A stretch of 64,000 nucleotides of DNA, taken from positions 41,767-105,766 of the IMG/VR virus record IMGVR_UViG_3300027996_001813. One strand, given 5' to 3'. The translations under genes and the position numbers were made by a program. The stretch comes from a virus. This document shows, piece after piece, positions 1 through 64,000 of this stretch. The notes under the pieces are model-generated. The model did no database searches. It had not been told where the DNA came from and worked only from the letters and a program-made list of their open reading frames with translations. Every line of letters begins with the position of its first letter. Positions within the stretch are counted from its first letter, which is position 1.

Positions 1-2
1 AA

Positions 3-545
3 GGCGTAGAAATGATGGAACGTTCTCCAAAACGTGGTGGCATTAAGAGAATCGTAGTTATCAGACCCTATATCCAATCAAACACAGGTGAAAAGATTGG
101 ATCTCTTCCGGGTTCTTTGGAAGAAAAAGTATTGCCGTACGTAGAATCCATTAAGGATAACCTGCGTGCTTGTTTTAATAACGAACAAGACATTCAACAA
201 CTGATTGCTCAGAAGTTTGAATTTACGGTACTGAGCATGTGCCGTGGACGTTCGTTCAATAATTGCTTCGTAATTGTTGAGGAAGCACAAAACGTTCCTC
301 TAGATGGCGGAGCCATGAAGATGATCTTGACTCGTATTGGCAAAGGAACCAAGATGGTTATTGCTGGAGACCTTGATCAGTGTGACATTGATCCATATAA
401 TAGTGCCCTTGCGGAAGCTGTTAACGTCTTGGATGATGTTCCGGGTGTTGGTATCGTAGAAATGGATGACATTGACACCGTGCAACGTAGTAAAATCGTC
501 AAGGAAGTCCTTAAGGCGTATAAGAGACACGAAGAACATGGCTAA
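3..545 (+). CDS. phoH: PhoH-family ATPase, C-terminal part (cut by window edge)
   Basis: The reading frame is open to the left edge, so the N-terminal P-loop lies outside the window and only about the last 180 residues are visible. The visible part carries a Walker B-like FVIVEEAQN (the family usually has DEAQN, so the first acidic residue is Glu here) followed by a GDLDQCD motif, both typical of PhoH. PhoH proteins are P-loop NTPases related to helicase cores and are very common in environmental phages; their phage role is unsettled (RNA metabolism and phosphate stress have been proposed). The stop codon overlaps the ATG of the next gene at 538, which suggests translational coupling. Confidence 0.9.
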   Translation, partial: GVEMMERSPKRGGIKRIVVIRPYIQSNTGEKIGSLPGSLEEKVLPYVESIKDNLRACFNNEQDIQQLIAQKFEFTVLSMCRGRSFNNCFVIVEEAQNVPLDGGAMKMILTRIGKGTKMVIAGDLDQCDIDPYNSALAEAVNVLDDVPGVGIVEMDDIDTVQRSKIVKEVLKAYKRHEEHG

Positions 546-1086
546 ACGAGTAATTCAAGAGTGTGATTTAACCAAACAGGAATATGATCCTGATGAAACG
601 GTTATCATTACCATTAAAAAGAAAGGAAAGACCAAAGGACGTACCTATGATCTCTCCCCTAGTGCCGCTGCAAAACTTGAACAACAGTTAGTAGCAGGTT
701 CAGACGCCGCGTTGGGTAACGATTGGGCCTTCTTTAAGGTTCCTTCTAGTCCAACGCCTCCGCAACTAGACAACAACACCGTCTTTGGCGATCAAGCCAA
801 TGATGGTATTGAGGATGATTCTGATTTTGTAGCAGCCAAAAAGAAAGAGCTTCGTCAAGAAGGTATCATTGGCAGTGAGGAAGAAGAGAGGGAACTAGCT
901 ACTGGCCCCGTTAGCGAGGCTGTTGGTGCGGTTCAAAGTAAATGTTCGCACCTTAATAAAAGCGGTATTAAGGTGTCATCAGATCACAAAAAGTACCGCA
1001 CCTGTAACTCATGTAACAAGACCATCCTGGAACACAGTTCCAAGGATAGGCAAGATTACATGAACACTAAAGCACCTAAGGGATAA
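538..1086 (+). CDS. Hypothetical protein with C-terminal zinc-finger-like cysteines
   Basis: A 182-residue protein. The start at 538 overlaps the phoH stop; the same frame is open further upstream, but an earlier start would lie deep inside phoH. The N-terminal half is rich in Lys and Thr with a KKKGKTKGRTYDLS stretch. The middle is acidic and low in complexity. Near the end, CSHLNKSG is followed about 25 residues later by CNSCNK, which together give a plausible Cys/His zinc site. I do not recognise the family. The position between phoH and a lipoprotein gene gives no clear functional clue. Confidence 0.75.
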   Translation: MAKRVIQECDLTKQEYDPDETVIITIKKKGKTKGRTYDLSPSAAAKLEQQLVAGSDAALGNDWAFFKVPSSPTPPQLDNNTVFGDQANDGIEDDSDFVAAKKKELRQEGIIGSEEEERELATGPVSEAVGAVQSKCSHLNKSGIKVSSDHKKYRTCNSCNKTILEHSSKDRQDYMNTKAPKG

Positions 1087-1090
1087 TAAT

Positions 1091-1618
1091 ATGGAAAGAA
1101 AAAAGTGGATTGTACCGGCAATTTTAACATTAATACTAGCTGGTAGTTCTATTAGCGGTTGTGTTTCAACCGAGAATGGAGAACAAGGTATCGAAGCTCT
1201 GGAAGGAATGTCAGAACTCGAATACAGCAAGTGGAAGCTGTACATTCAGCTTGGCGTCAAGGTTGGTGGCAATCTTCTACTAGAAGAAGGTGCCGTGACC
1301 GAAGAGGAACTAGACCTAGCTGCATCTGCACTTGAGTTGGTTCGTGATCAGTCGATCATCACTGGTACTCAAGGAGTAATTGGACCAGCACTAGAAGATG
1401 TTGGTCTGACTAGCTCAGAGATCCATGATCTACTGTCTATTCTAGAGCTTGAGCTTGCCTCTCGTGGTGCCCTTAGTTGGATCAACCCCGAGACTGGCTT
1501 GATTAAATTCTCTCCTCGTACGCAGGAACTCTTGACCGCTGTAGCCGACTCGCTGCGTGCAGCAACGCTGGTTAGCGGTGAAGAACTACGAATGTACGAC
1601 GAACTACAAGCTGAGTAA
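1091..1618 (+). CDS. Predicted lipoprotein of unknown function
   Basis: A 175-residue protein with a clear type II signal peptide: basic start (MERKK), a hydrophobic segment of about 15 residues and a lipobox ISGC that places the lipidated Cys at residue 24. The residue after the Cys is Val, not Asp, which in Gram-negative bacteria would favour outer-membrane sorting. The mature part is acidic and predicted helical with no recognised domain. Candidate roles for a phage lipoprotein are superinfection exclusion or an outer-membrane spanin-like lysis function; neither is shown by the sequence. The stop overlaps the ATG of the next gene at 1618. Confidence 0.8.
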   Translation: MERKKWIVPAILTLILAGSSISGCVSTENGEQGIEALEGMSELEYSKWKLYIQLGVKVGGNLLLEEGAVTEEELDLAASALELVRDQSIITGTQGVIGPALEDVGLTSSEIHDLLSILELELASRGALSWINPETGLIKFSPRTQELLTAVADSLRAATLVSGEELRMYDELQAE

Positions 1619-2130
1619 TGATTACTGTCTTCGTCAATGAAGACGGTTACTATGTAACTGGGGAGAACGTTGATGTGACTCGACGTTGCTCCCCAGCTTT
1701 AACTGTTCGTGGTGATCGTATCTTTCAAGTAATTCATCACGTATACAAAGTACTTTTCTTAGCTCTTTGTGAAATACGTGATATGAATATCAGGGATGAC
1801 ATTATGGTCTACAACGACAGTAGAATCGTTGATGAAATTAATGGTCTCGTAGAGCCGCTTGACACAACATGTGACGAATGGCTTAAAACATTAAATAGAC
1901 ATACCATTCCTAGCATCAAGTCCGTCGTGTTCTTTCGTAAGAAGCCCACGACTAATGTTAATACAACCGTAAATGATGCCCACACAAACATGTTAGTTGA
2001 ACTCAGTGGGCCTGAACAACAAAAGATTGCCGAACGGGAAACCAAGCTCCGCGAGGCTCGTACTAAGAGTCGCAATCATAGACTTATAGATCGTCTTAAG
2101 AATGCTTGGTTTGGAGAAAACAATGGCTGA
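1618..2130 (+). CDS. Hypothetical protein, possible degenerate RNase H-like fold
   Basis: A 170-residue protein that starts on the last base of the preceding stop. The order of elements resembles ribonuclease HI: an initial strand with VNEDGYY, a long central helix, a strand ending in VYNDSRIV (compare the DS motif of RNase H), and a late VNDAHTNM segment where RNase H has its N-x-x-AD region. Several catalytic acidic positions do not match, so if the fold is right the protein is probably degenerate. The C-terminus is basic and helical. This is pattern matching by eye only and the function remains unknown. Confidence 0.7.
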   Translation: MITVFVNEDGYYVTGENVDVTRRCSPALTVRGDRIFQVIHHVYKVLFLALCEIRDMNIRDDIMVYNDSRIVDEINGLVEPLDTTCDEWLKTLNRHTIPSIKSVVFFRKKPTTNVNTTVNDAHTNMLVELSGPEQQKIAERETKLREARTKSRNHRLIDRLKNAWFGENNG

Positions 2131-2371
2131 TAAAAGTACTGACCCTGCCCAAACATTAGATCGTATCTTTCGTGAACGTCTAGAACAATTCGAGGTTCCT
2201 GCGGAGATTCGTGCCGAGCTTCGTAATGATATTCTTGCGTTCTTTCAACGTCCTGAAGTGAAACCATTTGGTGCCGCTGTAATGACTGTCGAAGCGAGCA
2301 TGGCTGCTGATCAAGCTAGAAAAAACAAGACAACTCAGAGTCCTGGGACGAACACGCCCAAGATCATCTGA
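2123..2371 (+). CDS. Small hypothetical helical protein
   Basis: An 82-residue protein. The start at 2123 is preferred over an in-frame ATG at 2102 because GGAG at 2113-2116 lies six bases upstream of it. The start overlaps the end of the preceding gene by eight bases. The sequence is charged and mostly helical, with a Lys/Thr-rich tail. No domain is recognised. It is the last gene of the plus-strand operon; a strong intrinsic terminator follows about 20 bases after the stop. Confidence 0.7.
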   Translation: MADKSTDPAQTLDRIFRERLEQFEVPAEIRAELRNDILAFFQRPEVKPFGAAVMTVEASMAADQARKNKTTQSPGTNTPKII

Positions 2372-2391
2372 GTCTACTGATATAGAAATGG

Positions 2392-2420
2392 AAGAGGCGG
2401 CTGTTAGCCGCCTCTTTTTT
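2392..2420 (+). terminator. Intrinsic terminator between convergent operons
   Basis: A perfect GC-rich stem (GAGGCGGCT, loop GTT, AGCCGCCTC) extended by two A-T pairs and followed by a run of six T on the plus strand. It ends the plus-strand operon. On the minus strand the sequence after the stem is only moderately U-rich, so termination of the facing operon, whose last stop codon abuts the T run, would be weaker. Confidence 0.9.
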
Positions 2421-2421
2421 A

Positions 2422-2739
2422 TTATCCTTTACGCTCCATGCGTTCCAGCGTATCTTTCATCGCTTTCAAGCACCCAGTTAAGTCAGCCAACACACTTGTC
2501 TTATTCTTAACCAAATCGATGTAATCGTTGATCATCTCTTTTTGGTCAGATAGGTGAGCGGTATACTGTTCTTGCTGTTGTGCTTCTAGATTTTCGATAC
2601 GTTTTTGAGCAGATTTGTTTGTACGTATCATAATTGTCAGTAGGATACCAAACGCTAATCCGGTAATACCATACTGTTCAATTAATGCCCCGACTATTGT
2701 TCCGGCAGACGGATCTACCTGTGCTAAAAACATCCACAT
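2422..2739 (-). CDS. Small membrane protein, holin-like topology
   Basis: A 105-residue protein with one hydrophobic segment at about residues 14-36 (containing ITGLAFGILLTIM), a short basic stretch (RTNKSAQKR) and then a charged coiled coil rich in Gln and Glu. The ATG at 2739 has an AAGGAG ribosome site seven bases upstream. One N-terminal membrane span plus a charged cytoplasmic coiled coil is typical of small phage holins of the BhlA/UviB type, and the gene is the last one after the tail-fibre genes, a usual place for lysis genes. No endolysin gene is visible next to it, so the holin call is an inference. Confidence 0.8.
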   Translation of the reverse strand: MWMFLAQVDPSAGTIVGALIEQYGITGLAFGILLTIMIRTNKSAQKRIENLEAQQQEQYTAHLSDQKEMINDYIDLVKNKTSVLADLTGCLKAMKDTLERMERKG

Positions 2740-2750
2740 ATATATGCTCC

Positions 2751-4469
2751 TTATAAAGCTGTAAGCGTTCCTCTTCTAACGCCAATCCATTCTATTAGAA
2801 TATTGCATCTACGTGTTACTGCACGTACAGAATTACCACCAGGAGAATTAGATAAAGTCATAGTCATAGCAACAATATCTCCAGCGTTAGCATCAAACAT
2901 ACATAAACCATTTGCAGTGTTAAATTTAAGATTCGTACTATCATTCAAAATACACGAAGCATCACTACCAAGGATTGTTTTAGCATTAATTTTGATAGCA
3001 GCATCAACACGTTGACCTGTAGAACCAGAGGTTTTTTCAGCACTAGCCGCATACCAAAGTCTATATAAGCCTGGAACCAATATTTGTATATCATTTATAG
3101 AACTACTAATAAAGTGACCATCGGGAATGTTGTTGCCTGCTGATGTAAAATTAATATTGGTTGCAGATGTACTAAGTGTTTGATTGCTTGTATTGAAAAA
3201 TTGACCTACACCAGAACCAACAGATACATTAATGATACCGGAGCCAGTATTAATAACAGGAATACCAATACCAAGCGATAATGCTTGTGCTTCAGCCTGT
3301 GATGTAGGTGTAGTGATGCCACCATGTAATGGTTCTTGACCATGTACAATCATATTAACATCACCAAGTTCTAAATCAGAAGATGGATATGTTAACAAGC
3401 CAGACATATTAATCTCAGCTTTATCACCATTGGTGCCTAATTTTAACTTATGATTACCGGCAGCAATCTGTAAATCTTGAGCACTATCAATAAAAATGGT
3501 TTGGCCATTATCATAGGCACGCTGAAGCGTGCCGGTATTGACAAACTCTATTTCATCAGATGCAATAACATCAATACTTATACCGCCGCCTTCTGTTAAT
3601 GTAATATCTGCTTCAGTAGCAGGACTGCCACCGTTCCGAAGTGATCGAATGCCAGGAGCTTGCTCCTGAATCATCTGGAAAATCTGACCAGAATGAGGTA
3701 TTGGATGGAAACCATCACTATTAGGACCGCCTGCTGCATCATAGTTTGGGCTCCAGTGCCACGCTTCATGACCTCCAATGCCGCCTAGTCTATACTCAAG
3801 CTGGCCACTTCCACCAAAGGGTTGTAGCTTAGTTTGACCGCCAGCTTGAGCGTTGACACCAGCACCAACGGTAACATCACCCGGCCCAGCACTCAGTGTT
3901 GTGTTACCACCAACTGAACTAGTGCCTAAATTGAAATTACCATTAGTAGCAAGGATTTGTATGTCATCAGTAGATGTAATATTGACGTTGTTGTCTGATG
4001 TAATGTTAACATCGCTACTGGCTCCGTTGGCATCAATAACAATACTTCCATTAACGGAACGTAAATTAATACTAACTTCAGACAATAGATCTAGTAGACC
4101 ACTTGATTTTAATTGTAGCGGTAAACCATCAAGAGTTTGAAGAACGACATCTTGACTTTGGAATACTAAGCTGTTTTTGAGTGCCTGTCCTAATCGTACA
4201 GGAAAACTATTGCCTCCATCAAAAGAAAATTCTAATGATGGAATTTGCCCTGGTGACAAAGTTTCAAATACAATACCAGATTCATCGCGTCCATTGAATC
4301 TCATCACACCAGAAGTACCATGAGTAGGATCATGAAATACTCCACTGTTTTGATGAACATGATTGAACGGACGAATTTCATCTCCAATAGGACAACATGC
4401 TGTCTGATCAACGCCAAGCGACGAAGACCCACTGGCTGCGGGCCAGATGTCACCAATTACTCTAACCAT
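2751..4469 (-). CDS. Tail-fibre-like structural protein with C-terminal C1q/TNF-like domain
   Basis: A 572-residue virion protein. The N-terminal ~100 residues contain RPFNHVH, SGVFHDP, a GTSGVMR segment and FSFDGGNSFPV; the same set occurs at the start of the next gene upstream, so the two share a paralogous N-terminal module, probably for attachment. The middle is a beta-rich region of short Asn/Thr/Ile repeats (DVNITSDNNVNITS). The last ~150 residues (PGLYRLWYAAS, later GDIVAMTM) match the jelly-roll pattern of C1q/TNF-like domains that cap many phage fibres. The gene starts two bases after the preceding stop, with an AGG-type ribosome site. Confidence 0.8.
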   Translation of the reverse strand: MVRVIGDIWPAASGSSSLGVDQTACCPIGDEIRPFNHVHQNSGVFHDPTHGTSGVMRFNGRDESGIVFETLSPGQIPSLEFSFDGGNSFPVRLGQALKNSLVFQSQDVVLQTLDGLPLQLKSSGLLDLLSEVSINLRSVNGSIVIDANGASSDVNITSDNNVNITSTDDIQILATNGNFNLGTSSVGGNTTLSAGPGDVTVGAGVNAQAGGQTKLQPFGGSGQLEYRLGGIGGHEAWHWSPNYDAAGGPNSDGFHPIPHSGQIFQMIQEQAPGIRSLRNGGSPATEADITLTEGGGISIDVIASDEIEFVNTGTLQRAYDNGQTIFIDSAQDLQIAAGNHKLKLGTNGDKAEINMSGLLTYPSSDLELGDVNMIVHGQEPLHGGITTPTSQAEAQALSLGIGIPVINTGSGIINVSVGSGVGQFFNTSNQTLSTSATNINFTSAGNNIPDGHFISSSINDIQILVPGLYRLWYAASAEKTSGSTGQRVDAAIKINAKTILGSDASCILNDSTNLKFNTANGLCMFDANAGDIVAMTMTLSNSPGGNSVRAVTRRCNILIEWIGVRRGTLTAL

Positions 4470-4470
4470 A

Positions 4471-5256
4471 TTAACAACCTAAGATAATAGCTTGTCCAGC
4501 TTGTGAAACATTGAAACCAATGGTGACTGTATTCGCATCGGTAATGATAATGCTATCTGGGAAAAGCATGTTTGGAGTACCTTGTGCATCAAAAACCTGG
4601 ATGCTAACGTTGGTAGTATTTAGACTATGAGTAACAACCCACGATGTAGCAGCACCGAATGCTTCAGTGTAACATCGAGCAACTAATCCAACATCTGTGT
4701 TAGAGGCAATGGTCATGGTCTGGCCAACAATATCGACAATGATGCCAGAGGCACCTACGACACTTACGGCTCCTTGAACCGTAGTACCATTGAAGTCTGT
4801 CAGTTCGTTGACTACGCTGCCATTGAATCCTTGACTGGGGAAATCCCACAGTCCAGATAGTCCAAGATGATCAACAGCAAACAGAAGCGGACTAGCACCA
4901 GCCGTATCATCAATAGACAGGAAGCCACTTGCGGGGGTAGCAAGATCGATATTCCCGGTAAGATCTGCACCACCAAGTTGACCAACGCTATCAACGCCAG
5001 CACCAGCAGACAGATTGTTGAACGTTAGACCACCATCAACCGACACCTGGAAAGATGCCTGCTCTCTGCTGTACCTTAAAACACCAGACTGTCCTTGAAC
5101 GGGGTCGTGAAAGACACCACTGACCATGTGAACATGGTTAAATGGACGAATAGACGTGATATCGAATGCATTTTGTGCATTCGAACTTATGTTGACACCT
5201 AGGTTAGCAAAACCACTGCTGACCGGCACCAAGTCTCCATTAAACGGTAATCCCAT
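4471..5256 (-). CDS. Tail-fibre-like structural protein
   Basis: A 261-residue protein whose N-terminus (RPFNHVH, SGVFHDP, GQSGVLRYSR, VSVDGG) is paralogous to that of the 572-residue fibre protein downstream. Its C-terminus (THSLNTTNVSIQVFD, then FPDSIII and a Val-rich strand) is paralogous to the end of the 158-residue protein upstream. It therefore looks like a bridge between the two, built from shared attachment and tip modules. The ATG at 5256 has GGAGAG seven bases upstream. The gap before it holds the candidate late motif at 5292. Confidence 0.75.
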   Translation of the reverse strand: MGLPFNGDLVPVSSGFANLGVNISSNAQNAFDITSIRPFNHVHMVSGVFHDPVQGQSGVLRYSREQASFQVSVDGGLTFNNLSAGAGVDSVGQLGGADLTGNIDLATPASGFLSIDDTAGASPLLFAVDHLGLSGLWDFPSQGFNGSVVNELTDFNGTTVQGAVSVVGASGIIVDIVGQTMTIASNTDVGLVARCYTEAFGAATSWVVTHSLNTTNVSIQVFDAQGTPNMLFPDSIIITDANTVTIGFNVSQAGQAIILGC

Positions 5257-5291
5257 GACGCTCTCCTGTTACGCGACCTTCCTCATTAAAT

Positions 5292-5300
5292 AGTACACTA
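5292..5300 (-). promoter_or_regulatory. Candidate late regulatory motif TAGTGTACT (copy D)
   Basis: TAGTGTACT on the minus strand, overlapping the TAG stop of the upstream gene and 35 bases before the ATG at 5256. It is one of four copies of TAGTGTAYT found in late-block gaps. It continues as ATTTAATGAGG. Whether it is a promoter, a processing site or something else is not established. Confidence 0.5.
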
Positions 5301-5774
5301 TATTATGACCACTCTTCCTGTTTGTGGCTGATTGAATGTGACACTTACTTGGTCACCGTTCTCCACAATGATATCATCTGGGAAGATTACGTGTCTATCA
5401 CTGTCAAATACTTGAACAATGACATCGAGGGTATTGAAGCTATGTGTGAACACACCGCTAGTTATGCTGGAAAAAGAAGAAGAGAATTTTGAAACACCTA
5501 ATCCAGAAAGAGATGCTCCGTCTACTATGAAGTTACCGCCAACCTGCTGAACGTCGATGCCGTTGACACCGAGAACGCCTGATTGGGTGGTTGATCCATT
5601 AAAGCCAATATTGATGATGTTGGGGGCAACAGGAGCAATGACAATACCACTTGTACCAACGAGCGTAACAACGGGGCCGGTCTGACCATTCAGATTTTGA
5701 ATGCCAGAGCTACCACCGCTACCACCACCGCCTCCGGTGCCGCCGACTGATACGATACTGCCAACGCCAACCAT
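5298..5774 (-). CDS. Small glycine-rich tail-fibre-like protein
   Basis: A 158-residue protein. The N-terminus has a Gly/Ser-rich linker (GGTGGGGGSGGSSG), then short beta-strand segments, and the C-terminus (THSFNTLDVIVQVFD, FPDDIIV, QVSVTFNQPQ) is the same tip-like module found at the end of the 261-residue neighbour. This module is common at the ends of phage fibre and receptor-binding proteins. The start overlaps the stop of the upstream LAGLIDADG gene (TAATG), suggesting that the endonuclease was inserted between two structural genes. Confidence 0.7.
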   Translation of the reverse strand: MVGVGSIVSVGGTGGGGGSGGSSGIQNLNGQTGPVVTLVGTSGIVIAPVAPNIINIGFNGSTTQSGVLGVNGIDVQQVGGNFIVDGASLSGLGVSKFSSSFSSITSGVFTHSFNTLDVIVQVFDSDRHVIFPDDIIVENGDQVSVTFNQPQTGRVVII

Positions 5775-6418
5775 TAGGTAATCTCCCCATACTTCTTGTA
5801 CTTGCGATCAAGACGAGTAGATTGTGTAGAATCAGCATACAACCAATCCAAGATGCGTTCCGCTTGGCGTCCACCAAAAATCAATTGATACACATTAGCG
5901 TTCTTGTGCTTGTAAATAGAAGGATTGCCAACTTTTACAGATCGCTGAATTTGTTCTTTAATCCATTGTAACACGTCTCGTGTGCCTGCAAAACCCACGT
6001 ATGTATTTGGTCGGTTCTTACCGCCATACTGTGAAATGTACCCGTCGCCATCCATGTAACCACGGACGAAAGAACGAATATTATCTTCTGTTTTTAAGCT
6101 AGGTGGTTGTAGAGTTAGGCTTTTACGTGATGTAATGTTGAAGTTTAAACCAAGTGACTCAATAAGATCCCGTGCGGCGGTGATTTGTAAGTCACATCGT
6201 ACATGTCCGCCAAACGCATTGTTTACTCTTGTGGTTACTGGATTACCACAAGACAAGACGGTCTGTAATTTGTGCAAATGATCGATATCTTTTTCAGCTA
6301 AACCAATAGACACAACATTACGTTGAGGAATTAATGATCCATCGGCGGCTAAAAATCCAGCCCAATAGCAAGAAACCATATTAATCTCTTGAAATATGTT
6401 TGTGTGTTGATGTTTCAT
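5774..6418 (-). CDS. LAGLIDADG homing endonuclease (copy 1)
   Basis: A 214-residue protein with two LAGLIDADG-type helices, YWAGFLAADGSL near residue 18 and VRGYMDGDGYI near residue 120, so a monomeric two-motif enzyme is expected. Such enzymes cut long asymmetric DNA sites and spread their own gene. It is clearly related to the genes at 28802 and 57533. It lies directly between two structural genes, starting just after one stop (TAGATG) and ending on the ATG of the next. The flanking genes look complete, so it is free-standing and not an intein or intron gene. Confidence 0.9.
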   Translation of the reverse strand: MKHQHTNIFQEINMVSCYWAGFLAADGSLIPQRNVVSIGLAEKDIDHLHKLQTVLSCGNPVTTRVNNAFGGHVRCDLQITAARDLIESLGLNFNITSRKSLTLQPPSLKTEDNIRSFVRGYMDGDGYISQYGGKNRPNTYVGFAGTRDVLQWIKEQIQRSVKVGNPSIYKHKNANVYQLIFGGRQAERILDWLYADSTQSTRLDRKYKKYGEIT

Positions 6419-6856
6419 CTAAGCTAATTCCATGATTCTCACGTCAGCCGACGTGGCACAGACAGCATACACTTCGACATTCGGATTACCTTGGATATCA
6501 AAAGCGATTTTTTCACCAGCCGCCAAGGGCATGCCGTTCGCTGTGGTTACATTGGAACTGCCTAAAAAGACATCAACATCTCCTGCGTTGTGTACAACTA
6601 ACGCCCTGCGATATTCTAGGGGCGTGGCAGGCAGAGGTAATGCCGAGGTTGCTACTATAATCGCCTGAGTGGATAGGCCAATGTTAACACTAAAGTCCTC
6701 GGGATTGAGGATAATAGCTCCGTCGCCTACTCGGGTACGTAAGTCTTCCTTGCTATGTGCTCCAGGGTACGCCCCCGGAGTAAAGCCGTGTGCTGGTCCG
6801 TGCCCAGTGTGCGGAACTGTGCCGCTGCCTACGGTTGCAAAATATTGCTGATTCAT
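6419..6856 (-). CDS. Small beta-rich virion protein, paralogue of the 6885 gene
   Basis: A 145-residue protein with the pattern ATVGSGTVP at the start, NPEDFSV in the middle and ALVVHNAGDVDVFLG near the end. The upstream neighbour has GSGTLP, NPEDLVAV and IIVENVGAADVYLS at matching positions, so the two are diverged duplicates. The composition (beta-rich, no Cys core, no signal peptide) fits a head or tail decoration protein, but this is inference. It has the best ribosome site in the window, AAGGAGGTT at 6862-6870, which suggests high expression. Confidence 0.7.
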   Translation of the reverse strand: MNQQYFATVGSGTVPHTGHGPAHGFTPGAYPGAHSKEDLRTRVGDGAIILNPEDFSVNIGLSTQAIIVATSALPLPATPLEYRRALVVHNAGDVDVFLGSSNVTTANGMPLAAGEKIAFDIQGNPNVEVYAVCATSADVRIMELA

Positions 6857-6861
6857 AAGGG

Positions 6862-6870
6862 AACCTCCTT
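6862..6870 (-). promoter_or_regulatory. Near-perfect Shine-Dalgarno sequence
   Basis: AAGGAGGTT on the minus strand, five bases before the ATG at 6856. It is a nearly complete match to the anti-Shine-Dalgarno and much stronger than most sites in this window, as expected for an abundant virion component. Confidence 0.8.
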
Positions 6871-6884
6871 AAAAGGGGCGTCCC

Positions 6885-7328
6885 TTACAAAATCAAAAGA
6901 CGTACTGACGTGGTACCGGCTGCTGTTTTGGCGTAGACCGAAACGTTATGTAGTAATGGTAGGGTGACCCTTGTGCTTCTACCCGCTGTACCTTCTGTTG
7001 ATAGCTCGAAAGCATCTTCAGCCGGGAACGTGGGCAGATGACTTAGGTAAACGTCAGCAGCACCTACGTTTTCTACAATGATCTCGCGGCTACGAGGCAG
7101 AGGATTAGTGTGCGGCCCAACGATCTCCACAACTCCGGTACTCACGGTGATGCCGGATGCTGCAAAGGCATCAACAGCTACGAGATCTTCCGGGTTCGCA
7201 ACTACGACCTGAATGCCGGTGCGAACCCCTTGGCCAATGGGCTCATTGCCTCTTTGGCTCACTGGCAGGATGCCCCTTGTGGCGGGCAGGGTGCCAGACC
7301 CAACAAATGTCTGTACAATACTGGTCAT
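6885..7328 (-). CDS. Small beta-rich virion protein, paralogue of the 6419 gene
   Basis: A 147-residue protein sharing FVGSGTLP, NPEDLVAV and VENVGAADVYLS with its downstream neighbour. It has no signal peptide or membrane segment. It is the first gene of late block 2: a hairpin at 7381-7412 and the motif TAGTGTATT at 7375-7383 precede its ATG by about 46 bases. A structural role is inferred from composition and place; the exact function is unknown. Confidence 0.7.
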   Translation of the reverse strand: MTSIVQTFVGSGTLPATRGILPVSQRGNEPIGQGVRTGIQVVVANPEDLVAVDAFAASGITVSTGVVEIVGPHTNPLPRSREIIVENVGAADVYLSHLPTFPAEDAFELSTEGTAGRSTRVTLPLLHNVSVYAKTAAGTTSVRLLIL

Positions 7329-7374
7329 AACTTTTACCTATTTAAAGACTTGAAACGAAACTCGACCATGTAAT

Positions 7375-7383
7375 AATACACTA
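7375..7383 (-). promoter_or_regulatory. Candidate late regulatory motif TAGTGTATT (copy B)
   Basis: TAGTGTATT on the minus strand, beginning within the last bases of the hairpin at 7381-7412 and ending 46 bases before the ATG at 7328. Copy A near the right edge has the same arrangement and almost the same distance to its gene. It continues as ATTACATGG. Confidence 0.55.
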
Positions 7384-7412
7384 GGGAGACACCAAAAATG
7401 GCATCTCCCTAG
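7381..7412 (-). terminator. Hairpin closing the early/middle unit
   Basis: A nine-base perfect stem (CTAGGGAGA with TCTCCCTAG) closes a partly paired inner loop. It lies 26 bases past the stop of the exported-protein gene and just before late block 2. It lacks a strong U tract on the minus strand, so it may be a weak or factor-assisted terminator or an mRNA-stabilising hairpin. The rest of the 110-base gap holds the motif at 7375 and a plain leader. Confidence 0.55.
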
Positions 7413-7438
7413 AGGAAAAGGTATCTGAGTGTTATGTT

Positions 7439-7945
7439 TTAATTATTTCGAGCGTACCCGATAATCTCTACATCCAACAGAATTGGGTCGGGACCATTCA
7501 CTGCCCTGATGGCAAGTCCCATTGCACCGCCCATGTCTCCACGGGCTACCACACCAAGGGACGACTGCCAGCCGTCAAGCATACTGTCTTCTTGTAGAAG
7601 AGTACGAATGAAGGTCTGTCCCTGGTTAGCTTCCATAAGCTCGAAATCACCAGTGGCACCATCGCGGTAGCTCACACGAACGTCAGTGATCACAAAAGCC
7701 TTATCGGTCTGAATGATCGCACCGTTATTCACGGTCGCTACGGTATCCGGAAGAGGCAGGAATGTTCCTACGGGTCCAGGAGAAGCTAGTACACCACGAA
7801 GATTAATAGCAACGTAATTGTCAGGGTTAATACGGCAACACCCAATAGGGATTGCTGTCGCAGTCATCTGAGCAGGAGCAGGAGTAGTAAATGCCGCTCC
7901 AACAAGGAGGGCACCAACAGCTAGAAAAGAGAATAGTTTATTCAT
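7439..7945 (-). CDS. Exported protein of unknown function
   Basis: A 168-residue protein starting at ATG 7945, directly after the thyX stop. The first ~25 residues form a type I signal peptide: MNKLFSF, a hydrophobic core (VGALLVGAAF) and a likely signal peptidase site near APAQ. The mature part is beta-rich with a CC pair soon after the cleavage site (IGCCRINP) and no recognised domain. Export of a soluble phage protein could modify the cell envelope or block superinfection, or the protein could be a cargo gene; nothing decides this. It is the last gene before late block 2. Confidence 0.75.
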   Translation of the reverse strand: MNKLFSFLAVGALLVGAAFTTPAPAQMTATAIPIGCCRINPDNYVAINLRGVLASPGPVGTFLPLPDTVATVNNGAIIQTDKAFVITDVRVSYRDGATGDFELMEANQGQTFIRTLLQEDSMLDGWQSSLGVVARGDMGGAMGLAIRAVNGPDPILLDVEIIGYARNN

Positions 7946-7946
7946 A

Positions 7947-8573
7947 TTAGTAACCAAAAGAGTTTAAGGAAAGGTCAAACATGCCGGTCTCTCTAACGAG
8001 CTTTAGCATGTCCTGTGCAATGTAACGAATTTCCTTTTGTGCATGTTCGCTATTTCTCAAGCCTTGAAAATGCATAAAGGATCGGAAGTTGAATGATACA
8101 TCAGAGACAATCTGATTTGCGTACGGCAGATAGAAGCGTGCAGACTCTTTGGCTCGTTTCCTATCCATGCCACGGTCTACAAGTTCCTCAAGCACCTCAT
8201 GATATCTGTCATACTGTGCCAACATATCAAAAGCAAACTGTTCTGCCATATCTTCGGGCCAGTCGCACGGAATGTAGAACTGATCTTCTTTCAATTCTTT
8301 ATATCGAGCAGACTCAGCATTCACACTGACACCAATACGGTGCTTAATGATGTGAATGTGGCTAGCGATATCACTCTTTACTAAAAAGTGAAGCGTGCTT
8401 TTCTCGAAAGGAGTGTGGTGACCTGCGGAGGCAAGAGTGTTCAACATCTTATCCATCCGGCCACGCTTGTCATCAGTTAAGTCCCTACTAGTAGAAGTCC
8501 ACGCACTAAGTGCGTGGGACTCGTCACTGCCGTAGAAACCAACTAACTCAACAGAGTTATTGTGGCTTTGCAT
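7947..8573 (-). CDS. thyX: Flavin-dependent thymidylate synthase
   Basis: A 208-residue protein that makes dTMP from dUMP using methylenetetrahydrofolate, FAD and NADPH. The signature is present as KHRIGVSVNAESARY (family RHRxxSxNxxSxRY; the first Arg is Lys here). HHTPFEK near residue 50 and NFRSFMHFQGLR near the end are also typical. The start at 8573 is chosen because the family begins with a short strand (ELVGFYG); the upstream extension would lie inside the small gene at 8557-8709. Phages use ThyX with a ribonucleotide reductase to supply DNA precursors. Confidence 0.93.
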   Translation of the reverse strand: MQSHNNSVELVGFYGSDESHALSAWTSTSRDLTDDKRGRMDKMLNTLASAGHHTPFEKSTLHFLVKSDIASHIHIIKHRIGVSVNAESARYKELKEDQFYIPCDWPEDMAEQFAFDMLAQYDRYHEVLEELVDRGMDRKRAKESARFYLPYANQIVSDVSFNFRSFMHFQGLRNSEHAQKEIRYIAQDMLKLVRETGMFDLSLNSFGY

Positions 8574-8709
8574 CTTTGCGGTAATCTTTAATGATCTTAA
8601 AGTTGTCGTCCATGACGTAAGTGCCAGCACTCTTGGCCATGGATTGAGCCATGGCCAGTGTGATGTGTGCGAGCTTACCAGGAATCACGACTGCGGGAGT
8701 GTAATACAT
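8557..8709 (-). CDS. Small 50-residue protein
   Basis: A short gene that fills the space between two neighbours exactly. Its ATG at 8709 overlaps the TGA of the upstream gene (ATGA), and its TAA at 8557-8559 lies 14 bases past the thyX ATG. The protein reads MYYTPAVVIPGKL at the start and ends with KDYRKDAKPQ. It is amphipathic with no recognised domain. The perfect coupling and snug fit are the main reasons to believe that it is translated. Confidence 0.6.
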   Translation of the reverse strand: MYYTPAVVIPGKLAHITLAMAQSMAKSAGTYVMDDNFKIIKDYRKDAKPQ

Positions 8710-9032
8710 CAGACAATGATCTTTTTGTTAGGGGTAATGATTTCGCTTAGAACATCATCGTCCAAACGACGCTTGAGTTCCGTGATAACTTCTGCGGGAT
8801 CAAACGTGCGAGCAATAACCACTTCAATGGTGTACATGCCGCCTTGTTGCATACCATCAACACCATCCAACGTGCCGATAGCCTTAAGTAGACGCGACTC
8901 GATAGTCTCACTGCCAACCTTTTCGGCAAGCCGCCTGTTGAGGGTCAGCATGAAGCGATACAGAATATCCTCATTGCTCTCGTCTTTGGGATGGGTTAGA
9001 ATATACTTCTCTTTCGATTGGGGTTGTGTCAT
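8709..9032 (-). CDS. Hypothetical protein
   Basis: A 107-residue alpha/beta protein with no recognised motif. It contains EDILYRFMLTLNRRLAEK and ends LSEIITPNKKIIV. It lies between the ribonucleotide reductase gene and thyX, so a link with nucleotide metabolism is possible but unproven. A promoter-like sequence at 9039-9067 places the expected transcription start at or next to its ATG. Confidence 0.65.
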   Translation of the reverse strand: MTQPQSKEKYILTHPKDESNEDILYRFMLTLNRRLAEKVGSETIESRLLKAIGTLDGVDGMQQGGMYTIEVVIARTFDPAEVITELKRRLDDDVLSEIITPNKKIIV

Positions 9033-9038
9033 GTTTCA

Positions 9039-9067
9039 ATTATACGCAGAATGGTCTGTCGTGTTAT
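9039..9067 (-). promoter_or_regulatory. Sigma70-like promoter, possibly leaderless
   Basis: On the minus strand, ATAACA at 9062-9067 and TATAAT at 9039-9044 are separated by 17 bases. The -10 box ends six bases before the ATG at 9032, so transcription would begin at about the start codon. It fills the 35-base gap after the ribonucleotide reductase stop. The -10 context GCGTATAAT is shared with the promoter at 51091. Confidence 0.55.
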
Positions 9068-10948
9068 CTAGATTTCGCAAATTCCACCACGACAAGCTTC
9101 GATTGATAGTACTTCAACTCCAGCTTTCTTCATAGCGGCTTCCAGCTTGGTGGGGTTAGAGATATCGAGCGGCTTCAAAGGCTCGCCCCCCTTAGACCCT
9201 TGACGATAAATCGTAAAACCCTTGACGTACGGAGCTTGCTCTAAGACGACCTCGCTCAATTTTTCAACAGGGTAATCTTTAGGTAGGTTCGTCGTCTTGG
9301 AGATCGCGGAGTCAATATACTTTTGAATCGTAGACTGAACCGCTAGGTGATCCTCAACAGAAATGTCATGAGAACCACGGAAATGCTCCATCTCCCTACC
9401 TTGACTATAGAACTCAGCAAACAGAGCGTCAGTAACGACCTCCTTACGAGTCACATTCCCCTCTCGGAATCGTCTTTCATATAGAGGAGCAAAGATCGGT
9501 TCCACTCCAGAGGAAACGTTCAGCACCATACTGTTCGTACCACACGGTGCAATCGTTAGACTTACAGCGTTACGAATACCGTACTTCTTAATGGCGTTCT
9601 GAATACGTGGAGGTAGCTGCTGGAAAAACTCTTCCTGCGAAAACTTCTCAACGTCAAACTCAGGGAATGCACCCTTCTCTTTGGCAAGCTCAATGGACGC
9701 CTTGTAAGCTTCGTTACGGAACGTAGCGAACAGTCTGTCTAGGAACTCAAGACACCTCTCGTCACCGTACACATGCCCCAGCTTTAGCAGGAGATAATGC
9801 AGTCCTGTCACGCCCAAACCAATACGACGAGTACGTTCGCCAGCGGTCTTGCACTCAGGAATAGGGTAATGATTTGCTGTCAAAACATCGTCCAAGAAAC
9901 GAACGCCATATCGAATAGCTTTGGCAAAGCGTTTCCAGTTCACGTCACCAGTCTTCTCTGAGAACATGTTGGACAAGTTGATGTGTCCGAGACAACAGTT
10001 GCCATAAGGGGGCAACGGAATCTCACCGCATGGATTCGGAGAATCCAAGTCCTCGAAATAAGAAACATTAGTAAACGTGTTGGCGAGGTCCAAGTTATAG
10101 ATGCCGGGATCTCCACTCTTCCAGGCGTTGGTCATCAGGGTCTCCCAGATATCCGCTGCCATAATGTCCACTTGCCTAACGTGAGTGAACTTGTCGTCCT
10201 GGGTGATACGGTGATGAGTCTGGGCACGTCCCACTGCATCTTCTTCATTTAAAGCAATCACCTTGATCGTTTCGGTACCGTCAGGACTTACTCGTCTCAT
10301 GTGGTACTGGTGATAGGTGCGTCCGTTAAACTTAAATACCCACGGCTTGTTTTTCTTTACCGCTTTAATGAAATCGTTTGTGATGCCAACCGAAATATTA
10401 AAGTTAGTGAGTTGTGCAAGGTCTAGCTTAACGTGCAGGAACTCGAAAAGATCAGGGTGATCAACATTGAGAATGGCGATTAGTGCGGTACGGCGATTCT
10501 TGCCGCTGCGTACGTGGTTGCCAACCTCGTTGACCATCTTCATGACGGAGACGGCACCAGGGGCAGAGTTCCTAATCGTCTGAATGTCGTCGCCCTTGGG
10601 TCGAATAGACGAGAAGTTGTACCCGATGCCACCGCCACCACATGAAATTAGGTAGGTGTCACTGATCATCTTGCCAATAGACTCTACTGTATCTTCTGGG
10701 TGAAGACGATAGCAGTTAAGCATATTGAACTGGCGTCTGCCTGCTCCAAAAAGGATGCGTCCCCCAGGCATGAAGTCGCCAGCGTCGATCACTGACTCAA
10801 AATTTGTTGCCCACTCCTGGGCGGCACCGTTTATCTCAACGGTAGCAATGTTCTCCGAGACACGTTTAGCACATTGTGTCCAGGAATCCTCTCCTGGCAT
10901 GGCGTAACGTTGTAAGAAAATGTCTCGTGATAGTCCTTCTAGTTTCAT
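9068..10948 (-). CDS. nrdJ: Adenosylcobalamin-dependent (class II) ribonucleotide reductase
   Basis: A 626-residue enzyme that reduces ribonucleotides to deoxyribonucleotides. Typical pieces are present in order: MPGGRILFGAG, ISCGGGGIGYN, the finger-loop SPNPCGEIPLP with the radical Cys region, RRIGLGVTGLH, IAPCGTNSM, and a C-terminal redox pair in ACRGGICEI. No partner small subunit is nearby and the architecture fits the single-chain B12-dependent class, so the host would have to provide cobalamin. The start overlaps the end of an Endo VII-like gene by four bases. Confidence 0.92.
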   Translation of the reverse strand: MKLEGLSRDIFLQRYAMPGEDSWTQCAKRVSENIATVEINGAAQEWATNFESVIDAGDFMPGGRILFGAGRRQFNMLNCYRLHPEDTVESIGKMISDTYLISCGGGGIGYNFSSIRPKGDDIQTIRNSAPGAVSVMKMVNEVGNHVRSGKNRRTALIAILNVDHPDLFEFLHVKLDLAQLTNFNISVGITNDFIKAVKKNKPWVFKFNGRTYHQYHMRRVSPDGTETIKVIALNEEDAVGRAQTHHRITQDDKFTHVRQVDIMAADIWETLMTNAWKSGDPGIYNLDLANTFTNVSYFEDLDSPNPCGEIPLPPYGNCCLGHINLSNMFSEKTGDVNWKRFAKAIRYGVRFLDDVLTANHYPIPECKTAGERTRRIGLGVTGLHYLLLKLGHVYGDERCLEFLDRLFATFRNEAYKASIELAKEKGAFPEFDVEKFSQEEFFQQLPPRIQNAIKKYGIRNAVSLTIAPCGTNSMVLNVSSGVEPIFAPLYERRFREGNVTRKEVVTDALFAEFYSQGREMEHFRGSHDISVEDHLAVQSTIQKYIDSAISKTTNLPKDYPVEKLSEVVLEQAPYVKGFTIYRQGSKGGEPLKPLDISNPTKLEAAMKKAGVEVLSIEACRGGICEI

Positions 10949-11427
10949 GATCGTCTTTTGGATGGTACTTCCCAGTTATTTAATAATCCCTTCGTGTGTA
11001 TGTTACGAAGTCCGCTGCTCAGTTCTAGCTTTGCCGAAAATGGTATGTCGCCTAAAATTATGTTACACTTGGCACAACAAGGCACACAATTAGTCTTTAT
11101 GTGCCCGATCCCAGAATCTTTTCGGTCAACCCCATTAGCGGGCAGTGTTTCGCAATACAAACACGGCTGCTTAATAAGAGTACGATAAAAATCAAGATCA
11201 AGATCAAATTCTCTAAGGTGTTTCCTGTCTTGATCAAAATGTGAACGCAACCGCATACGGTCTAAGTTATTCAAACGCCACCGCTTAGCGTTGTCGCGGT
11301 TTTGCTGCTTACATTTCCAGTAACCGTCGCCCTTAACTTTATTTGACTTTTGCCAATACCAGTGATCGTTAACAACATCGCAATCGCAGTACGAACAGTA
11401 ATTATGGTCAGCTAAAGCTCTAGTCAT
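10945..11427 (-). CDS. HNH / recombination endonuclease VII-like nuclease
   Basis: A 160-residue protein. A first Cys pair (CSYCDCD) is followed by a basic helix region and then the core CLYCETLPANGVDRKDSG and CCAKCN, which is the HNH treble-clef of endonuclease VII-like proteins with its two CxxC zinc knuckles. Such proteins in phages are either structure-specific nucleases or homing endonucleases. Its position, slotted between an oxidoreductase gene and the ribonucleotide reductase gene with one- and four-base overlaps, favours a mobile endonuclease. Confidence 0.85.
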   Translation of the reverse strand: MTRALADHNYCSYCDCDVVNDHWYWQKSNKVKGDGYWKCKQQNRDNAKRWRLNNLDRMRLRSHFDQDRKHLREFDLDLDFYRTLIKQPCLYCETLPANGVDRKDSGIGHIKTNCVPCCAKCNIILGDIPFSAKLELSSGLRNIHTKGLLNNWEVPSKRRS

Positions 11428-12635
11428 TAAAATCTTGCGGGGTCAAATAGTTGTGTACCAGGACGTTTGGACTCCCCCGAAACAATTAAGTCTCGGACGA
11501 TCATGCTACCGTGTAATGCATGACCGTAACCATAACCATTAAAACCACTTAGAATAAATTCATTGGGGCGATTGGGCAAGGCACCAATAAGCGGTAAGTC
11601 GTCTGGCGTAGCACACATGATTCCAGACCATGAGTGCGTGAATTTTACATTTTTAATATGCGGCAATGCACCAGACACAAAATCGCGAAGCTTATCGAAT
11701 ACAACAGGACTTAACTCTCCGTCGTTGGTTAGTCCTATTTGCTTTCCTCTAACTGCGTGTCTCATTCCGCCAACGACAAGACGACCATTATGTACTCGAA
11801 AATATTCGTTACAATCATTACAGGTCATACTCATCGAAGGTAAAATTTGATCTTCGAGATAATCTGTAGCAATCATCTGACCTCGAAACGGAGTCAGGGA
11901 CTCTGCAAGCTCAGGTAATAGCTCTGACGTATAAGCATTGATCGCATAAACTACCTTTTTAGCTCGAATAGTTCCCTTGTGTCGAATTGAAACACTGAAC
12001 CCTTTAGCGTCTGGTGTGACGCTGGTAACTTGACAGTCAGTTAGAACACGCGACCCTTTATTTTCTACCAACTCCCTCAAACCATTGACGACTTTGTAAG
12101 GATTAAACGTAGCTTCCGTGGGCACAAACATGCCACCAACAAAACCCGTTTGGGGCAACATCCCCTCTACGTCCTGTTTTGTCAGTATAGGACAGTCGAG
12201 ACCAGCGTGTACGCGAATAAACTCTGACTCAATCTCTAGTTTTTCTAGCTCGTTTTCGTCAATGGCTAGCCTGAGACCGCCAGTGTCACGTAGGTCTGTA
12301 TCAAAGTTCACAACACGTAAACCCTTGAGAAAACGCATGTTGTTTTCTTTGATAAAGCTCATGTACTCGGCACCCGCCTCGTCGCCATACTCATGAAAGA
12401 GTTTTGAACCACGAAACATGAGTTGACCGCTGCTTCGACCCGAGGCGTGTGCACCTACGGTCGATTCTTCAACGAGATAAGTATTAGTTACTCCAGCGTT
12501 GATCAAATTGTAAAGCATATTGATACCGGCGACCCCGCCACCGATGATTAATACGTCTACATTTCGAACGATGCCCGACGAAACTTTGTGTCGAGTCGGG
12601 CACGTCTGGAACCAGTAGTTGTTGTGGCTTGCCAT
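11427..12635 (-). CDS. FAD-dependent amine/amino-acid oxidase-like protein (DAO family)
   Basis: A 402-residue flavoprotein. The N-terminal dinucleotide fold VLIIGGGVAGINMLY at about residues 28-42 and the C-terminal LPLIGALPN and GFNGYGYGHALHG segments are the hallmarks of the DAO superfamily (glycine oxidase, gamma-glutamylputrescine oxidase and similar). ASGRSSGQLM after the first acidic residue is the usual FAD phosphate-binding continuation. The substrate cannot be told from the sequence; a small amine or amino acid is likely. There is no signal peptide. It is an unusual enzyme for a phage and sits among nucleotide and recombination genes. Confidence 0.85.
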   Translation of the reverse strand: MASHNNYWFQTCPTRHKVSSGIVRNVDVLIIGGGVAGINMLYNLINAGVTNTYLVEESTVGAHASGRSSGQLMFRGSKLFHEYGDEAGAEYMSFIKENNMRFLKGLRVVNFDTDLRDTGGLRLAIDENELEKLEIESEFIRVHAGLDCPILTKQDVEGMLPQTGFVGGMFVPTEATFNPYKVVNGLRELVENKGSRVLTDCQVTSVTPDAKGFSVSIRHKGTIRAKKVVYAINAYTSELLPELAESLTPFRGQMIATDYLEDQILPSMSMTCNDCNEYFRVHNGRLVVGGMRHAVRGKQIGLTNDGELSPVVFDKLRDFVSGALPHIKNVKFTHSWSGIMCATPDDLPLIGALPNRPNEFILSGFNGYGYGHALHGSMIVRDLIVSGESKRPGTQLFDPARF

Positions 12636-12925
12636 TATAGGAGATCTTCTAGCGACTGGTCCTCGCCAAGCTTGGCGTCTTCTTGCATTGCTTTTAGGAT
12701 GCGTTTAATATCAGCCTTGGAGGGCTCGAAATACTGTCGGTTATTGCGAGCCTTGCAGGATTCACAAATATCGACAAACAACTCAATCGTGTCCTTGTCC
12801 TTCGTCTTGTATTCTTGCTTCGTCTCGTTGACCACATAGTCAAGCGGACGAGTCATGCGATACTTCTTACACTGAGGACAACTGAACACTCTTTTGTCCT
12901 GAGGTTTTTGATTGAGTCTTTTCAT
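12635..12925 (-). CDS. Small zinc-ribbon protein
   Basis: A 96-residue protein with CPQCKK near residue 16 and CESCKAR near residue 53, enough for one zinc ribbon, then an acidic tail. No family is recognised. It overlaps the MazG-like gene by four bases (ATGA). A role in DNA or RNA binding is a guess from the fold. Confidence 0.7.
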   Translation of the reverse strand: MKRLNQKPQDKRVFSCPQCKKYRMTRPLDYVVNETKQEYKTKDKDTIELFVDICESCKARNNRQYFEPSKADIKRILKAMQEDAKLGEDQSLEDLL

Positions 12926-13254
12926 CGTTCGTCGCCACTACCACCAAGTACCCCACGCTCCGCTCGCGAAGCGAGCTTATCTAGGTTGTCTTCGGCAATG
13001 TCGTCAAGACTTACGCCAATCTCGCTAGCGGTCTGACTCACGTACCATAGCATATCACCAAGTTCCTTAGCGATAGCTGCACGCTTCTCATCAGAGATCA
13101 CGCCACCGTCATCACGAATAACCTTCTTGATCTTACCCTGAACTTCACCGGACTCTCCAAGCCCAAGGCCGACGTAAGCCAGCCCCAGAACTTCGCCCTG
13201 ACCAGGATAGATAGCAGTACTAGCAGACTGCTTCTGATAGTCACCGAACTCCAT
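12922..13254 (-). CDS. MazG-like nucleotide pyrophosphohydrolase
   Basis: A 110-residue all-helical protein with the two metal-binding motifs of the MazG/dUTPase-2 superfamily: GLGLGESGEVQGKIKK (ExxE) and KELGDMLWYVS (ExxD). The family hydrolyses nucleoside triphosphates to monophosphates and pyrophosphate. In phages it has been linked to house-cleaning of nucleotides and to alarmone levels. It overlaps its neighbours by a few bases within the nucleotide and recombination cluster. Confidence 0.85.
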   Translation of the reverse strand: MEFGDYQKQSASTAIYPGQGEVLGLAYVGLGLGESGEVQGKIKKVIRDDGGVISDEKRAAIAKELGDMLWYVSQTASEIGVSLDDIAEDNLDKLASRAERGVLGGSGDER

Positions 13255-13565
13255 TACAGTTCAACCTCGACGTTGTTGGCCTTGTCCCAACGTACCCACC
13301 TCTTGGGGAACAGCGTCGGAGAATCATTATGCTGACCAAACGGAAGCTTGGCAAAGCAGTCCTGACAACGTAGTTCGTAGTACTTCTGCTTCTTTCCTTT
13401 CGAGTCTTCTTGCTCGCGGACAGCGTAGCGAAGGTTGTCTTTACCACAACCACCACACTTGGACGCTCCGAATACTTCTTGATAAGTTGCAAGAAGCTCG
13501 AAAAGTTCCTTCTGTCCTTCTGCTTCGACAGTCACACTGCCGGATTTCACTGTTACTTTAGCCAT
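13254..13565 (-). CDS. Zinc-ribbon protein next to the annealing protein gene
   Basis: A 103-residue protein. Residues ~36-80 hold CGGCGKDN and CQDCFAK, forming one zinc ribbon, flanked by beta strands. The end (PKRWVRWDK) is basic and aromatic. It lies two bases downstream of a candidate single-strand annealing protein gene and may act with it, but this is inferred from position only. I do not recognise a named family. Confidence 0.65.
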   Translation of the reverse strand: MAKVTVKSGSVTVEAEGQKELFELLATYQEVFGASKCGGCGKDNLRYAVREQEDSKGKKQKYYELRCQDCFAKLPFGQHNDSPTLFPKRWVRWDKANNVEVEL

Positions 13566-13567
13566 GA

Positions 13568-14236
13568 TTATTGTTTTGCTTCTAGTTCCGCTTTCCTAGC
13601 GTCACGTTTCGATTTAGTACTGACGGGCTTCTGCTCGTTCAGCCACGCCATTGCACTCTGCCCTTCCGCTGTGGTAAGTTCAGATAGCTCAAAAATAGTT
13701 GATGCACGATCACCGTCCACCACCTTCTCTAGTACTTGCACAGCGTCAACGCCGCGTTCGGTACAGAGTTTCTCAATAGCCTTCACGACAGAGCTACCAA
13801 CCTTACCCTTAGGCGAAGCCTCAATAGCACCGGCCCCTTCGCGGAAGCCAATCTCTTCGGAAGACAGCATACGGATACCTAGTGCCTTGCGAAGACAACG
13901 TGCTTCCGCACGAGACTCTGCAACGGCAGTAGGATAAGATGCAAATTTACCACTAACGTTCTTGCTGTTGCAGTCGGCAGTACCAACAAACTCCACCTCT
14001 CCGTCTTCCATTTTAAAAACAGAGGTGAAGATCGCTTGCACCAGAGTTGACTTGCCTTCGTGTGTTTGAATCACACACGCCTGCCGACAGATGCCAGCGT
14101 CACGAGCAAGTCGTTGCAGGCCAGCCAACAGGACGACCTCCATTTCCTCATTCCCTTCTTTACGGGTGGCCTTGTCGCCAGCCTCAAGTTCGTCGCACCA
14201 GTTAGTTGCAAACAGGTCTTTGATTTGTCTAGTCAT
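13568..14236 (-). CDS. Candidate single-strand annealing / recombination mediator protein
   Basis: A 222-residue protein. The central part has a beta-sheet region (FVGTADCNSKNVSGKFASYP) followed by the helix AVAESRAEARCLRKALGI. That combination, a strand then an A-E-x-R-A-x-A-R-x-L-R helix, is the pattern of Rad52-like and related annealing proteins found in phages. The C-terminal half (GSSVVKAIEKLCTERGVDAVQVL) looks like a separate small helical domain. It probably promotes strand annealing during recombination-dependent replication. The call rests on one motif. A promoter-like element ends six bases before its ATG. Confidence 0.55.
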   Translation of the reverse strand: MTRQIKDLFATNWCDELEAGDKATRKEGNEEMEVVLLAGLQRLARDAGICRQACVIQTHEGKSTLVQAIFTSVFKMEDGEVEFVGTADCNSKNVSGKFASYPTAVAESRAEARCLRKALGIRMLSSEEIGFREGAGAIEASPKGKVGSSVVKAIEKLCTERGVDAVQVLEKVVDGDRASTIFELSELTTAEGQSAMAWLNEQKPVSTKSKRDARKAELEAKQ

Positions 14237-14242
14237 GCTATC

Positions 14243-14271
14243 ATTATGACACTATGGTCAGTCGTTGTAAG
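14243..14271 (-). promoter_or_regulatory. Weak sigma70-like promoter, possibly leaderless
   Basis: On the minus strand, CTTACA at 14266-14271 and CATAAT at 14243-14248 are 17 bases apart. The -10 box ends six bases before the ATG at 14236, the same layout as at 9039-9067. It overlaps the last codons of the upstream nuclease gene. Confidence 0.35.
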
Positions 14272-14966
14272 GTCTTGTTCTCGAAAAACTGAAGTAGTTC
14301 ATCATACACTCGTTGGCAACGTGCCTGCGAGATAGAATTTGAACGGTCCTCAATAACTACTACTCGATAACCTGTATCATTCAACTGATCGATGAGCCGG
14401 TTATATCTTCCCTCGATCTTGGTCTCTTGCTCGTCACCGTACACGGAGACAGGCAGGATCAGTTCGATCACTACCTTCCGAGCTTCTAGAATGATATCAG
14501 AAACGTGCCCAGGTGTTAGCCTGATTCCGGTAGTTACATCCTCTTTTTCGCCCAAGAACACGGCGAGCTTTTCACCAAAACGTGAAAGATTGCCTGGGGT
14601 TGGGCGATCTGCCGTACGAAGACGGCTGAGCACACGCGAACGCTGCTTGGGAGAGCGTTGATCCCACTCTTCACGACGAAGTTCTCCTAATCGTCGTTTT
14701 TGTTCCTGACCTTCGGTAGAGTCCCAGAAGCGACGAGTCCCTTCTGAAATTTTTTCCTTGGTATCATTAGAATGGTTTTTACCAGTCCTTTGATGAGCAG
14801 AGTTCTTTAAGTGTTGCGTCTGTGCCTCACTCTTAGAACGTCTTTGTACACCCAGTTTACGCATATGATAGTACAACGTAGACCGTGCCATGTTGAGGTG
14901 TTCTGCCATCTCAGCTAGTGACATGGTTTCGTATAACCCCTCAAGGTTTTCCTTCGTCATTTTCAT
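14244..14966 (-). CDS. HTH/NUMOD-like mobile nuclease, probable homing endonuclease
   Basis: A 240-residue protein. Residues ~5-40 form a helix-turn-helix (LAEMAEHLNMARSTLYYHMR). Next comes a NUMOD3-like stretch (TGKNHSNDTKEKISEGTRR), a DNA-contacting element of homing endonucleases. The C-terminal half (VSDIILEARKVVIELILP) has an acidic-x(n)-E pattern that could be a PD-(D/E)XK/Vsr-type core. The assembly matches modular phage homing endonucleases, although the catalytic family is uncertain. It sits between two genes with a TAATG overlap upstream. Confidence 0.7.
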   Translation of the reverse strand: MKMTKENLEGLYETMSLAEMAEHLNMARSTLYYHMRKLGVQRRSKSEAQTQHLKNSAHQRTGKNHSNDTKEKISEGTRRFWDSTEGQEQKRRLGELRREEWDQRSPKQRSRVLSRLRTADRPTPGNLSRFGEKLAVFLGEKEDVTTGIRLTPGHVSDIILEARKVVIELILPVSVYGDEQETKIEGRYNRLIDQLNDTGYRVVVIEDRSNSISQARCQRVYDELLQFFENKTLQRLTIVS

Positions 14967-15640
14967 TATCGCTTAACGATGTCCCAATTAATGGACAATC
15001 CTAGTCGCTGAGCTTCAATCTTCACTTGGTTAGACGTAGTGCCATACTTGTTGTTGACGAACGACAACCCGCGATACATAATCTCACGACGAAACCTATC
15101 GGTTTGCTCATATTGAGAACCAGAGTCAGACTCCATGGGTAGATGCCACTCTTTAGCGGTAATCTCTACACTGTTTTGCTGCTCAGTAAAACGACGTTGA
15201 CGATCTGCGTCATCTTGACGAATCTTGTCACCATCAATCTTCTTACGTGGCTTCGAAATCTCTTCGGATGCACGTCTAGTCTCTAGTGCTTCAAGTCTTG
15301 CCTGGGCTACTTCTTCTGCTTCACGAATCTTTTGTGTTTGCTCTAAAAGCTTAGCCTCACGCTCGTCATCGCCCTGTCTCTTAAGTTTATTTGCTAACCT
15401 ACGAGCTTCATCTGGACTCTCAACATCAAGCTCTTGCTTATAGAATTCAACATCTACTGAATTCAAAGACAACTTACGTTCAAACACACTGCGACCAGAC
15501 ATCTGAGCAATTAGCTCTAGAAATTCAATACGCTGTACACGATCTAACGTGGGGCGAACTCTCGTTCTCCCACGATTCTTATTAGCCTGCCATGCTCGTT
15601 TCTCACGATCACTAATGGCCTGCTCCTCATCATTATTCAT
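14966..15640 (-). CDS. Hypothetical coiled-coil protein
   Basis: A 224-residue, highly charged protein. Residues ~85-150 are a long Arg/Glu/Ala coiled coil (EEVAQARLEALETRRASEE). The C-terminal ~50 residues (REIMYRGLSFVNNKYG, ending INWDIVKR) look folded. No family is recognised. It separates the sugar island from the recombination genes. A modest AAAGG ribosome site lies upstream of the ATG at 15640. Confidence 0.65.
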   Translation of the reverse strand: MNNDEEQAISDREKRAWQANKNRGRTRVRPTLDRVQRIEFLELIAQMSGRSVFERKLSLNSVDVEFYKQELDVESPDEARRLANKLKRQGDDEREAKLLEQTQKIREAEEVAQARLEALETRRASEEISKPRKKIDGDKIRQDDADRQRRFTEQQNSVEITAKEWHLPMESDSGSQYEQTDRFRREIMYRGLSFVNNKYGTTSNQVKIEAQRLGLSINWDIVKR

Positions 15641-15651
15641 CTTGCTTACCT

Positions 15652-16683
15652 TTAAAAAAGAAATTCATCGGCCTTCCGATACACTGAGGGGTCAGGGGAT
15701 TGTAGATGATAGTCATACTGACACATCTTGTTCACTAGCTCTTCGAAGTCGCATTGTGGCTTCCACCCTAATACATTCTGTGCTTTCGAGCTATCTCCCA
15801 GGAGTACTTCCACGTCATTGGGACGCATATACTTAGGGTTAATCTTATAGACCTTCTGTGGGTCTAGTTCAAACCAGTTGCAGCAGTCGTTGAAGAAACG
15901 CTGTACCGAATAGGTTTTACCTGTGGAGATCACAAAGTCATCAGGTGTGTCGTGCTGCAACATGGCGTGCATAGCACGCACGTAGTCGCCTGCAAAACCC
16001 CAGTCGCGGCAGGCGTCCATGTTGCCAAGCTCCACATATTCTTGTAGACCCCACTTGACGCGAGCAAGGTTGCTCGTGATCTTGCGAGTAACAAACTCTT
16101 CGCCACGCAACGGAGACTCATGATTAAAAAGGATACCGCAGGTCGCGAACATATCGAACGACTTACGGTACACTTGGGTCATATTATATCCAAACACTTT
16201 GGCTGCTGCATAGGGAGACTCAGGCTCCATATCTGACTCTTCATTGAGCCAATTTCTCCCGTCAGCTTGCCATGCCTCGTCAATAGAGTTACCAAATTGC
16301 TCGCTACTACCAGCCTGATAAAACCTACAGTCAGGCTTCTCTTGCTTGATGGCCTCAAGGCAATTCAGTACGCCAATACCCGTAATCTCAGAGGTAGCAA
16401 TCGGGTACTCCCATGACATTGCTACATGGCTCTGTGCGGCTAAATTATACAGCTCATCAGGCTTGAATTCCTTAACGGCTTTTTGAATGCTTGAAATGTC
16501 GGTGATGTCACCATGAATCAAGTGAAGGTTAGGGCTACCACGTAAGGTACGCAGTCGTGAATTCGTGGGGATAGACGTACGACGTACTAACCCTACGACA
16601 CGGTAACCCAACTCTAGTAGATAGTGGGCTAAGTAAAACCCATCCTGGCCAGTGATGCCAGTAATCATTGCTGTTTTAGACAT
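15652..16683 (-). CDS. gmd: GDP-mannose 4,6-dehydratase
   Basis: A 343-residue short-chain dehydrogenase/reductase. It converts GDP-D-mannose to GDP-4-keto-6-deoxy-D-mannose. The coenzyme motif is GITGQDGFYLA. The catalytic region is GSSEQFG and SPYAAAKVFGY (Tyr-x3-Lys). The family-specific FNHESPLRGEEFVTRKIT is nearly intact. The usual Thr of the catalytic triad is Ser in SSE, a common variant. It is complete and normal in length. It pairs with the fucose-synthase-like gene at 17319 to make GDP-L-fucose or a related 6-deoxyhexose from host GDP-mannose. Confidence 0.95.
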   Translation of the reverse strand: MSKTAMITGITGQDGFYLAHYLLELGYRVVGLVRRTSIPTNSRLRTLRGSPNLHLIHGDITDISSIQKAVKEFKPDELYNLAAQSHVAMSWEYPIATSEITGIGVLNCLEAIKQEKPDCRFYQAGSSEQFGNSIDEAWQADGRNWLNEESDMEPESPYAAAKVFGYNMTQVYRKSFDMFATCGILFNHESPLRGEEFVTRKITSNLARVKWGLQEYVELGNMDACRDWGFAGDYVRAMHAMLQHDTPDDFVISTGKTYSVQRFFNDCCNWFELDPQKVYKINPKYMRPNDVEVLLGDSSKAQNVLGWKPQCDFEELVNKMCQYDYHLQSPDPSVYRKADEFLF

Positions 16684-17326
16684 TCTTTGTTACCTGTGGT
16701 ACTCTTTCTTCTAACCAACTACAAATACGGTCGTAATGTGTTGAACCTCTCATTACGTCATCACACAGAGTAAAGTCTACATTGTACTTTGCAAGCTTTG
16801 CCACTGTCCATTGGGGTCTATGTGCTTGAGAAGGAATTTTGTAAGCGTCAAAATCAATCATGACATGATCAATATAATGTACTGCCTTTTGGTCAACAAG
16901 ATGATCCAAAATGGTACACTCGCTTCCTTCGCAGTTCATTTTCATGACAACAAAATCATCTTCTTGCAAGTTCTTCTTACACCAGTCTGATGCTTTTACG
17001 AAATTACAATCTTCACTACCGCCTTCATTGTCCTGATGATCAGAAAAAACAGAGGCGGCCATAGTGTGAGGACTATAAATAGTTAATACTTCATCTTTAA
17101 CCCATAGTCCGTACTGACAAACAACAACTCTACTCTGATCGTATTGCTGCTCTATGTAGTCAGCACCGTCTTTACCGCGATTAGACGACAAAGTGCCATT
17201 CTTCAACATGTCACAATACTGTTTCACTGGTTCGAAACAATAAATGACATCAAAATCAAAATCAAGTGCAGCCTCTAAAGACTGACCAGTGTTGCATCCA
17301 ACATCTAAGAATACCTTTCTACCCAT
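16676..17326 (-). CDS. FkbM-like methyltransferase (copy 1)
   Basis: A 216-residue SAM-dependent methyltransferase. VFLDVGCNTGQSLEAAL is motif I. CFEPV and later VVMKMNCEGSECTILDHL match the FkbM family (the usual IDVEG is MNCEG here). FkbM enzymes O-methylate sugars and other small hydroxyl compounds. It lies between gmd and the fucose synthase gene with 8-base overlaps on both sides, so it very likely acts on the 6-deoxyhexose made by its neighbours. Confidence 0.85.
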   Translation of the reverse strand: MGRKVFLDVGCNTGQSLEAALDFDFDVIYCFEPVKQYCDMLKNGTLSSNRGKDGADYIEQQYDQSRVVVCQYGLWVKDEVLTIYSPHTMAASVFSDHQDNEGGSEDCNFVKASDWCKKNLQEDDFVVMKMNCEGSECTILDHLVDQKAVHYIDHVMIDFDAYKIPSQAHRPQWTVAKLAKYNVDFTLCDDVMRGSTHYDRICSWLEERVPQVTKNV

Positions 17327-18281
17327 TTTTTCTATACCAGTCGATTGTACGACGAAGGTTCTCCTCTAACGAAGTGGTTGCTTCCCATTTTAGTCTGTTT
17401 TTTGCCCTAGTCACATCCAGGCAACGTCTAGGTTGTCCATCTGGCTTACTGTCATCCCAAACGATTTCGGCGTCATAGCCACCGACTCGTTTGATCATTT
17501 CCGCGAGTTCCTTGATGGTAATCTCTTGGCCTGTGCCTAAGTTAATAGGTGCGGGACCAGTGTCTTTCACTAGAGCAATTCCAATCGCTCTAGCACAATC
17601 ACCAGCAAATAAGAATTCTCGTGAGGCACTTCCAGTGCCCCATAGAGTCACTCGTGGGTTAAGGTTGTGATGGGGACCACCAAGTCCTTCTGCCGCAAGA
17701 TCTACTGTCGGTGATTCAAACTTCTTGATGAGTGCAGGGATCACATGAGAACTGTACTCATCAAAGTTATCCCACTCTCCCGCCATGTTCACGGGCACGA
17801 GATTGGTGACACTCATACCATACTGGCGGGAGTATGCATCCCCCATTTCCATGATGGTCTTCTTGGCGATACCATAGGGAGCATTGGTCTCTTCTGGATA
17901 ACCGTTGTGAATGTCCTCTTCTTTAAAAGGAACAGGAGTATGCTTGGGGTAAGCACAAACGGTACCCAAATTAACAACTTTGGAGACACCAGCTATCCTG
18001 GCTGCCTCCAAAACATTAATGCCCATTTGTAGGTTTTCATAGATGAACTTACCGGGGTTGTCCTTATTGATACCGATACCACCACAAGTGGCGGCAAGAT
18101 GCACAATGGCGTCTGGCTTATGACGATTGATGTATTCGGAACCGCCATTTTCTTGGAGATCACCAAGACGTAATAGGTCCAACTCCTGACGCGAAGGCGT
18201 CAGAAGCTCGTGCTTGCCCTCTAGTTCTTTGACAACATGTTTGCCAACAAAACCATTAGCTCCTGTAATTAATACTTTCAT
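17319..18281 (-). CDS. fcl: GDP-L-fucose synthase (GDP-4-keto-6-deoxymannose epimerase/reductase)
   Basis: A 320-residue SDR enzyme. The coenzyme site is ITGANGFVGKHVV. The catalytic Tyr-x3-Lys is in APYGIAKK. SHVIPALIKKF and the C-terminal GTGQEITIKELAEM match the family. Differences from the usual fucose synthase are LGTVCAYPK in place of LGSSCIYPK (Thr for the catalytic Ser, Cys kept) and AGEWDNF in place of YGPHDNF. The product may therefore be GDP-L-fucose or a closely related 6-deoxyhexose. It overlaps both neighbours. Confidence 0.88.
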   Translation of the reverse strand: MKVLITGANGFVGKHVVKELEGKHELLTPSRQELDLLRLGDLQENGGSEYINRHKPDAIVHLAATCGGIGINKDNPGKFIYENLQMGINVLEAARIAGVSKVVNLGTVCAYPKHTPVPFKEEDIHNGYPEETNAPYGIAKKTIMEMGDAYSRQYGMSVTNLVPVNMAGEWDNFDEYSSHVIPALIKKFESPTVDLAAEGLGGPHHNLNPRVTLWGTGSASREFLFAGDCARAIGIALVKDTGPAPINLGTGQEITIKELAEMIKRVGGYDAEIVWDDSKPDGQPRRCLDVTRAKNRLKWEATTSLEENLRRTIDWYRKNG

Positions 18282-19507
18282 CCTATTACCTCAAACGTAG
18301 GCAGCGGAAACACAAATTTGGTACCAGATTCAATCAGTTCTTTTTCACGCTCCAAGAAAGTGTCCTTGAAATGCCACGGGAAAACAATAACGTAGTCTGG
18401 CTTGGCGGCACGAAGCTCGTCCTCAGAGATAATAGGGATCCATGATCCAGCGGTCAGCTTACCGTACTTCTGTGGTTGCTTCTCGGCAATCGCGGTGATA
18501 TCATCCGGACCAAGATCATAGTACTGCAAAAGAGTATTACCCTTGGTCGAAGCACCGTATCCATAGACGGTCTTACCTGCTGCACGCCAAGTGTTAATGC
18601 TATCTTTTAGAGCAAACCGCTCTAGACTAACTCTATTAGCGAAAGCCGCCCATTGACTTGCGTCATTATAACCCCTGTCTTTCTCAAGTAATCTGTAGCT
18701 ATCTAAGCGATACTGACCAATCTGACGCAGGTATAGGGGTACATGCTTAAGTTCATTACTATTCTTGACCAAAACGACACAACAGCTACCACCGTTTGTG
18801 TCGTTCAATGTAACATCAGCAATACGAAACCCTGTTCCTTTTGTGATATACTCCAATGACTGTAGCGTGTAGTATTCTAGATGCTCAGCACAGATGTTAT
18901 CAAAGGCGTTCTGATCCAACATGAGAGGCGTGTAGCTAAGCTGCACAATCCATACTCCATCATCTTCCAGGCACGCAGCCACGTCTTCTGCAAACGTATG
19001 CGGATCTGGCAAGTCATAAAACATAGCAATAGACGTGATGATCTTTGCTTTCTTACTAGGTACGATTTGTTCGTAAGCATTCTTACTGAAAAACTCATTA
19101 GCAAAAAAGTCACAATCAGCTTCACGAGCAACGTTAGACGGATCAATGCCAACACGTACTACTCCAGCGGGATAGTGTGACAAAAGAGTACCATCATTGC
19201 AAGCAATGTCCAGTACAACGTCTCCGTCTTCAAGTGCAGGAGCCCAAGTAGTGGCTATATTCACAACGTCCTTTAGGGCACGCACCATAGACGGGTTGGT
19301 GTTGGAACGATACCAGTACTCTTCATACAGAGAGTTTTGATCTGGCGTTTCGATCAACTGCACTAACGAACACTCTACGCATTGTACTAATGCCATATGA
19401 GCCTTAGGAATATCAGTCCTAATGCTATCATAAAACCCAGATACATAATGCGTACCTAAGTCCAATAGGGTCTTTGCCCCACTCGTGCCACATGATCTAC
19501 ACTTCAT
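18278..19507 (-). CDS. Zinc-containing sugar C-methyltransferase-like protein
   Basis: A 409-residue protein with the three-part layout of NDP-deoxysugar C-methyltransferases. There is an N-terminal zinc site (CRSCG and CVECSLVQL), a central SAM domain (VVLDIACNDGTLLSHYP as motif I) and a C-terminal domain with VYGYGASTKGNTLLQYY and VIVFPWHFKDTF. The best-known relatives add a methyl branch to a 4-keto-6-deoxy sugar. Here the substrate could be the GDP-4-keto-6-deoxymannose made by Gmd, which would give a branched sugar. It is directly coupled to the fucose synthase gene (ATGA). Confidence 0.88.
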   Translation of the reverse strand: MKCRSCGTSGAKTLLDLGTHYVSGFYDSIRTDIPKAHMALVQCVECSLVQLIETPDQNSLYEEYWYRSNTNPSMVRALKDVVNIATTWAPALEDGDVVLDIACNDGTLLSHYPAGVVRVGIDPSNVAREADCDFFANEFFSKNAYEQIVPSKKAKIITSIAMFYDLPDPHTFAEDVAACLEDDGVWIVQLSYTPLMLDQNAFDNICAEHLEYYTLQSLEYITKGTGFRIADVTLNDTNGGSCCVVLVKNSNELKHVPLYLRQIGQYRLDSYRLLEKDRGYNDASQWAAFANRVSLERFALKDSINTWRAAGKTVYGYGASTKGNTLLQYYDLGPDDITAIAEKQPQKYGKLTAGSWIPIISEDELRAAKPDYVIVFPWHFKDTFLEREKELIESGTKFVFPLPTFEVIG

Positions 19508-20187
19508 TAGTCTTTTAGGATGAAAAAGTCATTAACGTGGTAGTAAAAATCGTGCTCATAACCTAGGTCAGCAAGATAGTTACGACAGTCATCATCCTCG
19601 TAGTTGTTTTCGATGATAAACACTTTCGGTTTCCATCTTTCAATATCAAACCCCTTGAGAACATCAAGCTCTGTCCCTTCTACATCAATAGACACCAAAT
19701 CCAGACGCGGCATAGGGTTCTCTTGACGAGCAAGCGTTTGTTCCAGTGTCTCCATAGGAACTTCTACCTTGAAACGACGATTAATAAGGTGGGCGTGAGC
19801 CTCGATGAGACGTTCGTCAACCCGAAGAGAACTGCACGCGGTTTGGTTGTTGCCTTGAAGCTCTACAATCTCAAAAGTCGCTAGACCGTACTTATCAGAG
19901 GAAGCCAGAGGACACTCGGCACGACGACGACGCTCTTTTAGGATGCGTTCGTAGTTGGGATTGGCCTCAATACAGAGTACGTCCCATCCCATGTGCTCCT
20001 CAAAGAATCGAGTGTTACTAAACTCGTGGCCATCTGTTGCACCTACTTCTATACCGTATCCGTCACGGACACCCTTGAAATAGTATTCATGCAAGAAGAA
20101 ATCCTCCTGCATTTGGCCGTAAAAGTTCATGCCATCCCACCTACGAGCGTTGGCGGCAGCAATGTCTTCTTGAAAATTAGTTCGCAT
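19507..20187 (-). CDS. FkbM-family methyltransferase (copy 2)
   Basis: A 226-residue SAM-dependent methyltransferase. Motif I is GIEVGATDGHEFSNT, followed by VLCIEANP and LVSIDVEGTELDVLKGF, the FkbM signature. The start at 20187 is chosen because it overlaps the previous gene by only 11 bases; the frame is open further upstream. It may O-methylate a sugar of the glycan made by this cluster. Confidence 0.88.
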   Translation of the reverse strand: MRTNFQEDIAAANARRWDGMNFYGQMQEDFFLHEYYFKGVRDGYGIEVGATDGHEFSNTRFFEEHMGWDVLCIEANPNYERILKERRRRAECPLASSDKYGLATFEIVELQGNNQTACSSLRVDERLIEAHAHLINRRFKVEVPMETLEQTLARQENPMPRLDLVSIDVEGTELDVLKGFDIERWKPKVFIIENNYEDDDCRNYLADLGYEHDFYYHVNDFFILKD

Positions 20188-20473
20188 CTGGTGCAGTTTT
20201 GTGTTTGCGTTGAACGATGCGTGACACGTCGCCAGTTTCAATTGCACTGGCTAATGTCTGATCAAATTCATCAATCAACTGGTTTCTCTGTGTGTTCAGG
20301 TCGCTCATTTTCCGCAACCAATCGTATAGTTCGCGTTGACCATCTGAGCTAAAGCGTTCAAGGAACTCTTCGTATGTCATCCTGCGGATAGTATACAAAA
20401 GCTCCTGATTATGCCATAACTTCTGATCAACAGTGATCAACTTGTCTACTAGGCTACCGGGCGTATCAGACAT
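20177..20473 (-). CDS. Small helical protein resembling DUF4254
   Basis: A 98-residue all-helical protein. DQKLWHNQE near residue 18 and LNTQRNQLIDEFD near residue 60 resemble the LWHQED and NQRRNDLIE patterns that I recall for DUF4254, a family found next to glycosyltransferases in bacterial polysaccharide loci. The likeness is from memory and unverified. It is coupled to a heptosyltransferase-like gene and an FkbM gene, consistent with a role in the sugar island. Confidence 0.65.
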   Translation of the reverse strand: MSDTPGSLVDKLITVDQKLWHNQELLYTIRRMTYEEFLERFSSDGQRELYDWLRKMSDLNTQRNQLIDEFDQTLASAIETGDVSRIVQRKHKTAPDAN

Positions 20474-21257
20474 TATCTAGAAATTCAAGTGCTGGGGCAA
20501 AGTCATGCCTGTGAGCGGGGAAAAAGTTAAACTGGTTAGGACCAGTGTTGCTGTACGTCTGAAATGGCTGTGCTCTATGAACCACTACGGTCGGAACCTT
20601 TAAAACATTACTGATTGTAGGAACTAAACTATTGATCGTTATGACAACCCGTGCGTCCCTAATGAGTCTTGCGTCACTTAGCAGATCAGGAGTTTTACTA
20701 TCTACATTATGCCATTTTTGCCAACAAGTGTCAGGAACATTCTGGCAAATATATGACAAATCTTCTGGTAAACCAATCACATAGACCTTATCAAACCTAT
20801 CTGTCACTTTTTGCATAAGCTCTAGTGCTGTTTCCCAGTTCTGATGCGGCTTAGCGAAGAACACGCAGTAGTTCTGCGGGTTACGTTCTCCCATATCTAG
20901 GGAGGCTTCGTTCAAGACAGCATCACGATCCAGTGGTTCTGGAAAATACTTTAACGTAAAGTCAGTAAGCTGCATATTGGGACGATCCTGATACCCCATG
21001 TGAAAGTAATCGGGATCCTCTTTAAGATTAAAATGCCACGGCTGTCCACCACACGAGTCGTCATTAATGATGCCGCTCATGACAGTCACCTCTGCCACAC
21101 ATTTCTGAGTTTCAAGCAAAGGCAACATACGTGGCATGTTCCAGTGCTCACAAGTAACAACACGAAACTGCTCTCCTGTCTTCTTGTGCCATTGATATGC
21201 CACTGGCCACTGCATCAAAAGATCGCCCATGCGACCAGGAAAGGTGAACGTTTTCAT
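20466..21257 (-). CDS. GT9/heptosyltransferase-like glycosyltransferase
   Basis: A 263-residue protein starting with FTFPGRMGDLLMQWPVA, the GxxGDxL-type opening of ADP-heptose:LPS heptosyltransferase-like GT-B enzymes. The second half has DARLIRDARVVITINSLVPTIS and VPTVVVHR, typical of the sugar-nucleotide domain in this family. It is shorter than bacterial heptosyltransferases (about 320-350 residues). The donor is unknown, and no heptose-making genes are visible in this window. Confidence 0.75.
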   Translation of the reverse strand: MKTFTFPGRMGDLLMQWPVAYQWHKKTGEQFRVVTCEHWNMPRMLPLLETQKCVAEVTVMSGIINDDSCGGQPWHFNLKEDPDYFHMGYQDRPNMQLTDFTLKYFPEPLDRDAVLNEASLDMGERNPQNYCVFFAKPHQNWETALELMQKVTDRFDKVYVIGLPEDLSYICQNVPDTCWQKWHNVDSKTPDLLSDARLIRDARVVITINSLVPTISNVLKVPTVVVHRAQPFQTYSNTGPNQFNFFPAHRHDFAPALEFLDNV

Positions 21258-21901
21258 AGCGTCAATGATGATGCGTAGTACTCGCCTTCTGCGAACTTCA
21301 AACCGTGTGACACGGAAGATTTATCGGACAGTTCGTTTGCGTCTGAGACAGCAAGAATACGGAAGTCAAAGCTGACCCGTGTCCAGCCAGAGGTATTAGG
21401 CAGATTTCCATGTTCTAAATTGGCACCGTCAAAACGCAGGACTTCACCGGGATGAAGCTCAAGCATCTTGAAGTCACGCAATCCTTCAATAGATTCCACA
21501 AATAACGAGTTGCTACCTACCATTGAAGTGAGAGGCACAAGAAAGTTTATCTCTTTGCTTGGGTGGTTATAGTCTTTGTCTCTGTGTGACACACCACCTA
21601 CTGCTTTATTATTGGGTAACTGTACACGGAAGGTGGGAACACGCTGGTATAAGAATTCCCTGTCCTTGAAATAGATATCACCCACTAGCGACACGAACGA
21701 ACGATACAGCGTAAGAAAGTCAGGATCACACGACTCGTAGAAACGCTTGTGAAACTCCGTACCTTGGTCTTTTCCAGGAGCGGCGATTTGGTATTCATTT
21801 TCTGCCTGCTGATGTAACAACATCAGGTTGTTGCACTTAAAAATGTCGCCAACAAGGCCACAAAACGGATACTCTTGAGGGTCGTAATTAATAACCTGCA
21901 T
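21254..21901 (-). CDS. 2-oxoglutarate/Fe(II)-dependent oxygenase-like protein
   Basis: A 215-residue protein with the double-stranded beta-helix ligands: SHRDKDYN (His106-x-Asp108), LEHGNLPN (His164) and GWTRVSFDFR (Arg175 to bind 2-oxoglutarate). The spacing fits the family. Such enzymes hydroxylate, desaturate or epimerise small molecules, and related ones tailor sugars in antibiotic pathways. Its place between glycosyltransferase genes suggests an action on the glycan or its nucleotide sugar. Confidence 0.75.
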   Translation of the reverse strand: MQVINYDPQEYPFCGLVGDIFKCNNLMLLHQQAENEYQIAAPGKDQGTEFHKRFYESCDPDFLTLYRSFVSLVGDIYFKDREFLYQRVPTFRVQLPNNKAVGGVSHRDKDYNHPSKEINFLVPLTSMVGSNSLFVESIEGLRDFKMLELHPGEVLRFDGANLEHGNLPNTSGWTRVSFDFRILAVSDANELSDKSSVSHGLKFAEGEYYASSLTL

Positions 21902-22742
21902 TTTGAACGTAAGGTAAGAAGATGTTATTCTTGTAATGAGCTATCATGGTTTCCTGTACACGATTACTATCATGTGTCAATGGAGTATAGAGATCAATCA
22001 AGTGTTTGAGTCCCGGCCACTTGGATTCCCACATGGCTTGCAAGGGTGTAGGATAGAACTCACCATTGTTACCAATATAATCGTCATAAGAATGCTCACG
22101 GGCTCCGGTACGAACACACATATGATAATCGTGTGGACAAAAAGCCTCATGGCTAATGGCAGCATAACCACCGGCTAGAAAAATACGAAGAGCATAATCT
22201 AGATTCTCATAGCACGCCTTCCAACGCTCGTCGTAATAGCCTACTCTATCAAAAACGTGTCGTGGCCAAAACTGAATGGTTAATTCTTGTGCTAACGTGA
22301 GTACAACACCGCCAGATGCAAAGCCTTCAATTTGATAAGGAATATCTGACTTGTCTGACGTAGGACAAATCTGCCAGATGTCATGGTGTCGCTCAAGCGT
22401 TCCGATTAGAGACTCATCTAGCCCTTCTGTGAAAAATACATCCGACGTAACCAAAGATACGTATCTACCACGGGCCATACCAGCAATCAAGTTGATACCG
22501 CGACTAATGCCAACGTTCTCCTTCAAGGAAATGAAGTTAAAGCCATGACGTTTTGCTAGTCCTTGACCAGTTTCAATCTCTCTGTGTGGATTACCCTGAT
22601 CAATGATAAAAACTTCCGACGTAAGATTGTCACTGCGGTTTTCCGCAAGACTATCAACCGCACGAATGAAAGCGTCACGAGCCTCTACGCTGCTACTAGG
22701 GTTATAGTGCAGGATACCATAGCTTACGTCTATTTGTGACAT
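21888..22742 (-). CDS. GT2-like glycosyltransferase
   Basis: A 284-residue GT-A protein. The N-terminal strand is SYGILHYNP, then EVFIIDQGN, ENVGISRGINL and YVSLVTSDVFF, where TSD takes the place of the metal-binding DxD. The later HVFDRVGYYDERW is the acceptor-side pattern of GT2 enzymes. It has no membrane segment. It overlaps the neighbouring methyltransferase gene by 13 bases. Confidence 0.82.
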   Translation of the reverse strand: MSQIDVSYGILHYNPSSSVEARDAFIRAVDSLAENRSDNLTSEVFIIDQGNPHREIETGQGLAKRHGFNFISLKENVGISRGINLIAGMARGRYVSLVTSDVFFTEGLDESLIGTLERHHDIWQICPTSDKSDIPYQIEGFASGGVVLTLAQELTIQFWPRHVFDRVGYYDERWKACYENLDYALRIFLAGGYAAISHEAFCPHDYHMCVRTGAREHSYDDYIGNNGEFYPTPLQAMWESKWPGLKHLIDLYTPLTHDSNRVQETMIAHYKNNIFLPYVQNAGY

Positions 22743-23263
22743 ACGACATACATCTCCAGGTTCTCACGACCAACAAACGGTTGAGGGGCACCATCTAAAA
22801 AACTAATATTCACAAAGCCTACGGACTGTAGTAGTGCGGTCATAGTATCCTTGTCAAATAAACACTGATGTTGTCCATTGGATACAATCCAGTCTGAGAA
22901 ATTCTTGAATGGGCCAAGAACAGGACTGTCAGCACGACCCCATTGAGGGAAGTTCTGATACAACCATACGATTTTGACAAAATCCGGAACCTTGATCTCT
23001 AGCTTGCCACCTACCTTAAGAACACGGTGCCATTCCTCTAAAGCTTCTTTTGCGGTCTTAGGGTTGATTGGATTAGACAGATGAGGCTCATAGTCTCCAG
23101 CCCTAAAGTGCTCTAAAATGTGATAGGCAAGGATCTCATCAACCTCCCCTTCTTTCATGGGTAACTCTGTTACGTCACACTTAAGGTCTGCCGTGGGATG
23201 GTCAAAATCAATGTTGACATATCCCTCTCGGTTGTCACCGTGACTAGCTAGGTTGAGTTTCAT
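22730..23263 (-). CDS. SAM-dependent methyltransferase (type 11-like)
   Basis: A 177-residue protein lacking the usual first glycine loop: it starts MKLNLASHGDNREGYVNID. It then has DLKCDVTELPM and EILAYHILEHF, which fit small methyltransferases found next to glycosyltransferases. WHRVLKVGGKLEIKVPDF is the post-motif strand. It is probably a sugar or glycan methyltransferase by context; the substrate is unknown. Confidence 0.8.
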   Translation of the reverse strand: MKLNLASHGDNREGYVNIDFDHPTADLKCDVTELPMKEGEVDEILAYHILEHFRAGDYEPHLSNPINPKTAKEALEEWHRVLKVGGKLEIKVPDFVKIVWLYQNFPQWGRADSPVLGPFKNFSDWIVSNGQHQCLFDKDTMTALLQSVGFVNISFLDGAPQPFVGRENLEMYVVCHK

Positions 23264-23904
23264 TTGATTAGCCTAACAATCGTGTCTGCGGCAGCAGCAC
23301 CAGGAGTAACAATGTGATCGTGTTTCATTTGCACACCCAAGCTGGCAACGAAGTTCGTAAACTTGGACCAACTGTATGTGTTCCAGAAATATGTACAACC
23401 ATTGTCATCCGGATCAGACTCCTGGATCACATCCTCGTCTTTATCGGATGGATCCAGGAAGAACACGAGAATCAATTCCTTGGATGCAACACGGAGACCT
23501 TCCCTAATGGCGTCTTCGTACCCTTCTTGAAGGTGTTCTACGATATGACGCATGATTACGATATCTGCTTCACCGTCATCGAAGGGCAGTTCTTGAACAT
23601 ACCCCTGAGCAACCGTGATGTCCGCATATCGTTTAGCGGCCTCAGTCAGCATGCCCTCGGTACGATCTACACCAGTGTACTGGCATTGTACGCCCATACG
23701 CTGGAATACGTCCCAGTTAACACACGTACCACACGCAGCGTCTATAACTGTGGGGTTATCGTATGTGTTAATAATACGCCCCAAGGCATGACGCCCCAGG
23801 TTATCAATGCCTGTTCGATGATTACGAAGGAAACCAGCGATATGATCTTCTGTCATGAAGTCATGGTTATCGGGGGTGTCCTTATACGGGTTATGTCCTT
23901 TCAT
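23260..23904 (-). CDS. SAM-dependent methyltransferase (class I)
   Basis: A 214-residue methyltransferase. VIDAACGTCVNWDVF is motif I, YTGVDRTEGML is motif II, and ELPFDDGEADIVIMRHIVEHL is the typical motif III region. The beta-rich end follows KELILVFFLDPSD. It couples to the 177-residue methyltransferase (ATGA overlap), so two different methyl groups may be added in succession. Confidence 0.85.
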   Translation of the reverse strand: MKGHNPYKDTPDNHDFMTEDHIAGFLRNHRTGIDNLGRHALGRIINTYDNPTVIDAACGTCVNWDVFQRMGVQCQYTGVDRTEGMLTEAAKRYADITVAQGYVQELPFDDGEADIVIMRHIVEHLQEGYEDAIREGLRVASKELILVFFLDPSDKDEDVIQESDPDDNGCTYFWNTYSWSKFTNFVASLGVQMKHDHIVTPGAAAADTIVRLIK

Positions 23905-24590
23905 AGTATAAAATTTCCTGGCAAACTATCTTGTAGTTCTAGGTAAGTTGAAAACATAGACTTGAAGCCATCAGTTATTATTTTGTTTTGCTGAAGCCAT
24001 TTTGATCCTCTTTCTTTAAAAACAAAATGCTTGGCTTGTTCACTGGAAAATCCCAACCAATCCAATATCGCTTCAATGTGAATTGGTAGCTCTGTATACT
24101 TCACGAACATTATTTTATAGTCACGTTGATCAAAATCTAACCAAGTTCTAAAGTGATCTTCTAACTGAAAATAGTCAACCCCATTGGTTACATATTTCTC
24201 TAGTGTCCACGGCCTATTGCTTAATAAGCCGTTTACATCACCACCTATCCTATTGGCATGATCTGATACTTCCATAAAAGCACGTCCATAAAAAGACATG
24301 GTGGCATCACATGGATTACCATATACATATAGGATGTTTTTATTGCCAACGTTAGGGTTTTTACTATGCTCATTCCAAGAACAACCACCAAATCGACTAC
24401 TATATCCCATGTGATCACCGTAACAATAACGCTCTAAAAAAGAACGAAGGTATGTAGTGCCACATCCACCTTGTGAAATGATATAATACGGCTTTAATCC
24501 CGCTGCTAATCTCATATTAGCTGGCAACTCTTGAAAACCTATTTTGCTTTCATCATAAGAGTTATGCCAGTCTTGAATTAAGTTTTTCAT
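23901..24590 (-). CDS. Sulfotransferase-like protein
   Basis: A 229-residue protein. YYIISQGGCGTTYLRSFL at residues ~35-52 matches the PAPS-binding loop of sulfotransferases (family PKSGTTWL). ILYVYGNPCDATMSF resembles the strand with the 3'-phosphate site, though the expected Arg/Ser are unclear. ILDWLGFSSEQAKHFVFKERGS is similar to the C-terminal part of the family. If active, it would sulfate a hydroxyl of the glycan. No PAPS-making gene is visible, so the host would supply it. Confidence 0.7.
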   Translation of the reverse strand: MKNLIQDWHNSYDESKIGFQELPANMRLAAGLKPYYIISQGGCGTTYLRSFLERYCYGDHMGYSSRFGGCSWNEHSKNPNVGNKNILYVYGNPCDATMSFYGRAFMEVSDHANRIGGDVNGLLSNRPWTLEKYVTNGVDYFQLEDHFRTWLDFDQRDYKIMFVKYTELPIHIEAILDWLGFSSEQAKHFVFKERGSKWLQQNKIITDGFKSMFSTYLELQDSLPGNFIL

Positions 24591-25561
24591 AGTACGCCCA
24601 CTTCTTTAAATATATTCTCAAGACGATGATGCCACTGGTGTTCCTTGAGCATCCGTGCTCTACCAGCCTGAGCAATTGCTTCCCGTTCGTCAGGATGCTC
24701 AAGATAGTACTTGAGCTTATCAATTAGATCATCTGTACCCTGTGCAACGACAATCTCTTCGCCGTCTACAAAGTAGCTGGCGAGGTCATCTGCGGGAGTA
24801 CAAATCTGCATACCACCGTTCTGAGGAATCTCAAAGTGACGCCCCTTGATTTGCGGCATCGAACCATGGTGCCACGGGTTGGATAGATTCAAGCAAATCT
24901 TACTCTGATCAAACACCTTAATCATATCAAGGAAGTTTGTTTGGTACCCGTGCCAATTCTCGTATCCGTCCCAGTAGTTGCCAAACAGGTCAATGCTGAT
25001 GCCAGCATTCATGATAGCATCAACGTATTCTGCTCTCAAGAAGCGACCACCAGGCATGATGCCGTGCTTCTGACCAACAAAGGTCACGTCGTAAATCTTC
25101 TCGTTCCCCTGAGGATGATAGTACGGAGAACCACCCCACTGAGATCGCAGCACATTCATGCCCTGTTGCTTGTACCAGTCCATCGTTCCAGAGTGCGTGG
25201 TCACAAAGTGACTGACACGATCTTTTCTCGGAGCAATCCAGTTAGAGAAACGCCACGAGGCATCACAGTCCCACTGAATGACAGGAATATCTTTTTTCAA
25301 AGCTAGCTTCGCTGCCCCCTCAGGGAAATCTAGGTGTTCATTGAATGCTACATGAAAAATAGCATCATAGTCGCCCTCTAGAACCATTTCAGTAGCAGCC
25401 CGATGAACATCAGGAGAACTGTCTGGATACAAGTAATTGACTTCAAACATTCCCCTGTCGGCACAGTCCTTAAAACCAGCCTCAAGGTTGAAATGCTCAT
25501 AAGAGCATCCTTCTTCTTGTTTGCCGTAGTTATACAGCAGTCCAACGTATAGTACTTTCAT
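24587..25561 (-). CDS. CgeB-like GT-B glycosyltransferase (copy 1)
   Basis: A 324-residue protein. The C-terminal half has YDVTFVGQKHG, DQSKICLNLSN, GRHFEIPQNGGMQICTP and DDLIDKLKYYLEHPDER, the pattern of the glycosyltransferase-1/CgeB group seen in many phages and capsule loci. The N-terminal half contains IFHVAFNEHLDFP and VIQWDCDASW. It has no membrane segment. The donor sugar is unknown. Confidence 0.82.
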   Translation of the reverse strand: MKVLYVGLLYNYGKQEEGCSYEHFNLEAGFKDCADRGMFEVNYLYPDSSPDVHRAATEMVLEGDYDAIFHVAFNEHLDFPEGAAKLALKKDIPVIQWDCDASWRFSNWIAPRKDRVSHFVTTHSGTMDWYKQQGMNVLRSQWGGSPYYHPQGNEKIYDVTFVGQKHGIMPGGRFLRAEYVDAIMNAGISIDLFGNYWDGYENWHGYQTNFLDMIKVFDQSKICLNLSNPWHHGSMPQIKGRHFEIPQNGGMQICTPADDLASYFVDGEEIVVAQGTDDLIDKLKYYLEHPDEREAIAQAGRARMLKEHQWHHRLENIFKEVGVL

Positions 25562-26178
25562 TGTTGCAGTGTCTTGTGAACAAAAATCTGATCTTCATTG
25601 TTATAGATACACTCATAATCAGTCAAGAAAGCTATCCTCTCGTCTCTTTGGGGAGAGCGTAAAAAATAATCCGTCTCTGAAATGATTACCTGTGGCCTGG
25701 ACTTAGTAGCTTCAAAAATCCCTCTTAAAATTTCCATGTCATATCCCTCTGCGTCAATAGACAACAAGCCAACGGTGTCAAAATCAACAACGTCTACCAA
25801 ACTGTCATACGACATGGTACTAATCGTAGTCTGAACACGAGATCCAGGTATCGGTAACAACGAAGAACCATGATTACAAGTTGTCATACCATCCCCATCG
25901 TTTGGGTGCAGAAACAACGTTGCTATGCTATCTTGTTCACAAACAGCACTAGGAAAAAACGTCACTCTGTCTAAATGATCTGCATGATATGCTCTTGCCC
26001 GATCCAGTTGTTGTATTTGTGGTTCAATTAGCACACCATGCCACCCATGATCCATAATCAAAGGATAAGAGTTACTAGTATAACGCCCATCGGCAGCACC
26101 AATGTCCACCACGAGCGGTTGTAGTTTTGTGATATCAAAACTCTCTAACAGGTAAGAAAGTGCAGCACTATGACTCAT
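25558..26178 (-). CDS. FkbM-family methyltransferase (copy 3)
   Basis: A 206-residue SAM enzyme with VVDIGAADGRYTSNSYP (motif I), GVLIEPQ and VGLLSIDAEGYDMEILRG, the FkbM signature. It ends in a short Gln-rich tail. It is clearly different in sequence from the FkbM copies at 16676 and 19507, so the three probably modify different hydroxyls or sugars. Confidence 0.88.
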   Translation of the reverse strand: MSHSAALSYLLESFDITKLQPLVVDIGAADGRYTSNSYPLIMDHGWHGVLIEPQIQQLDRARAYHADHLDRVTFFPSAVCEQDSIATLFLHPNDGDGMTTCNHGSSLLPIPGSRVQTTISTMSYDSLVDVVDFDTVGLLSIDAEGYDMEILRGIFEATKSRPQVIISETDYFLRSPQRDERIAFLTDYECIYNNEDQIFVHKTLQQ

Positions 26179-26180
26179 GA

Positions 26181-26846
26181 TTATCGAGGTACGCTGGTAC
26201 CGAGAGTGTAAACGTATAGTCTTTCAGTTACTTTGCCAAAACGGAAACCAGCATTCATTGCTCGTCCCCAAAGATCCCAGTCCTCACGACCAAGCAAAAG
26301 TTTATCGGTACTGTAGCCACCAAGGCTTTCCAGTGCGATTTTACGAATCATCATGCTTCCGTGACAAAGTACATTCTCTTCCGGAAGTCGTGCAGTGATA
26401 TCTTCGTGAGTCGTATATTGTGTTACAGCAAAACAATTGGGAACCATGTATCCATCAAGAATATCCCATGCTTGAGTGGCACAGAAATCTACATCTGAGT
26501 GCTCTATCATCCATTGACGCTGCACGCCAATCTTACAGTCTAAATACTCATCATCAGCATCCAGATAAGCAATCCAATCACCGTTACATTTACCCAATCC
26601 AAAGTTCTTGGCAGCAGCTAAACCTTGTTTGTTGGGTCGCTCGAAAAAACGAATATTGAGGACTTCGCGATAACTGTCCACGATGCTGCGAGTACCGTCC
26701 CAGCACTCGTCTAATACGATGACAACTTCGAAGCCCTCGTACGTCTGACGTACCAAGGATTCAAGTGCCTTTTGGAATAGTTGATCATGCTCCAGGTCGG
26801 GACTGTGGACGCAGATTAGAACGCTGATTTTATCAGTTGCTTTCAT
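26181..26846 (-). CDS. GT2 glycosyltransferase
   Basis: A 221-residue GT-A enzyme with a classic layout: ISVLICVHSP strand, FEVVIVLDECWDGT, GLAAAKNFGLGKCNGDWIAYLDADDEY with the DAD metal site at ~residues 96-98, and GREDWDLWGRAMNAGF as the acceptor/catalytic ED motif. It has no membrane helix. It overlaps the next upstream gene by 14 bases. Confidence 0.9.
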   Translation of the reverse strand: MKATDKISVLICVHSPDLEHDQLFQKALESLVRQTYEGFEVVIVLDECWDGTRSIVDSYREVLNIRFFERPNKQGLAAAKNFGLGKCNGDWIAYLDADDEYLDCKIGVQRQWMIEHSDVDFCATQAWDILDGYMVPNCFAVTQYTTHEDITARLPEENVLCHGSMMIRKIALESLGGYSTDKLLLGREDWDLWGRAMNAGFRFGKVTERLYVYTLGTSVPR

Positions 26847-27741
26847 GAGGGAATACCGTCTTTAACATTTCCTGACAGCGGTTTTGGTAAGTGTGATTTT
26901 CAAAAACAATAGATTGATTGTATTTACACAGTTCGTTTAAACTATGAGGGCCATCATGAGCCAGTAACGTCTTCGTAAAGGCCGCAATCTCTCCTGTGCT
27001 CTCGTATGGCATAGCACGAGAGTCAATACCGGCCTCAATGTTCATTTCATTGTCAAAGTGTTCAGTAAAAACAAACGTGCCCGCTGCTTGTGTTTCCCAG
27101 AAACGCATGTTTAACAGGCCACGTCCCTCAGGGGGGTTTTGATTGATGACAATTTTAGCTGACGCCAAGGCGTCAATGTAGTCTTCTCGGAACACGTCTC
27201 CCACCAACTCTAACTTCACTCCGTGTTGCTTGAGTTCAGTAGCCAGAGCACGCCTATCGTCGCGGATAGACCCAACAAGAACAACGTCGCGGGTTTTGGG
27301 ATACTCCAGTGATCTTCCATGTAGTTCGCGGTCACAAGCATAAGGTAGATAATGTGCATTCTTGTACCCCCATACTCTATATTCTTGTATGGTAAGAGGA
27401 TTGGCTAGAAATAGGTGATCAAATCTAAAGTAATCAACTAGTCTTTTGTAGCGGTCTTGATGATACGAAGTATCAAATAACCAGCACGCTGTCTTACGTG
27501 CTCTCACGGTTTGTAATTCGTGATATTGAGGGTCACCATCGTTGCATTCCATATATAAAATCAGGTCAAACTCATGGTTGTCTAACGCAAATTTTCTATC
27601 TTCGACCCATTTGTTTTGTTGGTAATATTTCGCATATGGAAACACCTCATGACCCAAGGCACGAAGTGCTTTAACTACCATGTCCCCCGTACTCCATCCT
27701 GGACTCTGTGGGATTCCCCTAAATGAAACCAGTATTTTCAT
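26833..27741 (-). CDS. CgeB-like GT-B glycosyltransferase (copy 2)
   Basis: A 302-residue protein with VVLVGSIRDDRRA, LVGDVFREDYIDALASAKIVINQNPPEGRG, NMRFWETQAAGTFVFTE and a final helical segment. This is the same general class as the gene at 24587 but well diverged. No membrane segment is seen. Its start overlaps the stop of the GMP-reductase-like gene (ATGA). Confidence 0.82.
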   Translation of the reverse strand: MKILVSFRGIPQSPGWSTGDMVVKALRALGHEVFPYAKYYQQNKWVEDRKFALDNHEFDLILYMECNDGDPQYHELQTVRARKTACWLFDTSYHQDRYKRLVDYFRFDHLFLANPLTIQEYRVWGYKNAHYLPYACDRELHGRSLEYPKTRDVVLVGSIRDDRRALATELKQHGVKLELVGDVFREDYIDALASAKIVINQNPPEGRGLLNMRFWETQAAGTFVFTEHFDNEMNIEAGIDSRAMPYESTGEIAAFTKTLLAHDGPHSLNELCKYNQSIVFENHTYQNRCQEMLKTVFPHESN

Positions 27742-28805
27742 GGCTTACCCTGGCCATGGGGCGTGCCTTCAATGCGACCAGCGGCAGTAACTTCTACGTA
27801 AGCGGCCCTTTCTTTGAGTTGTTGTATGTTGTTAGCTCCACAATATGTGCAACCACTACGGATACCTCCTATCAGGTCACCAATCACAGCGGAGACAGGT
27901 CCCTTAGCGGTAACCGTCGTCTCTACACCCTCGGCTGTCTTCCAGTCATTCATGGTCCCCATGAAGTCATCTTGAGCTTCTTTAGAGGCCATACCACGGA
28001 ACTTCTTGAATCTACGTGTAAGAGTTCCAGCAGGAGAAGCACTTTCCCAGATGGGCTCTTCGTGAATCTCTCCAGGAGTTTCATCTGTACCAGCGAGCAT
28101 CCCGCCAAGCATAACTGCATCTGCACCAGCGACGAAAGCTTTTACTGCGTCACCAGGGGTACGGATGCCACCATCAGCGATGATAAAGACATTAACTCTA
28201 CTGCACTCTTGGATAGCTGTAAACTGAGGCACGCCAAAACCAGTCTTTATACGAGTAGAACAAACACTCCCAGGGCCAATGCCCACCTTAACGGCGTCGG
28301 CACCTTTGTCCGCCAAATATTCAGCACCAGTAGCGTGACACACATTCCCGGCAATAACAAATACCCCATCATCAAACTCCTTAATCTTCTGAACCATCTG
28401 ACCTACGGGCTTACTGTGTCCGTGAGCAATATCAATACAAAAGTAACGTGCTCCTACTTCATAGAGTGCATGAAAACGATCAAGCCCCTCGTTGACACCT
28501 AATGAAACAACAGCTTCACAGTCTCTTTGACGAGGCGTTCGAGTATTCTGCCATTCAAAGGTAGCATCATTATACATTGTAACGTTGTCTTCAATGCTAC
28601 AGAAACGATGTAAAAAACCAAGACCACCTTGATCGTAAATACTTCTGGACATTCTATGGCCAGTAACAGTATCCATATTCGAACTTAGAACAGGAACCCT
28701 TAGTGTGAGGTTACCAAACCGAACACTAGTGTCTACGTCTCTTCGGCTAGCGATATTGTTGTATCGCGGCACGAGAGAAATGTCGTCAAATGATAGGGCT
28801 TTCAT
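27738..28805 (-). CDS. GMP reductase-like IMPDH/GMPR-family enzyme
   Basis: A 355-residue TIM-barrel enzyme without CBS domains. It has [10 protein letters not shown] at the start, [20 protein letters not shown] with the catalytic Cys, and [13 protein letters not shown]. The stretch KTG after the loop, [10 protein letters not shown], and WKTAEGVE without the Arg-Tyr flap of IMP dehydrogenase point to GMP reductase (GMP + NADPH to IMP + ammonia). The segment [17 protein letters not shown] is also compatible with an IMPDH, so the direction is not fully certain. It is an unusual gene inside a sugar island. Confidence 0.85.
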
Positions 28806-29428
28806 ACTTTACACCACTTACGTTCTAACTTAGGAACGTCAATATTGTTTAAAAAATTCAAAATATCTTGAGCACGTCTACCTGTAATCTCATAACGTCG
28901 TGCTAAATCACTATGATTGATGTTTACAATATTAGCATAACGACCACCATACGATGGGAACTTGTCATCAAATAAGGTTTTTAACCAAGATAGCATGTTA
29001 GAGTTACCAGTGAATTTAACAGAAATAGAACCACGGTTCTGAGTAATGCATCCATCACCATCTAAAAAACCAATGACAAAAGCCCACAAACGATTTCCTT
29101 TTAGTTCTGGTGGCTGTAAAGTATAGGTTTTAGCGGTAGTAATATTAAACTTCCTTTTAAGAGTATCAATCCAATTACAAACACCATGCAATCTAATACG
29201 ACATTCGTTTGGTCTACTTCTTAATGTCTCAATTTTTGAATCTGATGACACGTCATTAAGAAACCTTTGTAGGTGCTCACGATCTTTGCTTGACAAGGTA
29301 ATTTCTAGACTATTAGACACAGGATTAACATATCCATCTGCTGCAATAAACCCAGCCCAATAACAAGCATTCAAGCTCATATGGCTAAAGTATTGATCAT
29401 TACAAGAATACTTCTTTTTACCCGCCAT
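28802..29428 (-). CDS. LAGLIDADG homing endonuclease (copy 2)
   Basis: A 208-residue protein with YWAGFIAADGYV near residue 24 and VIGFLDGDGCI near residue 120, related to the copies at 5774 and 57533. The start at 29428 is preferred: it overlaps the upstream glycosyltransferase gene by 11 bases and gives an N-terminus (MAGKKKYSCNDQYFSH) like the relatives; a longer frame exists. Its end overlaps the ATG of the GMP-reductase-like gene. Neighbouring genes look complete. Confidence 0.88.
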   Translation of the reverse strand: MAGKKKYSCNDQYFSHMSLNACYWAGFIAADGYVNPVSNSLEITLSSKDREHLQRFLNDVSSDSKIETLRSRPNECRIRLHGVCNWIDTLKRKFNITTAKTYTLQPPELKGNRLWAFVIGFLDGDGCITQNRGSISVKFTGNSNMLSWLKTLFDDKFPSYGGRYANIVNINHSDLARRYEITGRRAQDILNFLNNIDVPKLERKWCKV

Positions 29429-30122
29429 AAAGTAACCTTTGCTGCTCTGGATCAATCACGTCATTTTCATTATAAGTGGCACCAATAAACTCTCTGCCAT
29501 TTCTATGCATAGGAATTGACTCTCCATGCCAAATGTTGACATGAAATTCAGCATGATTTAATGTATCAGAATGTACTAACGGCCAAATTGATTGCGTTAA
29601 AAACTCCTGATCCGTTTGCCACCGATCTTCTTGTTTCCACTGAGATAATAATACACCAAATTCAGGTAAACAGTCACGTTTTTTCCCCCAAAGTCCACCA
29701 AGAATAGGTACTGTATGATATGCATGATCATGAATTGTATGAAATCCTTTATCAGATTCCATCCAGGCGTCTATCGCCGCCTTCTCTCTTTGAGAGAGAC
29801 GAGAATCGCAGTCTCTCGAAATCATCACTTCGACATTAGGATCGGATGCTGGCTCAAAACGCCAAAACATACCACGCCAATCACCGGGCTCATCTAGTAT
29901 GTGTATCTGAAGATTGTGACCATACAAAACGGTCTTGCCGTCAAACTCTTCGTGAAGTTCTATATTAAAATTACGGTAAAAGTCATCATCAACAGACGTA
30001 CCGCAGTAAAGCCAACACTCCCAGTCGGGAAATAGTTCCGCAGCAATCTCTGCATTACGAACAGCACCCTCTGTATACTTGGGATCATTACCCCATAGCG
30101 AAAACGAAATAACTTTAGACAT
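29418..30122 (-). CDS. Probable glycosyltransferase
   Basis: A 234-residue protein. VISFSLWGNDPKYTEGAVRNAEIAA is the opening typical of a poorly named glycosyltransferase group in phage and capsule loci. VMISRDCDSRLSQREKAAI contains a DxD motif (RDCDSR), likely the metal site. GGLWGKKRDCLPEF follows. It starts four bases past the preceding stop. The donor and acceptor are unknown. Confidence 0.7.
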   Translation of the reverse strand: MSKVISFSLWGNDPKYTEGAVRNAEIAAELFPDWECWLYCGTSVDDDFYRNFNIELHEEFDGKTVLYGHNLQIHILDEPGDWRGMFWRFEPASDPNVEVMISRDCDSRLSQREKAAIDAWMESDKGFHTIHDHAYHTVPILGGLWGKKRDCLPEFGVLLSQWKQEDRWQTDQEFLTQSIWPLVHSDTLNHAEFHVNIWHGESIPMHRNGREFIGATYNENDVIDPEQQRLLYGG

Positions 30123-30126
30123 TTAA

Positions 30127-30399
30127 TCAACCACCCATACAGGTCGTCCCGCAAGTTCTACACCCAGTAGGAGCACCCCAGTTTTGACACTCAGAACACT
30201 TAGTATCGTCGTACTCATATGACACGTCTTCCACTAAGGACCTACGCAACTCCCACAAGTTACCTTCGCGGTACCAATAACCACCCTGAGGAAAACCTAG
30301 TGCTTCGGCTGTCTCTTGTGAACCAACGAACATATGGGTAATCTTATCAGCGAACGGAAAGTTCACTAGTTTATTTTCAACTCTTAATAGATTAGTCAT
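30127..30399 (-). CDS. Small cysteine-rich protein
   Basis: A 90-residue protein ending in a cysteine cluster (CSECQNWG, CRTCGTTCMGG) that could bind one zinc. The first part (NFPFADKITHMFVGS, GYWYREGNLWELRRS) is folded-looking and may be a small phage domain. I do not recognise it. It overlaps the next glycosyltransferase gene by eight bases. Confidence 0.65.
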   Translation of the reverse strand: MTNLLRVENKLVNFPFADKITHMFVGSQETAEALGFPQGGYWYREGNLWELRRSLVEDVSYEYDDTKCSECQNWGAPTGCRTCGTTCMGG

Positions 30400-31546
30400 T
30401 TTTAAGCACCCAGTCGTACATACCTGCCAACTGACCAGTCATGCATTCTGCTTCAAAGTATCTCATGGCACGACGACGAGCTTCAAGACCAAAGTGATCT
30501 CTTAGGCGAACCAGACTAGACTCATCCTCAGAAGCCATTTCGGGATTCTCAATGAGTTGAACCAATACATCACGGTAAGCGACATAATCTACAATAGGCA
30601 CAACGAAACCAGCGTTACCAATAATCTCAGACTGACCGTTGTAGATCGCGGACTCGTGAGAGACAACGGGAAGTCTGTGCATCATTGCTTCTTGAATATT
30701 GCACGGACAGCATTCACCATCATGGCGGGCATGGGCGTATATGTCCAGCCCCATATAGAACCTAGACAACTCATTATCATCCACAATAGGATCACTGAAA
30801 CGAACATTTTGAATTCCTAGTTTTGTTACCGTGCCACGCCACCCCTGACAGGGGTTCACTACAATGTAATAGGCATTAGGGTACATCTTTTCAATTTCTA
30901 AAAACGCCATCAAAGAGATGGGATCGAAATTGTCTGCTCGCCCCACTCTTCCGAGTAGAATAGCGTCATGCGGAATCTTGAATCTCTCTAGTAGTTCTTC
31001 GCGACAGATTTCTTTTTGCTCAGGCAGCACATCCATCATTGGTTGATCAATCGGATTGTAAAGCACGGGACCATCAGGGTTTCCTTCGGCCAATGCTCTC
31101 TCTCGAATGTAATTAGAGATATAGATGTTCAAATCGATCTGACGTTCGGGGGTTAGATCTGCCTTACCAAAGATATTGGTCTCCACCCACTTTGCACGAG
31201 GTGCCATGTAGCGGAAGCAGGGCCATTCGGCATAACCAGAGCGATGAACGTGAACAATATCAGGATCAATAGCACTTAGCACCTCGTGCAAGTTGTCGTG
31301 CTGTGGCATGTATGGTGCCTGACGACCTTTCTTGCCGGGTTCCCATTCGTAACCAATAACGTGATCGTCTCCAAGCCACTGACGAGCGATATCTAATCGT
31401 TGGTTCTGACTATCACCCAAACGGTAAACGATATACGGTTCAAACCTGTCGCTACGCGACAAGTACTTACAGAAAAGCTGGGCCGTACGGTCTGTGCCGC
31501 TATAGCCAACAGTCTTTGAATGATGGACAACACGAATCTTAGACAT
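30392..31546 (-). CDS. GT4-family glycosyltransferase (copy 1)
   Basis: A 384-residue GT-B protein. The N-terminal domain starts IRVVHHSKTVGYSGTDRTAQLF. The C-terminal domain has LLGRVGRADNFDPISL, LDIYAHARHDGECCPCNIQEAM with the conserved acidic position, and RLPVVSHESAI. This matches GT4 retaining transferases. It is closely similar in layout to the gene at 32187 (YAHARADGETFGVNIAEAM), so the two are paralogues. Confidence 0.88.
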   Translation of the reverse strand: MSKIRVVHHSKTVGYSGTDRTAQLFCKYLSRSDRFEPYIVYRLGDSQNQRLDIARQWLGDDHVIGYEWEPGKKGRQAPYMPQHDNLHEVLSAIDPDIVHVHRSGYAEWPCFRYMAPRAKWVETNIFGKADLTPERQIDLNIYISNYIRERALAEGNPDGPVLYNPIDQPMMDVLPEQKEICREELLERFKIPHDAILLGRVGRADNFDPISLMAFLEIEKMYPNAYYIVVNPCQGWRGTVTKLGIQNVRFSDPIVDDNELSRFYMGLDIYAHARHDGECCPCNIQEAMMHRLPVVSHESAIYNGQSEIIGNAGFVVPIVDYVAYRDVLVQLIENPEMASEDESSLVRLRDHFGLEARRRAMRYFEAECMTGQLAGMYDWVLKND

Positions 31547-31970
31547 AATTTTTATCTCTCATTTTACGACACACCTTGCATAGACGATAACCAGTGTGTT
31601 GATGAATCCAAACGTTATCTCCAGTGAGTTCATGACCACGAATACAATGTGTCTTTCGACCATTGATAGCACTGGGTGCCTCACCTCTGCGAATATTTTC
31701 TGTTTGTGTTACTATTTCCATGTGATCAGGATTGACACACAGTGTATTACGGCACAAATGATCAATAACTAAACCATCTGCAATAGGGCCACGCAACAAT
31801 TCATACGCTACGCGGTGAGCAACATAAAGATCGCCATTAAAACGAAAACGACCATAACCATTGTTTCGACGTGTTTTAGCTCCAGTCCACGTCCAACAGT
31901 CATCACTACGTTCCACCTTGGACCAAAAACGGTCCTCAATAGTGTCGTGTTTTGTCCACCCGCTACCCAC
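31539..31970 (-). CDS. HNH homing endonuclease (paired type, copy 1)
   Basis: A 143-residue protein. WTWTGAKTRRNNGYGRFRF and AHRVAYELLRG precede the HNH core GLVIDHLCRNTLCVNPDHM, followed by RKTHCIRGHELTGDN and CKVCRK, a second zinc site. A GTG start at 31970 with AAGGTG upstream is chosen because it overlaps the zinc-ribbon gene by eight bases; the frame is open further back. It is a paralogue of the gene at 34768. Confidence 0.87.
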   Translation of the reverse strand: MGSGWTKHDTIEDRFWSKVERSDDCWTWTGAKTRRNNGYGRFRFNGDLYVAHRVAYELLRGPIADGLVIDHLCRNTLCVNPDHMEIVTQTENIRRGEAPSAINGRKTHCIRGHELTGDNVWIHQHTGYRLCKVCRKMRDKNYV

Positions 31971-32190
31971 AATGCACCTTATAGTATGTACCACAATTTT
32001 CACAACGAGCAGAAGTTTCCCAATCGTCAGTTTGTATAACCTGAAATACAATTCCAGAACACTCCCGACACTGCAACGTTGGTAACGGCTTATGATCTAA
32101 CGAAAACTCTTTTGTTAAATTGGTATCTGACCAAGTAACATATTCTCTCTGTACTGCATCAGCAGAAATGTTTTTAATACCGTCATTCAT
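31963..32190 (-). CDS. Small zinc-ribbon protein
   Basis: A 75-residue protein with CRECSGIVFQ and CENCGTYYKVHCG in the second half, forming a four-Cys zinc ribbon. The first half has a Lys/Asn-rich helix. It is translationally coupled to the upstream GT4 gene (ATGA). Function unknown; small zinc ribbons are frequent between glycosyltransferase genes in this window. Confidence 0.68.
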   Translation of the reverse strand: MNDGIKNISADAVQREYVTWSDTNLTKEFSLDHKPLPTLQCRECSGIVFQVIQTDDWETSARCENCGTYYKVHCG

Positions 32191-33260
32191 AGTACAATAT
32201 CTCTATAAATCTTTTCTAGTTTAGCCACACAGGCATCAACGTGATACTCACGAGCGGCTTTTACAATGGCATAATAGCCAAAGCTTTCTCGTAACTTGGG
32301 ACTGACAATGAGACTTCTAAGAGCCTCTGCGTATTCTGCCGGATCGTTATTCACAATGAAGCCAGTCTCGCCATCATCGACAAGTTCTGTCTGAGACTGA
32401 AACACACCCATGTTTGGATTACTAGGTGTGGCAATGTGTGTAACGACCGGCTTTCCGTGAATCATTGCCTCTGCAATGTTAACTCCAAATGTCTCACCGT
32501 CTGCTCTAGCGTGAGCGTAGATGTCTACACTGTTATAGAACTGACTTAGGACTAATGGATTGGTTGTTGGTTCAATAACTTTAAATGGAATCTCGTATTC
32601 CGCAAGGTCATTGATCATGTTGCTGGGTGGTGCCACTACAAGGAAGCGTACGTCGTGTCCCTGCATACGTAGTAACCGGGCAGCATCTACGCTGACAGAG
32701 TTATAGATACCATTGTCCGGTCGCCCACAGCGACCCAGCCAAATGGCATCGCTTGAAAGTCCAGAAATACGTTTGTCTGAATACGGCATTTCCACCGGGT
32801 TATTCACGAAGTCAAACCGAGGATGGAGTCTGCCGCGAAGCGTGTGGTCCATTAGCCACCTGCTCATGAACAGCGACTTTGACACCTTGGGGTTCTGGTC
32901 GATGAAACCAAAGACGTTGGTCTCCACGAAGTGGGGCACATGAATGTGGACTCCCGGCTCGGGGAACTCGGCATACCCGCTTCGATACGTGTGTACGATA
33001 TCAACTTCGTACATGTCAATAACAGCCTGTAGATCGTCCCCTGTGGGGTCACCGTCCTGATAGGAGTCTACCGCTACTAAGGTGCCACCACAGACGGCAG
33101 CGGCCTTTTGAAACTCTTCTAGTCTAGGGTGGTCGCCACCTTTTTCGTATGCTACTATAGTGTTGAAGTCTGGACTAGTGAGTTGCTCGAAAAACAACTG
33201 ACACGTCTTAGCTGTACCACCAAGATCAAGGTGACGCAAGTAGTGTAGAACGGTAATCAT
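32187..33260 (-). CDS. GT4-family glycosyltransferase (copy 2)
   Basis: A 357-residue GT-B protein, paralogous to the gene at 30392. It shows HLDLGGTAKTCQLFFEQL at the start, VDIVHTYRSGYAEFP, IWLGRCGRPDNG, and YAHARADGETFGVNIAEAMIHGKPV with the conserved Glu. It has no membrane helix and is coupled to the cupin gene upstream (ATGA). Similar neighbours argue for a recent duplication followed by an HNH insertion between the two copies. Confidence 0.9.
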   Translation of the reverse strand: MITVLHYLRHLDLGGTAKTCQLFFEQLTSPDFNTIVAYEKGGDHPRLEEFQKAAAVCGGTLVAVDSYQDGDPTGDDLQAVIDMYEVDIVHTYRSGYAEFPEPGVHIHVPHFVETNVFGFIDQNPKVSKSLFMSRWLMDHTLRGRLHPRFDFVNNPVEMPYSDKRISGLSSDAIWLGRCGRPDNGIYNSVSVDAARLLRMQGHDVRFLVVAPPSNMINDLAEYEIPFKVIEPTTNPLVLSQFYNSVDIYAHARADGETFGVNIAEAMIHGKPVVTHIATPSNPNMGVFQSQTELVDDGETGFIVNNDPAEYAEALRSLIVSPKLRESFGYYAIVKAAREYHVDACVAKLEKIYRDIVL

Positions 33261-33649
33261 GAGAAATCAATAGGACCACTGAACGGGTCAACCTCTTCTT
33301 CTTCGTCGTTTCTTTTGTAATCATCATCAAGACGAACCACGTCGTCTAGCTCTGGCGATGACGCTTCCATCACGACAACGGGCGATGTGGCAGACGCCTC
33401 AAGTCTATGTATGGTCCCAGGAGTGATGGTAATAAAACGTCCCGGCAACAATGTCATTTCGCGATCAAAACCATCAGCAGACAAAAACAAAGTGCCGCAG
33501 CCGTATAGGCAATACATTGTTTCCAGCTTGTCATTGTGGTATTGTAGGCTAAGTCGATGCCCCGCATCAACCTCTAAAATCTTGAAAGCATACTTGTCGT
33601 TTACTTCCATGATTCGCTCTCTACCCCAGGGCTTATCTACTAACTTCAT
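33257..33649 (-). CDS. Cupin, type II mannose-6-phosphate isomerase-like
   Basis: A 130-residue single-domain cupin. KPWGRERIM at the start, HRLSLQYHNDKLETMYCLYG with metal ligands His and Glu, and PGRFITITPGTIHRLEA match the isomerase domain of ManC/type II phosphomannose isomerases (fructose-6-phosphate to mannose-6-phosphate). VVRLDDDYKRN is also like the family end. No guanylyltransferase domain is present, so it would feed host GDP-mannose synthesis and in turn Gmd. An acidic tail follows. Confidence 0.82.
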   Translation of the reverse strand: MKLVDKPWGRERIMEVNDKYAFKILEVDAGHRLSLQYHNDKLETMYCLYGCGTLFLSADGFDREMTLLPGRFITITPGTIHRLEASATSPVVVMEASSPELDDVVRLDDDYKRNDEEEEVDPFSGPIDFS

Positions 33650-33954
33650 TGCGGTTCAATATTGTTGCGTCTCAGTTGATGTTCCAAATCACGAATACGT
33701 GTCTGAGCGGCATTATGTCTAGCGGAGTCTAACGAACGAGCAAGAGGATCAGATCCTTTAAGAGATTCGTTCTCCTGTCTCAGTGCTCGTTTTTCTTTTT
33801 TAAGCCCTTTGATCATCTGTTCGGCTAAAACCCAACGATTTCTGTGTTCGGCGGTAACCTTAATTTGAGTCTCAAGCTGCTCTTCTAGCTTCTCGTGCTC
33901 TTCAACCAGACTTCGTGCGACTAAGCTTTGCCATGTTTTTTTGAAGTTCGCCAT
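33646..33954 (-). CDS. Coiled-coil protein
   Basis: A 102-residue, strongly charged protein dominated by a coiled coil (EEHEKLEEQLETQIKVTAE, KKEKRALRQENESLKG). No domain is recognised. It overlaps the cupin gene (ATGA) and the GT2 gene by 34 bases. Similar small coiled coils can act as assembly factors, but this is a guess. Confidence 0.65.
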   Translation of the reverse strand: MANFKKTWQSLVARSLVEEHEKLEEQLETQIKVTAEHRNRWVLAEQMIKGLKKEKRALRQENESLKGSDPLARSLDSARHNAAQTRIRDLEHQLRRNNIEPQ

Positions 33955-34781
33955 TTCTTGCCTGCTTGCATCTTAGCTACCCATTCATCTTTCGGAGGTA
34001 GGTCGTTGAAGTCACTAAACTCTCTTGCATGCTTCAAGTGTCCTTTGAAATTATGACCAAAGAACTCTGAAATGGAAGCATAAGTTTCCCAATTATTTGC
34101 GTGCTTGTTGCGATTTTCAATAGAATCGGGACGTTGTGTATAAACTGTAATGAACTGATTGATCACATGGCCGTGATAACCTTTACTCATGAAGTAAAGC
34201 CAAAGCCAGTAGTCGTACGCAGACTGGTGGCTAGCTGCCCTCTCGTCCATCAAATCCCAGTCAAGATCATCTACAAAACTCTTGTCATTTCTCCATACAA
34301 CCTGCGGTCCAGCCCAACACTCACGAGACATAAGCTCAAAATCAAACTTGGGTTTTAATCCTCTTCCCTGCATCTGACCGTTCTCGTTGATGATAGTCAG
34401 ACCACCGTAGCAGAAGGCAATCTTAGAGCCTACATGCATAGGACTGGTAGCCATCCTCATGTGCTTGAAAACGGTTGCCGTGGTCTCGGGTGCGTGGTAG
34501 TCATCTGTGTTAGAATTCATCACAAACTCACCACTCGCGGCCCTCCAGGCTCTAAGCCACGAAGCACCATACGGCTCCCGCTCGTGGTGATAGATATACT
34601 TAACACGATCATCCATGCTCGCCCATTTTTCTGCAATGATACCATCGGTACCAGGAGAATTGGGATTAACGATAACGATTTCAAAATCAGGGTCCGTCTG
34701 ATGATCTAGCATGTGAGCAATATGCTCGTCTAAATAGTGGCCAGAATCATAAGTACTAACCAAAAAACTAACCTTGGGCAT
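33921..34781 (-). CDS. GT2 glycosyltransferase
   Basis: A 286-residue GT-A enzyme: VSFLVSTYDSGHYL, FEIVIVNPNSPGT, ASWLRAWRAASGEFVMNSNTDDYHAP (NTDD metal site) and a C-terminal part containing SAYDYWLWLYFMSKGY. The C-terminus is basic. The order of elements is standard for this family. No membrane helix is visible. Confidence 0.87.
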   Translation of the reverse strand: MPKVSFLVSTYDSGHYLDEHIAHMLDHQTDPDFEIVIVNPNSPGTDGIIAEKWASMDDRVKYIYHHEREPYGASWLRAWRAASGEFVMNSNTDDYHAPETTATVFKHMRMATSPMHVGSKIAFCYGGLTIINENGQMQGRGLKPKFDFELMSRECWAGPQVVWRNDKSFVDDLDWDLMDERAASHQSAYDYWLWLYFMSKGYHGHVINQFITVYTQRPDSIENRNKHANNWETYASISEFFGHNFKGHLKHAREFSDFNDLPPKDEWVAKMQAGKKWRTSKKHGKA

Positions 34782-35223
34782 TATCTCTACACCTTATTTC
34801 CGATTCTCTTTTGCACGTTCTACAATAACGATACCCCGTTGATGGCTGAACATACAAATTATCGCCACTCAACGGATGTCCATGTTTACAGTGTGTCTTT
34901 CTGGCATTTTTAGCTGGTGGACTATCTCCAAGCATGACGTTTTCCACTAACGTCATGACACGTAGGTGATCTGGATTAACGCATCTACGATTTCTACACT
35001 TGTGATCAACTTGCATTCCTTCAGGAATAACGCCTACAAAATATTCATAAGCAAACGCATACGCTTTTCCCCAGCTAGACACTCCAGACTCATGACTGAA
35101 TCTAAAGCACCCATAACCATCACGATCAGTACATGCCGTCCAGTTCCAACAGCCCGTGCTAGAGTCGATGATGTACTTTTCTTGAAACCGATTAATCGGG
35201 TCTTTTCTAGAACGACATGCCAT
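34768..35223 (-). CDS. HNH homing endonuclease (paired type, copy 2)
   Basis: A 151-residue protein with CWNWTACTDRDGYGCFRF, GMQVDHKCRNRRCVNPDHL as the HNH core, then RKTHCKHGHPLSGDN and CRTCKRESE. It is a clear paralogue of the gene at 31539. It sits between two glycosyltransferase genes, overlapping each by 14-17 bases, which fits a mobile element that landed at the junction. Confidence 0.87.
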   Translation of the reverse strand: MACRSRKDPINRFQEKYIIDSSTGCWNWTACTDRDGYGCFRFSHESGVSSWGKAYAFAYEYFVGVIPEGMQVDHKCRNRRCVNPDHLRVMTLVENVMLGDSPPAKNARKTHCKHGHPLSGDNLYVQPSTGYRYCRTCKRESEIRCRDNAQG

Positions 35224-36217
35224 TATGATAATGCTGCATATAGGGCTGAGATTGCTGTGTCATACAGAGCCAAATGTTTCCTACGTCTTCACCAGCTAAC
35301 GCCTTCTTATAAAAAGAATCGTCTTTCCAGTTGTTGTCACAGTCACAGTGTTGTGCAACCTGAGGACGATGATTAATTATTGCCGGATGTTCTCCGTCAA
35401 AATACAGCACGGGCTCTGTAACATCAAACCAGTCTTTAACTTTTTGGTCAAACTTTACGTCGGCATTGTCGTGTTTAGCAAGCTCGCCTTTGTAATACTC
35501 TTGTTTTTGTTCCATGACTTCATTCATGTTTCTACGAGCATACCCATAGTGGTAAATAAAAATAGGATCCCTAGGTACAATTCTACGTGGTTGATAATGT
35601 GGTGAAAAGTATGTACAGTGACCAGCAGGATCAGTCAATACAGGGTGGCTATTATACTTCATGCCACGCACATACTTAATAATCCTTTGATGCTGAGTGT
35701 TCCATTCGGGACCAGGAACCGCAATATGATCAAGGTCACGATAAAAATGCAAGAAGGTAGGAATAAATTCTTGAGCTTGCGGATCAAGCTCAATAGCCTT
35801 ACGTAATCGTCTAATGTCCTCGGGACGATAGAACTCATCAGCATCATTAATGAGAATCCAATCTCCAGGTACAGACATGTCCAAGAAGGTCTGCTTCATA
35901 TCCTCAAGATCCTTCCAGTGCTTGTTAATTGAGATCACCACAAGCTTGTTGTCAGGATCGTTGTGAGCTTTAAAATCATCAATAACACCTTTCGTGTTGT
36001 CGGTTGAGTGACCATCCTCCGTGGAGTTGGGGCGGTTCTCAACGGCACCTTCAATAACGAGAATGCGATCTACCTCGTCATAGATAGAGTGTAGTACTGC
36101 TCCCGCGAAATCTTCCTCGTTGTGCATCTGAATACACTGAACGATCCTTACGGGGCGATTGACACGCTCCGCAATACACTGCATCTGCGGTACGTAATGG
36201 ATTTGTTGCTGATTCAT
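35207..36217 (-). CDS. GT2-like glycosyltransferase
   Basis: A 336-residue protein. The GT-A core begins IVQCIQMHNEEDFAGAVLHS, and the metal site is in GDWILINDADEFYRPEDIR. HPAIINHRPQVAQH and a Gln/His-rich end follow. It resembles glycosyltransferases with a DADE motif that act on a nearby acceptor. It has no membrane helix. Its start overlaps the stop of the upstream GT4 gene. Confidence 0.82.
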   Translation of the reverse strand: MNQQQIHYVPQMQCIAERVNRPVRIVQCIQMHNEEDFAGAVLHSIYDEVDRILVIEGAVENRPNSTEDGHSTDNTKGVIDDFKAHNDPDNKLVVISINKHWKDLEDMKQTFLDMSVPGDWILINDADEFYRPEDIRRLRKAIELDPQAQEFIPTFLHFYRDLDHIAVPGPEWNTQHQRIIKYVRGMKYNSHPVLTDPAGHCTYFSPHYQPRRIVPRDPIFIYHYGYARRNMNEVMEQKQEYYKGELAKHDNADVKFDQKVKDWFDVTEPVLYFDGEHPAIINHRPQVAQHCDCDNNWKDDSFYKKALAGEDVGNIWLCMTQQSQPYMQHYHNGMSF

Positions 36218-37458
36218 AGGGTTTCCTCCAACGATACTTCGGCTTCCTTATATCTAGCTACGCCGGTCTCTTTCCAAGATTGTACTGCGGCCTCTACTTG
36301 CTCGACAATCTGTTCATGGACATTACGGTAATCTAGCTTTTCTCCTACTAGCTTTGCATTCTCACGACGCTGTAAAACGGCTTTCCACTCGGCTTGACCC
36401 TGTTCGTCCAACACATCAGCTTCATTTGCCTTGCGAAGAATATGGAAACGCTGCATGGTCATGGCAAGCTCTACGGGCGAAGGCTCAAAACATTGTTCTA
36501 GACCAGTAAAGAGACCAGGGTCAGGGTGCGGCATGTCATAGAAGAATGTCGGGGTACCACCATAAACCAGAGAGTTCTCAGGTGTCACAAACTCTGCAAG
36601 ACCACCAGCGTTATGACTAATGACCGTGTTGCCGTGTGCCAACGCATCAAACGCAGGGATGCCCCAGCCTTCGCCACGACTAGTACAAACGTACGCATCG
36701 CCACGAGCATGAAGACCGTGAACCTCGTCGTCACTCATGGTGTAAATGACGGGCAAGATAGGCGGGTACTCACTGATGGGGATCCGACAACGCTCTTTGA
36801 CGCCCTGGATGTATTGCTTCACTATTTCAAGGTCATTCTGTCGTCCACCCATATTGACATAGGTCTTGAGAACCAACAGAACATCGTTAGGAGCACCAGC
36901 AAACGCTGCAAAGTACGCACGCAGAAGAACATCAATACCCTTCTTTGTGCTTAGTTGGCAGATGTTATAAAACACGGTTCGCCCTTCAATGTTGTCGATA
37001 ACAAACGGCTCGTAGTCACGCTTATAGTCATCAACGTCACAAGGAGGACCAGCCACCAAGATAGGCTTGTTAACGCCAGAATTCAAGAGTGCTGTAGCAT
37101 TGTGCTTAGAGGGGACAATCAAAAAGTCAAACTCATTAGCTTTAGCTACCCACCCTTGTTGAATACGGTCTGTCTCTAAAAAAGTATATAGACCATTGGG
37201 AATTCCAGGAACGGGCACTGCTTCGTTGTTGCATGTAATCATCTGTAAAGCAACGTCTACGTTCTGTAGGTCGTTCTCTAACAGAGGTTGCATCCAATCG
37301 GGCACCTCAAATTCTTGTCCTTCGTCCAAAGAGTCAAACTTAAGAGGACGAGCCGTAATTTCTAGTCTGTCATTCTGAGCTAGTGCCTGCAAGAGATGAC
37401 GCGATGCTGTGGCAAATCCCGAAAAATCCATCAACGGTCCAACGTACAAAAGCTTCAT
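36214..37458 (-). CDS. GT4-family glycosyltransferase (copy 3)
   Basis: A 414-residue GT-B protein: LLYVGPLMDFSGFATASRHL at the N-terminus, TVFYNICQLSTKKGIDVLL, YVCTSRGEGWGIPAFDALAHG (catalytic acidic pattern) and GNTVISHNAGG. Its ATG at 37458 has a very strong site, AGGAGGGG at 37464-37471. The 50-base gap upstream holds a motif similar to the late element at 5292. Confidence 0.9.
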   Translation of the reverse strand: MKLLYVGPLMDFSGFATASRHLLQALAQNDRLEITARPLKFDSLDEGQEFEVPDWMQPLLENDLQNVDVALQMITCNNEAVPVPGIPNGLYTFLETDRIQQGWVAKANEFDFLIVPSKHNATALLNSGVNKPILVAGPPCDVDDYKRDYEPFVIDNIEGRTVFYNICQLSTKKGIDVLLRAYFAAFAGAPNDVLLVLKTYVNMGGRQNDLEIVKQYIQGVKERCRIPISEYPPILPVIYTMSDDEVHGLHARGDAYVCTSRGEGWGIPAFDALAHGNTVISHNAGGLAEFVTPENSLVYGGTPTFFYDMPHPDPGLFTGLEQCFEPSPVELAMTMQRFHILRKANEADVLDEQGQAEWKAVLQRRENAKLVGEKLDYRNVHEQIVEQVEAAVQSWKETGVARYKEAEVSLEETL

Positions 37459-37463
37459 ACTAA

Positions 37464-37486
37464 CCCCTCCTTTAAATAGTCTACTA
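37464..37486 (-). promoter_or_regulatory. Strong RBS and divergent copy of the late motif
   Basis: On the minus strand, TAGTAGACT at 37478-37486 runs into ATTTAA and AGGAGGGG at 37464-37471, five bases before the ATG. Over 16 bases the upstream part differs from copy D (5292) at three positions, so it may be a variant of the same element or a coincidence. Confidence 0.35.
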
Positions 37487-37508
37487 AGCTGTTAATCATA
37501 TTTTTTCT

Positions 37509-39314
37509 TTAGATAAATTCTTGCGTGGGACGCTGGGCCACAGGTGCTATACCAGCAACCTCTTGTCTGATTTGATCGCGTAGTTTACCACCATCAGACT
37601 GCTGGTTACCAATTGCGACAAACTGTTTCATGATCTGTTCACGAGGAACACCAAGTCCAAGATGCTGAATCCAAGTCTTGGCACCCTCTGGGTCAACTGC
37701 CGGATACTTCAATACATTAATGTACAACCACTCGACATACTGCTCGTCACTTAGTCCATCAGGAACAGGAACAGCTTGAATAGAATCATGCTCAATAATA
37801 GGACTATCCCACGTCTGCGAACGGTCTAGCGGCTTGATGTTATCAAGAACGTACTCCCATTGCTTCCAGAGTTTATTCCAGTCGTAATTCTCTTCGGTAC
37901 ACTCACGAGCCTCAATACCAAGAGCCTTAAGCTTAACAGGATCAGTGATCATGTTACGCATCTTATCGGCAAGATCGTCAACGTCTGGGTGGGCACGAAT
38001 ACACCCCGTTTCTGGTTCATGGTAATAACGACCAACATCAATAACGTCACCACCCTTAGTACAGGTGTAGTTATCCTCAGTGATCTTGAGATCTTCAAAA
38101 TGATTGTAGTCAGGGAAACGCCCCTTCTCACGCATGGCCGTGTAGTCTGTTACTAGAGTCGGAACGCCACAAGCTTTAGCTTCCTGAATAGGCATTCCGT
38201 CACCCTCACAAATCGAACACTGAACATAAAGATCCATGAGGTTATATAGCTTAGCAAGATCTTCTCTTGTAAAACCACCAGCGGTGTTCGGAGGAGAAGC
38301 TTCAATTGCTCCACAGTGAGGACAAGGCAACTTAATGCGACCATCCTGCGTGGGCTTACCCCACAGGTTCATAGCAAAGGTCACGGAAGGCTCTTGACAT
38401 GCATGACAGTACATGGACTGCAAGATACTACCACGAATACCTTTACTGGCATATGGCATCCAGTCGTAAGACTCTAGACGCATAATGTGTCTAGGGTAAT
38501 CGTAAGAGTGTGCGTTATCCGGCCACGAAGAATGAATCAACAGAACCGCCTTATCAACAGCGTCTTCTCCTTTGTACTTCTCCTTCATCGCGGCAAAGCC
38601 ATCGATAAGATCAGGATACAGTTTACGACTTTGGTTACGCATAACCGTGCCGATAACAGGGTTGTCACTATTTAGGTTCCAGTGCTCACGAGTCTCCTTG
38701 GTGTCCATGGGCAGAAACGTTTCTAGGTCAACACCAGGACGCATGGCCTTAGGAAAAATACTAACGCTTTTCTTACCGTTAGGCAACAGTTGGCTCTGAC
38801 GACGCAGGGTGTGAACACCATAATCAGAGTACGCCAAAACCATTTCAGCGTTCTCATAGGTTTTCATCCACTCTTCTGCCTGAGGTTCAGCGTCAACAGT
38901 AGGCATCACAACCCACTTAAACCAAGAGCGAAACACACTTCGCTCTTGGAATTCTAGCATCCACCAGTCACGGATATCGATAACGATATCCGGCTTAAAA
39001 TCAGCACATACATGGTTGAATTTGTACTCGCCAAACTGGTTAGTGTTCTGGCCTCGTGTGCGAGGGTGCGGATTCGGAGCGTTGAAGGCTTGAGCCTCTT
39101 CCTGGGTCGTGGGCATTACGCCATAGAACTTCCAGCGACCCTGGATGAACTCCTGGACCTTAGGATCGTCCTGGCGTACATACGAACCAAGCTCAGCGAT
39201 TTCATATTTCCCTGTGGCCACCAATCTAGGGATCAATTCCCTATAGTATGTCGAAAAACCAGTACTAAGATTACTGGCTTCTCCGATAAACAAAATACGT
39301 TTCTTGTTACTCAT
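37509..39314 (-). CDS. GT-B glycosyltransferase with zinc ribbon and C-terminal DUF4214-like domain
   Basis: A 601-residue protein. The N-terminal domain starts ILFIGEASNLSTGFSTYYREL. Between the two Rossmann domains is a zinc ribbon (Cys303/306 CHAC and Cys331/334 CPHC) within the extra segment at about residues 295-340. The C-terminal domain has CSICEGDGMPIQEAKACG, the conserved Glu motif of GT4. Residues ~530-575 (QYVEWLYINVLKYPAVDPEG, then REQIMKQF) match DUF4214, a helical domain common in surface glycan and adhesin proteins. It is the first gene of the sugar island and follows the sigma factor gene with a four-base overlap. Confidence 0.8.
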   Translation of the reverse strand: MSNKKRILFIGEASNLSTGFSTYYRELIPRLVATGKYEIAELGSYVRQDDPKVQEFIQGRWKFYGVMPTTQEEAQAFNAPNPHPRTRGQNTNQFGEYKFNHVCADFKPDIVIDIRDWWMLEFQERSVFRSWFKWVVMPTVDAEPQAEEWMKTYENAEMVLAYSDYGVHTLRRQSQLLPNGKKSVSIFPKAMRPGVDLETFLPMDTKETREHWNLNSDNPVIGTVMRNQSRKLYPDLIDGFAAMKEKYKGEDAVDKAVLLIHSSWPDNAHSYDYPRHIMRLESYDWMPYASKGIRGSILQSMYCHACQEPSVTFAMNLWGKPTQDGRIKLPCPHCGAIEASPPNTAGGFTREDLAKLYNLMDLYVQCSICEGDGMPIQEAKACGVPTLVTDYTAMREKGRFPDYNHFEDLKITEDNYTCTKGGDVIDVGRYYHEPETGCIRAHPDVDDLADKMRNMITDPVKLKALGIEARECTEENYDWNKLWKQWEYVLDNIKPLDRSQTWDSPIIEHDSIQAVPVPDGLSDEQYVEWLYINVLKYPAVDPEGAKTWIQHLGLGVPREQIMKQFVAIGNQQSDGGKLRDQIRQEVAGIAPVAQRPTQEFI

Positions 39315-39976
39315 TCAATTACGCCCCTGATGGCTTGACGAATACGATCTTTAAGATCGTTCTCCAATTTGTACAACTGTCCTACGTGTATACCCAACTG
39401 AGAAGCTACGTCTTCCGCTGTTGTGTTACCCATAAGTCTTTGCTCTAAAATCACTTCTTCTGTTTTACCCTCAATGACATCATTCAGTAGTGTCATGATT
39501 GTACTTTCTTTTGCGTCCCCTTCTTCCAGAGCGTCATCTGACTGTAGCTCTGAATGCTTGCGACGATTGTAGGTGATACGTAGATCCTTAATGTGATCGG
39601 CATCAAAGCTACGGTGACCGTTTTTAGTTAGAATGACAGCAATCTCTTCGTCTGTCTTGTCGTTAATGTGTAACTTATTGACTTTTGCTGCTAGACTAGT
39701 AACCCTATGGTCCACCGTGAATACGCCCAGGAATTTAGCCGCTTCATTAAACACGTCTTGACGTACGATTTTTGCAACGTACGATCTGATAGTCGTACCT
39801 TGCGTTGGATCATACATTTTAATAGCTTTCAAAATAGCAATATCGCCAATCTGACATAGGTCAGCAAAGTCTATCGACGCAGAAGAGTAACACGCAGAAC
39901 GTGCTATCTTCTTTACGACTGAACTGTATTCGTTTAGAAGTTCAACGGCCTCAGCATCGGACATGTCAACCATCAT
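39311..39976 (-). CDS. Phage sigma70-family sigma factor
   Basis: A 221-residue sigma factor. FADLCQIGDIAILKAIKMYDP followed by GTTIRSYVAKIVRQDVFN is region 2.1-2.4, which contacts core RNA polymerase and the -10 element. VILEQRLMGNTTAEDVASQL and LYKLENDLKDRIRQAI form region 4.2 with its helix-turn-helix. The start at 39976 is chosen because GGAGAG lies six bases upstream and the overlap with SSB is small; a longer start at 40060 is possible. It probably redirects the host polymerase to phage promoters. Confidence 0.88.
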   Translation of the reverse strand: MMVDMSDAEAVELLNEYSSVVKKIARSACYSSASIDFADLCQIGDIAILKAIKMYDPTQGTTIRSYVAKIVRQDVFNEAAKFLGVFTVDHRVTSLAAKVNKLHINDKTDEEIAVILTKNGHRSFDADHIKDLRITYNRRKHSELQSDDALEEGDAKESTIMTLLNDVIEGKTEEVILEQRLMGNTTAEDVASQLGIHVGQLYKLENDLKDRIRQAIRGVIE

Positions 39977-40337
39977 TTCGTGCTCTCCGATCCATGATCT
40001 TGATGAATCCAGCACCGGGGGCAACTCGAACGATGTCCTGGAAATATTCTTCGTCTTCATCTGTGCAGTGCTCGTCGTCCATTACGCCAAGTATATTAAT
40101 GAGTCGTCCTTTAAGACCACCATCTTCTTGACAGTTTGACACATAGTTGGCAAAAGAACCAAGTGCCATGACGCGGCGATATAGGGTACGTGAAGTAGTT
40201 TGGTTTCCACGTCGTATGGGGATGTTTAGGGCCAGAGTAAAAACAGCTTTACTAACTCGTCCTTCTTCGTCAACTTTTCCGAGTTCGGCATCAGATGTGG
40301 CTCGACCCATCAGTTGAACGTTTGCGTAGTCGTACAT
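39966..40337 (-). CDS. ssb: Single-stranded DNA-binding protein, OB fold
   Basis: A 123-residue protein. NVQLMGRATSDAEL at the start, AVFTLALNIPI and SRTLYRRVMALGSFANYV follow the strand order of bacterial SSB. LKGRLINILGVM fits strand 4. Its C-terminus ends ARNDG, without the canonical DDDIPF tail, so the usual partner-binding tail may be lacking. It lies with the polymerase and helicase genes, supporting a replication role. It overlaps the sigma gene by 11 bases. Confidence 0.75.
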   Translation of the reverse strand: MYDYANVQLMGRATSDAELGKVDEEGRVSKAVFTLALNIPIRRGNQTTSRTLYRRVMALGSFANYVSNCQEDGGLKGRLINILGVMDDEHCTDEDEEYFQDIVRVAPGAGFIKIMDRRARNDG

Positions 40338-40362
40338 ATTATGTCAGTTTTTACCCGAAGTG

Positions 40363-40587
40363 TTAAGGCTTTTTTGTGGTTTTTCTGCGTACCGGCTTAG
40401 CTCTACGGAACCAGATCTGTGGCACCGAAAAAGGATACATGGGTTCCCATCCTGTTTTGGCACGCTCATTTAAAATGTCTCTAATGATAGGATTTAAAGC
40501 AGCAACATTGCCCACACCAATCTCTATCATGGCCTGCTGTTGTTCGTCAAGTTCTATGTTCGCGAAATCGTATTCGTATTTTGTCAT
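40363..40587 (-). CDS. Small DUF4177-like protein
   Basis: A 74-residue protein. EYDFANIELDEQQQAM at the start, LNERAKTGWEPMYPF and IWFRRAKP resemble DUF4177, a small domain of unknown function often found in phages. The C-terminus is basic (PVRRKTTKKP). It overlaps the polymerase gene by four bases. Confidence 0.62.
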   Translation of the reverse strand: MTKYEYDFANIELDEQQQAMIEIGVGNVAALNPIIRDILNERAKTGWEPMYPFSVPQIWFRRAKPVRRKTTKKP

Positions 40588-43500
40588 CTTAATCTCTCAA
40601 CTCTTTCGGCAATCAATGAGCCTCTGTCGTCCATCTTTCCTCTAATTTTAAGAACGTTACCTTCTTCTAGAAGTGTCTTAGATCTTACAAATGTCTTAGG
40701 GAACACCACGATGTTGTCCATGACGTACGTATTGTCGCGTGCCGTCACAAACGCCATAGGGTCACCCTTTTTAGTAATAATTTCACGTACCGTATCCACA
40801 CAGACAGCAATCTCGAACTGCATGTCAGGGTATCCGCTACGCACCAAATCAATGCAACTTTCTTGTGCTTTATAGATATCAGCTTCACTACCACTTAGGG
40901 AGATCCCTAGGTAATGTTGCTCCCAGGCTACTCGCTGTGCCTTGGTATCGAATAGTTCACGACCGTCATAGTCAGACAGAAGACCCCTAATGGCAGCACG
41001 ACGACGCACGTTCGGAATCTTGACGTTAAACTTTTCTTTTACCAGTAAGGACTTGTCATCGTCGGCAAGTGCTCTCACGATACGAATCCAATCTGGATCT
41101 TGCTGATGAGGAGCAAGCTCTAAAACAACTTCCATTTCTTTGACCGTAAGGCCATCTAGTAAACGGAACTTGGCTTGACTCTCAACTCTGTGTTCTTCGA
41201 TATCATCGAATGCACCACCACGAATCAGTGCAGTCATGACACCGGCATTGACTTTACTCTTGGTGGTCTTGAACTTCCACAGAATATCATCAAACGTTTC
41301 GCAGTCCTTGCAAAGCTTGACAAGATCATTGACAGCAGTAACCCCAACACCCTTGAGGGCTGTAAGCCCGAAAGCAATATGTGTGTCGTCCACAACGGCA
41401 AACTCTTTGTTGCTCATGGACACACGAGGAGGAGTAACCTCGATGTCAAATAATTTACCATCGAAAGTCAGAGCCGCCATTTGTTCAAACTTATCCGGGT
41501 GACTCTCTGCGTGACGAAGCTTAGCACACAAGAACTCAACGGTATAGTTGGCTTTTAGATAAGCGGTTTCGTACGCAAGTAGAGCATAGCCTACACCGTG
41601 AGATTTGTTGAATCCATATCCAGCAAACTTCTCAATGTATCCCCAAATTTCCTCAGCGGTAATAGGGTCAATGTTATTCTTAGCACAACCAGAAACGAAT
41701 ACCTCTTGCCATTTGGCCATTTCCTCAGGCTTCTTCTTGCCCATAGCCTTACGAACCATGTCAGCGTCTACCGAGTTCATGCAAGCAAGTTGCTGGCAGA
41801 TATAGATAACCTGCTCTTGGTACAAGAGTGCAGAGTATGTCGGTGACATGATCGGCTCAAGCATAGGGTGAATGTACTCAGGGTCTTCACCCTTGTTCTT
41901 CACGCTACGGTAAGCCGTATGCATATTACTTTCCATGGGGCCGGGTCGAATGATACTAACCAAGTCAGAAATCTCTTCAATAGATCCAGGCTGTAGGTTC
42001 TTGCTCCAGGTACGACCCAGTTGTTTTTCAATCTGGAAAACGCCTACGGTAAAGCCTTGGCCAATCATGGCCATGGTCACCGGATCATCTAGCGGCATGG
42101 CCTGTCGCGAAAGCTTAATATCATGGCGATCCTTGACAAGCTCCATGGTCACCTGGATATCATCCAACGTGGTCAATCCAAGGATATCGAGCTTGAGCAG
42201 ACTCAAGGAGTCCACCGTGTTCATGTCCCATCCGAAAAGTAGACTTCCGTCCTTCGACCGTGCAAGAGGATATGGACTCTCGTCAAACGGAACATCAGAG
42301 ATCACGACCGCAGCCGCGTGGATCCCTGTTGATTTGTAACACCCTTCAAGTGCTAGGGCAATCTTAAACCAAGGCGTGTACTTGTTATAATACTCCTTAA
42401 GCTCTGGTACAGTATCGATAGCTTCCTGTAGACTGATAGCACCGTGATCATCGTTCTTAGCGGGCACCAAAGCCGTGATCTTATTAGCCTCATCGAAAGG
42501 CATGTCATAGACCTTGAAAACTTCTTTTAGAATAGCCTTAGCTTGAAGGCCACCAAGGGTGACTAGCTGTGCGACGTTACCTGCACCGAACCGTTCTCGG
42601 ATATACTCAAGTACTTTCTGTCGCTTCGAACGGGGAACGTCAGTATCAATATCAGGCAAACCTCCGCGACCTTTATTGAGGAACCGCTCCCAAATGAGAC
42701 CATACTCAAGAGGATCAATCTCAGTAATACCCAAAGCATAACTAACAAGGCTACCACCCGCACTACCACGTCCACGACCAACCAGGATATTTTGGCTATG
42801 CACCCAGGACATGACATCGTGGACGATGAGGAAGTAGTCTGCGAACCCCATTTCTTCAATGTCCGTAAGCTCTCTTTCCAGTCGATCATGATAAGACTCA
42901 CCAGTAATGTCGCGTTGCGATAGTTTACTTAGCCCTTCACGAGCAATCTCACGAAGATATTCATTAGATGTTTTTCCTTCGGGGATAAACTTATACTTAG
43001 GCAAACGACGTTTCTTGATATCAAGATTAACGTTACAACGATCAGCAATCTCACAAGCAAGATCAAGCTCACTTTCCAAGAGACCAAGTTCGGCCATTTC
43101 ATCACGACTCTTGAGGTAGTATTCCTCAGGAATAAAGTCAGTGTATGTAGCACGACTATACTTGTTGGCACTCATTTCCAACAGAGTCTTGTGTGCCTCA
43201 GCGTCATGCTGCTCAACGTAGTGAACGTTGTTGGTAGCTACGGTACGCAAACCATACTTAGTACCAATACTACGAAGCCTAGTGTTAATCTGCTTCTGCT
43301 CTGCAACACCAGTATCCTGTACTTCCAGGAACAGGTGGTCCTTGTCAAAGATCTTAAGGAAACGACGAATCAAACCCTCTGCCTTAAACAGAGCAGCGGT
43401 CTCATACACTTCGCCGCTTTCGTCTACCTTATCATACAGTTGAGAAGAGACAACCCCGTCAAGACTACTGCCCGTAAGACAGATTACGCCTTCACTGTAT

Positions 43501-43877
43501 TGCTCTAAAAGAGAAAAGTCAATGCGGGGACTGTAGAAGAAATAGTCCGGACTGTTGGCGTGCGATAGCAGCCGCGTGATGTTCTTCCAGCCGGTTTCAT
43601 TCTCGGCCAGTAGAACGATGTGAGACACCTGACGTACTTTCTGGATTCTAAGCTGCTCTGCGTCCTCGCAAAAATACAGGTCGGCCCCCAGGATGGGCTT
43701 GACCCCAGCCGCCTCTGCCTCGCGACAAAAGTTTACCGTTTCAAAGACGTTCGAATAGTCTGTAAGTGCTACGGCGGGCTGTCCTAGCTCCTTGGCTCTG
43801 GCGACAATCTTTTTGATGTCAGCAGAACCGTACAGCATAGAAGCTTTAGAATGTACGTTCAGGTGTGTAAATGTCAT
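40584..43877 (-). CDS. dnaE: DNA polymerase III alpha subunit (DnaE-type)
   Basis: A 1097-residue family C polymerase. The N-terminal PHP domain is HLNVHSKASMLYG and VALTDYSNVF. The catalytic region has GRGRGSAGGSLVSYALG and PDIDTDVP (catalytic Asp409/411), with the third Asp in LLKLDILGLTTLD. A helix-hairpin-helix (LKGVGVTAVNDLVK) and a C-terminal OB fold follow. The length and domain order match bacterial DnaE. No beta clamp or clamp loader gene is visible here, so these may be host-supplied. Confidence 0.94.
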   Translation of the reverse strand: MTFTHLNVHSKASMLYGSADIKKIVARAKELGQPAVALTDYSNVFETVNFCREAEAAGVKPILGADLYFCEDAEQLRIQKVRQVSHIVLLAENETGWKNITRLLSHANSPDYFFYSPRIDFSLLEQYSEGVICLTGSSLDGVVSSQLYDKVDESGEVYETAALFKAEGLIRRFLKIFDKDHLFLEVQDTGVAEQKQINTRLRSIGTKYGLRTVATNNVHYVEQHDAEAHKTLLEMSANKYSRATYTDFIPEEYYLKSRDEMAELGLLESELDLACEIADRCNVNLDIKKRRLPKYKFIPEGKTSNEYLREIAREGLSKLSQRDITGESYHDRLERELTDIEEMGFADYFLIVHDVMSWVHSQNILVGRGRGSAGGSLVSYALGITEIDPLEYGLIWERFLNKGRGGLPDIDTDVPRSKRQKVLEYIRERFGAGNVAQLVTLGGLQAKAILKEVFKVYDMPFDEANKITALVPAKNDDHGAISLQEAIDTVPELKEYYNKYTPWFKIALALEGCYKSTGIHAAAVVISDVPFDESPYPLARSKDGSLLFGWDMNTVDSLSLLKLDILGLTTLDDIQVTMELVKDRHDIKLSRQAMPLDDPVTMAMIGQGFTVGVFQIEKQLGRTWSKNLQPGSIEEISDLVSIIRPGPMESNMHTAYRSVKNKGEDPEYIHPMLEPIMSPTYSALLYQEQVIYICQQLACMNSVDADMVRKAMGKKKPEEMAKWQEVFVSGCAKNNIDPITAEEIWGYIEKFAGYGFNKSHGVGYALLAYETAYLKANYTVEFLCAKLRHAESHPDKFEQMAALTFDGKLFDIEVTPPRVSMSNKEFAVVDDTHIAFGLTALKGVGVTAVNDLVKLCKDCETFDDILWKFKTTKSKVNAGVMTALIRGGAFDDIEEHRVESQAKFRLLDGLTVKEMEVVLELAPHQQDPDWIRIVRALADDDKSLLVKEKFNVKIPNVRRRAAIRGLLSDYDGRELFDTKAQRVAWEQHYLGISLSGSEADIYKAQESCIDLVRSGYPDMQFEIAVCVDTVREIITKKGDPMAFVTARDNTYVMDNIVVFPKTFVRSKTLLEEGNVLKIRGKMDDRGSLIAERVERLR

Positions 43878-44539
43878 CTGGATCTTCGATTGTAAATCTT
43901 ATTCGTCGGCTTGGTGATTCGCTTACCAGGAGACTTGCTATTTTTTGCGTTCAGTCTTCGCATAGCCTCTAAGCGAGCTTTGTTTCCTTCTTGACCAGTA
44001 CCCGAAGTGTGGTTACCATCTTTGTCATAGCCACCAGTACGAACAACATCAGCACCAGCCTTGTCCCAAAGGTCACCGACTCTAGTTCTTGTCTTAATGC
44101 CAGTAACTACAGGATACTCTAGTTGTAAGTTGTCCATCGGTTTGAGTTTACAGCCACACTGTTGGCCTTTCTCATCTACATGATGACACGAAATCGTCTT
44201 TTTGTCAATCAGTTCCTCTAGTTCTTCGATGGTTCCTTCTATGTTCTCGAAATCGCTTCTGCCTGAACTGGACTTAACGTGTAACATGCCATTAGAAAAT
44301 GCCCCCACGTTCGTCATGTGACCATGGCGACACTGGTACGACTTATCTAGCGTGAACCGTGTCTCACCACGCAGGATTGTGATTGACTGATTGCCAACCC
44401 CTTCGTCACGACACACGGGACAGACGGCTTTCATTTTGTCAATCTTTCTACAAAGCGTCTCCTCTTGCTTCTTGGTCATCAGTAACTCTGTTACGTGACC
44501 CTTCTCCCAGCAGCCTATTACTACAATATGTTTAGCCAT
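43874..44539 (-). CDS. Zinc-finger protein of unknown function
   Basis: A 221-residue protein. The start at 44539 overlaps the ClpP-like stop (TAATG). Residues ~39-65 have CPVCRDEG and CRHGHM, and a second cluster is CHHVDEKGQQCGC. The C-terminus is basic (RRLNAKNSKSPGKRITKP). No domain name can be given; a nucleic-acid-binding role in replication is plausible by context. Confidence 0.72.
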   Translation of the reverse strand: MAKHIVVIGCWEKGHVTELLMTKKQEETLCRKIDKMKAVCPVCRDEGVGNQSITILRGETRFTLDKSYQCRHGHMTNVGAFSNGMLHVKSSSGRSDFENIEGTIEELEELIDKKTISCHHVDEKGQQCGCKLKPMDNLQLEYPVVTGIKTRTRVGDLWDKAGADVVRTGGYDKDGNHTSGTGQEGNKARLEAMRRLNAKNSKSPGKRITKPTNKIYNRRSR

Positions 44540-45126
44540 TACTCTTCTCCGTCTTTCTGATCCCAAATGTGATCAATGATACCCCACTCTAGGGCCTGCT
44601 CAGCACTAAAGTATTTGTCACCAACCTGTTCGCAATGCTTCTTCCAGAACGTGGCCTTTTGGCTGGTGTGCTTTTCCATAAGAGCATACCAACTCTTTGC
44701 CATTGCATCATAATGAACTAAGTCCTTTTTTAGTTCATCCGTACGCTTCATGCCAAACTCGTCCCACGACTGATGGACCATGAACCAAGTGTTTGGAGTA
44801 GCGTATCTATGTCCTGGTTCGCCACGAGCAACCAACAATGGTGCAGCACTCATACATTTGCCAATAGCAGTAATATGTACTGGTGCCTGAAGAGTACCGA
44901 TCACGTCGTACAATGCATACATTTCGTACTCGCTACCACCAAATGAACCAATGAATAGTTCAATAGGCTTTTCCGTTGACTCTGCATTCATGTAATACAG
45001 ACCCTTAATAACTGTACCAATAGATGTTTCGTCAACACCATCAAACATAAAGATACGTCTATTGGTACGGTCTACACCATAGTCAAAATATGCATCAATC
45101 CAATCTTTACCAATACGTGCTCTCAT
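44539..45126 (-). CDS. ClpP-like serine protease
   Basis: A 195-residue ClpP/crotonase-fold protease. The catalytic triad is present: Ser93 in GKCMSAAPLL, His118 in FMVHQS and Asp170 in GDKYFSAEQALEWGIID. Loops and the final IIDHI motif match. Because all three residues are in place it is likely active. It is located between replication genes, unlike head protease genes, so a regulatory proteolysis role or use of a host Clp ATPase is inferred. Confidence 0.88.
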   Translation of the reverse strand: MRARIGKDWIDAYFDYGVDRTNRRIFMFDGVDETSIGTVIKGLYYMNAESTEKPIELFIGSFGGSEYEMYALYDVIGTLQAPVHITAIGKCMSAAPLLVARGEPGHRYATPNTWFMVHQSWDEFGMKRTDELKKDLVHYDAMAKSWYALMEKHTSQKATFWKKHCEQVGDKYFSAEQALEWGIIDHIWDQKDGEE

Positions 45127-46091
45127 TATGTTTTAAACTTCCCATTCCATTGACTAGAACAAACGCCAGTGTCGCATAACGAACGACACTTCCAAGCCCA
45201 CCTCTTTTCAAAGTCACTGTTGTCTCTAACGATACGGTCGATATAAGCAGTAGACTCGATCTCTTTTACCTTGTTCTTAACCCATTCTTCTGTCGCTAGA
45301 TCCTCTTCTTCTGTAAATGCTACAGTGATAGGATTCTTAGTGAAGTAGTCAAACGTCAAGATCACGTTCTTGTAATTGTAACCCTTGTTACTAATGTCGT
45401 CAATGAACTCACGACGAGAAGCAAGAGAATACATCTTCACTTGAATGTCTTCACGACACTGCAAGTAGTCTTGTGTCCATGTGCCGGTCTTGTAGTCAAT
45501 CACATGGATGGTTTCGGGGTCTTCTTCGATCACAAGGTCCATGTAACCAATAATCGGAACGTCTGTACCAGGAATGTTAATCCTATAGCCATACTCGTAC
45601 CCAACTACTTCCCCTTCTGGGTTCCGCAGGGTCTTATTCCACATGTCTTTGTAACGCTCAATCTGTGTCTCGCACATCTTGATTGATCCATCAAACAGAT
45701 CGCGAGGACAACCCGGCAATGCGTCTAGGGGCTTTTGCGAAATGCTACATGTGTTATCTTCTTTTGAAGCGTAAGGACATGTGTCACACAGCGGTCTCTT
45801 GTTGGCGTAGTCTTTTTCTTTAGCCCATACCAATGGGCTTTCCATGACCTCTGGCTTCTGGTAACGATCTAGCGTTTCTAGTACTCCACCATAACCACGA
45901 TACAGTCTGGCTACCCAGTCTGGATCACTACCATTGGAATACTGCTCCAAAACATCATGGATAAGAGAACCATGACAAGCACCCCAGTTGGTCTTAAGTG
46001 CAAGATCGGTATTGTACGTTAACCAATACTTAAACTTACACATCTCAAAAGTTTTGATGCGTGAGGGTGAAATGGACTTGAGTTTTAACAT
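45126..46091 (-). CDS. RecB/Cas4-like PD-(D/E)XK nuclease
   Basis: A 321-residue nuclease. GSLIHDVLEQY near residue 42 is motif I, IIGYMDLVIEED with IHVIDYKTG forms the D...DxK core, and DIQVKMYSLA is the QxxxY motif. Cysteines in CDTCPYASKED, CSISQ and near the end in CRSLCDTGVC suggest an Fe-S cluster as in AddB/Cas4. It may resect DNA ends for recombination. It overlaps the primase gene by seven bases. Confidence 0.88.
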   Translation of the reverse strand: MLKLKSISPSRIKTFEMCKFKYWLTYNTDLALKTNWGACHGSLIHDVLEQYSNGSDPDWVARLYRGYGGVLETLDRYQKPEVMESPLVWAKEKDYANKRPLCDTCPYASKEDNTCSISQKPLDALPGCPRDLFDGSIKMCETQIERYKDMWNKTLRNPEGEVVGYEYGYRINIPGTDVPIIGYMDLVIEEDPETIHVIDYKTGTWTQDYLQCREDIQVKMYSLASRREFIDDISNKGYNYKNVILTFDYFTKNPITVAFTEEEDLATEEWVKNKVKEIESTAYIDRIVRDNSDFEKRWAWKCRSLCDTGVCSSQWNGKFKT

Positions 46092-47158
46092 GAGATACCT
46101 TTAAAAATTTCTTGAAGTAAAGTTGTGCTTAGATCGCCACAGTCTTTATCGTGTGGCAGGAGAACCCTGTGCAACTGAAAAAGGTCACCAACAATACGCT
46201 CCATGCGTTCCCATCCTTTTTCACCGGGGCTTTCTCCACTCTTGTATTTAGCAGGATCATCATTGTCGTACGCAACATACAGATCCGTAACACCATACTT
46301 GATTAGTAGTGTTCTGTGAGCATGACAGAAGCTAGTACCAAGTGTGGCAACCCAGTTGTGGATCCCCGCTTCATCCAACTTCATACCATCTAGCGGTCCT
46401 TCAACCAGAATGAGCTTTTTGCTCATGCCCAAGTATCGTTTAGCATTATGTAGGTTATACAGAATGGAGCTAGTAAACAAGTCTCCACGCTGAGGCCATC
46501 TGTTGTAATGGCGACCATGTACCCACTTCATGTACTTGAGGTCACGCTGCTTGAAATACTCAGGAGTATGAATGGTACGTCCTGTATATCCAATCAAGTG
46601 ACCTTCGTGATCTCTAACAGGGAACACGACACGATCATGCATGTACGTACCAAGACGACTCCAAAGGCCAACCTCGTATTTACGCAATGATTCTAGATCA
46701 AACTCACGATTCAGTAGATACTGAGGATCCGGCATGAGGAACTTTAGGTTATCCTCTTTTAGCGGTTCATGAATGTGTAACTTGTTACCACGATGAATAT
46801 TGATTGGATCAGATACCTTCTCATCAAGGTCCACGTTTTTGTTCTCAAGCTGTGTGGTAATCCATTCAACGGTCTCACGAAAGTTGATACCTTTAACACT
46901 ACTCACTAAGCCGAAGATATCATTGCCACGACTCTCCTCACAGTGATGCGTCCAACATACCCATTTACCAAGATCGGTTCGCCAACTCCATGCCGTCACG
47001 TTGTTACGGTCTCCCCCGTGCTGCATGCACTGACACGTAGATTGAATTAGACCGTCTCCACGATCATCAAACTCAATCTCTAGTCTGTCTAGCAGATAAG
47101 TAATGTTGCGATTCGCATGGTTACGAATCGTTTGCTTCTTTTCATTCGTCGTCGTCAT
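46085..47158 (-). CDS. DnaG-type DNA primase
   Basis: A 357-residue primase. The N-terminal zinc site has CMQHGGDRNN and CWTHHCEE. The Toprim domain has LILVEGPLDGMKLDEAG and LYVAYDNDDPAKYK. The ATG at 47158 is chosen; an in-frame GTG at 47167 is also open. Short for bacterial DnaG, it lacks the C-terminal helicase-binding domain. It pairs with the DnaB-type helicase, with which it overlaps by 17 bases. Confidence 0.9.
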   Translation of the reverse strand: MTTTNEKKQTIRNHANRNITYLLDRLEIEFDDRGDGLIQSTCQCMQHGGDRNNVTAWSWRTDLGKWVCWTHHCEESRGNDIFGLVSSVKGINFRETVEWITTQLENKNVDLDEKVSDPINIHRGNKLHIHEPLKEDNLKFLMPDPQYLLNREFDLESLRKYEVGLWSRLGTYMHDRVVFPVRDHEGHLIGYTGRTIHTPEYFKQRDLKYMKWVHGRHYNRWPQRGDLFTSSILYNLHNAKRYLGMSKKLILVEGPLDGMKLDEAGIHNWVATLGTSFCHAHRTLLIKYGVTDLYVAYDNDDPAKYKSGESPGEKGWERMERIVGDLFQLHRVLLPHDKDCGDLSTTLLQEIFKGISC

Positions 47159-48590
47159 CGTCGTCACTATCTTGTTGAGGAGGTGTTACATGACCAATCT
47201 CCAGTTCTTCGAAATAACCACAACTAAGGTCTGCGTTGTAATTAATGTAACTACCCCATAGTCCTTTGCCAAACCTAGACTTAAAGTTCTCCATCTTGTG
47301 AGTACCGTTGCCATCGTCAGCACGTTCAGCGTCAGTCTTTCTTTTGAGGTAACTGACAGAATCTACGTTCTCACTGATGCGTTTACCACCAGCGACAGCC
47401 TTGATTCCAGAGATCAATTCGTTGTTAGTTTGGCCAAACCCAATAAGCGGCACATTGTACTTGTTGATAAAGTCATGCAACGCCGCAATGTGTAAACCAT
47501 TCTGTTGCCATTCTTGCAGGACACCACGACTAATCTCGTTGGTCATAGCCAGCTTGATATAGTCATACACAATCAAGCACTGCGGTACACGAGTATCACG
47601 GTCGGGCTTAACGTGGGTCAGTAGCCACCTTCTGATATGCGGTAGCACGTCAGGAACGCTGAGACCACTAATCGACTGATAGAAAATAGGCATCTTCTTC
47701 ACTGCTTCCCAAAGACGCGGCTCTTTAAGCTTGCGACCATGAGCCATGATCTCATCACGAATCTTCGGATCTGTGACGTTGTTATCAATTAGTTCTTTTT
47801 CTGACATACGCCAGAAACCAGTTTCAATATACTCTGACGGAACCCTAGCAACCATGGCTGCAATACGCACCCACTGGTCTTGCTTGCTTAGCTCGCTATC
47901 AAGATAAAGAACTGGTAGCCCCTTGCGTGCAGCGGTGACAGCGGCACGCATACCAAACTGAGACTTACCACTGCCAGTAGTACCAACCAAGAATGTCATA
48001 GAGCCATTTCTCAGTTGACCGATACACTCTTGCCACAAAGGATAACCTAGATCAAGCCCCATATGTCCAGGGTCATCAGCAAGAGTATTAATGAACTCTT
48101 CAAACCCTTCACGAATATCTTCAATGGCGTGTTCGCCCTTGTCGATAATATTGACCTTACTGATGATGGCGTTTTCAACCTTACCAATCATCACTGACAA
48201 CGAATCGTTGGTCGCTGATAGATAGTCTCTTTGCTCAACAAAGGCTTGAGTATATTGGTCCTTGAGTGCCTGTCTCTTGACCTCAAGAAAATGATTGTCA
48301 ACCTCACCAATGCTCACTTCTTCGGCAATCAGTTCATCAATCCACTCACCGTTCCTCGTGGCAGACAAGTAGTTATGATGACCCAATGCTTTAGCTTCCG
48401 CCACAAGCTTGGCCTTCGTGACCTTCTGAGCTTCTTTATCAATAACCAGAGACCGTAGTGCCTCAAAGGTCATACGGGTAGCCGTATGTTGAAAGTCTTC
48501 CTCTCCAAGATATTCAACAAACTCAAACAGCTTGTCTGGATGCTGTACAACTCCTGCTAGGAATATCTTCTCTGCTGCAACGTTACTCAT
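47142..48590 (-). CDS. dnaB: DnaB-type replicative helicase
   Basis: A 482-residue helicase. The N-terminal helical domain is present. RecA-like motifs follow: GTTGSGKSQFGM (Walker A, around residue 205), VLYLDSELS, CLIVYDYIKL (Walker B) and VPLIGFGQTNNEL. The C-terminus is a run of acidic residues (DSDDDDDDE), an unusual tail. It would unwind DNA for the DnaE polymerase and host or phage partners. Confidence 0.92.
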   Translation of the reverse strand: MSNVAAEKIFLAGVVQHPDKLFEFVEYLGEEDFQHTATRMTFEALRSLVIDKEAQKVTKAKLVAEAKALGHHNYLSATRNGEWIDELIAEEVSIGEVDNHFLEVKRQALKDQYTQAFVEQRDYLSATNDSLSVMIGKVENAIISKVNIIDKGEHAIEDIREGFEEFINTLADDPGHMGLDLGYPLWQECIGQLRNGSMTFLVGTTGSGKSQFGMRAAVTAARKGLPVLYLDSELSKQDQWVRIAAMVARVPSEYIETGFWRMSEKELIDNNVTDPKIRDEIMAHGRKLKEPRLWEAVKKMPIFYQSISGLSVPDVLPHIRRWLLTHVKPDRDTRVPQCLIVYDYIKLAMTNEISRGVLQEWQQNGLHIAALHDFINKYNVPLIGFGQTNNELISGIKAVAGGKRISENVDSVSYLKRKTDAERADDGNGTHKMENFKSRFGKGLWGSYINYNADLSCGYFEELEIGHVTPPQQDSDDDDDDE

Positions 48591-48999
48591 TTCGTGCTTC
48601 TTCGATTAGTTTTTGTAGTTCTTCGACAGACACGTTACCACGTACTTCGATTAATGTAATTTCGTTTGTCTCGCACCAGAGTCTCTTTCTGGCGTCTCGT
48701 GCCTTAGATTTTTCAAACCCTTTCTTGTCACTGTGGAATAGCTTAACAAACTTATCGTGTTGTATGCCTTGATACTCAAAGCCCAGTTTGTTATGCGGCA
48801 TGAAAAAATCTAAGTAAAGTCGTTCTTCCGGTAGAGGAAACTCTTCCAAAATCAATGCGTGAAAACCATAGATGCTACGTAGCAAGCGACCGAGCATGTA
48901 CTGCCCAGCCGACTTGCACTGTTCGCGTGTCCGTACGGGATACCTTTCGGGTAGAATCTCCATACGAATCTCGCGGCCATTAAGCGTCTTGAATTTCAT
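48583..48999 (-). CDS. PD-(D/E)XK-fold nuclease-like protein
   Basis: A 138-residue protein. RLYLDFFMPHNKLGFEYQGIQHDKF provides an Asp followed by an E-x-Q-G-x-Q-H motif; ARDARKRLWCETNEITLIEVRG resembles the downstream helix-strand. This pattern is found in phage and giant-virus nucleases of the Vsr/PD-(D/E)XK type. It may be a resolvase-like enzyme or a small homing endonuclease. It is placed between recombinase and helicase genes with short overlaps. Confidence 0.72.
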   Translation of the reverse strand: MKFKTLNGREIRMEILPERYPVRTREQCKSAGQYMLGRLLRSIYGFHALILEEFPLPEERLYLDFFMPHNKLGFEYQGIQHDKFVKLFHSDKKGFEKSKARDARKRLWCETNEITLIEVRGNVSVEELQKLIEEARNE

Positions 49000-50167
49000 C
49001 TACTAGATCTTCAATGGGATCATGTCCACCAGGAATGAATAAGCTTTGTACTTCTGCGTCCAGCTTGTTGAATAGTACACTGTCCATCAAGAGTCTGCGA
49101 GCAGCATTGAACTGACTCATACAAGTGGAGGCGATTTCCTCGCCATCCATAATGTACTCACCAGTGTCACGGTCGATCTTAGGCAGGAAGACTTGCTTGC
49201 CACCTTTGCCACCCATACGCAGGACACCAAAGTTGCACGCCTGAGTCACAAGTTCCTGCTCGCGGAAAATACCGTTCTTGAAAAGGATAGGGAACACACC
49301 TTCGTTACCATCGGGGGCTACCTTGTTTTTGATTACCTTGTATCTGATTAGGCTGCCGATACGCTCCTTGTCAGAGTCCAGGATCCAATCGGTCTTGCGG
49401 GGCGTGAAGAGTCGGATACGCTGCGAAGCATAGAACTTAAGAGCATAGCCGCCAGGGGTATCCGTAGGGTCACCATACATGGTGATCTTATCGCGGATCT
49501 GATTGACGAACACGAGGGCGACCTTGTTTTGCTCAGACACACCGATGAGCTTACGCATGGCATCAGACATGAGCTTGGCCAGCTTGCCCACGGTAGAGTC
49601 ACCGATCTCTCCAGCCATCACTGACTGCGGTTGAGCGGCGTCGATAGAGTCTAGGATGGCCACTCCGTTAGGAACCATACCGGCAAACTTACGCATTGCT
49701 TCAAAAGCCTGCTCACCATTGGAAGCATTGACGATCCATAGGGGACATTCGGGATGCGGAGACTTCTTGCCAGCGGCCAGGGCTGTTGCGTGCTCAACGG
49801 CAATATCAAGATAGGGACGAAGCGTTCGAACCGTCCGCATAAGAGATAGGTTCAGGTTTCTCTCCATGTTGACATATAGTACAGTCTTGCCAGCCTGGAT
49901 AGCACGACCAGCTACCTCTAGTGACAACGTTGTCTTGCAGGTTCCCTCTGCACCGAAGATCTCGGTGATACGCCCCTCAGGAAATGGCACAGCTAAATCG
50001 TAGTCTAAGTTATATGACCCACTACGATTAGGATTGGGATCACCAACCTCCTCTGCCGACATGGCTTGTACGCCATCTTGTTCTACCTCCTGCTTGAAAA
50101 AGCCAAAGGTGGGAGTCGTCTGCTCCTCGATATCAATGTTCAGTCCAGGTTTCTTACGCTTTGCCAT
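48980..50167 (-). CDS. RecA/UvsX-like recombinase with non-canonical Walker A
   Basis: A 395-residue recombinase. GRITEIFGAEGTCKTTLS is the P-loop at residues 72-79, where Cys77 replaces the usual Gly (codon TGC at 49937-49939). VAILDSIDAAQ is Walker B, ALVFVNQIRDKI is loop 2 region, and TPGGYALKFYASQRIRL follows RecA. T4 UvsX also has a non-Gly residue at this place, so activity is likely. It would drive strand exchange in recombination-dependent replication. Confidence 0.9.
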   Translation of the reverse strand: MAKRKKPGLNIDIEEQTTPTFGFFKQEVEQDGVQAMSAEEVGDPNPNRSGSYNLDYDLAVPFPEGRITEIFGAEGTCKTTLSLEVAGRAIQAGKTVLYVNMERNLNLSLMRTVRTLRPYLDIAVEHATALAAGKKSPHPECPLWIVNASNGEQAFEAMRKFAGMVPNGVAILDSIDAAQPQSVMAGEIGDSTVGKLAKLMSDAMRKLIGVSEQNKVALVFVNQIRDKITMYGDPTDTPGGYALKFYASQRIRLFTPRKTDWILDSDKERIGSLIRYKVIKNKVAPDGNEGVFPILFKNGIFREQELVTQACNFGVLRMGGKGGKQVFLPKIDRDTGEYIMDGEEIASTCMSQFNAARRLLMDSVLFNKLDAEVQSLFIPGGHDPIEDLVDEIQDA

Positions 50168-50585
50168 TCTCTAGTTCTCTCAAAAATGAAAACAGTGTTT
50201 TCGGTTTTGCTTCTTTGTACTTAACTTTTTCAAGACCGGACGAGGCGAGTTCCTTTTGCCAGTCTGTGTAGAATCGTGATACTTGCTCCAAGTCGTATGA
50301 CTCGAAAAGCTGACGGGCAACAACTGCCATCTTGGCGAACTGCTGTGGGCTGATGTGGTGCGGCTTACATTTCCAAATGTAAAAGGCCAGTTGTCCTGCT
50401 GATAAACCATAGGAATCCCCCATTAGTTTTTTCAAAGCAGCAACTAGCCGTCCCCACTCCTTACCATTATGACCTCGCCACGGGTAAATGTCAGCACGAA
50501 TGTCGCGATTCAACCAAATGAATTCTGCGAGTAGGTTGGCCCCGTCGTGCTCAACGTCCGGAGTAGTAAGAGAAGGGTACTTCAT
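50154..50585 (-). CDS. Hypothetical protein of the replication block
   Basis: A 143-residue helical protein: LLAEFIWLNRDIRADIYPWRG, LMGDSYGLSAGQLAFYIWKC, then VVARQLFESYDLEQVSRFY. No known domain is recognised. It overlaps the recombinase gene by 14 bases and the preceding gene by four. A replication or recombination accessory role is suggested by position only. Confidence 0.7.
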   Translation of the reverse strand: MKYPSLTTPDVEHDGANLLAEFIWLNRDIRADIYPWRGHNGKEWGRLVAALKKLMGDSYGLSAGQLAFYIWKCKPHHISPQQFAKMAVVARQLFESYDLEQVSRFYTDWQKELASSGLEKVKYKEAKPKTLFSFLRELENGKA

Positions 50586-51040
50586 ACCGAGGGATCATTG
50601 ACAATGACCGCTTTGTCGCCAGACTTGTATTCTCTAACTTCTTGTCTGGTTGTCCCCTGTTCTTGTACCCAGGTGATCCAGATTTCTTTTCCCTTCAAAA
50701 TACCAATACCACGACACTCTGTTTCGGTTACGCCGCTCGTGTGTAGTAGGGCATTGATCTGCTTACTGTGCCAGTAGCCATTAACCTGAGCGTTCCCTTC
50801 TCCGTCTTTATACGGAACCAGTACAACATTGCGGCCATACGCCTCAAGTCTCAGGTTCGTGACCTTGAGCTTGTGGACCTCGATGTAATCCCTAAGACGC
50901 ATCCACGCAGATATAGCACCGGGCGTGAGGTCTTCAAAGACGGTGGTTCCGTCTGACAGAGAGGCTATCCAACGACTTGCGTTCGGATCACTCTTGGGAT
51001 TGGGGACGTGAGGGTGTTTTGAGCTAAATGCTAATGTCAT
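50582..51040 (-). CDS. Hypothetical protein, first gene of the early unit
   Basis: A 152-residue protein. The ATG at 51040 is preceded by GGAAG and lies about 50 bases after a sigma70-like -10 box; a longer frame would run into the promoter. It contains SLSDGTTVFEDLTPGAISAWM, LRLEAYGRNVVLVPYKDG and GIGILKGKEIWITW, a beta-rich fold. No family is recognised. Being first in the unit, it should be made early. Confidence 0.72.
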   Translation of the reverse strand: MTLAFSSKHPHVPNPKSDPNASRWIASLSDGTTVFEDLTPGAISAWMRLRDYIEVHKLKVTNLRLEAYGRNVVLVPYKDGEGNAQVNGYWHSKQINALLHTSGVTETECRGIGILKGKEIWITWVQEQGTTRQEVREYKSGDKAVIVNDPSV

Positions 51041-51090
51041 ATTCTTCCAAAGTCGTGGGTGGACTATCCAGCACCACGAATGGTACACAC

Positions 51091-51118
51091 ATTATACGCG
51101 AAAGCGTACGAGTGGAAA
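51091..51118 (-). promoter_or_regulatory. Sigma70-like promoter of the replication unit
   Basis: On the minus strand, TTTCCA at 51113-51118 and a perfect TATAAT at 51091-51096 are 16 bases apart. It lies between the terminator of late block 1 and the first replication gene, with a leader of about 45 bases. The -35 box overlaps the downstream end of the terminator T-tract region. Confidence 0.7.
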
Positions 51119-51150
51119 GAAAAAAGAACCCACAAGTTACAACTTGTAGG
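51112..51150 (-). terminator. Intrinsic terminator of late block 1
   Basis: On the minus strand a stem CCTACAAGTT / AACTTGTGGG (one G-U pair) at 51129-51150 is followed by TTCTTTTTTCTTTCC. It follows the stop of the 236-residue structural gene by about 24 bases and separates late and early units. Confidence 0.88.
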
Positions 51151-51173
51151 CTCTCTTATGAACTAAATAACTC

Positions 51174-51884
51174 TTACAGGAATTCAAGCTGGATAAAGTA
51201 TCCGAAGTCGGTCTTTCGACCAGCAGAGGTGGGTGTACCACTCAGCATCAGGTGGAAATCGTGTACGTTTGCTTGGGCACTCTGATCTTGAAGACTCAAT
51301 ACGGCACCACCGCTAGAAATCTCAGACCATGCAGTAGCACCAGCATAACCATCGGTATCTGCTAACTGAGCAGCTTGGATCGTGATTCCAGTGGCCAGAT
51401 CAGAGATATCCGGTACGCCAGACGCAGCAGTAAAGTTTACAGCACGGAACGTTGCCGTTTGTGTGATGACTGCCGTTCCATTGGGCTCCGCGAAGCGACA
51501 CAGGAGAGTACCAGACTCAGACGGAATATCTACAAATGTTCCAGCCGTGTATGCAACTCCTGAGTGTTCTACCAGGCTAGCACCAGTGAATTTTGCATTG
51601 ATCATTCGCCCAAGGTCAGCACCTAGAGCATCAGTCCTAAATGTCGAATCCTGATATTGTCCAACAATAACAGCACTGTTTGGAGCACCGTTAGCACCGA
51701 AGAAGCCCAAGCGGTTAGGGCTACCATCTGCCCCCGCTTCCATTTGGAAAATCTCCAAGTTGGGACGAGCACGATCAACCGGCAACGTATCCGCCGAAGC
51801 GTAGTATGCCGCTGGCGTGAGACGCCCCGTGGTCAACTGACCCATTGTTCCGGATCCACCGAAAAATCTAATTCCTGATACCAT
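51174..51884 (-). CDS. Structural protein, beta-rich
   Basis: A 236-residue protein at the end of late block 1: IRFFGGSGTMGQLTTGRLTP, SAVIVGQYQDSTFRTD, GIAYTAG-like segments near LVEHSGVAYTAGTFVDIP, and FHLMLSGTPTSAGRKTDF. The composition resembles head or tail decoration proteins. It has AAGGA ten bases upstream of the ATG at 51884. Function inferred from place. Confidence 0.7.
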   Translation of the reverse strand: MVSGIRFFGGSGTMGQLTTGRLTPAAYYASADTLPVDRARPNLEIFQMEAGADGSPNRLGFFGANGAPNSAVIVGQYQDSTFRTDALGADLGRMINAKFTGASLVEHSGVAYTAGTFVDIPSESGTLLCRFAEPNGTAVITQTATFRAVNFTAASGVPDISDLATGITIQAAQLADTDGYAGATAWSEISSGGAVLSLQDQSAQANVHDFHLMLSGTPTSAGRKTDFGYFIQLEFL

Positions 51885-51975
51885 TGTTCTTATTCCTTTT
51901 CTAGAAGCAATTATCCTTTAACACGGAACACAACTTCAAGACTTGAGCTATGGCATGTACCAATGCTTGCTATAA

Positions 51976-51984
51976 AATACACTA
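51976..51984 (-). promoter_or_regulatory. Candidate late regulatory motif TAGTGTATT (copy C)
   Basis: TAGTGTATT on the minus strand, overlapping the TAG stop of the 733-residue gene; it continues TTATAGC. It is 91 bases before the ATG at 51884. The rest of this gap shows no other recognisable feature. Confidence 0.5.
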
Positions 51985-54183
51985 ATTGATTGGAGTGTAG
52001 ACGATCTTAAACGCCGGGTTCGTCTGGGATCCCCGTTGTAGAGGACCAAGGTCCGTGTAGTGAACAATCTCGAAAAAATCAGAACGTTCTTCAATACGAA
52101 ACAAGTATAGACGTTTGTGATGCCAGTTGGTAAATCCAAGAGACTTGGGATCCGCAGCAATCATTAACGCATAAAGACCGGGAGTGACATGTTCAGCAGT
52201 AGCGGGCACTTCTTTGAGGTCTATCAGTTTGGCTTTTTGATAGTAACCAAGACCATGTGGATCAGGCGGCAAATCACGAATTGGCTTTTCTGTACTATAA
52301 CTAGATCCAGCAGAGTACGACGCTAGACATGGCTGGCTAGCACAACTGGCCGCTAGTGATATGGTGTCAATTTGACCACTAGTACCTGCACCTAGCCCCT
52401 TACGAAATCCATACAAGGTCCCATTGATTTCTGTAAGATCATCTGGGTCAACAGAGGTAACTCCCACGCCGAGAGTTCTGTCATAGTACCAAAAGATTGG
52501 GTCCAAAGAAATGCCGGTGTGGTCGTATGTGAATCTCCAAATGAAAGACTCATAAACAACATTACCAAACTGTGGACTGCCTTGTACATATATTTTTTTA
52601 TCAACACCGTCGTCCACGTATGTTATCTCAGGAAAAAATACGTCTCCTCTACTGCCAGCAGGGCTACTAGGGAAATTTAGGTTAGCTGTCGGTACCGTAA
52701 TAACTTCTTCTCGTATGAAGTTCAGATGTTCATCATAAATCTGAAACTGCATATCTGCTGTATGAAGAGAATTTTCTGGCGATCTATTGTGTAGTCTGAT
52801 AATTTCAGCAGTACCAGCAACGCCACTTGGTACACGAGTGAGTCCCGTGTGCCACTGCCAGCCTCTACCGGGATTGCCACCACCACCACCAGTACTTTTT
52901 TCTAAATCAGCATAACGTACCCACGCATACTTACCAGTATGTGGCGATATTACACATAGTCCAGATGGAGGAGAAGTTTGTGCGTTTACAAGACTAGTTA
53001 TATTCCCAAAATCTAAAATCCAGAGAGCATCATTGAATACTTCAAATCCTTCTGATCCACCAAAAAACATACCACCAGAAGCAATGGGCGGTACATCAAC
53101 GGGAGTACGTATCTGATCTAATGGAAACGCCTCGTCGTTATTTGGCCAACGACTAATTATACCAGATTCAACAGCAGTGCGTACATGTTCTCTGCGATTA
53201 CGTACTGCTACAGCGTACACGCCAGATGCAAAAGTGCCAGAAGGCGTGACAAAGATACGAGCAAAATCAACATCAACACCAGAAGACCCAACGGTACGTG
53301 GTGCTGCTGTACCATAACCAAAGTCACCACCAGGACTTGTACCGGATCCTGGAGCATTGGTATACTTGATACCACCATCACTCATTTGTCCTAAGAATAC
53401 GTCAGTAAAATCCCCTAGTGCATAACCATCAATACGAACAAACCCAGAAGCGACATGATCCGTTCTATACAAATCATTACCAGCTAATGAACTGGGTTCC
53501 CTTCCTGTGTGAGTAACAAGACCTGCATCTGTTCTCATGAAGTTAGGGAACATCGGCATGATGGGCACCTGAAAATCATTCACTGTGCCGTTGCTATGAT
53601 TACCGTGAGCGTTTGTACGTTTTGGTTGAGCTAAAAATGGATATGGATTCCACATCACTTCTGCATAATCAATGTCAAACAAATATCCTGAAGTGGCTAT
53701 CACGTCGGCGTCTTCTCCAACAATGAATCCTTCATGTGAAGGAGCACGATGGAGATAAATTCCTGGGTCTGCTTGACCGCTCGGACTTTCAGGGTATATC
53801 TGACTAAACCAATCTGTCCTATGTTGTGTAGACGTATAGTTTGAATCTACAGAATAACTGTGAAACAAAAAGTTTAGACTCTTTCTTAGATCAAGAATAT
53901 AGCCTACATCTGTAGCACTACCCACCATAAAAGGGTTGGCCAACGTAGCACCACCCGGCTGTGGTTCATACGTGCCAGATGGTGGCGACAAATCAAATGA
54001 ACGATAAGCGTACCAATCAGGCAAGAAGGTAGAATCAAATAACTGTCTGTGTTCAGCAGTATGAGCAAATTGAGCATCCTCAATCGTCACACCAGAGTAA
54101 GAAATTTGAATACCTTCTGCTGGTTGTCGGAATGGTTGCCCATTCTCATACGCATAAGGAATTTGTCCAGAACCAATAACCAT
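51982..54183 (-). CDS. Large tail-associated structural protein
   Basis: A 733-residue beta-rich protein. It starts MVIGSGQIPYAYENGQP and contains many Gly/Ser/Thr-rich stretches (GGATLANPFMVGS, GSGTSPGGDFGYG), a linker GGGGGNPGRG, and a repetitive end. It has no signal peptide. It starts right on the stop of the hub-like gene (TAATG). The place and composition indicate a tail or baseplate component; no specific family is recognised. Confidence 0.75.
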   Translation of the reverse strand: MVIGSGQIPYAYENGQPFRQPAEGIQISYSGVTIEDAQFAHTAEHRQLFDSTFLPDWYAYRSFDLSPPSGTYEPQPGGATLANPFMVGSATDVGYILDLRKSLNFLFHSYSVDSNYTSTQHRTDWFSQIYPESPSGQADPGIYLHRAPSHEGFIVGEDADVIATSGYLFDIDYAEVMWNPYPFLAQPKRTNAHGNHSNGTVNDFQVPIMPMFPNFMRTDAGLVTHTGREPSSLAGNDLYRTDHVASGFVRIDGYALGDFTDVFLGQMSDGGIKYTNAPGSGTSPGGDFGYGTAAPRTVGSSGVDVDFARIFVTPSGTFASGVYAVAVRNRREHVRTAVESGIISRWPNNDEAFPLDQIRTPVDVPPIASGGMFFGGSEGFEVFNDALWILDFGNITSLVNAQTSPPSGLCVISPHTGKYAWVRYADLEKSTGGGGGNPGRGWQWHTGLTRVPSGVAGTAEIIRLHNRSPENSLHTADMQFQIYDEHLNFIREEVITVPTANLNFPSSPAGSRGDVFFPEITYVDDGVDKKIYVQGSPQFGNVVYESFIWRFTYDHTGISLDPIFWYYDRTLGVGVTSVDPDDLTEINGTLYGFRKGLGAGTSGQIDTISLAASCASQPCLASYSAGSSYSTEKPIRDLPPDPHGLGYYQKAKLIDLKEVPATAEHVTPGLYALMIAADPKSLGFTNWHHKRLYLFRIEERSDFFEIVHYTDLGPLQRGSQTNPAFKIVYTPIN

Positions 54184-57100
54184 TAGAGTACCAATTTCTG
54201 AATGAATCCAGGCTTTACGATTTCAATATAATTGACTGTTGCAGTAGCACCAAAGCTACCACTAGCTACACTAAGCGTCACTAAGTACCCTTTATCGCCA
54301 GAAGCGGCTAGCTCTGGGAACGGAATAGGCACTACGTTTCCTGTAAGTGTCCCCGAAGACACAACCTGTCCATTGAAATCTAGTGGTCGGACATTTGCTC
54401 TAGCAGTAGACTCACCAGGACGTGCCACACCAATAATTTGAACAGGCGTTACGCCAGCAGCATCGGTCACTGTACCGTTAATGAAGATCGTACCATCGCT
54501 GGCTCCAGGCGACACGGGAGCATCACCTTGAACAGCAAGTGTTGTCTTGTCACCAAGAGATACAGAACCATTCAAAACTTCAACAGCAAACACGGCACGA
54601 TCCGTACCTAAAGCCGATGCCGTTGGATCAACAATTGTCACATCATATTTAGTAGGCTCATCAACATTAGAGCGTTCAACTTCAACAATAGTACCATTGC
54701 CAAACGGACGACCTTGAGTAAAGTATCTTAGGATAGTGTTGCCTCCAGATAGTTCGAACTCATCCGTATGATACATTGCCTCATCATTAATGTTTAGGAA
54801 ACCATCAATACAAATAGCACCTTCCTGAAAGTCAATACTACTACCAGCGGTAGATGGTTTCGTATATAGGTTTTGATCAATCCCTCTATAGCGTTCATCT
54901 ACTTCGTCACCAGCAGTGCTAGAAAGAGTAAATATATTGTTCACTTCCGTAATCGTCACGCGAACCGCACGTTCTTCGCGATCAAAGAATAGTGGCGGAA
55001 CAAATGGATCACCCGGAAGAATTGGATTCGTCGGAGGTCCAGGAGTAGGATCGAGTAGTGCTAGACTACTGAAGTCAATAGGATTCAGGACGCCATTCAG
55101 AACGGCACGTACACGTTCTCCCAATGGGGCTTCGCGGCCAAATTTCGGGAAGTACGACTGAATTTTGTATCTGGTTAGGAACCCTTCGGTTCCAAACGAA
55201 ATGTTCGTCTCACTTACGCCGTGACTAATTTCACCATATGATCCAGAAGGACCGATCCCTTGTTCAGCAAAAGCATCAAATGACAGGAGCGGTAATCCAA
55301 CCTGATTGAAGTCAGCATAGCGTGAAGAACTCTTGGGGACAATCTTGCCCTCAGCTCTGCGAACTGCACGACTAGACATAACCTGTAAAGATGTTTCATC
55401 GCCCACAGGAGAAAATGCCCAAGGCACAAACTGATCGTCTAATTGTACATCTTCGTCACGCTCGTAATGAAGGTCGCCTAGTACCCACTGACTCGGGTAA
55501 GACTGTCCATAACGATTACGAGCCTGCACAGGAATAGCTACGCCGGATAGAGCACTGTAAACATTAAGAACAACCGCAGGGTTGATGATGTCTAGTGTTG
55601 TCTCAGCGTCTAGCTTTGCGTTAGTAGTTACTAGTGTGGCCAGTGAAGAAATTGTGTTGTCAATCGACAGACCGCCAGAGGCTCCAGCGTTGATGGGTAA
55701 TTGACACCAAATGGTTCCTTCAGGATAGTCTTCAAAAGAGTATAGTTCGTCGCTGCGAGGATTGATAACGCGGTTACCCACGATAGTCAACTCTACAGGA
55801 ATATAGTGGCTACCATCTCCGGTAGGGTTAAACGGAGGTGCGTCTTCTGTCCAGTTGCCAAAACCAGCAGGGTTACTATCGCCCTGTGGTCCATAGACCG
55901 TATCGGATGGCAAACGACAGTGAGCACTAACACGAAAGTCATCAGTAATAAACGGACTGACTGGACCTAGGTCTCTATTGATTTCGTAATCTTCAACGAA
56001 AACACCACTAGCTCCCGTTGTGCCAGAAGGAGACAAAGAGAACCCTTCTACTTGATTTTCTACGTTAGCCCATGCGGCACCAACAAGATTATATAGTCCC
56101 TCGGTATCATCAAACAATAGTCCTTCAAGAATATACGAACGACCATAGTGTCTAGAAGCATGATCGCGTAATCTTGCATAAAAAGACAATACCCAGTTTT
56201 GTTCTTCGTCTCTACGGTTATTGATAACACGAATACCAGACTCAGCGGCACCAGTTGCCAAACCAGCCAACGGCATTACCGGATCAAAACGACTCTGAAA
56301 CGTTAGGTGCTGAGCAGCAATAGATCCAGCGTCAACAGGAAGACCATAGCCAGCAGGATCGCTAAGTGGACTTGTGGCTTGATAAATCTTATAGTATGTC
56401 CATTGCTCGATACCCGCTAACGCAAGCTGCAACTCTTTTTCTTGAGGAATGTACGTACGATAGAAACCATCGGCATCATAGAAGCCAACCGTCAGCTTGT
56501 TCCACGCGGGCTGGAACACAACGCCACTCTGTGTACTATTTGTGTCAGTTATGTCATCTAATGCCAGAGTGTCTAGTCCATCAATAGGACTTAACAAGTG
56601 CGAGTTAATGAAGCCTTCTTGGTGACCACCCAAAACACGGAAACGTGTAGGATCAGGTACAACATCCTGACCAAAACCAAGCTGCTTTGTTTCGTTCAAT
56701 CCACTAGTACTACCAAACTCGGATACCAGATCAAGTATGTCTGACTCACTGATATCAAACGTTGTTTTCTTATTGATCAGGTTGATGCGTTGAGCATCCA
56801 TACTCCAGTACCAATCGTAGCCGGTATCTAGAAGAATACGAGATAGTACTTCGTCCAATTGCGATAAATTGAATTGGAAACGAAGTGCCTCAATGGTACC
56901 GCCAATGTTCTTTTCGAGCTGCTCCACCGTAGGTAGATCAGACACAGAAACAGAGCATTTACCTTCATTAAAATGTAAATCAATGGCCGCTAACACCTGA
57001 CTATACGTAGCACCAAACTGCAAGATGCGACGATACTCTTTAATGTTAGGATCATTAGGATCACCACCGACATCAGTTAGACCATTAACTACTCGATATC

Positions 57101-57536
57101 CTCTAGCGACAGATACAACACCACTAGGTGCATCTTCTCCTAAGTCTTCCGTATGAATCTTAACTCGTCTCAGTTCGTGTCTATTGTCTTCGACCGTAAC
57201 ACTGACAATAGTACCACCAGGACTAGTAGTATAGTCAGAGTGAGTAACCTTTCCTCGAAAAAAGAAATCACCTACAAAGAGTTCTAGAGAGTGCCCAATA
57301 TCTGGAAGTTGGCCAGAGGCTCCATGGAATGCACACGGGTCGCCACATGGCACCCATTCCGTCTGGAACGAATGCGGCGTTAAGTTGAAACCAAATGAAG
57401 CATTCACCGACGATAGGAACGCACATAGTTGCGATCCCGGTTCGTTACTGGCAAACTGACCGGAAGGCCATTCGATGCCGTTAAGGGGTACACCTACCCC
57501 ACTAACAACAATGCCGTCTGAAACAAGAATATTCAT
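54183..57536 (-). CDS. Baseplate hub/tail-associated structural protein
   Basis: A 1117-residue protein. Residues ~80-280 (SLELFVGDFFFRGKVT, VSVTVEDNRHELRRV, YRRILQFGATYSQVLAA, LSQLDEVLSRILLDTGYDWYW) resemble the beta-barrel hub proteins of phage tails that surround the tube end. The second half is repetitive and beta-rich. It starts on a four-base overlap with a LAGLIDADG gene. The hub call is based on strand pattern, not on a search. Confidence 0.7.
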   Translation of the reverse strand: MNILVSDGIVVSGVGVPLNGIEWPSGQFASNEPGSQLCAFLSSVNASFGFNLTPHSFQTEWVPCGDPCAFHGASGQLPDIGHSLELFVGDFFFRGKVTHSDYTTSPGGTIVSVTVEDNRHELRRVKIHTEDLGEDAPSGVVSVARGYRVVNGLTDVGGDPNDPNIKEYRRILQFGATYSQVLAAIDLHFNEGKCSVSVSDLPTVEQLEKNIGGTIEALRFQFNLSQLDEVLSRILLDTGYDWYWSMDAQRINLINKKTTFDISESDILDLVSEFGSTSGLNETKQLGFGQDVVPDPTRFRVLGGHQEGFINSHLLSPIDGLDTLALDDITDTNSTQSGVVFQPAWNKLTVGFYDADGFYRTYIPQEKELQLALAGIEQWTYYKIYQATSPLSDPAGYGLPVDAGSIAAQHLTFQSRFDPVMPLAGLATGAAESGIRVINNRRDEEQNWVLSFYARLRDHASRHYGRSYILEGLLFDDTEGLYNLVGAAWANVENQVEGFSLSPSGTTGASGVFVEDYEINRDLGPVSPFITDDFRVSAHCRLPSDTVYGPQGDSNPAGFGNWTEDAPPFNPTGDGSHYIPVELTIVGNRVINPRSDELYSFEDYPEGTIWCQLPINAGASGGLSIDNTISSLATLVTTNAKLDAETTLDIINPAVVLNVYSALSGVAIPVQARNRYGQSYPSQWVLGDLHYERDEDVQLDDQFVPWAFSPVGDETSLQVMSSRAVRRAEGKIVPKSSSRYADFNQVGLPLLSFDAFAEQGIGPSGSYGEISHGVSETNISFGTEGFLTRYKIQSYFPKFGREAPLGERVRAVLNGVLNPIDFSSLALLDPTPGPPTNPILPGDPFVPPLFFDREERAVRVTITEVNNIFTLSSTAGDEVDERYRGIDQNLYTKPSTAGSSIDFQEGAICIDGFLNINDEAMYHTDEFELSGGNTILRYFTQGRPFGNGTIVEVERSNVDEPTKYDVTIVDPTASALGTDRAVFAVEVLNGSVSLGDKTTLAVQGDAPVSPGASDGTIFINGTVTDAAGVTPVQIIGVARPGESTARANVRPLDFNGQVVSSGTLTGNVVPIPFPELAASGDKGYLVTLSVASGSFGATATVNYIEIVKPGFIQKLVL

Positions 57537-58144
57537 ACCTTACTCCATTTTCTTAACAAGTATGGAATGTCTAGTCCCATCAGATGTCGTGCAACATTAA
57601 CAGCACGTCGGCCCTTGACTCTATAGTTACATGACCTTTTATTCTTATAGTAATATAGCTTAGCTAATGATTTACCTTTAAAGGTATTACTGTCTAGTTC
57701 ATCAAAAACATCTTTAATCCATGATAACATAGACTCATTACCAGTCACTTGCAACGCTAAATATTTGTCATCTTCTTTGTAGATTGATCCATCGCCATCA
57801 ATATAGCCTACAATATAAGATAACATATTGTCTCCAATCAAATGAGTAGGTGGCATAAGTATATGCGTCTTACGAGGACCAATAAAAAAGTTTCGATTAA
57901 GATCTGATAACAGTTTTTTACTATAAGCACGCAACTCTGTCAGGTCTATTCTAGCTTGTCGTAATGGTCTATTAGATTCCATATCATCAGCCAATTGTTG
58001 CAGATGATTCTTGTCCTGATTATTCAATGCAACAATCAATTCGTCTCGATACACACATCCATCTGCCGCAATAAACCCCGCCCAATAGGAGTTCAATACG
58101 TTTGGATGTTCGAAAAAATCCTGATTAAGTGTATACTTTCTCAT
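57533..58144 (-). CDS. LAGLIDADG homing endonuclease (copy 3)
   Basis: A 203-residue protein with YWAGFIAADGCV near residue 20 and IVGYIDGDGSI near residue 108. It is related to the copies at 5774 and 28802. It is placed perfectly between two structural genes: ATGA overlaps on both sides (58141-58144 and 57533-57536). The neighbours look complete, so it is free-standing. Confidence 0.9.
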   Translation of the reverse strand: MRKYTLNQDFFEHPNVLNSYWAGFIAADGCVYRDELIVALNNQDKNHLQQLADDMESNRPLRQARIDLTELRAYSKKLLSDLNRNFFIGPRKTHILMPPTHLIGDNMLSYIVGYIDGDGSIYKEDDKYLALQVTGNESMLSWIKDVFDELDSNTFKGKSLAKLYYYKNKRSCNYRVKGRRAVNVARHLMGLDIPYLLRKWSKV

Positions 58145-61100
58145 TTCTGACTATTTAAAAAATCTGAACCACTTTCGAGTGAATCACACCAGATCACACC
58201 ACGCGAATCGCGTACACACCAGACTGGCTTGTACGTTCCTGGTTGCGTATAGTTGTGTGTCGGGCTAAATGCAATCGTTGTCTGCCCATCATCGAAGTGA
58301 AGTAGCTGAGTTGAGATACTTACTCCAGGCGGCAGAATATTGATATCCGTATCGAAGTCAACGATCAGGCCAGCGTCACCAGAACGCGGAGTACCCGACA
58401 GACTGATTAGTACTGGATCAATACCAGATGCCGCACTGATGATTCTTGTAGCGGAAGCATGTAGACCATCAGAATCGATAGCCTCAAACTTTGCAATAAA
58501 GAATCCACTGGATGCGTATCTGTGTTGTACCGGGTAACATCCCGCACCACTTTCGGCAACGGTCTCTGCGGGCGTGAAGTCTCCGAACGTCCACTTAGTA
58601 GAAGTAATCGACTTACCCTGTTGGCCAGAAGCTTTAGCTACGAAGTACTGGTTGAACGGCGGTGCTAATCCACTAACCGATGCATCCGGCACAATGATGT
58701 CTACTAACGGCGGAACCTCGTCCTGGAAAATGACAACCTTAGCATCAAAGTCTGAACCAACTGTTTTTGCGATTTCAAGCTGTGCATCAAAGTCCTTTGC
58801 CGCTAGTACGTCAACGGTGAATCCAGCGTCAAACTCAAAGTTGCTTTGTAATCCACCGAGCATGAAGCCGCCAATGATGCCGCTTCCAAGATCGGAAGCG
58901 TTCATAAAGCCACCAAGCACGCCGCTTGACAATTCAGAGGCAAAGATCATACCGCCGAAGTGACCAGAGCCAACCTCTTGACCACGAATATAGCCAGCAA
59001 TAGAGCCAGAGCCAACATCGACACCAAGCATGTAACCACCCATGATGCCAGATACGTCGTCTAGACCGTGAATCCAGCCACCAATGGTTCCGTCGCTAAA
59101 GACAACGCCAGAAACGAATCCACCAAAGAGTCCACTACCTTCAAGGCCACCAGGCATGAAACCACCAAAGAGGCCAGAGCCAGTGTCTTGACCGTGTGCA
59201 AAGCCGCCGATGATTCCGGATCCAGTATCCTGACCATGCATGAAGCCACCAACAATACCACTGGTTACTGTACCAGTAGCACTATCAATACCGTTTTGTG
59301 CAACGTAACGTACTTCTAATTCACTTAAGGCACGCGAAAAATAGAACACATCTGTCATTACAGAATCAACATCGAGAACATTGTTTTGACGAAAATCCCA
59401 TGCGGCAGGTGTTTGTCCAGCGGCTTGATGAGAACGGAAGGTTATCATCCGTGTCGTAGGCTCAACCGGAGTCTGTGGTGCAATAGGATTACCAGTCCAA
59501 GGATTCTGTTTTGGATCGGTGGGCACGCCATTACTGTCACTGAAATATGAATCAATAAATCGTTCGTCTACTAAATTACCATTGAGGTAACAACGTACGC
59601 CGCTACCGTCAGTAGTTGAAGGGTTATAAGTCCAACAATAATGATCCCAATAGTCTATAACGGGAGTACGAAAACTACCTTGTTTCCATGAATTAAAACT
59701 ACGTTCAGCAGTTAAAGGATTAACAGAAGAAGTTGTACCACAAACAACTTGACCAGAGTTTGCGGCATTCGAGTTTGAATCGATATACATGTTACCACCA
59801 GTAGAGATGATCATCTTCATGTTTTCAAGATCATCCATACCAATAGCCCAACCACGATTAGGATCAACCGAAGTGTCTCCTATCAGACCATTGGGTGGTG
59901 AAGCAGTAAATACGCCATAAGACAGTAAGCAATCAAAAGTGTTGGAAGCAACGCCTTCTCGTTTAGCCATTAAAAAGCCAACAGAAAAACCATCAGCAGG
60001 AGTATCAAATACAGCACCAGAAACCGCAAATGGCGGCAACATGTTTGGAGAACTATTAGCGGGAGCAATACTAGCATTATGAAAACCGCTACACTGTACG
60101 CCAAGATCAGAATTCCTGTATGGCCCCGCTAACGCACGCTGAGTCTCAGCAAGGTCAACACTTGTGCCTTGTTCATAAAAACGTTGGGCGATAGCGTCAA
60201 GATGATTTCCTTTAAGACTAAGATCTGTGGTACCAGAACCACCAGGAGAGTTAGACACTTCCCCTATGTTGCCGTCGAAACCATTAAACCTCCAATAACC
60301 TTCCAATGCACTATCTGCAATAGAAACTTGCGTAGTTGGTAATTGTGCAGAATATCCAGTGATCGTTGGGCTTTGAACACCGCTTACAGCAAGAGCCTCT
60401 ACTTCTCCTTTTTCAAAGATTCCACGCATGATAAATATTTCACGCATATAAATTTCACCAAGTCCACTATCGGCAGAAACGTGTGTAATTATTGAATCCG
60501 TGCCTGCATAGCCACCAAACTGAAGCAGCCAGTCAGAAGTACCCCCACCAGGAAACTGATCAGACCATAATCGCCAATTGTTACACTCGTCTGTACGACT
60601 ATTTACTTTTTGACCATTAATCCATAAAGAAATAGTCATGGGTGAATTGCCAGCAGTAAAACCGTTTACGCGATACGGTTCTTCAAATTTAGCGTGTAGT
60701 AAAACTTTACTAGGTACACCAAGCGATAATGTGCCAGATATAATAGGAGTAATATTGGTGGTTGAAGAACCATCACGACCAACAAAACAAACCGTAACGC
60801 CAGAACCACCGAGACCCTCATCAAAACCAAGTGGATCGGGTGAAACGCTATTTTGCATTGTTAAAAATGATGTTACTTCACCATCGGTAGTGTTAACTCC
60901 CAGGTTACCATGAGCATGTAATGTAGAGTTAAACCAACGTTGTTGACTGTTTAAAGCATGACCAGTGGCATCACGAAACGGAATATCTCCACTGGGAGTA
61001 ACCTCAAAAGAAATTAAGTACTCATTAAGATTTTGTGGTCCTAAGTCTCTTTCTTCTGTAGCGGGCTGCCAACGTGGATTAGAACTGAATGGCGTATTAC

Positions 61101-63288
61101 GAGAATCTTTATTGTCGGCTATACCACCAGCAAATTGTGATCCACCATGAGGCATGAAGGTACCAGAGGTAATACCAAGATTACCAAATGTTTGCTGAAG
61201 GGCATTAGGGGTGCGTGTTTCGCCAGTAAACAAATCAACAAATGCAGTTCCATCGTCGCGAAATACTTCTGGATCAGGTCGGATATTATTTAGGTTGTAT
61301 ACACGTTCCCATTTAGTATTTGAATGTCCACGAGTTAATGGTCCGGTCACAGGTGACATAGCACGAGCTACATCATCAACAAAAATATCACCAAGATCAA
61401 ACGTATCACATGGCCAATATCCCATTAACCTAGGGTCATATCGTGTCCTCCAAAGTCTAGAGGTGTCAATGCCGCTCTGTGCCATGAATCGCATTTCATC
61501 AGCAAGTAAAGGACGTGACAATACTGCATATGGGCCAGAAGTCATGTCTATGCCGCCATTACCAAGAACGCCCTTTGTAGAACTATCGCCAACTTGATTA
61601 CTAATTCCATTAGTAAACATTATAGGAAAACCACTACCAGCAAGTTTAGTCAAGTGGCTACTCAAATTATGTGCAAGTGTACCACTTGCAGCTTCATAAC
61701 CATCTACATATAATGCAATTCCTTGTGTGGCTGCATCATAAACAATACCATAGTGTACATTTACCGTACGTAAAAGCTGTTCTCCTGAGGAACGCAATGC
61801 AACATTACTATCCGTACCATCACCTACTGGAAAAACTTCTAATGTAACTCTATCGCCAAAAGGAGTTTGTCTAAAGTAGGACAGTGACATACCAAGTGTA
61901 TTTCCTGTAACTGTCGCTGGTGTTGTAGCCCCAGCAGTCGCAGTAGAAACAGACCCCATACTGATCATCATGTTGCCGTCACGATCATTGGCAATGGCTC
62001 GTGGTTGAAAAAATCCACAAATAGTAAATCCACCATTTGCTGTTACTGCATCAAAAGTAGCACCACTAGGAACTGCAACAAAATCTGATGGAGAAATACC
62101 CGCGTTTTGATGTACACGATTTACATTAAATGGACCAGGATCCCATGTAAATCCCGTAGACCTATCACCAGGATCTTTTTCCGAATGAAAACTATTGTGG
62201 TTTTTACTAGCGTCTACCCAGCCTGGTCCTTTGTTTTCAATATATGCTAATAAATGATTATCGGTGATGTCTACAGCCGTTACATTATCTCGTATACTAA
62301 AATCTGGCTGAAGACCACCACGTTGATGCATGTCAAGAATTTCACTTGATGTCAAAGCACGACGGAAACAATATGCACCAGACACCAAATGACCCCAGCC
62401 ACTTGTAGATTCATATCCATCAGTCGAAATGGTATGGTTTGTTGTACCACCAATGGTTAAAGGAACAGAGTCGGGACCACTAGTATTGGTAGAATCAAAA
62501 ACAATATCCTGTGCCGTTGTACCAGTAGCTTCTAAACGACCATCTTTATATAGTTCAATTTCATTAGAAGTTCCATCAATATAACGATAGATCATCGTCA
62601 AATGAGTAAAACGACCAGACTCAATTGGAGAACTAAGTTCTGGTGAATTGTTACCTACGGTAGAAGTATCAGCACTATCGGCTAAAAGAAAAGCTCGTAA
62701 TTGAGGTGGACCACCAAGTTCACTATCACTAACTGGTGTGGCGGCAGCTAAAGACCCCGATACTCCCATAAACCAACCATTATCATTATTGGATTGCCCC
62801 ATAAGAGCGTGTACACGAGCATAACCCTTAAACCAGCCGTGACTAGATAAAGTAAAACCGCCTTCTGTGCGTGCATTAAGCCAGCCGTCGCTCATGGGAT
62901 AAACCCAGAAACCAGCAGTAAAGCCACTTTGAGCAATAGCGGGACCTAAAGTTTCTGAACGTTGAATACGTGTTCCGTCACCAAGTACCAACACTTTAGA
63001 AAACGGTGCAGTGACATCATTGCCTAGTTGCTCTGCACGTCCCTGTAGTTTTAACCCTCTAATTTGTACACCAGAAAAAGGCTGGTCAATAATTTCTTGT
63101 CCAGGCCAAACACTCGCAGCCTCGGGGTCAGAAACATTAAGAACAGCAGTATGCACAAGCATATCAAATGACACGCCACTGGGATGATTACCATATGCTG
63201 GAGAAAAGTTCTTCCACGAAGGAGTACCACTCGGTTCGTTGAGCGGCCAGAACCCTACAAGGGAACCATCATTAATTAGGTTGGGCAT
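58141..63288 (-). CDS. Giant LamG/PKD-domain tail protein with 14-residue repeats
   Basis: A 1715-residue virion protein. At least four LamG/concanavalin-like domains are present (for example SGFTAGFWVYPMSD, NGGFTICGFFQPRA, LNEYLISFEVTPSG, DGFSVGFLMAKREG), each with a later KDG, VDG or LNG strand (LYKDGRLEATG, LYVDGYEAASG, CYLNGNLVDE). Residues 1342-1481 are ten 14-residue repeats. Two PKD-like domains close the protein (WTFGDFTPAET, LLHFDDGQTTI). LamG and PKD folds bind carbohydrates or proteins, so this is a likely host-adhesion protein. Confidence 0.85.
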   Translation of the reverse strand: MPNLINDGSLVGFWPLNEPSGTPSWKNFSPAYGNHPSGVSFDMLVHTAVLNVSDPEAASVWPGQEIIDQPFSGVQIRGLKLQGRAEQLGNDVTAPFSKVLVLGDGTRIQRSETLGPAIAQSGFTAGFWVYPMSDGWLNARTEGGFTLSSHGWFKGYARVHALMGQSNNDNGWFMGVSGSLAAATPVSDSELGGPPQLRAFLLADSADTSTVGNNSPELSSPIESGRFTHLTMIYRYIDGTSNEIELYKDGRLEATGTTAQDIVFDSTNTSGPDSVPLTIGGTTNHTISTDGYESTSGWGHLVSGAYCFRRALTSSEILDMHQRGGLQPDFSIRDNVTAVDITDNHLLAYIENKGPGWVDASKNHNSFHSEKDPGDRSTGFTWDPGPFNVNRVHQNAGISPSDFVAVPSGATFDAVTANGGFTICGFFQPRAIANDRDGNMMISMGSVSTATAGATTPATVTGNTLGMSLSYFRQTPFGDRVTLEVFPVGDGTDSNVALRSSGEQLLRTVNVHYGIVYDAATQGIALYVDGYEAASGTLAHNLSSHLTKLAGSGFPIMFTNGISNQVGDSSTKGVLGNGGIDMTSGPYAVLSRPLLADEMRFMAQSGIDTSRLWRTRYDPRLMGYWPCDTFDLGDIFVDDVARAMSPVTGPLTRGHSNTKWERVYNLNNIRPDPEVFRDDGTAFVDLFTGETRTPNALQQTFGNLGITSGTFMPHGGSQFAGGIADNKDSRNTPFSSNPRWQPATEERDLGPQNLNEYLISFEVTPSGDIPFRDATGHALNSQQRWFNSTLHAHGNLGVNTTDGEVTSFLTMQNSVSPDPLGFDEGLGGSGVTVCFVGRDGSSTTNITPIISGTLSLGVPSKVLLHAKFEEPYRVNGFTAGNSPMTISLWINGQKVNSRTDECNNWRLWSDQFPGGGTSDWLLQFGGYAGTDSIITHVSADSGLGEIYMREIFIMRGIFEKGEVEALAVSGVQSPTITGYSAQLPTTQVSIADSALEGYWRFNGFDGNIGEVSNSPGGSGTTDLSLKGNHLDAIAQRFYEQGTSVDLAETQRALAGPYRNSDLGVQCSGFHNASIAPANSSPNMLPPFAVSGAVFDTPADGFSVGFLMAKREGVASNTFDCLLSYGVFTASPPNGLIGDTSVDPNRGWAIGMDDLENMKMIISTGGNMYIDSNSNAANSGQVVCGTTSSVNPLTAERSFNSWKQGSFRTPVIDYWDHYCWTYNPSTTDGSGVRCYLNGNLVDERFIDSYFSDSNGVPTDPKQNPWTGNPIAPQTPVEPTTRMITFRSHQAAGQTPAAWDFRQNNVLDVDSVMTDVFYFSRALSELEVRYVAQNGIDSATGTVTSGIVGGFMHGQDTGSGIIGGFAHGQDTGSGLFGGFMPGGLEGSGLFGGFVSGVVFSDGTIGGWIHGLDDVSGIMGGYMLGVDVGSGSIAGYIRGQEVGSGHFGGMIFASELSSGVLGGFMNASDLGSGIIGGFMLGGLQSNFEFDAGFTVDVLAAKDFDAQLEIAKTVGSDFDAKVVIFQDEVPPLVDIIVPDASVSGLAPPFNQYFVAKASGQQGKSITSTKWTFGDFTPAETVAESGAGCYPVQHRYASSGFFIAKFEAIDSDGLHASATRIISAASGIDPVLISLSGTPRSGDAGLIVDFDTDINILPPGVSISTQLLHFDDGQTTIAFSPTHNYTQPGTYKPVWCVRDSRGVIWCDSLESGSDFLNSQK
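58846..59265 (-). repeat. Ten tandem 42-bp (14-residue) coding repeats
   Basis: The frame of the giant tail protein encodes ten in-register 14-residue units, consensus GSGxxGGFMxGxxx (examples GSGIIGGFAHGQDT, GSGHFGGMIFASEL, SSGVLGGFMNASDL). Units share Gly3, Gly6 and an aromatic or Met pair. Exact length without insertions over 420 bases suggests a solenoid or a stacked glycine-rich structure. Confidence 0.88.
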
Positions 63289-63757
63289 GAAGTCCCTCCA
63301 TTACTTTGTGCTCTCCTGTAAATGGAGAAATTCTATACCGCTTTACCACGTTGCCGCCACCGTCTGTTATGTCCATGTTGACAAACAGATAATGAGAATC
63401 ACTAATCGGAGTCTTACTGACAAACCAGCCAGGAGCCTTACCTTCCATGTCAAGACTGTAATATTCAGTCACATAACAGTGTAGATCGGCTACGTCCCAT
63501 TCTTCTGGAGACAGAACACCAATGCTCTCAAAGTAAACTTCTTCTGAACGAAATGCTCTAAAATGAACAGAGAGCGGGTCTTCAGGCATACGAAGCATGA
63601 GCCCTTCATAAACAATAACCTCGTTGATCGCTGTGCCGCCTAGACGGAACTTTTCGTCGTCCCGTTTCTCGCACGCAATCTCGATGGTTTTGTTGAAGTG
63701 TGTTACAACCGTTAGAAGGCCAGAATTGCCTTCATGCTCAAAGCTTGCTTTTACCAT
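63272..63757 (-). CDS. Hypothetical structural-block protein
   Basis: A 161-residue beta-rich protein: LLTVVTHFNKTIEIACEKRD, VIVYEGLMLRMPEDP, SHYLFVNMDITDGGGN. No family is recognised. The ATG at 63757 has AAGGA five bases upstream and follows the hairpin and late motif at 63803-63846. It overlaps the giant tail gene by 17 bases. Confidence 0.7.
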   Translation of the reverse strand: MVKASFEHEGNSGLLTVVTHFNKTIEIACEKRDDEKFRLGGTAINEVIVYEGLMLRMPEDPLSVHFRAFRSEEVYFESIGVLSPEEWDVADLHCYVTEYYSLDMEGKAPGWFVSKTPISDSHYLFVNMDITDGGGNVVKRYRISPFTGEHKVMEGLHAQPN

Positions 63758-63802
63758 TTGTCCTTACTCCGGAGACTAAGCTGGTGCTACGTCTCACGTA
63801 TG

Positions 63803-63811
63803 AATACACTA
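63803..63811 (-). promoter_or_regulatory. Candidate late regulatory motif TAGTGTATT (copy A)
   Basis: TAGTGTATT on the minus strand, with its TAG being the last three bases of the hairpin at 63809-63846. It is 45 bases before the ATG at 63757, nearly the same distance as copy B (46 bases). It continues as CATACGTGAG. Confidence 0.55.
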
Positions 63812-63846
63812 ACGGCCCGTCACCAATGAAGGTGACGAGCCGTTAG
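63809..63846 (-). terminator. Long hairpin between structural genes
   Basis: A 16-base stem that pairs completely on the minus strand with one G-U pair (CTAACGGCTCGTCACC with GGTGACGGGCCGTTAG), loop TTCATT. On the plus strand the same position would be a C-A mismatch, so the minus-strand RNA is the selected form. It lacks a good U tract, so it may be a partial terminator or an mRNA-stability element after the upstream gene. Confidence 0.7.
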
Positions 63847-63867
63847 ATAGTCAGTTGAAACCTAGAA

Positions 63868-64000
63868 TTAGGTCATCAGGGTGAACGGTTCACCCGTTGC
63901 AACACCAACACCAAGATTCTCTACAGCCTGGACTTCCGCACCGCGAGCAGCACCAGTAACCTTGCGGTCAGTGTGCCATACGAGCTTGGTACTCCAGCCC
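63868..64000 (-). CDS. C-terminal part of a probable virion protein (cut by window edge)
   Basis: The last 43 codons of a gene that enters from the right edge, ending TGEPFTLMT at a TAA. Visible residues include WSTKLVWHTDRKVTG and EVQAVENLGVGVATG. This is compatible with the end of a major head or tail protein, and the long hairpin after it fits a highly expressed gene, but too little is visible for a name. Confidence 0.6.
   Translation of the reverse strand, partial: GWSTKLVWHTDRKVTGAARGAEVQAVENLGVGVATGEPFTLMT

Follow-up and report, generated by a model that had tools for sequence, protein, structure and literature searches.

The locus studied here raises a simple question: what does a run of glycine-rich units of exactly equal length do in the middle of a giant phage protein built from LamG and PKD domains? 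The stretch of DNA that we analysed (the window) is the last 64 kb of a virus record of 105,766 bases, and the record stops just upstream of the gene in question. Our favoured answer is that the array, 140 residues long, serves as a short and rigid spacer with a beta-solenoid (beta-roll) fold within the giant adhesin at the tail tip of an uncultured lineage of tailed phages; we regard this as the probable, though by no means certain, explanation.

Domain organization and gene neighbourhood

The gene lies on the minus strand (58141..63288) and encodes a protein of 1715 residues (P0001), which is a probable tail-tip adhesin according to its open reading frame, its Pfam LamG and PKD domains and its synteny in relatives. 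These are the domains expected of a LamG/PKD phage tail adhesin. By eye, the N-terminal 1340 residues form four LamG-like modules. The first of these, about three concanavalin A-like modules at 60277..63288 (minus strand) with approximate boundaries drawn by inspection, rest on the Pfam profile Laminin_G_3, which matches three stretches of the protein (best at residues 416-543, E 1.7e-8). The fourth, at about residues 1005-1340 (59269..60276, minus strand), was recognized from an AlphaFold2 model of the homologous domain and from Foldseek matches to ConA-like/LamG folds, and it stops directly at the repeats. The ten glycine units follow (residues 1341-1480; 58849..59268, minus strand), defined by self-similarity and by the AlphaFold2 model of a seven-unit homologue. 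Adjoining them are three more 14-residue stretches, which we call DFDA-type (residues 1481-1522; 58848..58723, minus strand) and which the sequence-only reading of this DNA had overlooked, and then two PKD domains at residues 1554-1616 (PF00801; 58441..58629, minus strand) and 1632-1700 (PF18911; 58189..58395, minus strand), with Pfam E-values in the protein of 2e-11 for PKD_4 and 6e-7 for PKD. That reading had placed the repeats at 58846-59265, as a connection between LamG and PKD domains. The array is indeed there and Pfam puts LamG before it and the two PKD domains after it, but the ends were one codon off (59268..58849).

Downstream of the adhesin gene, the window encodes two large proteins of 1117 and 733 residues (51982-57536, minus strand), neither of which has a Pfam or PHROG match. 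The first of these, P0002 (54183..57536, minus strand; family unassigned), adjoins the repeat protein in 16 of 16 records and is, from its position, a possible tail-tip or hub protein. The order tape measure, repeat protein, P0002 homologue holds in 15 of 15 relatives, and the genes before the repeat protein in a 183-kb relative include a tape-measure protein of 1812 residues. Given the LamG and PKD domains and this place after the tape measure in relatives, the 1715-residue protein is very probably a tail-tip adhesin, and the same domain content and gene position point to a role in host binding.

Two side observations concern this region. An HNH-type endonuclease gene (57533..58144, minus strand; phrog_4645, E 2e-27) immediately follows the adhesin gene, ahead of the next virion-type gene, and lies outside the repeat module. 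In the 183-kb relative, an endonuclease VII-like gene (L216:19062-19610) immediately precedes the adhesin gene; endonuclease genes seem to settle beside the adhesin. Elsewhere in the window there are two adjoining glycosyltransferase-like genes (36214-39314, minus strand), the longer of which (601 residues) carries a C-terminal DUF4214.

Sequence and conservation of the repeat units

The ten consecutive units follow one another without gaps and share the consensus xxSG[IL][ILVF]GG[YF][IMV]xGxD. Compared with itself at a lag of 14 residues, the array scores 2.40 per position in BLOSUM62 units, at 48% identity, far above the maximum of 0.38 reached in 1000 composition-preserving shuffles over lags of 5-44. 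This bears out the earlier, slightly understated observation that ten 14-residue units keep their length perfectly over 140 residues. Across 221 distinct units collected from relatives, position 4 is glycine in 99%, position 7 is G/A in 99%, position 8 is G/A/S in 98%, position 12 is G/A/S in ~100% and position 3 is serine in 90%. Positions 5, 6 and 10 of these units are hydrophobic (83-97%) and position 9 is aromatic or large hydrophobic (96%); the variable positions are 1, 11, 13 and 14.

This spacing of glycines, G-xxx-G in each unit with hydrophobic residues between, could also be read as a membrane-active glycine zipper (G4xxxG8xxxG12) for insertion into the host membrane as the phage enters. 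We consider this extremely improbable, as the Kyte-Doolittle mean over 19 residues peaks at 1.18 in the array, below both the usual transmembrane level and the maximum found elsewhere in the same protein, polar residues recur every 14 positions, and AlphaFold2 assigns strands to the units.

The array is old and conserved at the protein level. Codons differ at synonymous sites between units, and this, together with the orthology of units across phages, rules out a recent tandem duplication of the DNA. Between proteins, orthologous units are on average 61% identical and non-orthologous units 42-44%, so the array must be older than the divergence of these phages. The dN/dS of the repeats in four relatives is ~0.08, 0.09, 0.10 and 0.18, values that are approximate because dS exceeds 1.

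The array is present in every relative with a complete region, always between the end of LamG and the DFDA-type stretches. From the last glycine unit to the last DFDA motif there are 44 residues in nearly all relatives, the two exceptions being a one-residue insertion and a unit missed by the search pattern. Sixteen arrays have 10 units, thirteen have 7, one has 8 and one has 9 plus a 4-residue stub (counts that take in near-identical pairs), and short insertions occur at a unit boundary. In a 2773-residue relative (L221) the units occur three times, as groups of 5, 1 and 7, each of which directly follows the end of a LamG domain. We conclude that the array is a constrained structural module whose length varies by whole units and is no loose linker. 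The lengths 10 and 7 dominate, and these three-unit steps may reflect a few ancestral events. A rule limiting the length to 3n+1 (7, 10) was set aside, as there is one array of 8 and one of 9, and the tree offers little resolution.

Distribution among relatives

Protein and DNA-pattern scans found the repeat module in about 33 uncultured IMG/VR contigs of up to 183 kb. On inspection, 27 of the 28 IMG/VR stretches that carry a two-unit DNA pattern were family members. A looser three-unit pattern added one more member (L170), its remaining new matches being low-complexity chance matches or contigs already known. Among bacterial and archaeal genomes, of which 84,980 were scanned, the two-unit pattern also matched 93 stretches. 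Only one of these stretches was recognized as real; the others that were read were unrelated glycine-rich or out-of-frame sequence, a few of them with no open frame at the match, and a cellular origin of the module was rejected. The single recognized match lies on a phage-like contig (NZ_JAILWB010000012.1) of the Hydrogenophaga sp. MAG ECS22B1. This contig also encodes a tape measure, and its DNA polymerase and P0002 homologue are 83% and 81% identical to those of the window. It is closely related to the window's phage and offers a hint at the host, which could be Hydrogenophaga or another member of the Burkholderiales.

In a tblastn search of 50,697 cultured phage records, in which BLAST masks low-complexity sequence, the repeat region, the PKD end and the fourth LamG module all had no match, and P0002 likewise found none among cultured phage records. 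Plasmid matches to the PKD end (25-29% identity) were set aside as generic PKD-type similarity. For the glycine repeat itself, there was no profile or sequence match in Pfam, PHROGs or PDB sequences, and literature searches for the motif of the unit found nothing. The sequence-only reading had not recognized a named family with this unit, which agrees with these searches. Neither of the outcomes that it had set against its own proposal, disorder without conservation or a match to a described family, was observed, the array being conserved in relatives. The repeats make up a genuine family, in an uncultured phage lineage, that the libraries searched do not contain, and their architecture is of a familiar kind.

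Structure prediction and the proposed spacer

We used AlphaFold2 on two constructs, both with shallow alignments. The units and DFDA-type stretches of the window, with 19 aligned sequences, gave an all-beta model of the units at a pLDDT of 46. Prediction of the units by themselves had been proposed as a check on the rod idea, and it yielded strands at poor confidence. Foldseek found nothing significant with this model (best E 0.6), the weak matches being mostly beta-solenoids. The second run covered a seven-unit relative including its fourth LamG module and PKD domains, with 23 aligned sequences. In this context the units reached 50-64, the LamG module mostly 75-90 and the first PKD domain 71-85. 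Units 1-6 each formed a first strand (positions 1-6), a Gly-Gly turn and a second strand (positions 9-11), and the seventh unit did so only partially. Foldseek matches of this model were mostly to the ordinary ConA-like jelly-roll of LamG, including the receptor-binding domains of clostridial neurotoxins; this fold is generic and shared, and the matches carry no implication of a toxin function. The earlier suggestion of a beta-solenoid or rod is partly supported, by the solenoid-like model in context but not by the poor run on the units. Taken together, a two-strand stacked coil per unit is supported with moderate confidence, short of proof.

If this is correct, each 14-residue unit would make one coil: positions 1-6 would form strand 1 and positions 9-11 strand 2, with the Gly-Gly turn at 7-8 between them and a small-residue turn at 12-14. 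The reported coil rise of a beta-roll is ~4.8 Å (PMC9543794), and ten coils stacked in register at about that distance would give a rod of ~5 nm. The conserved positions would face inside or lie in the turns, and the variable positions 1, 11, 13 and 14 would form the solvent face. The three DFDA-type stretches would lead from the coils into the PKD pair. Such a rod would hold the lectin-like LamG modules apart from the PKD domains at the C terminus by a fixed distance, which the gain or loss of whole coils would tune.

Besides the poor units-only model, the shallow alignments and the absence of a solved homologue among PDB sequences, two observations count against a solenoid. The units show no clear alternating beta amphipathicity, and the single isolated unit of the 2773-residue relative could not form a solenoid by itself. 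The DFDA-type stretches (consensus xxxxDFDAxLxIxx) keep the 14-residue period with a consensus unlike that of the glycine units, and their alternating hydrophobic pattern is strongly strand-like, with a hydrophobic moment of 2.21 at 180 degrees against 0.53 at 100 degrees. Their pLDDT, in domain context in the seven-unit relative, is only 27-40.

The array could instead be a flexible, largely disordered glycine-rich linker, retained for nothing more than its length and low complexity. The low pLDDT of the units-only run, the abundance of glycine and the single unit in one relative would all fit such a linker. We nevertheless judge it distinctly unlikely in view of the strong purifying selection, the unit-specific conservation between orthologues, the strict periodicity of hydrophobic and aromatic positions and the positive GRAVY of the array (0.55). 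The abundance of small residues suggests another reading, a polyglycine-II-type sandwich as in the tips of T-even gp38-type adhesins, or some other glycine-packed fold, with the variable positions as binding loops. It would suit a unit that has four small or glycine positions and variable residues along its edge, as this one does. However, both AlphaFold2 runs assigned beta strands, and positions 5, 6, 9 and 10 carry bulky I/L/V/F/Y residues, which are unusual for a polyglycine-II lattice, so that we find this reading rather unlikely.

Significance

With this array, the few stiff spacers known in phage adhesins gain an unlisted repeat family, and one that is well conserved. The repeat module and its synteny can also serve as a marker for a probable receptor-binding protein in uncultured phages of ~150-180 kb, which have no close cultured relatives for the adhesin protein. 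Should the array prove to be a 14-residue beta-roll, phage tail proteins and the trimeric adhesins of bacteria would have converged on this fold, and the role of spacer length could be tested directly with the arrays of 7 and 10 units.

Comparison with known systems

The protein resembles LamG/ConA-like and PKD phage tail proteins in having both domains by Pfam, and LamG also by fold, but it differs from them in its 14-residue spacer, for which the family libraries searched have no entry. With the T-even gp38-type tips it shares glycine-rich repeated motifs in a phage receptor-binding protein, whereas its units have bulky aliphatic and aromatic residues, a strict 14-residue length and predicted strands. 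Phage beta-solenoid shafts and spikes, such as the triple-stranded beta-helix of T4 gp5 and the beta-helices of tailspikes, are similar in their beta repeats and in a likely role as stiff spacers, but the glycine units have no PDB sequence match. The octapeptide repeat of gp5 and the longer coils of tailspikes are unlike the 14-residue unit in both length and consensus.

Phage fibres are often trimers, which favours a special case of the spacer proposed here, a homotrimeric left-handed parallel beta-roll like the head of YadA; a trimer is plausible. Three chains would lie side by side, each with coils of 14 residues, with I6 toward the three-fold axis and I5 and I10 inside; the surface would carry Y9 and positions 11, 13 and 14. 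The head motif of YadA-type proteins (PF05658, trimeric autotransporter adhesins) is GxNSVAIGAxSxAx, with a conserved glycine at position 8 (PMC9543794). Both arrays have a 14-residue coil with an invariant glycine at the turn (here ten units, with G/A at position 7 in 99%), serine and isoleucine at equivalent register, lengths that vary by whole coils, an adhesin context and loop insertions at one coil boundary (PMC9543794). The register S3=S4, I6=I7, G7=G8 is the best of 14 by BLOSUM and entropy correlation, but the BLOSUM score is negative in all 14 registers and a third measure ranks this one fourth. The unit has a bulky residue at position 5 where YadA has alanine, and glycine at position 4 where YadA has valine. 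Sequence comparison did not place the array among the YadA heads: Pfam YadA_head finds no match in the protein of the window or in its relatives (up to E 10 for four), and hhalign against environmental YadA-head arrays gives a probability near 0. The phage array also lies between the LamG and PKD domains of a tail protein, with no coiled-coil stalk or autotransporter anchor found. We therefore hold the YadA-like trimer as possible but doubtful.

In its most specific form, the proposal would make SG[IL][IL]GG[YF][IMV]xG the unit of an undescribed 14-residue beta-roll class that builds a trimeric rod in phages of a lineage with no cultured member. Such a rod would have no sequence relationship to YadA-type heads but would resemble them, by convergence, in its coil length and glycine turn, and its length would be set by the gain or loss of whole coils (7, 8, 9, 10). 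This we put forward tentatively, as less likely than not. In the broader sense, the glycine array may work like a beta-roll.
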